34,407 nt of DNA, taken from contig JARLHR010000262.1 of NCBI GenBank assembly GCA_031292145.1, positions 1 to 34,407 of the forward strand. Direction: 5' to 3'. The stretch comes from Clostridium sp. GTDB lineage: Bacteria; Bacillota; Clostridia; Clostridiales; Clostridiaceae. The notes under the pieces are model-generated. The model did no database searches and was not told the DNA's origin. It saw nothing but the letters and a program-made list of their open reading frames with translations. Positions 1 through 34,407 of the stretch are shown here, piece by piece. Numbering within the stretch: position 1 is the first letter of the stretch; each line of letters starts with the position of its first letter. Both the position numbers and the translations under genes were made by a program.

Positions 1-1
1 A

Positions 2-2704
2 CCAGCTTATACATTAGGTGGATCTGGTGGCGGTATCGCTGATAATGAAGAACAGCTTGAAACTATATTAAGATTAGGACTTCAATTAAGTACAATAGGC
101 CAAGTTTTACTTGAAAAGAGTGTTAAGGGTTGGAAAGAAGTAGAGTACGAAGTAATGAGAGACTCTTACGGAAATTGTATTACTGTATGTAATATGGAAA
201 ACATAGATCCAGTTGGTATTCATACTGGAGATAGTATTGTTGTAGCTCCATCGCAAACTCTTTCAGATAAAGAATATCAAATGCTTAGAACAGCGTCAAT
301 AAATATAATAAATGCAGTTGGAATTGAAGGTGGATGTAATGTACAGTTTTCATTAAATCCAAATAGTTTTGAATATGCAGTTATAGAAATAAATCCTAGA
401 GTTTCAAGAAGTTCAGCTCTAGCATCAAAAGCAACAGGATATCCTATTGCAAAACTTGCAGCTAAAATAGCCCTTGGATATGGATTAGATGAAATAAAAA
501 ATGCTGTAACACAAAAGACTTATGCATGCTTTGAGCCAACACTTGATTATGTGGTCGTTAAAATACCAAAATGGCCTTTTGATAAATTTTTTAGTGCAGA
601 TAGGCAGCTTGGAACAAAAATGATGGCAACTGGGGAAATTATGGCTATCGGAGCTAATTTTGAGCAAGCATTTTTAAAAGGAATTAGAAGTTTAGAAATA
701 GGAAAATATTCTTTAGATCATAAAAAGTTTAAAGAATGCAGTATTTCAGAACTTAAGGAAAAAGTAATGGCTCCGGATGATGAACGAATTTTTGCCTTAG
801 CTGAAATGATAAGAAGAGACTACATGATAGAAAGAATAAATAAAATAACAGGAATTGATATGTTCTTCTTAGAAAAAATAAAATGGATAGTTGAAGAAGA
901 ACAAAGATTAAAATTAAGCAAAATAGAAGATTTAGATAAGGAATGGTTACATCATCTAAAGAAAAGGGGATTTTCAGATAAAGCCATAGCTGATATGCTA
1001 AGAGTTAGTCCAGATGATTTATATAGATTAAGAGATATATGGAATATACGACCTTCGTATAAAATGGTTGATACTTGTGGTGGAGAATTTGAAGCATTAT
1101 CACCATACTATTATTCAACTTATGAGCAATACGATGAAGTTGAAGTATCAAATAATAAAAAGGTAATAGTTATAGGATCAGGTCCAATAAGAATCGGTCA
1201 AGGTATTGAATTCGATTATGCTTCAGTTCATTGTGTAAAAGCATTAAAGAAACTTGGAATTGAAACTATAATAGTTAACAATAACCCAGAAACAGTAAGT
1301 ACTGATTTTGATGTATCCGATAAGTTATACTTTGAACCATTAACAGAAGAAGATGTTTTAAATATAATAGAAAAAGAAAGACCAGATGGAGTAATACTTC
1401 AATTTGGTGGTCAAACGGCTATCAAGCTTGCAAATTTCTTGAAAGAACAAAATATTGTAACTCTTGGAACTACGGCAGACCAAATAGATTTGGCAGAAGA
1501 TAGAGAAAAGTTTGATGCATTATTAGAAAGATTGGAAATAGCAAGACCAAAGGGTAAAGGAATATGGTCAGTAGAAGAAGGCTTAGAAGAAGCTAGAAGA
1601 TTAAAGTTCCCAGTACTTGTTAGACCTTCATATGTAATTGGTGGTCAAGGTATGGAGATAACTCATGATGAAGATGAATTAACATATTACTTAGACAATG
1701 CTTTTGCTAAGGATAGTAAAAATCCAATTCTTATAGATAAATATTTAATGGGAAGAGAAATAGAAGTGGATGCTATATCTGATGGGGAAGATATATTAAT
1801 ACCAGGTATTATGGAACATTTAGAGAGAGCAGGAGTTCACTCTGGAGATAGTGTCACTATGTATCCAAGCCAAAATATTTCTGATAGGATAAAAGCTGAT
1901 GTATTAGAATATACTAGAAAGTTAGCTTTAGAAATTGGAATAAAAGGAATGATAAATATTCAATTCATAGAATTTGAAGGTCAATTATATGTAATTGAAG
2001 TTAACCCAAGAGCATCAAGAACAGTTCCTTATATAAGTAAGGTAAGTGGAGTTCCAATAGTAGATTTAGCTACACAAGTAATGCTTGGAGCTAAGTTAAA
2101 AGATTTAGGATATGGAGTAGATGTATATAAAGAACCTGAATTAGTTTCAGTTAAAGTTCCAGTATTCTCAACTCAAAAATTACCTAATGTTGAAGTAAGC
2201 TTAGGACCTGAAATGAGATCAACAGGAGAAGTTTTAGGGGTAGGTAGAAACATAAAAGAAGCATTATATAAAGGATTTGTTGGAGCTTATATGTATCCGT
2301 CAAAAGAAAAGGGTAAGATATTAGCAACAATAAATAAACATGATAAAGCAGAATTTTTACCTATAGCAAAGGATCTTGCATCAGTTGGATATAAATTCAT
2401 AGCAACTACAGGAACTTGCGCATTACTAAAAGAAGCAGGCATAGAAGTAGAAGAAATTAGAAAGATTGATGAAGAAGAACCAAATATTTTAGATATAGTT
2501 AAGAACAGAGAAGTTGATTTAGTTGTAAATACTCCAACTAAAGGAAATGATTCGAATAGAGATGGATTCTTAATAAGAAGAGCGGCAGTTGAAAGAAATT
2601 TAGGCGTAATTACTGCGCTAGACACATTAAGAGCAATTGCTGATGTAGAACTTGAAAAGTTTGATGAAAAAAATGATTTAGAAGTATTTAATATAGCTGA
2701 ATAA
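2..2704 (+). CDS. carB: carbamoyl-phosphate synthase large subunit, 5'-truncated by window edge
   Basis: The reading frame is open from the first bases of the window (it reads [11 protein letters not shown] before the internal ATG at 155), so this is the 3' part of a longer gene. About 900 residues are visible against roughly 1070 for the family, so about 170 N-terminal residues lie upstream. CarB makes carbamoyl phosphate from bicarbonate, ATP and ammonia delivered by the CarA glutaminase, for pyrimidines and arginine. The rest of the first ATP-grasp half comes first; the second half starts near 1160 with [14 protein letters not shown] and includes the typical [14 protein letters not shown] and [12 protein letters not shown] segments. 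The C-terminal MGS-like allosteric domain lies at about 2300-2640. A hairpin follows the stop. Identity is secure. Confidence 0.97.
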
Positions 2705-2718
2705 AAAAAGATATTTAC

Positions 2719-2755
2719 AAGGTCACTGAAAAAAGTTTAAATTTTCAGTGACCTT
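2719..2755 (+). terminator. hairpin after carB
   Basis: A perfect 14-bp inverted repeat (AAGGTCACTGAAAA with its complement) around a short AT loop, 14 bases after the carB stop. There is no clean T-run after it on the plus strand, so it may be a weak intrinsic terminator or an RNA-stabilising 3' end. Confidence 0.7.
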
Positions 2756-2886
2756 AAAATATGTCGCTAATTGGTAATTATATTGAGTCTTAGGTTATTT
2801 ATAGTTGATAGTTATTTAAAATTTTGATTATGTTTTTTGTTGAAATTTTTATTAAAGCAAATTTGCATAAAGAGTAATAGATTATA

Positions 2887-2915
2887 TTGACAAGCAAACG
2901 TTTGTTCTGTATAAT
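2887..2915 (+). promoter_or_regulatory. consensus sigma-A promoter of the SOS-type small gene
   Basis: TTGACA (2887-2892) and TATAAT (2910-2915) with a 17-bp spacer: a perfect vegetative promoter. The start of transcription is expected near 2922, about 33 bases before the ATG at 2955. The spacer is filled by a LexA-type box, so this strong promoter is probably held off in normal growth. Confidence 0.88.
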
Positions 2916-2937
2916 GTAATTAATGAACGTATGTTTG
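2895..2937 (+). promoter_or_regulatory. two LexA/DinR (SOS) boxes
   Basis: Two sites match the Gram-positive SOS consensus CGAACRNRYGTTYG at 13 of 14 positions each. Site 1 reads AGAACAAACGTTTG on the minus strand (2895-2908), inside the -35/-10 spacer. Site 2 reads TGAACGTATGTTTG on the plus strand (2924-2937), at the expected transcription start. Their centres are 29 bp apart. Position between and just after the core promoter elements is what a LexA repressor needs. The match is direct; binding is inferred. Confidence 0.78.
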
Positions 2938-2954
2938 CTAAGGAGATGTATATT

Positions 2955-3206
2955 ATGAAAGATATGGGAAGTTTTTTTGTTAAATTAAATTGTAAGAATA
3001 TTGATAGCATTAGAAGCATGATAATAGATAGACAAGGATATTACATAAGTGAACAAGAAAAATATATAATGTGTGCAGGAAAATATGATAAAAATGGATG
3101 GACTTTAGTATTTAGGGCAAGAAGCTTTGAGGAGGCTGAGGAATTAGCAAACTTAAATCCATTTACATATAAAAAAGATAAGGATAAATTTAATTTATTA
3201 CAATAA
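2955..3206 (+). CDS. small YciI-like protein, probably SOS-induced
   Basis: The start is the ATG at 2955, which has AGGAGATG at 2941-2948; an in-frame ATG at 2931 lies within the second SOS box and has no ribosome site. The product has 83 residues, no signal peptide and no membrane segment. Residues 41-70 (AGKYDKNGWTLVFRARSFEE and the following AEELANLNPF) resemble the end of YciI-type ferredoxin-fold domains, where a glycine-rich strand is followed by a helix rich in EEA and a D/N-PF motif. The His of catalytic YciI proteins is not visible, so enzyme function is not claimed. The gene stands alone between two terminators under a LexA-type promoter. It is not like YneA or SulA division inhibitors (no TM or LysM segment). 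Confidence 0.75.
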   Translation: MKDMGSFFVKLNCKNIDSIRSMIIDRQGYYISEQEKYIMCAGKYDKNGWTLVFRARSFEEAEELANLNPFTYKKDKDKFNLLQ

Positions 3207-3280
3207 ATTAAGAAACAATTAAAACATATTCTGTTTCATTAATTTTTTATTTAATATAAAAAGAATACATATAAATAGTA

Positions 3281-3320
3281 AAAACAAGCTTATAAATACA
3301 TTGTATTTTTAGCTTGTTTT
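3281..3320. terminator. bidirectional terminator between convergent genes
   Basis: AAAACAAGCT (3281-3290) pairs with AGCTTGTTTT (3311-3320), with an inner AATACA/TGTATT pairing. It serves the small plus-strand gene and overlaps the stop codon of the minus-strand HD-GYP gene, so both transcripts probably end here. Confidence 0.75.
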
Positions 3321-4428
3321 ATACTTCATATCTTACATTAGAAATGACAATTGAAAGGGCATCTATTAGATTTACTTTAGAACCAATCTTGCTCGGATAT
3401 CTACTTTTAATTATTTTTACAATAGGCCTTAATGGAAAGCTTGGAATGGTTTCTTCAACTACGCCTACATCACCATTGCTGAGACTTACTATTGTCCCGT
3501 TAGGAAAAGGAATAATAATTCTACAAAATACATCTAATATATTATGATCAAATAATGTACCAGAATTAGACATCAAGTATTCTAAAGCATCACTTGGGCA
3601 CATAGCTCTTTTGTATGATCTATCAGATGTTAATGCATCATAAACATCTGCTATGATTACAATCCTAGCTAGATAATTGATATTTTCACCGCCAATTCCC
3701 ATAGGGTAACCTAATCCATCAAATCTTTCATGGTGCTGCAGAGTTATTAATTTAATATGAGAACTTAAGCTGAAAAATCGATTCAAAAAGTCATAACCAT
3801 GCCTTGGATGTTTCTTTATTATTTCAAATTCCTCAGGAGTTAACTTATCAGGTTTTTGGAGAATTTCACTTGGAATAAATGATTTACCTACATCATGAAG
3901 TAATCCACCAATGCAAAGATAAGTTAAATTTTGCTTAGAGAGATTTAAACTAATGCCAAGAATTAGTGATATTACAGCAACATTTACAGAATGAGCATAA
4001 GTATAGTTATCCATGCTTTTAATATCAACCAGGGAGAGTAATACATTTTTGTTTGCTAATACATTTTCAATTAATTCTTCGGCGATTGTATTAATTGAAT
4101 TGAAATACTTTTTTTCTTGTTTCGTATATTCATTCATATTCTTTTTTTTAAAATCGTGAGAGGAGGCTATTCTTTCTATATGAGAAAAAGTTTCTTTAAT
4201 TACAGAAATAGATTTCTGCCTCAATTCTGGTTTTATAATATCTTCGATAACAGCAGAACTATAATCGTCAATAATATAAAGGGAAAATATTTTATGTTCT
4301 TTAATTTTCATTAAGGTGTCACTAGTTAATACAAATCCTGATTTAAGTAAGCATCTACCATCAGGAGTATATATGTTTTTACCTAATAATGAATTTTCCC
4401 TAATACACTCAATAGGAACTAATCTCAT
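3319..4428 (-). CDS. HD-GYP domain c-di-GMP phosphodiesterase
   Basis: A 369-residue soluble protein. Residues 140-305 form an HD-GYP domain: HDVGK at 178-182 holds the HD metal ligands and HHERFDGLGYP at 232-242 is the signature that separates HD-GYP from ordinary HD hydrolases. Family members break down cyclic di-GMP to pGpG or GMP. The N-terminal 1-130 region (MRLVPIECIR..., with the GxxL pattern of the small domain often fused to clostridial HD-GYP proteins) is probably regulatory; there is no receiver or membrane segment, so the input signal is unknown. The start has AAGGAGGT 10 bases upstream. The gene is monocistronic. A c-di-GMP riboswitch lies 12 kb away in this window. Confidence 0.93.
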   Translation of the reverse strand: MRLVPIECIRENSLLGKNIYTPDGRCLLKSGFVLTSDTLMKIKEHKIFSLYIIDDYSSAVIEDIIKPELRQKSISVIKETFSHIERIASSHDFKKKNMNEYTKQEKKYFNSINTIAEELIENVLANKNVLLSLVDIKSMDNYTYAHSVNVAVISLILGISLNLSKQNLTYLCIGGLLHDVGKSFIPSEILQKPDKLTPEEFEIIKKHPRHGYDFLNRFFSLSSHIKLITLQHHERFDGLGYPMGIGGENINYLARIVIIADVYDALTSDRSYKRAMCPSDALEYLMSNSGTLFDHNILDVFCRIIIPFPNGTIVSLSNGDVGVVEETIPSFPLRPIVKIIKSRYPSKIGSKVNLIDALSIVISNVRYEV

Positions 4429-4801
4429 AATATCATAAACCTCCTTATTAATAATAATTATTATATCACAAGTAATATGTAAAATTATACTACAATAATT
4501 AAAAAAAGTGTTAATAACAACTTAAATTGAGTTAATATGTAATATTTAATCAGAAATACGCATATTTCATAAATAACAAATGTTTTTTGTTCAAATTTTA
4601 TTTGTAATTAACCTATTAATTTAATATGGTTGAAAATAAAAAAGTCTAATTCGATTATTACTTTAGAATAATGTGAATTTTAGAATTGCTAGACAGCAAA
4701 GAAATAAAGTAATAAAATATTTACTATAATAAAGAATATTATGAAACAATATCATATTATTTTATAAAAATAATTTAAAAAAAAGATGGAGTGAGGACAC
4801 T
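4429..4801. other. AT-rich intergenic space between divergent HD-GYP and murI
   Basis: This 373-bp stretch holds the divergent control regions of the HD-GYP gene (minus) and murI (plus). It is very AT-rich, with a short AATAATAATTATTATT-type inverted repeat near 4446-4461. I see no ORF, RNA gene or strong promoter consensus that I would place with confidence. Confidence 0.5.
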
Positions 4802-5575
4802 TTGGATATGAAAAATAGCCCTATTGGATTTTTTGATTCAGGGGTGGGTGGATTGAGTGTAATGAGAGAAGCGGTTGCTATCATGCAAAACGAAGACTTT
4901 ATATATTTTGGAGATTCGAAAAATGCTCCTTATGGAATTAAGACGTTAGAAGAAGTTAAAAAACTTACTTTAAATGCAGTAGACTTTTTATTAGAGAAGA
5001 ACGTTAAAGCAATTGTGGTAGCATGTAATACAGCAACTAGTGCTGCAATTGAAGAGATTAGAGATAAATATAGGCATATTCCTATAATTGGGATAGAACC
5101 AGCTTTAAAGCCAGCTGTTAAGCTAAATAGAGAAGGTAATATAATAATAATGGCAACTCCCATGACTTTAAGAGAGCGGAAGTTTAAATCATTAATGGAT
5201 AAATACAGGGATGAAGCAAGCATAGTATCATTACCTTGTGCAGGACTTGTAGAATTTATAGAACAAGGAATATTAGATGGGAAAGAACTAGAAAGTTATT
5301 TAAGAGAAAAGTTTAAAGTATACTTACAAGGTAAGATAAGTTCAATTGTTTTAGGTTGCACACATTATCCATTTATAAAAAAGGCTTTATCTAATGTTGT
5401 TGGAAATGACGTACCACTTATTGATGGTGGAATTGGTACAGCTCAAGAATTAAAAAGAAAGTTAGCTGAAAAAAGTTTGTTAAGCGATTCAGAAGAAAGT
5501 AGAAAGATAATCATCTATAATTCTATAAATGATAATAAAATTATAGATTTCTGTTATAATCTAATTAATGTATAA
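4802..5575 (+). CDS. murI: glutamate racemase
   Basis: A 257-residue cytosolic enzyme that makes D-glutamate for peptidoglycan by cofactor-free racemisation with two cysteines. Both are present: Cys75 in ACNTATS and Cys186 in GCTHYPF (with His188). The start motif [13 protein letters not shown] carries the conserved Asp-Ser, and NAPYG is also present. The frame begins with TTG at 4802, which follows GGAGTGAGG (4788-4796) closely; the ATG at 4808 two codons later is an equally possible start. Length is normal for the family. It is followed by an inverted-repeat element rather than a clear terminator. Confidence 0.95.
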
Positions 5576-5658
5576 ATATAATTCAGAGGTATAATAATAT
5601 ATGAAATATTAATGAATTTATACTTATATTTTAGATAATAATATTAATTAATATGTAA

Positions 5659-5875
5659 GGCACAATCAAGAAAATAACAGACCAGTATGCTTGCCTATTT
5701 CGCGTCATACTGCGTCAGCAAATTCTACTAATAGGCCAACTATGAGCAGAATTTACTTTCTTGTCTGACACAAAATATGCACATTGAAAAAGAGCAGCTA
5801 TGCAGCAATACGAAACTTTTCTGCATATAAGAACATCTCATAGCATCTTTGGTCTATTATTTTCTTTCATGTGCC
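5659..5875. repeat. 217-bp MITE-like element with 25-bp terminal inverted repeats
   Basis: The left end starts GGCACAATCAAGAAAATAAC (5659) and the right end, read on the minus strand, starts GGCACATGAAAGAAAATAAT (from 5875). The two 25-base ends match at 21 positions. No ORF lies inside. The left half holds nested stems: CAGTATG/CATACTG, GCCTATT/AATAGGC and AAATTCT/AGAATTT. The right half holds a unit shared with 14446-14494. An internal segment at 5755-5771 resembles the terminal repeat again, so two elements may lie end to end. The element ends just before the ribosome site of the cyclophilin gene. A related end pair occurs at 24604-24671. Confidence 0.75.
5787..5835 (+). repeat. mini-hairpin repeat unit, copy 1
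   Basis: This unit (AAAAAGAG, a GCAGC-tat-GCaGC near-palindrome, AATACGAAACTTTTCTGCAT, then ATAAGAAC) matches 14446-14494 almost base for base outside the hairpin. The other copy has GTGGC-ttt-GCCAC in place of the stem, so the stem sequence changes while the flanks stay the same. Confidence 0.7.
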
Positions 5876-5900
5876 TAAATTGAGAGGAGAAATTAAAAGA

Positions 5901-6425
5901 ATGAAGAACCCAATTATTACAATGAATATGGAAAATGGTGGAGTGATTAAAGCAGAATTATATCCTGAAATAGCTCCAAATACAGTAAGAAATTTTGTGG
6001 ATTTAATTAATAGAGGTTTTTATGATGGATTAATATTTCATAGAGTGATTCCAGGCTTTATGATTCAAGGAGGATGCCCAGAAGGTAGCGGTATGGGAGG
6101 TCCAGGATATTCAATAAAAGGAGAATTCACATCTAATGGATTTAAAAATACTCTAAAGCATTCAAAAGGAGTATTATCAATGGCTAGAGCTATGCATCCA
6201 GATTCAGCAGGAAGCCAATTTTTCATAATGGTAGCAGATGCGCCACATCTAGATGGACAATATGCATCGTTTGGAAAAGTTATTGAAGGTATGGAAGTTG
6301 CTGATAAGATTGTTGTACAAAAGACTGATATGTCAGATAGACCTTATGAAGATCAAGTTATAAAAAGTGTTACAGTTGATATGCAAGGTGAAGAAATCGG
6401 GGAACCGGAAATAATTGAAGAATAA
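5901..6425 (+). CDS. ppiB: cyclophilin-type peptidyl-prolyl cis-trans isomerase
   Basis: A 174-residue cytosolic cyclophilin that speeds proline isomerisation in protein folding. The active-site pattern is complete: FHRVIPGFMIQGG (Arg48, Phe53, Gln56), SMARAMHPDSAGSQFFIM (Gln106, Phe107/108) and HLDGQYASFGKV (His116). The start at ATG 5901 is chosen for GAGAGGAGA at 5882-5890; an in-frame GTG at 5871 lies inside the terminal repeat of the upstream element and has no ribosome site. A short acidic tail (EEIGEPEIIEE) ends the protein. The nearby element means the native promoter may have been displaced or supplied by it. Confidence 0.95.
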   Translation: MKNPIITMNMENGGVIKAELYPEIAPNTVRNFVDLINRGFYDGLIFHRVIPGFMIQGGCPEGSGMGGPGYSIKGEFTSNGFKNTLKHSKGVLSMARAMHPDSAGSQFFIMVADAPHLDGQYASFGKVIEGMEVADKIVVQKTDMSDRPYEDQVIKSVTVDMQGEEIGEPEIIEE

Positions 6426-6478
6426 AGGATATATTAAATTTGAAGCTATAGATACTTGAAGGAAAAGAGGTGTTATAA

Positions 6479-6844
6479 ATGGCTAAAAGTAAGAAGTGTA
6501 TATTAGTATATGGATTGAGCAAGGAAGAAATTAATAAGATTGAAAGTCAAAATATTAAGGTAATAGAAATAAAAAATGATATGATTTCAATGACTTTAGA
6601 AAATATAATAAATGAAAGTACAAATGAAAATTCTTATGATGAATTGCCATTAGGTGAAAAGGCACTTATTTTCAATGGATTTAAGGATGAACAATTAAAA
6701 TTTACTATTAGATACATTAGAGGATTCATTCAAGGTGGAATATTAGCTATATCTACACCACAAAATTATAAGTGGACTTTTAAGTATTTGTTAGAGCATT
6801 TAATTGAGGAAAGAGAATGGTTTAAGGCAAATGGAGGAAAATAG
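6479..6844 (+). CDS. DUF3783 domain protein
   Basis: A 121-residue soluble protein that looks like the clostridial DUF3783 family. The recognised part is the second half: KALIFNGFKDEQLKFTIRYIR followed by ILAISTPQNYKWTFKYLLEHL, where the family has a T-P-x-N-x-x-W pattern. Function is unknown. The start has AGAGGTG eight bases upstream. It lies 53 bases after the cyclophilin gene with no terminator between, so it may be co-transcribed with it. Confidence 0.8.
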   Translation: MAKSKKCILVYGLSKEEINKIESQNIKVIEIKNDMISMTLENIINESTNENSYDELPLGEKALIFNGFKDEQLKFTIRYIRGFIQGGILAISTPQNYKWTFKYLLEHLIEEREWFKANGGK

Positions 6845-6908
6845 ACTAGCATACTGATTCGTTATTTTCTGAAATTTGCCACAGCACAACAAAAGGGGAG
6901 AAAGTAAA

Positions 6909-7577
6909 GTGAGTCGTGTAGGAGAGAATATAAAGCAAGCTAGAGAAAAAAGTGGTATGACAGTTAAAGCTTTGGCTAAGAAATTAGGAGTAGCAGAAAA
7001 ATTTTTAAATGAAGTTGAAATGGGAAGAAAGGTTGCATCTGAATCATTAATAGATAAAGCAGCAAAAGTTTTAAAGGCCGATTTAAATGATATAAGCATG
7101 GTTGTTACAGACGAAGCTCTCATGGAGGAAAGGAAGACTTTAAAAGAAATACCAAGAAGGAATACTGAAACTTCAGAAGTTTGGACAGATGCTTTTTCAT
7201 CAGTGCTTAGAAGTATACCTATATATAATTATTCTTTGTCTAACAAGAAAGGTTCTAAAGAGATGCCAGTTCATTCGAATAAAATAGAAAATTATCCTCA
7301 AGATAAAGTATTCTATTTGGAAATAGAAGATGATGAAATGAATGGATTTAGAATGTTAAAGGGAGATATTGCTTTTGCGCATAGTGTAAAAGAAGTAAGC
7401 AATAATGGTTTCTTTTTAATTGACTATAAAGGACAAAGAAAGATAAGACAAGTAAAAATTTTAGGAAATTCAAAAGTGCTTTTAGTGAGTAATGCAGGAA
7501 ATTTAATTACTGAAACTATGGAATTGAAAGAAATGGATGTAATTGCTAAATTAGAAAAGGTTGAAATTACACTATAG
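6909..7577 (+). CDS. XRE-family regulator with degenerate S24 (LexA/CI-like) domain
   Basis: A 222-residue protein. Residues 3-62 are a Cro/CI helix-turn-helix (ENIKQAREKSGMTVKALAKK and on). Residues 130-222 resemble the S24 signal-peptidase-like fold of LexA and CI, but the catalytic serine of the usual GDSM is replaced (DDEM, Glu143) and the position of the catalytic lysine appears as Arg180 in KIRQV. Self-cleavage is therefore not expected; the domain may act in dimerisation or sensing. The GTG start at 6909 is chosen because GGGGAG lies at 6895-6900; an earlier TTG at 6876 has no ribosome site. A strong terminator follows. The target genes are unknown. Confidence 0.85.
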   Translation: MSRVGENIKQAREKSGMTVKALAKKLGVAEKFLNEVEMGRKVASESLIDKAAKVLKADLNDISMVVTDEALMEERKTLKEIPRRNTETSEVWTDAFSSVLRSIPIYNYSLSNKKGSKEMPVHSNKIENYPQDKVFYLEIEDDEMNGFRMLKGDIAFAHSVKEVSNNGFFLIDYKGQRKIRQVKILGNSKVLLVSNAGNLITETMELKEMDVIAKLEKVEITL

Positions 7578-7609
7578 CATCATAGCAAATAAAACATATG
7601 TAATATGCA

Positions 7610-7650
7610 AATAGAGAATAATCACATGTTTGAATTATTCTCTATTTTTT
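7610..7650 (+). terminator. intrinsic terminator after the XRE gene
   Basis: AATAGAGAATAAT (7610-7622) pairs with ATTATTCTCTATT (7634-7646), followed by a T-run to 7650. The flanks also hold ATGCAAATAG/CTATTTGCAT, which could form a longer alternative pairing. Confidence 0.88.
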
Positions 7651-7713
7651 GTTGCATAAATATGCTATTTGCATAGTATGTTTATGTATATATTTATACA
7701 GGATGTGATTATT

Positions 7714-10700
7714 ATGCCTCAAGCAGGAAGTGGTATAGCTTCAAAAACCGATGCATCAATAGGTTTATTAACCAATGTACCAAAAGCAATATTGGATCAA
7801 ATTGGATATAAATACAGTTTACAAGAAACTCAGGATAATATGCTGGAGCTTATAATTTTATATAGAGATACGCCAGAACAGACACGTGCATTTATTGAAG
7901 GCTTGGGTGGTAAATTTCAAGATTTAGGATTTAATTTTGCAGTAATTAATATACCTCGAGATAAGCTAGAACAATTATCATTAAGTAACACTATTCAATA
8001 TATAGAATTACCCAAAAACTTATATGAGCAGGATGAAGAGAGCAACAGAGCATCATGTGTACTTCAAGTAAATTCTGATTATAGTGTTTTAGGTGATGGT
8101 GTATTAGTTGGATTTGTAGATTCAGGAATAGATTATACACATCCAGCATTTATGAATACTGCTGGAACAACGAGGATAGAGTACATCTATGACTTAAGTA
8201 CAGGAGGAAATGCTTACAATAAGGAAACTATAAATCAGGCAATAAAATCACCAAATCCATATTCAATAGTTCCATCTATCGATAATACAGGCCATGGAAC
8301 CCATGTATCAGGAATAGCGTGTGGTGGAGGAAATATAAATCAAATGTATAAAGGAGTAGCTCCTAATGCATCAATAGCTATGGTTAAAGCTGCAAGAGGT
8401 ACTGCAATTTTAAGTTCACAAATAATGCAGGGAATCAGGTTCCTTTTGGATAAAAGCAAAGAATTAAATATGCCTTTGGTTATTAGCCTTAGCTTAAGTA
8501 CGAATGATGGGTCACATGATGGAAGCAGTTTGCTTGAGCAATATATTCGAACTGTATCAAATTTAGAGAGGGTATCTATTGCTATTGCTGGAGGAAATGA
8601 TGGAGATGCAGGGCATCATGTTGGAGGTGAATTAACTAAAACTCAAAGACAGACCTTTAACATAGGAAGCGATGAAAAGTCATTAGTTATGAATTTGTAT
8701 AAAACAATTCTACCTAATATATCAATAAGCATAATAAATCCAACGGGGCAAAGTAGTGGTATCATTACTATACAGGAAGGGTATATTCAAGGTACTATAG
8801 GACGTGATAGATATGATATATATGTAGCAGGACCTAAGCCATTTCAATTAAATAGTGAAATAAAAATTATTCTTTCTGCTAGAACAGGATATCTTGCAGA
8901 AGGAGTATGGACTTTAGAAATAAATGTTTTAAATGAATACTTAGGAACTTACTCAATATGGCTTCCAGTTCTGGAGGCACTTAATCCTAGCACAAAGTTC
9001 ATGGAACCAATTCAATTTAATACTCTAGGAATACCAGCAACTGTAGATAATATAATTGCAGTAGGAAGTTATAATTATAGAACAGGTAATCTTTCATCGT
9101 TCAGTGGACGAGGGGCTCAAAATCAAGGGAATTTAGTAAGGCCTGATTTAGTTGCACCAGGGGAGGATATAGCTGGGCCGGTTCCAGGTGGGGAATATGA
9201 CATTAAAACAGGGACATCAATGGCAACGCCACAGGTAGCAGGAATATGTGCACTAATGATGCAATGGGGAATAATTAAAGGCAATGATCCGTATTTATTT
9301 GGCCAAAGATTGAAATATTATTTAATAAAAGGGGCTAAAAGAAGACGTACAGATGTAACATATCCAAATCCTTTATGGGGGTATGGAGAAGTATGTGCAT
9401 TTGATAGTATGAGCTTATTAGAAGCAGACTTAAATGCTATTTTAACTAGAGGGGATATAAAAGAGGAGGATATACTAGTAACAAATATTAGGTCTGATAA
9501 ATATAATACTCTGAGAAAAAATATAAAGAGGAAAGATATGGAGAGCACAAGTAATGTAAACCCTATGGCCAATAAAGGTAGATTAAAGGTTCAGTGTTTT
9601 AGAGGTGATAATTATATTCCAATTGATGGAGCAAAGATAACTGTAAGTGGGACACAAGGTACTGAAAATATAAAGAGTATTCAATTAGTTACGGATTCAG
9701 TTGGATTAACAACGGAAATAGAGTTAACAGCACCACCATTAGCGTATTCCTTAAATAAGAATAGCAATCAGATACCTTATAGTTTATATGATATAACTAT
9801 TGATAGGAATGGATTTAAGCCAATAATAATAAGAGGGTGCCAGGTATTTCCAACTCAAGTTGCATATCAAATATGTAATTTAGAAATCAGCTTAGGAAGA
9901 GGTGATATGAGGCAGGAAGTTATAAATATACAGCCTAATACACTAAATGGTAATTTTCCTCCTAAGATACCAGAAGAGGTTGATAAGCCATTGCCACCAC
10001 CAACCTCAGGAGTTGTATTGCCACAACCTATAGTTCCAGAATATATTATTGTTCATCAAGGAGGCCCTAATGATCCATCAGCACCAAATTATAAAGTACC
10101 ATTTAAAGACTACATTAAAAATGTTGCTTCATGCGAAATATATTCAACTTGGAATAATTCAGCATTAAGAGCAAATATTTTTTGCATTGTATCTTTTACA
10201 TTGAATAGAATTTTTACTGAATGGTATAGAGGTAAAGGAAAGAATTTCGATATTACAAGTTCTACAGCTTTTGACCAAGCGTTTAATTATGGTAGAAATA
10301 TCTATGATAGCATAAGCCAAGTCGTGGATGAAATTTTCTCTACTTATGTAAGAAGAAATGGTAAGAAACAACCACTTTTTACACAATATTGTGATGGAAA
10401 GAGTGTTACTTGCCCTCAATGGTTAAGTCAATGGGGAACTCAAGAATTAGCACAACAAGGTATGGTACCATTTGATATATTAAGGCATTATTATGGAGAT
10501 GATATTGAATTAGTTACAGCTGAAAAAGTAGCAGGAAGTCCTCAATCATATCCGGGACATGCTTTATCAATTGGCTCATCTGGTCCAGAGGTAAGAACAA
10601 TCCAGGGTCAATTAAATAGAATATCAAGGAATTATCCATTAATTCCAAAGCAAGCTGAAGATGGACAGTATACTCAAAAAACAGCAGATGCAGTAAAAAT

Positions 10701-10905
10701 ATTTCAGCAAGTATTTACATTGCCACAAACAGGGATAGTTGATTATGCAACATGGTATAAGATATCAGATGTGTATGTTGGGATAACAAAGCTTGCAGAA
10801 CTCACTACTACTGAATCAAGTAGATCATGGGGAACAAATGAGTTTATACCACCAATTATACCTGGATTAGACAATAAGAGAGGAATACCTAAATTTTATT
10901 ATTAA
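7714..10905 (+). CDS. Csp-type subtilisin protease fused to SleC-type spore cortex hydrolase
   Basis: A 1063-residue protein. The ATG at 7714 follows AGGATGTGA (7700-7708); the earlier in-frame ATG at 7669 has no ribosome site. Residues 1-112 look like a Csp prodomain. Residues 125-575 are an S8 subtilase with the full triad: Asp136 (VDSGID), His194 (GHGTHVSG), Ser502 (GTSMATP), and oxyanion Asn295; the insert at about 310-440 matches the jelly-roll of Csp germination proteases. After a linker (575-620), residues 621-1030 follow SleC from end to end: beta-rich pro-region, a KPLPPP segment near 758, the catalytic region from PEYIIVH (776) with IKNVASCEIYSTW (Glu808 is the likely catalytic residue by the SpoIID-like fold), and a peptidoglycan-binding domain at 950-1020. 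In other clostridia Csp cleaves pro-SleC to start cortex breakdown; here both are one chain. No signal peptide is seen. Confidence 0.9.
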   Translation: MPQAGSGIASKTDASIGLLTNVPKAILDQIGYKYSLQETQDNMLELIILYRDTPEQTRAFIEGLGGKFQDLGFNFAVINIPRDKLEQLSLSNTIQYIELPKNLYEQDEESNRASCVLQVNSDYSVLGDGVLVGFVDSGIDYTHPAFMNTAGTTRIEYIYDLSTGGNAYNKETINQAIKSPNPYSIVPSIDNTGHGTHVSGIACGGGNINQMYKGVAPNASIAMVKAARGTAILSSQIMQGIRFLLDKSKELNMPLVISLSLSTNDGSHDGSSLLEQYIRTVSNLERVSIAIAGGNDGDAGHHVGGELTKTQRQTFNIGSDEKSLVMNLYKTILPNISISIINPTGQSSGIITIQEGYIQGTIGRDRYDIYVAGPKPFQLNSEIKIILSARTGYLAEGVWTLEINVLNEYLGTYSIWLPVLEALNPSTKFMEPIQFNTLGIPATVDNIIAVGSYNYRTGNLSSFSGRGAQNQGNLVRPDLVAPGEDIAGPVPGGEYDIKTGTSMATPQVAGICALMMQWGIIKGNDPYLFGQRLKYYLIKGAKRRRTDVTYPNPLWGYGEVCAFDSMSLLEADLNAILTRGDIKEEDILVTNIRSDKYNTLRKNIKRKDMESTSNVNPMANKGRLKVQCFRGDNYIPIDGAKITVSGTQGTENIKSIQLVTDSVGLTTEIELTAPPLAYSLNKNSNQIPYSLYDITIDRNGFKPIIIRGCQVFPTQVAYQICNLEISLGRGDMRQEVINIQPNTLNGNFPPKIPEEVDKPLPPPTSGVVLPQPIVPEYIIVHQGGPNDPSAPNYKVPFKDYIKNVASCEIYSTWNNSALRANIFCIVSFTLNRIFTEWYRGKGKNFDITSSTAFDQAFNYGRNIYDSISQVVDEIFSTYVRRNGKKQPLFTQYCDGKSVTCPQWLSQWGTQELAQQGMVPFDILRHYYGDDIELVTAEKVAGSPQSYPGHALSIGSSGPEVRTIQGQLNRISRNYPLIPKQAEDGQYTQKTADAVKIFQQVFTLPQTGIVDYATWYKISDVYVGITKLAELTTTESSRSWGTNEFIPPIIPGLDNKRGIPKFYY

Positions 10906-10935
10906 TTAAAATCGTATTTATAATGCTAGGTTTAC

Positions 10936-10992
10936 AAAAATAAAAGACATGTGTAGCTAAATTCTTAGTATAAAAGCATGCCTTTTATTTTT
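10936..10992. terminator. bidirectional terminator
   Basis: A 16-bp stem with one mismatch, AAAAATAAAAGACATG (10936-10951) against CATGCCTTTTATTTTT (10977-10992), with a 25-base loop. It lies between the convergent fusion gene and the radical SAM gene and has T-runs in both directions. Confidence 0.8.
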
Positions 10993-10997
10993 ATAAA

Positions 10998-12014
10998 TTA
11001 AAACTTATTTTTTACACCTTCCAAATTAAATTCAGGAATAAAATCGGAGATATTAGAACCTTTATCTTGAATAAATCCATTTTTTATTCCAAGGTCTAAA
11101 GCATAGTTAATTAAGCTATCATAATGTTTAGAGTTAAGGGGCTTATTTATTTCAGGATAATTACAAGCTTTAAACATAGGCACATATTGATTCATTAAAC
11201 TTATATAGACATTATCACCGTATTTATTATAAATATAGTCAACTACCTTTTTTGAATCAAAAAGAAGTCCAGGAAGCATTAAATGTCTTATAATGACTCC
11301 TTTTATTATAAGACCAGCTTCATTAAATATTGGTTTACCTACCTGTCTAACCATTTCATCTATTATTTCTGTTGCATTAGAATAATAGCCTGTAGCATTA
11401 GAATATTTAACTGCATATTTATCATTAAAGTACTTAAGATCTGGTAAGTAAACATCGATGTATCCATTGAGGGATTTTATTGTTTCAATGGAATCGTAAC
11501 TATTTGTATTATAAAGAATAGGTATAATTAAATTATGTTTTTTTGCAATTTTTAATGCCTCTATGATTTGAGGAACATAGTGTGTTGGAGTAACTAAATT
11601 AATATTATTTGCTCCCTTTTCTTGAAGCTCTAAAAATATTTCAGCAAGCCGCTCAATAGATATTTCTATTCCAATAACTGTAAGGTTGCAGTTTGAATTT
11701 TGAATTTCTGGACAATTTGAATCCTGCTCAGAAGAAAAGCCTTGTCTAGATACCTGGCTTATATTATAGTTTTGACAAAACACACAATTAAGATTGCAAT
11801 GAGAAAAAAATACGGTACCTGAACCATTTTCCCGGGAAATAGGTGGCTCTTCCCAATAGTGTAAAGAGGCTTTAGCAAGCATAACTTTATTTGAAGCTTT
11901 GCAAAATCCAAGTTCATTATTATTTCTATTAACTTTACAGTTTCTATTGCAGAGTTTACATTCATTAAGCAGATTTAAGCTATTGTTTTCTATTTTATTA
12001 ATTGAATTGTTCAT
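10998..12014 (-). CDS. PflX-like radical SAM protein (COG1313 type)
   Basis: A 338-residue protein related to pyruvate formate-lyase activating enzymes. The radical SAM cluster motif is CNLNCVFC (Cys73, Cys77, Cys80). The N-terminal cysteines 19, 22, 26 and 38 (ECKLCNRNCKVNR, then GFC) match the extra metal site typical of the PflX group. The later segments LVTPTHYVPQIIEAL, PILYNTNSYDS and DVYLPDLKY are family landmarks. Residues 85-112 form a low-complexity insert rich in Ser, Asn and Cys. AAGGAG lies about 11 bases before the ATG. The substrate of this family is not settled, and no glycyl-radical enzyme lies beside it. Confidence 0.88.
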   Translation of the reverse strand: MNNSINKIENNSLNLLNECKLCNRNCKVNRNNNELGFCKASNKVMLAKASLHYWEEPPISRENGSGTVFFSHCNLNCVFCQNYNISQVSRQGFSSEQDSNCPEIQNSNCNLTVIGIEISIERLAEIFLELQEKGANNINLVTPTHYVPQIIEALKIAKKHNLIIPILYNTNSYDSIETIKSLNGYIDVYLPDLKYFNDKYAVKYSNATGYYSNATEIIDEMVRQVGKPIFNEAGLIIKGVIIRHLMLPGLLFDSKKVVDYIYNKYGDNVYISLMNQYVPMFKACNYPEINKPLNSKHYDSLINYALDLGIKNGFIQDKGSNISDFIPEFNLEGVKNKF

Positions 12015-12140
12015 ATATTTCTTAACTCCTTTATATACATTGCATGCTATATCAAGGCATTTTGTTTGTTCTAGACATAATTTTACCTAAAACAAATTAT
12101 AGCACATACAATATGAAAAGTTGTAATTCATATAATAAAT

Positions 12141-12181
12141 AAAAGATTCATAGTTCTATAAAAATGAACTATGAATCTTTT
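12141..12181. terminator. perfect 16-bp hairpin terminator
   Basis: AAAAGATTCATAGTTC (12141-12156) pairs perfectly with 12166-12181 around a 9-base loop. On the minus strand it is followed by TTTTATTTATT, which makes it the likely terminator of the YkvI-like gene. Confidence 0.85.
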
Positions 12182-12194
12182 GTGGAAATTGAAG

Positions 12195-12250
12195 ACTAAA
12201 TAGATTAAGAGGAGTTAAGGACTTTTGCTTGAAATCCTAATCTATTTAGT
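12195..12250. terminator. second long hairpin 3' of the YkvI-like gene
   Basis: ACTAAATAGATTA (12195-12207) pairs perfectly with TAATCTATTTAGT (12238-12250), with a possible inner AGGA/TCCT pairing. It starts 7 bases after the stop of the minus-strand transporter and has no good T-run, so it may be a 3'-end stabiliser ahead of the true terminator at 12141-12181. Confidence 0.6.
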
Positions 12251-12256
12251 TATGTC

Positions 12257-13318
12257 TTATTTATTGCAATTACAGTTATGTCTAAAATAAAATAATATAC
12301 ATTGAAATATAAAAATTAAGCTTAAAACTCCAAACATAGGATATAACTTAGTTATAAGATTTCCAAATCCAAATTGGGAAATTATAAGAGCAAAAATTAT
12401 AACTATAAATATAGCTTTTTTAAACTGAATATTAAATGTTTTATTTAAAGTTTTGCTTATGGAATATATATCTGATACCTCGGTGGAAAACATTTCTAAC
12501 CAAATAATAACTAGTAATAAAGCTTGAATAAGATTACCAAACCTATTTGCAACAAAAAGTAAGGGGATTTCGTATTTATATATATAAGGTTGATTCACAG
12601 TTAGCAATAAATTTATCATTAGGCAAAGTATAGTAAGTCCAATTGAGCCCATAATTACGCCAATAATCATGGTTTTAGTCTTTTTCATTTGATTGCTAAG
12701 TGGAACTAAAACTCCCGAAGCTGAAAGTGTATTATATCCTGCATATAATATCGTTGAAATAATAATTCCAGATTTTTTAGGTGGAAAACTGGAGATATTC
12801 TTAAATGAAATTGTATCTTTGCAAAATGCAAAATATAAAATTGTAATCAAAGTAAGAGTAAAGATTAATGCTGGAACAATAAAGGAATTAACTTCAATTA
12901 AGCCTTCTGTATCTCTAAGTAAAAAAAAGATGGCAATTAAAATCATAATTAATGAACCTACTATTTTAGGTATTCCAAAAAACTGATGAATTAAAGATCC
13001 ACTTCCAGCAAGAATTATAGAAGCACTGGAAATAAGAAAAAGGGTAGTTATTAGGCCCGTTAATTTGCCAAATATATTAGGACTTATTAGGTTCATCACA
13101 TCACTATAGGAATTAAGATTGTAATCAATACTTATTTTAGAAATTATACAGCTCATTAAAATATAGAAAATGCCACATACAATAATGCCTAAAAAACTTT
13201 CTATCCCATATTGAGTAAAAAATTCTGTAATTTCTTGTCCAGAAGCAAGTCCAGCACCAACGATTGTACCGATAAATACTGTGGCAACTTGAAAGACTTT
13301 GATTAATTCCTTTTTCAA
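12257..13318 (-). CDS. YkvI-like integral membrane transporter (LeuT/APC-type fold)
   Basis: A 353-residue protein with about ten hydrophobic segments. The first one, VATVFIGTIVGAGLASGQEI, is the hallmark of the YkvI family (COG3949): an unwound first helix with GAGLASGQE, as in sodium-coupled amino-acid transporters of the LeuT superfamily. The substrate is not known. The frame starts with TTG at 13316-13318, eight bases after AGGGGGAT; no better ATG is nearby, so I accept TTG. The tail ends in a His/Cys/Asn-rich stretch (RHNCNCNK). It is divergent from the radical SAM gene at 13459 across 140 bases. Confidence 0.88.
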   Translation of the reverse strand: MKKELIKVFQVATVFIGTIVGAGLASGQEITEFFTQYGIESFLGIIVCGIFYILMSCIISKISIDYNLNSYSDVMNLISPNIFGKLTGLITTLFLISSASIILAGSGSLIHQFFGIPKIVGSLIMILIAIFFLLRDTEGLIEVNSFIVPALIFTLTLITILYFAFCKDTISFKNISSFPPKKSGIIISTILYAGYNTLSASGVLVPLSNQMKKTKTMIIGVIMGSIGLTILCLMINLLLTVNQPYIYKYEIPLLFVANRFGNLIQALLLVIIWLEMFSTEVSDIYSISKTLNKTFNIQFKKAIFIVIIFALIISQFGFGNLITKLYPMFGVLSLIFIFQCILFYFRHNCNCNK

Positions 13319-13458
13319 TATTTATCCCCCTAAAGAATTATTACTTGTACTAATATATAAGGTTTACTTTTAATTTATTCTTTAAATGTTACAATATTAA
13401 AGAAATGTTTTTTTATTAATAGTAATATAAGAATAGTTAATACAGATAGGGAGGATGT

Positions 13459-14388
13459 ATGAATAATTTTTGGAATGGTAAGAGATATCATAGTTTGAAT
13501 TACTTCTTAAGAGGTAAGTTTGGAGAGAAAGTATTTAAAATATCTTTAGACGGAGGTTTTTCTTGTCCAAATAGGGATGGAAAGATAAGTAGTGGAGGTT
13601 GCCTTTTTTGTAGTGAAAGAGGTTCAGGAGATTTTGCTGGTAATCGAGAAGTATCTATTACGAAGCAGTTTAATTATATAAAAGAAATGATGGCACAGAA
13701 GTGGAAAAACGGAAAATATATTGCTTATTTTCAAGCTTATACAAATACATATGCGCCTATTGCAGAATTAAGAAAAAAATATGAAGAAGCTTTAAATCAA
13801 GAAGATGTTGTAGCTATTGCTATAGCTACAAGACCAGATTGCTTAGATGATGATGTATTAGATTTATTAGAAGAGATAAATAATAAAGTTTATCTATGGA
13901 TAGAACTTGGACTTCAAACCTGTAATGATGAAACTGCTAAGATAATAAATAGAGGATATAAATTAGAAGTTTTTGAAAATTCAATGAGAAAATTAAAGGA
14001 AAGAAATATAGATGTAGTAGTCCATGATATATTAGGATTACCAGGTGAGACAAAGGAAGATATGTTAAAAACAATAGAGTATATTGCTCATTCAGGTGCT
14101 AAGGGAATTAAATTACACTTGTTGCATTTAATAAAGCATACTCCTATGGTTAAATTATACGAAGCGGGGAAACTTGAATTTTTATCACAAGAAGATTATA
14201 TTGAACTAATTACAAGGGGCATAACCCTTCTTCCTAAAGATATGGTGGTTCATAGGCTGACTGGGGATGCCCCAAGAGATCTTTTGATTGGACCTATGTG
14301 GAGCTTAAAAAAATGGGAAGTTTTAAATTCAATAGATAAAGCATTGGAAGAAAATGATTTATGGCAAGGAAAAAACTATACACCTTAG
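13459..14388 (+). CDS. TIGR01212 family radical SAM protein (YhcC/YtqA type)
   Basis: A 309-residue protein. The start NGKRYHSLNYFLRGKFGEKV and the cluster motif CPNRDGKISSGGCLFC (Cys36, Cys48, Cys51, an unusual CX11CX2C spacing) identify the TIGR01212 family, found in many bacteria as YhcC (E. coli) or YtqA (B. subtilis). Later landmarks are QAYTNTYAP, ATRPDCL, WIELGLQT and HDILGLPGET. The exact reaction is not established as far as I know. AGGGAGG ends four bases before the ATG. Mini-hairpin repeats follow the stop directly. Confidence 0.92.
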   Translation: MNNFWNGKRYHSLNYFLRGKFGEKVFKISLDGGFSCPNRDGKISSGGCLFCSERGSGDFAGNREVSITKQFNYIKEMMAQKWKNGKYIAYFQAYTNTYAPIAELRKKYEEALNQEDVVAIAIATRPDCLDDDVLDLLEEINNKVYLWIELGLQTCNDETAKIINRGYKLEVFENSMRKLKERNIDVVVHDILGLPGETKEDMLKTIEYIAHSGAKGIKLHLLHLIKHTPMVKLYEAGKLEFLSQEDYIELITRGITLLPKDMVVHRLTGDAPRDLLIGPMWSLKKWEVLNSIDKALEENDLWQGKNYTP

Positions 14389-14394
14389 AAAAAA

Positions 14395-14497
14395 GCAGCT
14401 ATGCTGCATATAAGAACTTAAAGAAAAAAGCAGCTATGCACCTATAAAAAGAGTGGCTTTGCCACAATACGGAACTTTTCTGCATATAAGAACTTAG
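14395..14497 (+). repeat. cluster of three mini-hairpin repeat units
   Basis: Unit 1 has a perfect stem GCAGC-tat-GCTGC (14395-14407) followed by ATATAAGAACTTA. Unit 2 has GCAGCTATGC (14430-14439), with the right arm lost. Unit 3 has the perfect stem GTGGC-ttt-GCCAC (14453-14465) followed by AATACGGAACTTTTCTGC and ATATAAGAACTTA. GCATATAAGAACTTA occurs at 14406 and 14482, and GCATATAAGAAC at 5823. The stem sequence varies while the tails are conserved. Confidence 0.75.
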
Positions 14498-14519
14498 ATT
14501 AGAAAAGGTGGGATTAGTA

Positions 14520-15234
14520 ATGAAAATAGATATTATAATATCAGCTGACGACATATATAGAAAGCAAAATTAAAGATAAGATAGTAGTTGTAATTGATAT
14601 GTTTAGAGCAACTTCTGTAATAGTTACTGCATTAAGCAATGGATGCAAGGAGGTTATTCCTTATTTAACAATTGAAGAAGTATTAGAAGAAGCTAGGAAA
14701 CTTGAGCGGGAAAATTACATATTAGGAGGAGAACGAAGAGCAGTTAAAATAGAAGGATTTGATTTATCAAATTCTCCATTAGAATATACAAAAGACATCG
14801 TAAAAAATAAAACAGTTTTAATTACTACAACAAATGGAACTAGAACACTTACAAAATCAGTTTCTGCCAAAAGAATACTTATAGGAGCTATGATAAATGC
14901 AAGAGCAATAGCACAGAAATTAATGGAGATAAATGAGGACATAGTTATTATAAATGCAGGAACAAATGGTAACTTTTCCATGGATGATTATATTTGCAGC
15001 GGATATATAATTAATGAAATGTTAAGTTATGATGAGAATCTAGAACTTACGGATATAGCTAGGACGGCTAATATCATATATGAAGCAAATCAAGGCATTA
15101 TGAGCTATGTAAGGCAAGCAACACATTATTCAGTTATGAAATCTTTAAAATTAGATGAGGATATTAAATATTGCACAAAAAAGAGTGTTATAGATATAGT
15201 ACCAGAGTATAAAGATAAGAAGATAACTTGCTAG
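14520..15234 (+). pseudogene. comB: 2-phosphosulfolactate phosphatase, frameshifted
   Basis: The ATG at 14520, with AAAGGTGG upstream, reads MKIDIIISADDIYRKQN and then stops at TAA. The rest of ComB continues in another frame (SKIKDKIVVVIDMFRATSVI onward) to 15234. The two parts join if one AT is added to the ATATAT tract near 14551-14557: the protein would then run through IYIESKIKDK and have the usual length of about 236 residues. The open piece from ATG 14599 alone lacks the conserved Asp of VVVIDMFRAT, which I expect to be needed for Mg binding. ComB removes phosphate from 2-phosphosulfolactate; its role in clostridia is unclear. It may be a real pseudogene, a slippage switch, or a sequencing error. 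Confidence 0.82.
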
Positions 15235-15363
15235 AAAGTATAAATTCTTGATGATCAATCTAAGCGCAAGAGATGAAAGAGTTGTATAGGAAGATAAAAA
15301 AAGGCTTTAAGGAGTTTATAGTAGTATAGTAAAACATTAATAAGGAAAAAACTCATTAGCATA

Positions 15364-15423
15364 AAAAACAAGAACGAAGGAGGCCCTGTAAAACAAGATT
15401 CTCCTTGATTCGTTCTTGTTTTT
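15364..15423. terminator. bidirectional terminator between comB and MerR-like gene
   Basis: AAAAACAAGAACGAA (15364-15378) pairs perfectly with TTCGTTCTTGTTTTT (15409-15423), extended inside by AGGAG/CTCCT. The A/T ends give a T-run on both strands, fitting the convergent arrangement. Confidence 0.87.
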
Positions 15424-15429
15424 AATTAG

Positions 15430-16251
15430 TTATCTCCAATGAATAGCTGTAAACAACTTTTCCATAAAACCAGATTTTTCACTCTGTGCTTCTATTTCCT
15501 TTTGAAGATAATAAGCTTGTTCAATTACATCTTTAAATCTTTTAATTTCGGTTATCAAATTGTTGTCTCGAGATATAGATGTTTGATTAAATTCATTAAG
15601 CTGCGATTTTATGTTGCTTTCTAATGAATTTTTTTCAGAAGTTAGAATACCTATTTTTGAGGAAAGTTCATTGTATAAATCTCTATTTGTCTTATATTCC
15701 ACATCAAATTTATAATCAATATATCCCTTGAGTTCAGCTAGGATATCACTTCTAAGTAGCTCAAGGCTTTTATTTTGCTCTTGAACTATTACTTCTGCAA
15801 TTTTTTGAATAGATAATTGATTATTTTCATTAATTTTATCAGTTAAATATTCTTTTAAATTCTCAATTTCTTTATTTTCTGACGCTATAATTGTAGATAT
15901 GATTTCCTTGATGGATAAAGAATTAGTTTCTTTAATTTCCATTAAATCTTCAATATTCAATGGTAATTCTTTGCAGTAGCTTTGAATTTCTTTGATAGTC
16001 ATTCCTTTATTTTTTAAATTAATTAAGAATTCAAGTTTATCTATGTCATTGCTTGTGTATCTTAATTCCTTGTCTGATATTTCTATTTTTAAAATATTAT
16101 CAAAAACGTTAGTATAATATAAGATATTCCTATCTTCTTCACCTAATAGGGCAGCTACTTGGCTAATTGAATAATATAATATATCTCCTCTTTTTTTATT
16201 TTTTATAGTGATTTCTTCATCGATATCTATTTGCTTATCTTTAGAATTCAT
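15430..16251 (-). CDS. MerR-type HTH protein with long coiled coil (RacA-like architecture)
   Basis: A 273-residue protein. Residues 26-93 form a MerR-like winged helix (YYSISQVAALLGEEDRNILY; then LRYTSNDIDKLEFLINLKNK). Residues about 105-265 are almost wholly helical with heptad-like Leu/Ile spacing, and there is no ligand-binding domain. A MerR head with a long coiled coil is the build of RacA, the B. subtilis chromosome-anchoring protein of sporulation; this is a likeness of architecture, not shown homology. AAGGGGGAT lies about 12 bases before the ATG. A c-di-GMP-I riboswitch and terminator lie about 290-450 bases upstream on the same strand. The divergent neighbour is a TubZ-like GTPase. 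Confidence 0.82.
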   Translation of the reverse strand: MNSKDKQIDIDEEITIKNKKRGDILYYSISQVAALLGEEDRNILYYTNVFDNILKIEISDKELRYTSNDIDKLEFLINLKNKGMTIKEIQSYCKELPLNIEDLMEIKETNSLSIKEIISTIIASENKEIENLKEYLTDKINENNQLSIQKIAEVIVQEQNKSLELLRSDILAELKGYIDYKFDVEYKTNRDLYNELSSKIGILTSEKNSLESNIKSQLNEFNQTSISRDNNLITEIKRFKDVIEQAYYLQKEIEAQSEKSGFMEKLFTAIHWR

Positions 16252-16543
16252 AGTGTTTTAAATCCCCCTTTGTAGATTCAACTTAATTAACCCATCGCAT
16301 TAGTTGAGTTATTGTAATAAAAACCCTGATAAAATTTAATCATCGCAATTATAATTTAATTAACAAATAAAAATACAATTTAAGAAGATTATTAATATTA
16401 TAGAATTCATTTATTATAATATTGAAATGTTCGGTTAAAAATTATCCATTTTTAATTGAAGAATACTTTGCACATTGTTTTATTACAATACTAATGTAGT
16501 TAAAAATCAACAAAACACTTTGATTTTCTAGAAAATAATTAAA
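16252..16543. other. AT-rich leader between riboswitch terminator and MerR-like gene
   Basis: This 292-base stretch would be the 5' leader of the MerR-like gene if transcription comes through the riboswitch. I see no ORF in it on the minus strand. A secondary promoter close to the gene cannot be ruled out; if present, it would uncouple the gene from the riboswitch. Confidence 0.45.
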
Positions 16544-16567
16544 GGTGACTATATAATAATAGTCACC
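16544..16567 (-). terminator. riboswitch expression-platform terminator
   Basis: GGTGACTAT (16544-16552) and ATAGTCACC (16559-16567) form a perfect 9-bp stem with a 6-base loop. Read on the minus strand it is followed by TTTAATTATTTT. ATTTTGG, which leads into its 5' arm, is complementary to CCAAAAT at the 3' end of the riboswitch (plus 16612-16618), with G-U pairs extending this to about 10 bp. Aptamer folding and antiterminator pairing thus compete, predicting shut-off by c-di-GMP. Confidence 0.75.
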
Positions 16568-16611
16568 AAAATATACCGAAAGTAAATAAATGTATAATTT
16601 GTTATAACTAC

Positions 16612-16700
16612 ATTTTGGCAACCGGACGATCATAGAAAATAAAATTCTCCTTAGATTCACAGCTTTGCGGCCTTATTTTTCAATAAGTGTGCTAGTATCA
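16612..16700 (-). promoter_or_regulatory. cyclic di-GMP-I (GEMM) riboswitch
   Basis: Read on the minus strand, the order of class I c-di-GMP aptamer parts is present: GCACA (16688-16692), a stem CTTATT-GAAA-AATAAG with a GAAA tetraloop (16672-16687), CCGCAAAGC (16662-16670), the tetraloop-receptor halves CTAAG (16650-16654) and CTATGA (16630-16635), and CCGGTTGCC (16617-16625). GAAA loop plus CUAAG/UAUGA receptor plus GCAAAGC is the diagnostic combination. The first strand is less like the consensus than the rest. A terminator follows at 16544-16567 and the next gene on this strand is the MerR/coiled-coil protein. Confidence 0.8.
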
Positions 16701-16994
16701 TTTATATTTATAAAAATTAATAATTAATAATGTTTAATTTATGCTTTATATTGTAGAAAAATTAAAGAATTTTCACTATAAATATTTTTTGATTTCGACA
16801 AAAATTGTTTTAATTTATTTATATTATAATAAATATCCTTTAAATCTTTGTAAGTATAGTATAAAATTATAGTGTTATAAAATATTTCTAAAACCATTAT
16901 ATAATAAATATAGAAAATAAAAAATAAAAAGTTTAAAAATATTTCAAAGAATAAGAGAAATTAAGTATATATTAAATAAGTAGGGGGATAAATT
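16701..16994. other. AT-rich region upstream of the tubZ-like gene
   Basis: Almost pure A/T sequence with no ORF. It must hold the promoter of the tubZ-like gene and, on the other strand, that of the riboswitch. A TATAAT at 16825-16830 lacks a well-spaced -35. The run TTATAATAAATAT is roughly repeated near 16900-16915, but I do not see ordered iterons of the kind that make up tubC centromeres on plasmids. Confidence 0.45.
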
Positions 16995-18050
16995 ATGGAA
17001 AAGAGTAAAATATTATTGGTTGCATTAGGACAAGGTGCAGGTAATATAGTAGATGGTTTATTAAGTAAAAATAAGAGCTACAATGGATTATTTTTTAATA
17101 GCAGCTTATTTTATATAAAGCCATTAAAGAATGCTAATATAGATAAAAATGTTTATTTGTATCCAGGAACTGATGGTTCTGGAAGGGATAGAAACAGATC
17201 AAAAGAAATGATAAATGATAATGCAAATGCAATAGGGACTTTATTGAGAAAATATCCGCAGACAGAAGTTATGGTCGTTTTTACAAGTATGGCAGGCGGA
17301 ACAGGATCTGGAGCTATTAAAACTTTTATACAAATAGCTTCTGCGGCTATCCCTTCTACAAAAATAAATGTAGTGGCAATTCTACCAAGTTTAACAGAAG
17401 ATCAATTATCATTTAAAAATACTATAGAATGTTGGAATGATATTAATAGCGTAATTGATCTAATAAGTGATATTAAATTTGTTGATAATAATAAAAGAAA
17501 GACATATAAAGAAATAAATAATGAAGTAGTTGAGAGTTTAGATTTAGCATATAATCTAATGGGTATTCATGCTGATGGTAATATTGATAGGAAAGATTCA
17601 TTTAGAATAAATACAGCTGATGGAACAGGCATTGTTTTAAAACTTTATGATGGGTTAAAAGATGCAAAGAATGCTATAGATTTAGCTATAAAAAATAGTG
17701 TATTTGCACAACCAGATACATATGATTGTGATTATTTGGGTATAAATTTAAAAACAGATGGTTATCATCCAAATGAAGTTTCTAAATGTTTTGAAGTTTA
17801 TAGAAGTACATATATGACATATAATGATGAATTTAACGTAGTTGTTCTTGGAGGCTGTGAAATTCCTACACAATCAATTAAATTAATAAAAATGGCATTA
17901 GATGATAAATCTAAGAGAAAGTTATCAAGAGATAAAAAGAGAAGTCTTATTATAGATTTCGATGATGAAGGTATTAGTAAAGAAAATAATAGTAGAAGGG
18001 AAGAATCACATACAGGTAGTGATGAAAAGTTAGAGTTTTCTTTTGAATAA
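16995..18050 (+). CDS. TubZ-like tubulin/FtsZ-family GTPase
   Basis: A 351-residue protein. Motifs in order: GQGAGN at 12-17 (T1, phosphate), AGGTGSG at 100-106 (T4 tubulin signature), LPSLTED at 130-136 (T5), VDNNKRK at 163-169 (T6), and ADGNIDRKDS at 193-202 with Asp198 in the place of the catalytic T7 Asp. From memory the motifs and spacing follow TubZ of Clostridium botulinum phage c-st more closely than FtsZ (which has GGGTGTG). The tail has a basic patch (KSKRKLSRDKKR, 305-316) followed by an acidic end, as in TubZ, where it takes part in partner binding. TubZ filaments move plasmid or phage DNA bound by TubR at tubC; no tubR or phage gene is seen here. AGGGGGAT precedes the ATG. The divergent neighbour is a MerR/coiled-coil protein. 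Confidence 0.9.
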   Translation: MEKSKILLVALGQGAGNIVDGLLSKNKSYNGLFFNSSLFYIKPLKNANIDKNVYLYPGTDGSGRDRNRSKEMINDNANAIGTLLRKYPQTEVMVVFTSMAGGTGSGAIKTFIQIASAAIPSTKINVVAILPSLTEDQLSFKNTIECWNDINSVIDLISDIKFVDNNKRKTYKEINNEVVESLDLAYNLMGIHADGNIDRKDSFRINTADGTGIVLKLYDGLKDAKNAIDLAIKNSVFAQPDTYDCDYLGINLKTDGYHPNEVSKCFEVYRSTYMTYNDEFNVVVLGGCEIPTQSIKLIKMALDDKSKRKLSRDKKRSLIIDFDDEGISKENNSRREESHTGSDEKLEFSFE

Positions 18051-18218
18051 TGATATGTTTATGATATTTTAAAGCATTGAATTAATAATTAATCTATTCT
18101 GGTTTATTAGAGAGTTTGATAAAAATAATAAATGATTTAGCTGAAAAATAGGCTGAATTTACTTTGAAATTCTAATTTGCATATTATATTTAAATTGAGA
18201 TAAATAATTTGCTACACA

Positions 18219-18257
18219 ATAAAAGCCTCAGTCAATTGAAATGTCTGAGGCTTTTAT
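18219..18257. terminator. bidirectional terminator
   Basis: ATAAAAGCCTCAG (18219-18231) pairs perfectly with CTGAGGCTTTTAT (18245-18257). It ends just before the stop of the minus-strand BFD-like gene and lies about 170 bases after the tubZ-like gene. Confidence 0.87.
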
Positions 18258-18261
18258 AAAT

Positions 18262-18483
18262 TTATTCATTTTTATACTGTCTTATTAATTCACATATTCG
18301 AGGTGAACAATTTTTACCCTTGCAAGGCCCATTTCCAGCACCAGTAGCTTTTTGAACTTCTTCTATAGTTGAAGCACCATTTTTAATTGCTTCTTTAATT
18401 TTAGCGCGAGTAATTATTTTACAGGTACAAGTTTTTGTTAATTTATCTAAAATAGCTTCACTTAAGTTATTATCCATATACAT
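18262..18483 (-). CDS. BFD-like [2Fe-2S]-binding small protein
   Basis: A 73-residue protein with the bacterioferritin-associated ferredoxin pattern: CTCK (Cys19, Cys21), then TRAKIKEAIKNGASTIEEVQ, then AGNGPCKGKNC (Cys54, Cys59) that completes a four-cysteine [2Fe-2S] site. Such domains occur alone or at the end of dehydrogenases; the partner here is unknown, since no bacterioferritin is nearby. AAGGAGAAT lies five bases before the ATG. Confidence 0.85.
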   Translation of the reverse strand: MYMDNNLSEAILDKLTKTCTCKIITRAKIKEAIKNGASTIEEVQKATGAGNGPCKGKNCSPRICELIRQYKNE

Positions 18484-18591
18484 AATTCTCCTTAAAATAA
18501 ATTGATTTTAGATAATTAAATCACTTCATTATGAAATGGTCAATAATTTTATTTAATAACAACCTGCTATGCAGGCTAGCTTTAAATAAGT

Positions 18592-18960
18592 CTATTTGTA
18601 TATTAGATGTTTATAAAACCAATGACCAGATTGTAATCCTAAAACCATTGCTAATTTAAATAAGCATATAGTTGATATTCCAGCTAGAATTCCAGTTATT
18701 AGACGTCTAAAGTTTGTGCTTTTAAAGTATCCGAGATATTGTCCAGTGCCATCAATTATTAAAGGTACAATTAGTGACAATTCTATATATGTATTTAGGA
18801 AATTAAAAAAGATAATGTAAATAATTCCAACAATATAACCTATTAAAATTCCAGTACATCTAGCACATATAGGAAACTGATGACATCTGAAGAAAAAAGA
18901 TCTTTCAGGAATTCTATGGCAAAAGAACATATAATGAAGAAGTTTTTGATAAGTGAACAT
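18592..18960 (-). CDS. DUF2085 membrane protein
   Basis: A 122-residue membrane protein with three or four hydrophobic segments. The N-terminal pattern CHRIPERSFFFRCHQFPICA then RCTGILIGY identifies the DUF2085 family, in which conserved Cys and His residues face a possible metal or redox site. Function is unknown. It starts five bases after the stop of the zinc-ribbon gene and has no strong ribosome site of its own (GGAAG lies about 16 bases upstream), so it is probably translated by coupling. A small hairpin CCTGC-tat-GCAGG (18563-18575) lies beyond its stop. Confidence 0.85.
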   Translation of the reverse strand: MFTYQKLLHYMFFCHRIPERSFFFRCHQFPICARCTGILIGYIVGIIYIIFFNFLNTYIELSLIVPLIIDGTGQYLGYFKSTNFRRLITGILAGISTICLFKLAMVLGLQSGHWFYKHLIYK

Positions 18961-18965
18961 CTATA

Positions 18966-19274
18966 CTATATTCTTCCGTGACTTCCCATACTTCCAATAA
19001 TACCAAGAACAAAAAATAATACATAGAAAATAACCCAAGCTACTATTCCACCTATCATCCATTTACATATTAAGCTAGCGCTATTTGGTTTTTCGTCTTT
19101 CCATAGAAAGTATAAAACTAAGCCTACAACAGGGAAACAACAAGAAACAGCTCCAGCTAAATGGGATGGATTGTCTAACTTTTTAGAAGCACTTCTTTTT
19201 TCAGTAGCTACACCACAGTGTATACATACATCAGCATTATCATCGATTTCTTGTCCACAATTTTTACAAAACAT
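18966..19274 (-). CDS. zinc-ribbon membrane protein
   Basis: A 102-residue protein. The N-terminus has a zinc ribbon of two CxxC knuckles (CKNC at 3-6, CIHC at 17-20), followed by a short linker and two hydrophobic segments (about 42-57 and 71-95) and a Gly-rich tail. This build is common in Firmicutes and has no assigned role. AAGGAGGAAA precedes the ATG. It is the first gene of a two-gene operon with the DUF2085 protein. Confidence 0.85.
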   Translation of the reverse strand: MFCKNCGQEIDDNADVCIHCGVATEKRSASKKLDNPSHLAGAVSCCFPVVGLVLYFLWKDEKPNSASLICKWMIGGIVAWVIFYVLFFVLGIIGSMGSHGRI

Positions 19275-19464
19275 TATATTTCCTCCTTAAATAATTCATA
19301 CTAATAACTATATTAGTAGATATATTACACCATTAATAGAGGTTATGAGTAAGTATGTAAATATATTCACAACAATAAATATAATTTTGGGTAGATTAAT
19401 TATTGCATTAAACTAATATTATGAAATTGATAGAAATAAAAAATAATCAGTAATTCACTAGTAA

Positions 19465-19493
19465 TTGACATTTAAAAATCATTAATATATAAT
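19465..19493 (+). promoter_or_regulatory. consensus sigma-A promoter of ileS leader
   Basis: TTGACA (19465-19470) and TATAAT (19488-19493) with a 17-bp spacer. It sits just before the T-box leader, so transcription should start near 19500. Confidence 0.88.
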
Positions 19494-19500
19494 GATTACA

Positions 19501-19764
19501 ATAAAAAGACTATGATTAGGAAAAGTATCTTAGATAATATTTTTAGAGAGTAGCTGTTCGGTGCAAAGCTATAATAAATCTTGGAGAAAATCACCTAGGA
19601 GTTGGAGACTGAAAGGCATATGCTGAATAAGTCATCACGTAACAGCCTGCGTTAAAGGATAGAGTATGTATGTACTTGAAATAAAGCATTTAATTTTTAT
19701 GTTTAAATGTTTAACCTTAGGTGGTTTGCGAATTCAACTTCGTCCTGTGGGATGGAGTTTTTTT
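19501..19764 (+). promoter_or_regulatory. T-box leader of ileS
   Basis: AGAGAG (19545-19550) opens stem I, whose upper helix pairs TAGCT with AGCTA. GAAAATCACC follows; ATC at 19590-19592 is the likely Ile specifier, since it takes the same place as ATG in the metG leader (GAAG-ATG-GTC). The T-box AACCTTAGGTGGTTTGCG is at 19713-19730; its TGGT can pair with the free ACCA end of uncharged tRNA-Ile. The terminator stem AACTTCGTCC/GGATGGAGTT (19736-19759) ends in a T-run to 19764. Low tRNA-Ile charging should give read-through into ileS. Confidence 0.92.
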
Positions 19765-19860
19765 ATGTATAAAGCAAAATTATAGGATTTTTGAAGTCTA
19801 AAGAACTAAAAATTGTTAATTTTTGATTATTAATTGAAAAAAAGAAAGGGGAATTTTTAA

Positions 19861-22800
19861 ATGTACAATAAAGTAGATTCGTCAAAAGGTACCGTCAATA
19901 TGGAAAAAGATATAGCAAAGCTTTGGCAAAAAAAAGATATTATACAAAAGAGCTTTGATTCAAATCAAGATGGGGAGTATTTTACTTTCTATGATGGACC
20001 TCCAACAGCAAATGGAAAACCTCATGTTGGACATATTTTAACAAGAGTTATGAAAGATATAATCCCAAGATATAAGGTTATGAAAGGATATAGAGTTCTA
20101 AGAAAAGCTGGATGGGATACTCATGGATTACCAGTAGAATTGGAAATAGAAAAGAAACTTGGAATTTCAGGGAAGGAACAAATTGAAGATTTCGGTGTAG
20201 AAAAATTTATCAAAGAATGTAAGGATAGTGTATTTTCATATGTTAGTTTATGGGAAGAGATGTCACGTCAAATAGGATATTGGGTTGATATGGAAGACCC
20301 ATATGTAACTTATCATGATGACTATATAGAATCAGAATGGTGGGCATTAAAGAAATTATGGGATAAAGGTTTACTATACAAAGGTCATAAGGTAATGCCT
20401 TACTGTCCAAGATGTGGAACTGCCTTATCATCTCACGAAGTTGCTCAAGGATATAAGGATGTTAAAGATTTAACTGCAATAGCTAAGTTTAAAGTAAGAG
20501 GAGAAGACAATAGGTATATTCTTGCTTGGACAACAACTCCTTGGACATTACCATCAAATTTAGCATTATGTATAAATAAGGCTTACACATATGTTGATGT
20601 TAAAGTTGATGATGAAGTTTTTGTATTAGCTAAGGACTTAATAGGAGCAGTTCTTGGAGATAGAGAATATGAAGTAATTAGAGAATATAAAGGTGAAGAA
20701 TTATTAGGTACTGAATATGAGCAATTAATGCCTTTTGGTAAGGTAGAAGGAAAAGCATTTGTTGTAATTCATGGAGATTATGTAACATTAACAGATGGTA
20801 CTGGTATAGTACACATTGCACCAGCTTATGGTGAAGATGATAGCTTTGTTGCTAAACAAAATGGCATTACATTTATAAATTTAGTAGATGCAAGTGGTAA
20901 TTTCGTTTCAGAGGTAACTCCATGGGCAGGAAAATTTGTTAAGAAGTGTGATGAAAGCATCTGTAATTACTTAGAAGAAAATAATAAATTATTTAATAAG
21001 CACAAACATCTTCACTCATATCCTCATTGTTGGAGATGTGATACTCCACTATTATACTATCCAAAGGATAGCTGGTTTGTTGCAATGACTCAAATGAGAG
21101 ATAAATTACTTGAAAATAATAATAAAGTAAATTGGTATCCTGATAACATTAGAACAGGAAGATTTGGTAAGTTCCTTGAAAATGTTATTGACTGGGGTAT
21201 TTCAAGAGATAGATACTGGGGAACGCCACTTCCAATATGGCAATGTGAATGTGGTCATAGAGAATGTATTGGAAGCAGAGCTGAATTAGAAGAAAAAGCA
21301 ACTACAGATTGCAAGGGAATTGAATTACACAAACCATATGTTGATGGAATCAAGATAAAATGTTCTGAATGTGGTAAGGAAATGGCGAGAACTAATGAAG
21401 TAATTGACTGCTGGTTTGATTCAGGATCAATGCCTTTTGCACAATGGCACTATCCATTTGAAAATAAAGAAAAATTTGAAAGGAACTTTCCGGCTCAATT
21501 TATATCAGAAGCTGTGGATCAAACGAGAGGATGGTTCTATACATTAATGGCATTATCAACTTGTCTTTTTGATACGAATCCATTTGAAAACTGTATAGTA
21601 TTAGGTCACGTATTAGATAAAAAGGGACTTAAGATGTCTAAATCTAAGGGAAATGTTGTTGACCCATTTGAAGTATTAAACAGTCAAGGTGCAGATGCTA
21701 CAAGATGGCATTTCTACACTGCAAGTGCTCCATGGTTACCAACAAGGTTCTCTATAGATGATGTTGCAGAAACTCAAAGAAAGTTCTTAGGAACATTATG
21801 GAATGTATATTCATTCTATGTTTTATATGCTGAAATAGATAATTTTGATCCAACAAATTATGCAGATTTTGTTTCTGATAATGTAATGGATAAATGGATT
21901 ATATCTAAATTAAATACATTAATAGAAACAGTTGATGATGGATTAAACACTTATAAGATTACTCAAGCAGCTTTAGCTATTGAAGATTTTACTGATGAAT
22001 TATCAAATTGGTATGTAAGAAGAAATAGATCAAGATACTGGTCACAAGAATTAACAAATGATAAGATTGGTGCTTATGTAACATTATATAAAGTGTTAAC
22101 TAATTTAGTTAAAGTAGCATCACCATTTGTACCATTTATGACAGAAGAAATTTATCAAAATCTAGTTGTAAATCTTGATAATAATGCACCAGAAAGTATT
22201 CATTTATGCGCTTGGCCACAAGTTAATAAAGAAGCTATAAACAAAGAGTTAGAAAAGGAAATGGATTTAGCATATACATTAGTTAAGCTTGGAAGAAGTG
22301 CTAGAAATGCTGCTAATATTAAAAATAGACAGCCACTTTCAGAATTACTTATTTCAACAAAATCACTTCCAGAATATTATGGGGATATAGTAAAAGAAGA
22401 GTTAAATATTAAGATGGTTGAGCTTGGAGCAGATTTATCTAAATATGTTAACTTTGAAATAAAACCTAATCTACCTGTTATAGGTAAGGCGTATGGTAAA
22501 TTAATTCCTCAAATTAGAAAAGCAATTTCAGAAAAGAACCAAATGGAATTAGCTCAAAAGATTCAAAATGGTGGAAGTGAAACTATCAATGTTGAAGGTA
22601 CAGAAATAGTTCTTACAAATGAAAATCTTTTAGTTACAATGCAAGGATTAGAAGGTTACGCATTTGCTGGAGAAGGTGAACTAGGAGTTGTTTTAGATAC
22701 AACAGTAACACCAGAACTTCAAGAAGAAGGTCATGTAAGAGAAATTATTTCAAAGATTCAAAACATGAGAAAAGATAAAGGCTTTGAAGTTGCAGATAAG

Positions 22801-22974
22801 ATAAATCTTTATGTAGCAAACAATGATATGTTGCTAGAAGTTATTAAGAAATTTGAAGAAACAATTAAGAAAGAGACTTTAACTTCTGAAGTTACTTACA
22901 ACAAAGAAGTAGAATATTCAGAAACAGTTATCAATGGTGAAACATTAAGCATGACGGTAGAAGTTATAAAATAA
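19861..22974 (+). CDS. ileS: isoleucyl-tRNA synthetase, type 2
   Basis: A 1037-residue class I synthetase that joins Ile to tRNA-Ile. The HIGH motif appears as HVGH (55-58) in [13 protein letters not shown], and KMSKS is at 591-595. The CP1 editing domain includes TTPWTLPSN (from about 224). Cysteine pairs CPRC (182-185), CWRC, CECG and CSECG are visible. The sequence has the look of the second, eukaryote-like type of bacterial IleRS (about 1040 residues, lacking the C-terminal zinc finger of the E. coli type), a type linked in the literature to natural mupirocin resistance. AAAGGGGAA precedes the ATG. It is controlled by the T-box upstream and ends at a strong hairpin. Confidence 0.97.
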
Positions 22975-22981
22975 TGAAGTA

Positions 22982-23016
22982 GGCTAGGAATTTCAGTTTT
23001 TTTAAAATTCCTAGCC
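22982..23016 (+). terminator. hairpin terminator of ileS
   Basis: GGCTAGGAATTT (22982-22993) pairs perfectly with AAATTCCTAGCC (23005-23016). It lies 8 bases after the ileS stop; the T content after it is modest. Confidence 0.82.
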
Positions 23017-23159
23017 CATTTATATTAATTAGCTTGCACTAAATATAAATTATAATTAAGTTTATATAAATTAATCAGAATTTTTACATATTATTTTAAG
23101 AAAAACTTTTAAGTAATTAAACAAACTGATAAATTAAAGATTAGAATCTGTGATTTTTG

Positions 23160-23229
23160 ACAAAACTTATGATATAATAAAAATTTATTATAAGTTTTGT
23201 TGATTTATAATGTAATATGTTAGTATAAT
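23160..23229 (+). promoter_or_regulatory. ccpA-like gene promoter with upstream inverted repeat
   Basis: TTGATT (23200-23205) and TATAAT (23224-23229) with an 18-bp spacer form a likely sigma-A promoter. Just upstream, ACAAAACTTAT (23160-23170) and ATAAGTTTTGT (23190-23200) form a perfect 11-bp inverted repeat with a 19-base spacer that touches the -35. It is not a cre site (no central CG), so if it is an operator it belongs to another regulator. Confidence 0.65.
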
Positions 23230-23265
23230 AGAAATATCTAGAAAAATTCAAAGGAGGAATAAAGA

Positions 23266-24264
23266 ATGGCTACTTCTATTAAGGATGTTGCAAAGGAAGC
23301 CGGAGTATCAATTGCAACGGTTTCTAGAGTTTTAAATGATATCGATGTAGTAAACGAAGATACTAAGAAAAAAGTTTTAGATGCTATAAAAAAACTTGGA
23401 TATAGACCTAATATAGTTGCAAGAAGTTTAAAAACTCAAAGAACAAAAACAATTGGAATTTTACTTCCAGATATATCAAATCAACTTTATCCGGAAATCG
23501 TAAGAGGTGCAGAAGATGTTTCCAATATATACGATTACAACATAATATTGTGTAATTCAGACCTTGACATAGAAAAGGAAAAAGAATATTTAAGAGTACT
23601 TAAAGAGAAGATGGTAGATGGTGTAATCTATATGAGTAGTTCTCTTAACTCAGAAATATTAGAATTAATTAACGAACTAGATTTAAAAACAGTATTAGTT
23701 GAGACTAAAGATAAAGAAGGATTATTACCAAGCGTAACTATTGATAATGTTAGAGCTAGTTATGATAGCACAAAGTTATTAATTGAAAAGGGAATCAAGG
23801 AAATTGCTTTTATAGGAACTGAAAAAGATAACAGAAATGCTTGGGGAGATAGATATGTCGGATATGAAAATGCTATGAAGGAAGCAGGAATAGAAATAGA
23901 TTCTGAATTAGTTTATCTTAGTTCAATGAAAGTGAAAAGTGGATATGAAGGAATACAAAAATTCTTAAAGCAAAATAAGAAGTTCAAAGGTGTTGTATGT
24001 GCATCTGATGATATTGCAATGGGAGCAATAAATGCTTTAAGAGATAATAAATTAAGTATTCCAGAAGATGTAAGTGTTGTAGGATTTAACGATAATTATG
24101 CTGCGTCAATATTCTATCCAAAGATCACAACAATTTCCCAACCAACTTATGATATGGGTTCAGTTGCCATGAGAATGCTTATAAAGCTATTAAATAAGAA
24201 GGAACTAGAAGAACCACACTATGTTTTAGAACATCAGCTAGTTGAAAGAGAAAGCACAATTTAA
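23266..24264 (+). CDS. ccpA: LacI-family regulator, probably catabolite control protein A
   Basis: A 332-residue repressor. Residues 3-25 are the LacI helix-turn-helix (SIKDVAKEAGVSIATVSRVL), the hinge helix lies near 48-57 (NIVARSLKTQ), and the rest is a periplasmic-binding-protein-like core. The segment YDMGSVAMRMLIKLL near residue 300 resembles the part of B. subtilis CcpA that contacts HPr-Ser-P, and the length is the same (about 333). From memory ccpA also lies beside ileS in C. acetobutylicum. CcpA controls carbon catabolite genes through cre sites. A sugar-specific LacI paralogue is the alternative; no sugar transport genes are nearby. The ribosome site is AAAGGAGGA. Confidence 0.8.
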   Translation: MATSIKDVAKEAGVSIATVSRVLNDIDVVNEDTKKKVLDAIKKLGYRPNIVARSLKTQRTKTIGILLPDISNQLYPEIVRGAEDVSNIYDYNIILCNSDLDIEKEKEYLRVLKEKMVDGVIYMSSSLNSEILELINELDLKTVLVETKDKEGLLPSVTIDNVRASYDSTKLLIEKGIKEIAFIGTEKDNRNAWGDRYVGYENAMKEAGIEIDSELVYLSSMKVKSGYEGIQKFLKQNKKFKGVVCASDDIAMGAINALRDNKLSIPEDVSVVGFNDNYAASIFYPKITTISQPTYDMGSVAMRMLIKLLNKKELEEPHYVLEHQLVERESTI

Positions 24265-24266
24265 TC

Positions 24267-24368
24267 CTTAAGTACAAACTTAAGAAATTCTGAAAGAATT
24301 TCAACTAGATTGATAATTGTAAAGTATATAATATAAAAAGCACAGATAAAAATATTATCTGTGCTTTT
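24267..24368. terminator. tandem small hairpins and bidirectional terminator after ccpA
   Basis: CTTAAGT-acaa-ACTTAAG (24267-24284) and GAAATTC-tgaaa-GAATTTC (24284-24302) come first. The main stem AAAAGCACAGATAA (24336-24349) with TTATCTGTGCTTTT (24355-24368) has a 5-base loop and T/A ends, serving both the ccpA-like gene and the convergent small gene. Confidence 0.83.
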
Positions 24369-24384
24369 ATATATTTTATGTAGT

Positions 24385-24573
24385 TTAAAGGATTCCTTCA
24401 CTTTTTAAAATATCTTCTAATTTTTGAACTCTAGATGATAAATTAATAAACTTTTCTTTCAATTGTTCTTTTGAAGAAGGTTTATCATCATTTACGAATT
24501 TCTCCATATCTTCCACAGTCTTTAAAGCTTCCTCTACATCTTGTTGAGCTATTTTTAAATTAGAATCGTTCAT
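24385..24573 (-). CDS. small acidic coiled-coil protein, function unknown
   Basis: A 62-residue, highly charged, wholly helical protein. Leu, Val and Ile spacing in VEEALKTVEDMEKFV and in KEKFINLSSRVQKLEDILK suggests two helices that could pair as a coiled coil. There is no signal peptide, membrane segment or cysteine. AAAGGAGAA lies before the ATG and a terminator follows, so it is a real monocistronic gene, but I do not recognise its role. Confidence 0.78.
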   Translation of the reverse strand: MNDSNLKIAQQDVEEALKTVEDMEKFVNDDKPSSKEQLKEKFINLSSRVQKLEDILKSEGIL

Positions 24574-24603
24574 AAAAATTCTCCTTTTAATTTAATATGT
24601 TCA

Positions 24604-24671
24604 GGCATATTAAAAAATAATCTGCAAGCATACATGGCGTATCGTTCACTTATTATTTTATTTCACATGCC
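24604..24671. repeat. 68-bp inverted-repeat element, related to 5659-5875
   Basis: The left end GGCATATTAAAAAATAAT (24604-24621) and the right end, read on the minus strand as GGCATGTGAAATAAAATAAT (from 24671), are imperfect inverted repeats. The right end matches the right end of the 217-bp element at most positions. The centre has only a small ATAC/GTAT stem. It lies upstream of spmA and of the small coiled-coil gene. Confidence 0.68.
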
Positions 24672-24752
24672 CTAGTAATTATATCCTATCACTACTAAAA
24701 AATAAGTGCAAGGAATATAAATGTAAAGAATAACTATACTATGGGGGAGAAC

Positions 24753-25328
24753 ATGATAAATTATATTTGGTTTGTGTTAATATTTTTTGGAATTTTAATT
24801 GGATTAGTGAGTGGAAATGGAGAGGTTATTTCCAAGGCAATAATTAATTCATCAGGTAATACTGTAACTTTTATAATTGGACTTACAGGGATAATGTGTT
24901 TTTGGTGTGGAGTCATGAAGGTAGCAGAGAATAGTGGTCTTACAGAGAAAATATCTAAACTTTTGAAGCCAATTCTAAAGCTTATATTTAAAGAAGCTTC
25001 CAAAGATGAAAAGGCTTTAGGAGCTATAGTGATGAATCTTACTGCTAATATGATGGGATTATCCAATGCAGCAACACCTTTTGGAATTAAAGCGATGGAG
25101 GAAATGGATAAGCTTAATAAAGATAAGAATACTGCATCTAATGACATGGCTCTTTTTTTAGTTTTAAATGCGACCTGTATTCAATTAATTCCATCAACAA
25201 TAATTTCTATAAGAGCTGCATGTAATTCAGTAAATCCAGGAGTTATAATATTACCAACTTTAGTGTCTACAGCAACAGCTGCAATAGTAGGGGTAATGTG
25301 CTGTAAAATACTGCAGAGGTATTTTTAA
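24753..25328 (+). CDS. spmA: spore maturation protein A
   Basis: A 191-residue membrane protein with nucleoside-recognition (Gate) domain features: GIMCFWCGVMKVAENSGL, then AIVMNLTANMMGLSNAATPF, then LVLNATCIQLIPSTIISIRA. SpmA and SpmB are needed for full core dehydration and heat resistance of spores in Bacillus and Clostridium perfringens. The ATG at 24753 is chosen because GGGGGAG at 24743-24749 serves it; the ATG at 24741 would place that ribosome site inside the gene. spmB follows after 39 bases, forming an operon. A sporulation promoter is expected upstream but I cannot place it. Confidence 0.93.
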   Translation: MINYIWFVLIFFGILIGLVSGNGEVISKAIINSSGNTVTFIIGLTGIMCFWCGVMKVAENSGLTEKISKLLKPILKLIFKEASKDEKALGAIVMNLTANMMGLSNAATPFGIKAMEEMDKLNKDKNTASNDMALFLVLNATCIQLIPSTIISIRAACNSVNPGVIILPTLVSTATAAIVGVMCCKILQRYF

Positions 25329-25367
25329 ATTTTTATATTTAACTTTTAGCGGGGAGGTAAATGCAGT

Positions 25368-25889
25368 ATGTTCAATTATTTAAGTAAAAGCATAATACCA
25401 ATAATATTTTTACTTATTATAACCTATGGCATGTTTAAAGGTAGAAAAGTTTATGAATGGTTCATAGAGGGGGCAAAGGAAGGATTACAGGTAACCTTAA
25501 GGATTTTTCCTTATCTTTTGGCTATGATAGTTGCAGTGCAGATATTTAAAGAAGCAAAGTTAATGGATTTATTAAATAATTTAATAGCACCGATTGGAAA
25601 TTTAATAGGCCTGCCAAAGGAACTTATACCATTGTTAATAATAAAGCCATTATCAGGAAGTGGAGCAATTGGCGTGTTTACAGATGTTATAAAAAGTTTT
25701 GGACCAGATACTAGAACTGGCCTTATAGCTTCTGTGGTAATGGGAAGTACGGAAACAATATTTTATACAATTACAGTATACTTTGGAGCGGTAAAGGTAA
25801 AAAAGATAAGGCACACTTTATGGGCGGCAATATTTGCAGATATGACAGCAATAATTATGGCAATTTTTATGGTAAATTTATTTTTTTGA
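25368..25889 (+). CDS. spmB: spore maturation protein B
   Basis: A 173-residue membrane protein, partner of SpmA. Landmarks are EWFIEGAKEGLQVTLRIFPY, IIKPLSGSGAIGVFTDVIKSFG and GSTETIFYTITVYFGAVKVKK, all typical of the SpmB Gate domain. GGGGAGGT (25351-25358) lies nine bases before the ATG. No clear terminator follows, so some read-through into the aminopeptidase gene 123 bases downstream is possible. Confidence 0.94.
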   Translation: MFNYLSKSIIPIIFLLIITYGMFKGRKVYEWFIEGAKEGLQVTLRIFPYLLAMIVAVQIFKEAKLMDLLNNLIAPIGNLIGLPKELIPLLIIKPLSGSGAIGVFTDVIKSFGPDTRTGLIASVVMGSTETIFYTITVYFGAVKVKKIRHTLWAAIFADMTAIIMAIFMVNLFF

Positions 25890-26012
25890 TTGTACCTAAA
25901 TTTTGGAGTATTATAAAGGTAGATAATGTTATTTGAAAAATAGTAAATTATAATCATAAGCTATTTAACGTTACCTATGAATATTAATAAAATTAAAAGG
26001 GAGAATTGAAAA

Positions 26013-27257
26013 ATGAATAAAAGTACTTATATAAACAATAGAAGAAAACTTATGAATAGTATAGATGATAACTCAATGGTAGTATTATTTGCAGGAAAGG
26101 CATGTAAAAAAACAGGTGATGAGTTTTATCAATTTACAACTGATAGAAATTTTTATTACTTAACAGGAATACAAGAGGAAGAACATATTGTAGTATTATC
26201 TAAAATTAGAAATAAAGTAAGCGAAAAATTATTTCTAAAAAACTTAGATTTAGATAAAGAATTGTGGAATGGAAAAACTTTAAGAGATAGTGAAGGGCAA
26301 GAATTATCTGGTATAAAAGATGTAGTTTATATGAAGGAGTTCAAGTCTTATATGAACAGACTTATAAGAGGGGTTGAAGAAGTAAATTTATATTTAGATT
26401 TAGATAGAGAAGAAATGGATGAAGAAGCTTCTTTAGCAAATGCTTTTGCAAGAAAAATAATAGAAAAGTATCCTCATATTAAAGTTAAGAATATTGCTCA
26501 TAAGATTGCACCTCTTAGAATGATTAAATCTGAGGAAGAAATAGCACAAATGAGAAAGGCAATAGAAATAACCATTGAGGGTGTAAAAGCATTAATGAAA
26601 AATGCAAGAGCTAGAATGAAGGAATATGAGCTTGAAGCATATTTCGATTTTGAATGTAAGAAAAAAGGAGTTAAGGATTACGCTTTTAGGACAATAGCAG
26701 CGGCAGGAAAAAATGCGGCTATACTTCACTATGTAGAAAATAATAGTGAAATAAAAGATGGCGATTTAATTTTATTTGATCTTGGTGCTCAATGGAATTT
26801 ATATAATGCAGATATTACAAGGGCTTTCCCTGTAAGTGGTAAGTTTACAGAAAGACAAAAGGAGGTATATGAAGCTGTTCTTAGAGTAAATAAGGCAGTT
26901 ATTGAGAAGATAAAGCCAGGGGTAGATTCTAAAGAGCTTAATGCATGGGCTAAGGATCTAATTGCTGAAGAATGTATTAAATTAGGACTTATAAAGGAAA
27001 AAACAGAAGTTAGTAAATATTATTGGCATAGCATAGGTCATAACTTAGGTTTAGATACTCATGATTTAGGCATATTAGGAAGAGAATTTACCTTTGCTGA
27101 AGGAATGGTATTTACAGTTGAACCAGGTATATATATAGCTGAGGAAAGCATTGGTATAAGAATTGAAGATGATATTTTAGTTACTAAAGATGGATGTGAA
27201 GTTTTAACTAAAGACATGATTAAGGAAATTTATGAGATTGAAGAATTTATGAAGTAA
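26013..27257 (+). CDS. Xaa-Pro aminopeptidase (M24B, PepP type)
   Basis: A 414-residue two-domain peptidase that removes an N-terminal residue before proline. The N-terminal AMP-N domain (residues 1-165) has the landmark FYQFTTDRNFYYLTGIQEEE. The C-terminal pita-bread domain has all five metal ligands: Asp256 (LFDLGA), Asp267 (NADITR), His343 (HSIGHNLGL), Glu370 (TVEPGIY) and Glu385 (IRIEDD). No signal peptide is seen, so it is cytosolic. AAAGGGAGA precedes the ATG. A second, different aminopeptidase P follows directly. Confidence 0.92.
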   Translation: MNKSTYINNRRKLMNSIDDNSMVVLFAGKACKKTGDEFYQFTTDRNFYYLTGIQEEEHIVVLSKIRNKVSEKLFLKNLDLDKELWNGKTLRDSEGQELSGIKDVVYMKEFKSYMNRLIRGVEEVNLYLDLDREEMDEEASLANAFARKIIEKYPHIKVKNIAHKIAPLRMIKSEEEIAQMRKAIEITIEGVKALMKNARARMKEYELEAYFDFECKKKGVKDYAFRTIAAAGKNAAILHYVENNSEIKDGDLILFDLGAQWNLYNADITRAFPVSGKFTERQKEVYEAVLRVNKAVIEKIKPGVDSKELNAWAKDLIAEECIKLGLIKEKTEVSKYYWHSIGHNLGLDTHDLGILGREFTFAEGMVFTVEPGIYIAEESIGIRIEDDILVTKDGCEVLTKDMIKEIYEIEEFMK

Positions 27258-27360
27258 ATTATATATATATTGCAATTAAAAAATGCACAGTTATCAATAA
27301 AAGAACAAATTTGTTAATCCATAAATATATCTTTAAAATGATAAAGAAAAGGTGATATAC

Positions 27361-29136
27361 GTGAGAGTATCGGAAAGAATAGAACAATTAAGAGAGTTAA
27401 TGAAGAGGGAAAATATAGATTATTATATAGTACCAAGTGAAGATTTTCATCAAAGTGAATATGTAGCAGAATGTTTTAAATCAAGAGCATATATAACAGG
27501 ATTTACAGGTTCGGCAGGAACTGCTTTAATAGGAATGGAAAAAGCAATTTTATGGACGGATGGAAGATACTTCATACAAGCTAATGAGCAATTAAAGGGT
27601 TCAGGTGTAGAACTTTTTAAAATGAGAATTCCAGGGTGGCCAACTTTAGAAGAGTGGTTAATGGAAAATATTGCAGAAGGTCAAATTTTAAGCTTTGATG
27701 GAAGAGTGGTACCCGTTAATCAATATAAAGAGTTTATGAAGATAAAAGAAAATAAAAATATAAGCATAGTTATGGATAAGGATTTAGTGGAAGAGGCTTG
27801 GGCAGATAAGCCTCAAATGCCAAAGGAAAAAGTTTTTCTACATGATATAAAGTATTGTGGGAAAACTGCAAGGGAAAAAATCCAAGAAGTAAGAAATGAA
27901 ATGAAGAAGTTGGGAGGAAAAGCATATATCATATCATCTTTGGATGATATAGCTTGGCTTTTTAATATAAGAGGAAATGATGTAAAATATACCCCGGTAG
28001 TCTTAGCATATGCACTAATTGTTGAGGATAAAGCAGTATTATATATAGATAAAGAGAAGATATCAGATGCAGATAAAGAAAAGTTATTTGAAGAAGGAAT
28101 TATAATAAAAGATTATGAGGATGTATTTGAAGATATAAAAGAGATAAAGGATAGTATAATATTAGATCCTAATAAAGTAAGTAGTTATATATATGAACAA
28201 ATGCATAAGGATGCAAGGAAAATCGAAGAATTAAATATAACTACAAAATTAAAGGCCATAAAGAACGAAGCAGAAATTCAAAGTCTTAAAAATTGTCAGC
28301 TTAAAGATGGAGTTGCAATGGTAAGGTTTATAAAATGGATTAAAGATAATGTAGGAAAAGAGGAAATTACAGAGCTTACTTTAGCAGATAAGTTATGTGA
28401 ATTTAGAAGTAAGGGAGAATTGTTTATTGAAGAGAGCTTTGGAACAATTGCAGGGTACAAAGAACATGCTGCAATGATGCATTATTCTGCAACGGAAGAT
28501 AGTGCATACAAATTGGAGCAGGAAGGAATATTGTTAGTTGATAGCGGTGGACAATATTTAGATGGAACTACGGATGTTACACGTAGTATTGTATTAGGAG
28601 AGTTAACAGAAGAAGAAAAAAGAGATTTTACGTTAGTACTAAAGGCTCACATTAGCCTTATGGGAGCTAAATTCTTGAAGGGAACAACAGGGTCAAATAT
28701 AGATATATTAAGTAGAAGAGTTCTATGGGAAGAAGGTATAGATTATAAATGTGGAACAGGTCATGGAGTTGGTTTTTGCTTAAGTGTTCATGAAGGTCCA
28801 CAAACAATAAGACCAATTCCAAACACTATAGAATTAGAGCCAGGAATGATACTAACTAATGAGCCAGGAATATATAGAGAAGGAAAACATGGAATTAGAA
28901 CGGAAAATATTATGTTGGTTGTTGAAGATGAAAGAAGTGATGAATTTGGGGAATTTTATAGATTTGAAACTATGTCATATTGCCCTATAGATATAGAAGG
29001 AATTGATGTAGAATTATTAACTGAAGGCGAAAAGGAATGGTTAAATAGTTATCATAATGAAACTTATGAGAAGTTAAGTCCATTTTTGAATCATAATGAA
29101 AAGGAATTCCTTAAGAATGTGACTAAAGCAATATAA
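27361..29136 (+). CDS. aminopeptidase P, long three-domain type (M24B)
   Basis: A 591-residue enzyme like eukaryotic cytosolic aminopeptidase P (XPNPEP1 type): two N-terminal creatinase-like domains (about 1-150 and 160-300), a catalytic domain and a short C-terminal M24_C domain. Metal ligands are Asp394, Asp405 (VDSGGQYLDGTTDVTRS), His468 (GTGHGVGF), Glu501 (TNEPGIY) and Glu515 (IRTENIM). The GTG at 27361 is chosen as start since AAAGGTGAT at 27348-27356 serves it; a GTG at 27352 lies within that ribosome site. It follows the shorter PepP with a 103-base gap, so the two may form an operon. Confidence 0.92.
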   Translation: MRVSERIEQLRELMKRENIDYYIVPSEDFHQSEYVAECFKSRAYITGFTGSAGTALIGMEKAILWTDGRYFIQANEQLKGSGVELFKMRIPGWPTLEEWLMENIAEGQILSFDGRVVPVNQYKEFMKIKENKNISIVMDKDLVEEAWADKPQMPKEKVFLHDIKYCGKTAREKIQEVRNEMKKLGGKAYIISSLDDIAWLFNIRGNDVKYTPVVLAYALIVEDKAVLYIDKEKISDADKEKLFEEGIIIKDYEDVFEDIKEIKDSIILDPNKVSSYIYEQMHKDARKIEELNITTKLKAIKNEAEIQSLKNCQLKDGVAMVRFIKWIKDNVGKEEITELTLADKLCEFRSKGELFIEESFGTIAGYKEHAAMMHYSATEDSAYKLEQEGILLVDSGGQYLDGTTDVTRSIVLGELTEEEKRDFTLVLKAHISLMGAKFLKGTTGSNIDILSRRVLWEEGIDYKCGTGHGVGFCLSVHEGPQTIRPIPNTIELEPGMILTNEPGIYREGKHGIRTENIMLVVEDERSDEFGEFYRFETMSYCPIDIEGIDVELLTEGEKEWLNSYHNETYEKLSPFLNHNEKEFLKNVTKAI

Positions 29137-29162
29137 TATATATTTAATAGAAAATTATCCTA

Positions 29163-29191
29163 TTGATTCTAGTTGAAACAAATAGTATAAT
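29163..29191 (+). promoter_or_regulatory. sigma-A promoter of metG leader
   Basis: TTGATT (29163-29168) and TATAAT (29186-29191) with a 17-bp spacer, just upstream of the T-box leader. Confidence 0.78.
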
Positions 29192-29197
29192 GTAAAT

Positions 29198-29485
29198 AAT
29201 TTGATGAATAATAGTGCGATGAAAAGAAGAGTAGTAAAAGAATCATTCTATAAGAGAGCTAATACATGCTGAAAGTTAGCGTTTGTGAATTTTATGAAGA
29301 TGGTCTTAGAGCATGTTTTCTGAGCTATAGTTTATTTGGTTAGGAAAGCACGGCAGCAACCGTTATATTGCAGGGTGATGATGGTCACCTACTGAGTTAC
29401 TCATTGCAAGGTGAGTAAGAATTAGAGTGGTAACACGTATAATACGTCTCTATATAGGTTTTTATATCCTATATAGAGATTTTTT
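29198..29485 (+). promoter_or_regulatory. T-box leader of metG
   Basis: AGAGAG opens stem I with the helix GCTAA/TTAGC. GAAG-ATG-GTC holds the Met specifier ATG at 29300-29302, at the same place as ATC in the ileS leader. The T-box AGAGTGGTAACACG is at 29424-29437 with TGGT for the ACCA end of tRNA-Met. The terminator TCTCTATATAGG (29447-29458) pairs with CCTATATAGAGA (29468-29479), then six T. Use of T-box control for metG is normal in clostridia. The gene itself starts 280 bases further on, beyond a block of hairpins. Confidence 0.92.
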
Positions 29486-29572
29486 AATGTTCAGGAAAGT
29501 ATAAAAAATCTGATTTTTAAAACTTAGTGGTATCAATGCTTATGAGATTGTTGAATGGTGAAAAATGAATGA

Positions 29573-29707
29573 TTAATGATGAATAATTAAGGAAGAAAAG
29601 CCTGCGGCTTTTCAAAAATAAAAATAATTAAAAGAAATTACGTAGTAATTTCAACTGTAATCATTCATTATTCACTATTCATCATTAATTAAACGTGGCG
29701 CAGCCAC
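29573..29707. repeat. hairpin-rich repeat block between T-box and metG
   Basis: An outer 13-bp inverted repeat TTAATGATGAATA (29573-29585) with TATTCATCATTAA (29676-29688) encloses two perfect 8-bp stems with 3-base loops: GAAAAGCC-tgc-GGCTTTTC (29595-29613) and GAAATTAC-gta-GTAATTTC (29634-29652). A third, GTGGC-gca-GCCAC (29695-29707), follows. The ATGAATGATTAATGATGAAT-type flanks look like a dispersed clostridial repeat. No ORF is present. Confidence 0.72.
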
Positions 29708-29765
29708 TTTCGTCTAATAAAAATAGCAATAAATAATTGCTTTAATATAAGGAGGAACACAAATA

Positions 29766-31703
29766 ATGTGTACAGATTGTAAAAAAACATATTATATTAC
29801 TACACCAATTTATTACCCATCAACAAAGCTACATATAGGAAATACTTATACTACTGTAGCTGCAGATGCTTTAGCAAGATTTAAGAGATTAACAGGCTAT
29901 GAGGTAATGTTTTTAACAGGAACTGATGAGCATGGTCAAAAAATTCAAAGAATAGCTGAAGAAAAGGGAATTACACCAAAGCAACATGTAGATGAAGTTG
30001 TTGCTGGGATTAAAGATCTTTGGAGCATGATGAATATAAGCTATGATAAGTTCATTAGAACTACTGATGATTATCATATTAAAGCAGTTCAAGATATATT
30101 TAAAAGATTATATGATCAAGGAGACATATATAAGAGTTCTTATGAAGGCTGGTATTGTACACCTTGTGAATCATTTTGGACTGATACTCAATTAGTAGAT
30201 GGAAACTGTCCTGATTGTGGAAGACCAGTTGAAAAATCAAAAGAAGAAGCATATTTCTTCAAGATGAGTAAATATGCAGATAGATTAATAAAATATATTG
30301 AAGATCATCCAGAGTTTATTCAACCAGAGTCAAGAAAAAATGAAATGTTAAACAACTTCTTAAGACCAGGTCTTCAAGATCTTTGTGTATCAAGAACAAG
30401 CTTTAATTGGGGTGTTCCCGTAACGTTTGATGAAAGTCACGTTGTATATGTTTGGATTGATGCATTATCAAACTATATAACTGCTCTTGGATACGGCCAA
30501 GACAGCAAAGAATTATATGATAAATTCTGGCCGGCAGATGTACATTTAATAGGAAAAGATATTTTAAGATTCCACACAATTTATTGGCCAATTATGTTAA
30601 TGGCTTTAGATTTACCACTTCCAAAACAAGTATTTGGACATGGATGGTTACTTGTTGATGGTGGAAAGATGTCAAAGTCTAAAGGTAATGTAGTTGATCC
30701 AGTTGTACTTGTAAATGAATTTGGAGTAGATCCTGTAAGATATTATTTATTAAAGGAAATTCCATTTGGAGCTGATGGATTATTTAATAATGAAATATTT
30801 ATAAAGAAGATAAATTCAGATCTTTGTAATGATTTAGGTAATCTTTTATCAAGAACTGTTGCCATGGTTGAAAAGTATTTTGGTGGAGACATGCCAGCAC
30901 AAACTGAAAAGGAAGCTATTGATGATGAATTAATAAGCTTAGCATTAGCTGCACCAAGAAAAATTGAAGAAGCAATAAATGAATTAAATATACCACAAGC
31001 TTTAGAATATGTTTTTGAATTAATAGGAAGAGCTAATAAGTATATAGATGAGACAACTCCTTGGATATTAGCTAAAGATGAAAGTAAAAAATCTAGACTT
31101 GGAACAGTTCTTTATAACTTAGCTGAAAGCCTTAGATTTGCATCAGTAATGATTTCAGCATTCTTACCAGATACATCTAAGAAGATTAATGAACAAATTA
31201 ATACTTCTGAAATATCATGGGAATCATTAAAATCATTTGACGGAACAAAGGCTGGGACTAAAGTTGTTAAAGCTGAAAACTTATTCCCAAGAATAGACGT
31301 TGATAAAAAGCTTGAAGAGTTAGAAGCATTAAAGGCAGCATCACAACCAGCTAAGAGAGAAATTACTCCAATAAAAGAAGAAATCACAATTGAAGATTTT
31401 GAAAAGATAGACTTAAGAGTTGTTAAAGTATTAGCTTGTGAGCAAATAAAAGGTGCTAAGAAGTTATTAAAATTAAAAGTAGATTTGGGTGGAGAAGAAA
31501 GACAAGTGGTTTCAGGAATAGCAGCTCACTATAAGCCAGAAGAATTAGTTGGAAAAAATATTGTATTAGTTGCTAATTTAAAACCAGCAAAACTTAGAGG
31601 AGAATTATCACAAGGAATGATTTTGTGTGCTGCAACTGATGATGACAGCATATTAAAAGTAGTAGATCCAGGTGAACTTGAAACAGGTAGTATAGTAAGA
31701 TAA
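29766..31703 (+). CDS. metG: methionyl-tRNA synthetase
   Basis: A 645-residue class I synthetase that charges tRNA-Met, also for initiation. The HIGH motif is KLHIGN (21-26) and KMSKS is at 301-305. A four-cysteine zinc knuckle is formed by CTPC (131-134) and CPDC (148-151). The C-terminal region from about 541 is the EMAP/Trbp111-like tRNA-binding domain (IEDFEKIDLRVVKV, then ELSQGMILCA). AAGGAGGAA lies before the ATG. Control is by the T-box upstream. The order metG-tatD-yabE is the same as metS-yabD-yabE in B. subtilis. Confidence 0.97.
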   Translation: MCTDCKKTYYITTPIYYPSTKLHIGNTYTTVAADALARFKRLTGYEVMFLTGTDEHGQKIQRIAEEKGITPKQHVDEVVAGIKDLWSMMNISYDKFIRTTDDYHIKAVQDIFKRLYDQGDIYKSSYEGWYCTPCESFWTDTQLVDGNCPDCGRPVEKSKEEAYFFKMSKYADRLIKYIEDHPEFIQPESRKNEMLNNFLRPGLQDLCVSRTSFNWGVPVTFDESHVVYVWIDALSNYITALGYGQDSKELYDKFWPADVHLIGKDILRFHTIYWPIMLMALDLPLPKQVFGHGWLLVDGGKMSKSKGNVVDPVVLVNEFGVDPVRYYLLKEIPFGADGLFNNEIFIKKINSDLCNDLGNLLSRTVAMVEKYFGGDMPAQTEKEAIDDELISLALAAPRKIEEAINELNIPQALEYVFELIGRANKYIDETTPWILAKDESKKSRLGTVLYNLAESLRFASVMISAFLPDTSKKINEQINTSEISWESLKSFDGTKAGTKVVKAENLFPRIDVDKKLEELEALKAASQPAKREITPIKEEITIEDFEKIDLRVVKVLACEQIKGAKKLLKLKVDLGGEERQVVSGIAAHYKPEELVGKNIVLVANLKPAKLRGELSQGMILCAATDDDSILKVVDPGELETGSIVR

Positions 31704-31710
31704 AAAAATA

Positions 31711-31765
31711 GAACGTCTCACTTAGGGGGGTGAGACGTTCTTTAACCATAAAAATTAAATGGTTA
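31711..31765 (+). terminator. intrinsic terminator of metG plus second small hairpin
   Basis: GAACGTCTCAC (31711-31721) pairs perfectly with GTGAGACGTTC (31730-31740), followed by TTT. A second stem, TTAACCAT with ATGGTTAA, follows at about 31742-31765. Confidence 0.85.
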
Positions 31766-31941
31766 AAAGGGGTAAATAATAATGCTTTAACTACTTTACA
31801 ATTCATATTTTAGAGTATGAATATGTCATTTAGGTGTCAGAAAAATTAACTTTACATAAAGTTTATTATAAATTTATTAATATATGGTTTATACTTAGAA
31901 GTTTTATTTAGAAATTAGTTTAGAAGAAGGGATTATTATAT

Positions 31942-32727
31942 ATGAAGGAAAAATTCAAAATAATTGATAGCCATGCTCATTATGATGATGAGGCTTTCAA
32001 CCAAGATAGGGAAAATGTACTTCGAGAAATCAAAGAAAATGGTGTTATAGGAATATTAAATTGCGCTGCATCTTATGATAGCTTAAAAACTACAGATAAA
32101 TTGACTAAGGAATATGATTTTATATTTGGTGCATTAGGAATACATCCAGAAAATGCTCATGATATGAAAGAAGATACACTAGAAGAAATAAGGAATTACA
32201 TTAAGGACAATAATAAGATTGTGGCAGTAGGTGAGATTGGTTTAGATTATTATTGGGATGAAAATCCATCTAAGGATATTCAAAAGGAAGTATTTAGAAA
32301 GCAAATGACTTTAGCAAAAGAATTGAACTTTCCAGTTATCATCCATGATAGAGATGCACATCAGGATACATTGGAAATAATGAAGGAGTTTCCAGAAGTT
32401 ACGGGTGTAGTACATTGTTTTTCTGGAAGTGTAGAATTTGCAAAGGAATGTATAAAACTTGGATATTATATAGGGTTTACAGGGGTAGTTACTTTTAAAA
32501 ATGCAAAAAAAGTAATTGAAGTAATTAAGGAAATACCATTAGATAAAATTCTTGTTGAGACTGATTGTCCCTATATGGCACCAGAGCCTAATAGAGGAAA
32601 GCGAAATAAATCGGACTATATTGAATATATAATAACTAGAATTGCACAGATCAAGGAAATCGATCCCAATGAGGCAAATTTGAAATTTAACGAGAATTTT
32701 TTTAACTTGATTAAAAAGGGAAAATAA
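31942..32727 (+). CDS. tatD: TatD-family metal-dependent hydrolase
   Basis: A 261-residue TIM-barrel hydrolase. Metal-site landmarks are DSHAHYD (His11, His13), VGEIGLDYYWD (Glu), IIHDRDAH, VVHCFSGS and VETDCPYMAPEP (Asp). TatD proteins have 3'-5' exonuclease or D-Tyr-tRNA deacylase-like activities depending on the organism. The length is normal. GAAGGGA lies before the ATG, with a rather long AT spacer. It sits between metG and the yabE-like gene in conserved order. Confidence 0.95.
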   Translation: MKEKFKIIDSHAHYDDEAFNQDRENVLREIKENGVIGILNCAASYDSLKTTDKLTKEYDFIFGALGIHPENAHDMKEDTLEEIRNYIKDNNKIVAVGEIGLDYYWDENPSKDIQKEVFRKQMTLAKELNFPVIIHDRDAHQDTLEIMKEFPEVTGVVHCFSGSVEFAKECIKLGYYIGFTGVVTFKNAKKVIEVIKEIPLDKILVETDCPYMAPEPNRGKRNKSDYIEYIITRIAQIKEIDPNEANLKFNENFFNLIKKGK

Positions 32728-32932
32728 GGTAAAATATTACTTGTACACTTTAGTGTTAAATATACCAAATAAATCAATGAATACTAGAATTCAGAAAATA
32801 AAATAATAACAAACCACAATTGAATATCATTTGATTTTTAACTTTATAATGGAGTAACGTTAAAATCCGCTATCATTTTTATATTTTTTATATTTATGCA
32901 CAGGGTGCATTGTTACTATGCTTCATTATAAT

Positions 32933-32993
32933 GCAAGAGGGTGTTAATTTGACAACTTTGGAATATTAATATATAATCAAAAGACACTCTTGC
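32933..32993 (+). promoter_or_regulatory. consensus promoter of yabE-like gene, flanked by inverted repeat
   Basis: TTGACA (32949-32954) and TATAAT (32972-32977) with a 17-bp spacer. GCAAGAGGGTGT (32933-32944) upstream and ACACTCTTGC (32984-32993) at the transcription start are inverted repeats, apart from two extra G. The leader would be only about 25 bases, too short for a riboswitch. The arms could be an operator pair. Confidence 0.72.
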
Positions 32994-33009
32994 CAAAGGA
33001 GGGAATTTA

Positions 33010-34062
33010 ATGATAGAAAAATTGAGGCAATTAATCAAACAAAGTTTTTCTAACGGTCCGAAGGCAAAAATTATAGTTGGAGCAATTACAATAGGAGTTG
33101 TAGTTGTTACAACAGTGACGATTTTAAGTATGAGAAAAACGCTCATATTAAGTGTAGACGGTAAAGAGGAGACTTTTGTCACTTACAAGGGGACTGTTAA
33201 AGATGTGTTGCAAGAAAAAGGAATACAACTATCTGAAAAAGATAAAGTGCAACCATCATTGGAATCCAAAGTATCTGAGAAAGAAACTATTAAATTAAAG
33301 AAAGCTGTTCCAGTCGAAATTAAAGCAAATGGAATAGAAGTGCAAGTACAGACAGCAGAAGATACGATTGAAGATATGCTAGACGCAGAAAGAGATACAT
33401 TGAAGGAGCAAGGAATAGACTTTGACAAAGATGTAGATGAAGTATCACCTTCACTGGATTCGAAGGTAGAAGACAACTCAAATATACAACTTGTCAAGGT
33501 GGATACAAAAGACATTGAGGAGAAACAACCAATTAACTTTGATACAATAGTTGAAAATGACGAAAATTTGGACAGCAGTGTTCAAAAGGTTAAGAGTGAA
33601 GGAGTTAATGGTGAGAAGGATATTACTTATCAAATAATATATAAAGATGGAGTAGAAGTTTCTCGAAATGTAAAAAGCACTAAAACTATTACAGAACCAC
33701 AAAATAAAATAGTGGTGAAGGGAACTGGCCAAGTGTATGCAAGTAGGGGTGGAGAGCAAATAAAGTATAAGAAAAAGGTTAATTGTACAGCAACAGCTTA
33801 TAGCAATCATTCAGCTACTGCTACGGGAAGAACACCCGTTAGGAATGAGGATGGTATGAGTACAATTGCAGTTGATCCATCTGTGGTACCATTAGGGAGT
33901 AAAGTTTATGTAGATGGCTATGGATATGCCATAGCAGCTGATACAGGAAGTGCTATAAAGGGCAATAGAATTGATGTATACCTCAATTCATCAGGCGAAT
34001 GTGATAGTTGGGGAAGAAGATCAGTTAATTTATTATTGGTTGCTTATCCAGGGGAATGGTAA
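33010..34062 (+). CDS. yabE: YabE-like cell-wall protein (DUF348, G5, 3D domains)
   Basis: A 350-residue secreted or membrane-anchored protein. A hydrophobic segment at 20-40 follows a basic N-terminus. Two DUF348 (ubiquitin-like) repeats lie at about 43-98 and 100-160, a G5 domain at 165-237 (DGVEVSRNVKSTKTITEPQNKI), and a 3D domain at 256-350 with Asp289 (VDPSVVPLG), Asp311 (AADTGSAIKG) and Asp322 (IDVY), the three Asp that give the domain its name. The 3D fold is that of MltA-type lytic transglycosylases, so a role in peptidoglycan remodelling, as for resuscitation-promoting-factor-like YabE of B. subtilis, is likely. AAAGGAGGG precedes the ATG. rnmV and ksgA would be expected beyond the window. 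Confidence 0.92.
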   Translation: MIEKLRQLIKQSFSNGPKAKIIVGAITIGVVVVTTVTILSMRKTLILSVDGKEETFVTYKGTVKDVLQEKGIQLSEKDKVQPSLESKVSEKETIKLKKAVPVEIKANGIEVQVQTAEDTIEDMLDAERDTLKEQGIDFDKDVDEVSPSLDSKVEDNSNIQLVKVDTKDIEEKQPINFDTIVENDENLDSSVQKVKSEGVNGEKDITYQIIYKDGVEVSRNVKSTKTITEPQNKIVVKGTGQVYASRGGEQIKYKKKVNCTATAYSNHSATATGRTPVRNEDGMSTIAVDPSVVPLGSKVYVDGYGYAIAADTGSAIKGNRIDVYLNSSGECDSWGRRSVNLLLVAYPGEW

Positions 34063-34071
34063 ATTGTTTTA

Positions 34072-34100
34072 AGAGATAACATTTGTTATCTCTATTTTTT
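34072..34100 (+). terminator. intrinsic terminator of yabE-like gene
   Basis: AGAGATAACA (34072-34081) pairs with TGTTATCTCT (34084-34093), followed by ATTTTTTT. It is close to the stop and has a good T-run. Confidence 0.9.
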
Positions 34101-34276
34101 TCTTTAAATTATAAATGTTTTATCTTATTATTAGAAAAGAGACTTAAATCAGTTCACAGTTTACAATTAACATTTTACATTTTATGATAAAATCCATTCA
34201 GGATTTCTAAATTTTATTTGCTATAATATATATAGGTTGCAATTAAGATTGTACAGTTTTATGTGATTAGGGAGTT

Positions 34277-34407
34277 GAAAGAAAATAACAAGTCAAAGAT
34301 TCTGAGGATATTTTGCGCTAGGCGAAGAACCATAACCCGCGCATAGTGAACTATGTAAGGATTATGGTGATGAAGCATAGCACAAAATAGACCAGAAGCT
34401 GACTGGT
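34277..34407. repeat. structured intergenic repeat, cut by window edge
   Basis: It begins GAAAGAAAATAACA (34277-34290), the same core as the ends of the element at 5659-5875. Nested pairings follow: AGTCA (34291) with TGACT (34400), TATTTTGCGCTA (34309-34320) with TAGCACAAAATA (34378-34389, one mismatch), CCATAA (34330) with TTATGG (34362), and CATAG-tgaa-CTATG (34342-34355). No ORF is visible. It is likely the left part of another copy of the family; the right end is outside the window. Confidence 0.65.

Follow-up and report, generated by a model that had tools for sequence, protein, structure and literature searches.

Gene content of the locus

The window analysed here, that is, the whole stretch of 34,407 nucleotides taken from a Clostridium draft genome of 282 contigs, carries a gene in which a complete CspB-type protease (prodomain, catalytic triad and jelly-roll) is joined to a complete prepro-SleC, as judged by profile searches and searches of PDB sequences. 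The gene, its domains and the elements at its junction are the following:

7714..10905, + strand: fused csp-sleC gene, one stop-free open frame of 1063 codons plus stop
7744..8016, + strand: CspB prodomain, residues 11-101 (Pfam PF18425, E 3e-21, 75.5 bits against a cut-off of 25)
8029..8034, + strand: predicted Csp autoprocessing site Gln106/Asp107, placed by alignment with the start of 4i0w_B
8032..9423, + strand: Csp subtilase domain with jelly-roll insert (Peptidase_S8 from residue 127, E 7e-39; 4i0w_B alignment)
8119-8121, 8293-8295 and 9217-9219, + strand: triad Asp136, His194 and Ser502, present in 16 of 16 fused genes
9424..9576, + strand: linker, residues 571-621, a translated former intergenic region, stop-free in all 16 fused genes
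9478..9508, + strand: box GTAACAAAT-N13-AATATAATA inside the linker, a putative sigma-K-like promoter relic of sleC
9526..9540, + strand: SD-like AAGAGG and in-frame ATG (Met609), a possible separate SleC start, ATG in 15 of 16 fused genes
9577..9912, + strand: SleC pre-region, residues 622-733 (alignment with the SleC pre-pro-form 9h68)
9910..9912, + strand: Arg733, predicted YabG cut (MR/QEVI), aligned with Arg119 of the C. difficile SRQS
9913..10902, + strand: pro-SleC, residues 734-1063, propeptide and SpoIID-type lytic domain (Pfam, 9h68 alignment)
10135-10137, + strand: Glu808, SpoIID-type, in 16 of 16 fused genes
10579..10761, + strand: peptidoglycan-binding domain, residues 956-1016 (Pfam PF01471, PG_binding_1, E 6e-13, 49 bits against a cut-off of 23)
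10837..10902, + strand: C-terminal tail NEFIPPIIPGLDNKRGIPKFYY, conserved with changes in the 16 fused genes

Ribosome-binding strength is highest (-8.0 kcal/mol) for the ATG at 7714 among the frame's three early ATGs; the scoring covered ATGs, and an in-frame TTG lies upstream at 7669. The first-pass annotation of this DNA had described a single uninterrupted frame with an S8 triad at these three residues, a Csp-type jelly-roll insert and a SleC half with pro-region, catalytic region and peptidoglycan-binding domain, and all of these elements were recovered. C. perfringens CspB (4i0w_B) aligned with residues 109-569 (E 1.5e-160) without a break in sequence across the jelly-roll insert, and the start of this mature protein falls at Gln106/Asp107, where Gln is found in 15 of the 16 fused genes. 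For comparison, PMC3567191 gives YTS as the P3-P1 residues for autoprocessing in C. perfringens CspB and Gln66 in C. difficile. The SleC pre-pro-form 9h68_A aligned with residues 622-1031 (E 9e-116), while the SpoIID profile (PF08486) matched residues 794-872 (E 3e-4) with 22 bits, slightly below its cut-off of 23. We take Glu808 to be the catalytic residue by analogy with SpoIID, and its column holds Glu in 100 of 100 aligned SleC-type sequences, a few of which are near-duplicates. A second Csp domain, as in CspBA, was absent from the chain in Pfam and NCBIfam searches, the second half being SleC.

Distribution of the fused gene

Residues 480-760, which span the junction, were searched against 68 genomes of the genus, that of the window included, and a frame of 1058-1081 codons runs through the junction without a break in 13 of them (G000, G008, G023, G027, G028, G030, G034, G038, G043, G051, G098, G099 and G104), with two copies each in G000, G027 and G098 and thus 16 fused genes in total. 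Four of the carriers (G008, G030, G043 and G051) are single-contig genomes. Besides, named genomes contained at least five unbroken fused frames among at least 80 loci, the carriers among the matches listed being a genome labelled C. beijerinckii HUN142, Clostridium sp. LS (two frames) and two metagenome-assembled genomes. In a search of 98 genomes, 39 of them outside the genus, two of these 39 appeared among the matches listed, the stronger being G095 (E 4e-91), which matched in the SleC half only. The fusion is real and clade-wide, and is neither chance nor artefact.

No description of a Csp-SleC fusion was found in the open-access literature, most subscription journals lying outside this scope, and the available parts of papers on sporulation genes of C. 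beijerinckii and C. perfringens and on sporulation gene sets do not mention it. The earlier remark that this build is not known to have been described agrees with that survey.

Some of the additional copies deserve separate mention. In G104, another fused copy at the native locus (L050:6001-8625) is split into three frames, and the second copy of that genome is intact. The second G098 copy (L183, G098:C2:4000-22000, at 7915-11106) lies on a 73-kb contig and is flanked by an apparent replication initiator and ParA, both named by eye, so that this germination gene seems plasmid-borne. A plasmid origin was also considered and found no support, as none of 72,556 plasmid records covers 80% of the protein. 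In the genome of the window (G000), a further contig (G000:C247:1-13025) is collinear with positions 1-13322 of the window at 82-90% DNA identity and carries the second fused copy. Since ileS and metG are single-copy in this genome and each of the two collinear contigs terminates within the shared stretch or at its border, this copy probably reflects a draft assembled from two strains rather than a duplication.

The linker as coding and possible regulatory DNA

The linker contains no in-frame stop in any of the 16 fused genes, and none was found between residues 575 and 621, where a stop had been named as evidence against the fusion, whereas each of the other frames holds 4-10 stops per sequence. 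Linker lengths are 47, 48, 51 and 53 codons, every length change amounting to whole codons. Taken together, the open frame in all copies, the stops in the other frames and the codon-multiple lengths suggest that read-through is under selection.

At the DNA level, the linker aligns with the sequences upstream of six stand-alone sleC genes that descend from the fusion (z 15-35) and, which is the more telling result, with those preceding sleC in its unfused state in seven of eight cases (z 2.2-8.0); these eight regions come from seven genomes, and one lies between two sleC copies. The weakest of the aligning regions was that of G025, for which 2 of 100 shuffles scored equally high, and the G046a region upstream of an unfused sleC gave no alignment with the linker (z -0.3). 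Related DNA ahead of the stand-alone sleC of G055 and G038 contains in-frame stops. Moreover, conservation in the linker extends to synonymous positions: for the block of codons 589-606 in the 16 fused genes, codons for the same amino acid agree in 86% of pairs, where 69% would be expected (z 3.5). Of 1040 windows of 18 codons ranked by synonymous constraint, the top 12 each overlap the linker, and a run with 13 genes likewise ranked a linker window first. By sequence comparison, these relationships show a fusion of neighbouring csp and sleC genes with linker DNA that is related to the old intergenic region.

Within the linker, GTAACAAAT is followed by 13 bases, AATATAATA, AAGAGG and ATG, in this order. 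The spaced box occurs once in the window (0.017 by chance) and 15 times, at fixed spacing, in 369,024 bases of 31 loci, always directly ahead of the SleC coding part (ten fused, four stand-alone and one unfused), the pattern having been derived from the same sequences against which it was scanned. Nine of the 15 occurrences read AAC, the other six AAT. The scan misses L186 (one fused and one stand-alone copy), the stand-alone L179 and the unfused L173-L177, L180 and L188, where the boxes differ. Against the promoter reading, the -10 element of the clade starts with A, in fused genes as in stand-alone ones, where seven of eight unfused regions have C. The unfused G005 reads AACA-N16-CATATGATA, which we take to fit the sigma-K consensus. 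Sigma-K promoters have a -10 element like that of sigma-E (CATA...TA). In C. difficile, PMC3789822 assigns the sleC promoter to sigma-K (AC at -35) and the csp promoter to sigma-E (ATA at -35). Upstream of the fused gene, GCATAAATA and CATAGTATG at 7654-7680 resemble, by eye, a sporulation promoter; they are largely retained in the two nearest of three other aligned copies, in an alignment that covered 4 of 22 copies. The two-promoter layout may therefore, on our reading of these motifs, have been retained through the fusion.

An identical SD-ATG stands ahead of stand-alone sleC paralogues, and the single exception to Met609 is G043, which has ACG and then a GTG. The resemblance of the linker to an old sleC promoter and ribosome-binding site suggests that extra SleC may be made alone. 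Ribosome-binding strength taken by itself is a weakened argument for an internal start, Met609 being one among the better internal Mets: its SD is fair and not outstanding, since in 12 of 13 genes 2-4 of the 13-19 other internal Mets are equal or stronger, with 24 of the 210 comparison Mets coming from the neighbouring carB frame.

Other Csp and SleC proteins of the genome

The genome of the window encodes a stand-alone SleC on contig C233, 84% identical to the SleC half of the fusion, and a CspB-like protein of 610 aa with a full triad on C282. Six more Csp frames (two on C282, one on C269, two on C248 and one on C20) bring the further Csp frames to seven, with triads intact wherever the region is present, and two fragments lie on C279 and C168. 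These numbers may be overestimates, the draft probably being a mixture. These proteins rule out the fused gene as sole source of SleC or Csp in this genome, and the separate SleC and the seven Csp frames make the fused protein one of several players.

Other unusual proteins were observed along the way. A 1424-residue open frame on C282 (L128:126-4397, - strand) contains three tandem Csp protease units, the third incomplete by alignment, and two more Csp genes adjoin it. SleC-like proteins whose single chains carry 4 to 11 peptidoglycan-binding stretches are encoded at L085:2251-5469 (- strand), L120:5920-10518 (+ strand) and L121:1807-4440 (+ strand). Elsewhere in the window, a chromosomal protein at 16995-18050 (+ strand) has a tubulin/FtsZ-like GGTGSG stretch and is possibly TubZ-like; next to it, at 15430-16251 (- strand), lies a regulator that appears MerR-like by eye.

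Origin of the fused gene and its descendants

In five genomes (G005, G022, G039, G025 and G019), csp and then sleC lie as adjacent separate genes at the same chromosomal place as the fused gene, an xre-like and a ykvI-like gene flanking both fused and unfused loci and a radical-SAM gene adjoining in three of the five unfused-pair genomes. At the same locus, G032 and G050 have Csp only, with an intact triad, and in these proteins the last 30 and 39 residues of SleC persist in the Csp reading frame (L168:4665-4754 and L170:4132-4242). The remainder of SleC has thus disappeared, in frame, from an ancestral fusion; and the occurrence of Csp only at the locus of two close relatives indicates that the fusion is not obligatory. 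The same tail, NEFIPPIIPGLDNKRGIPKFYY in the window, is found in the stand-alone SleC of the window's genome as well as at the end of these two proteins, and its survival after the rest of SleC was lost hints that this segment (10837-10902 in the window) itself has some role, perhaps in spore targeting.

Trees were built from 27 Csp and 33 SleC rows. In the Csp tree, the Csp-only proteins of G032 and G050 cluster with 12 of 13 fused Csp (100/99), beside rather than deep within them, so that it is the tail and not the tree that shows their fused origin; the placement of G043 was not resolved by this tree. In the SleC tree, eight stand-alone SleC are nested in the fused clade (99/98, 99/95, 100/98 and 100/99) and the fused label requires five changes, which we read as one gain and several losses. 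In front of one of the stand-alone SleC, that of G104, a remnant of the end of Csp can still be made out by eye. The G055 stand-alone SleC (L181, G055:C3, 3616-4947) also falls inside the fused clade; its genome has no fused gene and holds a separate csp-sleC pair elsewhere, a pattern that hints at transfer between species.

Proposed processing of the fused protein and alternative explanations

In clostridia that use SleC, cortex breakdown hinges on one proteolytic step, in which Csp cuts pro-SleC. CspB-type proteases also process themselves, with the prodomain retained. After work on C. perfringens, we take the activating cut of pro-SleC to lie near residues 760-776 of the fused chain. Arg733, at the boundary between pre-region and pro-SleC, is retained in all 16 fused genes; in the wider SleC family, Arg occupies this column in 40 of 100 sequences and an Arg lies nearby in 67 of 100. 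The genome of the window has one PF05582 gene, which we take to represent the YabG family. C. difficile YabG cuts prepro-SleC after Arg119 in SRQS (PMC6464247) and also parts CspB from CspA (PMC10681294, PMC12880746). By analogy with CspBA, the chain is probably cut apart in sporulation: the retained Arg733 and the YabG-family gene suggest that Csp and pro-SleC are parted before dormancy, in which case the fusion would ensure joint synthesis rather than joint action.

The explanation that we consider the best overall, and hold with moderate confidence, is a fused precursor processed by YabG together with a separately started prepro-SleC, both the processing and the internal initiation being predicted from conserved residues and motifs. 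The precursor would be made in the mother cell during sporulation; its Csp half would remove its own prodomain after about Gln106, and YabG would cut after Arg733 and perhaps also in the Arg-rich linker, so that the mature spore would contain two distinct proteins, Csp and pro-SleC, supplied in equal quantity. During germination, active Csp would remove the SleC propeptide and SleC would then break down the cortex. In addition, the retained promoter and ribosome-binding site in the linker would give prepro-SleC alone from the same DNA. The timing would follow C. difficile, where csp depends on sigma-E and sleC on sigma-K: the fused precursor first (sigma-E-like) and prepro-SleC alone probably afterwards (sigma-K-like). 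More tentatively, and with a little less than even confidence, the gene can be seen as a nested dual-output gene that yields an early protease-zymogen precursor and later extra zymogen from the linker promoter and ribosome-binding site, the linker serving as both spacer and regulatory DNA, and that was afterwards separated again within the clade into Csp-only and SleC-only descendants.

These results support the interpretation of the first-pass annotation in part. Its two functional claims, that the fusion fixes the pair at 1:1 and that control must act within one chain, are unsupported in view of Arg733 and YabG, the stand-alone SleC and the further Csp proteins, including the CspB-like one with a full triad, the Csp-only proteins of two close relatives and the possible internal expression of SleC. 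With a stand-alone SleC and seven Csp frames present in this genome, where a search for separate csp and sleC genes had been suggested, control need not be confined to a single chain.

Among the alternatives, the chain could remain whole in the spore, with the Csp half cutting its own SleC half once germination is triggered. In favour of this, each half appears fully active, a linker of some 50 residues may be long enough to reach, and the frame has been retained. Nevertheless, we regard it as unlikely: Arg733 is conserved and a YabG-family gene is present, two relatives have Csp-only proteins at this locus, a separate SleC is encoded in the same genome, and CspBA, the fusion of C. difficile, is cleaved in sporulation. 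It seems quite improbable that two promoters supply most of the Csp and SleC as separate products, with a linker that is open by accident and a fused chain that is minor or useless. The promoter- and ribosome-binding-site-like DNA of the linker, and the ATG with the same SD at that position in stand-alone SleC copies, would fit such a situation, but the absence of in-frame stops from all 16 linkers against 4-10 in each other frame and the length changes in whole codons argue against it, as neutral drift in A+T-rich DNA should have closed some of the frames.

The conserved linker motif VTN...KYNILRKNIKRK-M might instead be maintained as protein, for instance as a docking or YabG-recognition peptide, and not as regulatory DNA. 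The linker is rich in Arg and Lys, and YabG cuts after Arg (PMC10681294); however, the excess conservation extends to synonymous sites, and related DNA lies upstream of stand-alone sleC with in-frame stops (G055, G038) and of unfused sleC, which makes this reading very unlikely. An assembly or sequencing artefact, for which the probably mixed draft of 282 contigs would be the obvious source, has a negligible probability, given the same fusion in 13 of 68 genomes, single-contig ones (G008, G030, G043, G051) included.

A natural chain that unites enzyme and substrate allows one to test whether both can safely be delivered together, and whether YabG parts them before dormancy. The locus also offers a gene fusion whose swallowed promoter and start site seem to be under selection within coding sequence, followed by re-splitting, and in which the joint in the linker still resembles the old start signals of the second gene.

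Comparison with known systems

The SleC pre-pro-form 9h68 resembles the second half of the fused protein in its pre-region, the Arg-Gln at the boundary of pre- and pro-regions, the lytic domain and the peptidoglycan-binding domain, but it is unfused; moreover, the alignment of its 480 residues stops at residue 1031 of the fusion, and it is thus without the C-terminal tail seen there. C. perfringens CspB matches the Csp half over its length, although in that species CspB and SleC are two proteins from two genes. These genes bear consecutive locus numbers (cspB, CPR_2567; sleC, CPR_2566) in PMC4433262, the kind of arrangement that gave rise to the fusion. A parallel in architecture is CspBA of Clostridioides difficile (NF040809), where a Csp protease is likewise fused C-terminally to another germination protein; it is made as one chain and then separated by YabG (PMC3567191, PMC10681294), whereas such separation is predicted for the protein described here. 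The NCBIfam model for CspBA (NF040809) matches residues 71-569 only, with 349 bits against a cut-off of 1250. The second half of CspBA is the pseudoprotease CspA, while in the fused protein of the window it is SleC, the substrate zymogen of the protease itself.
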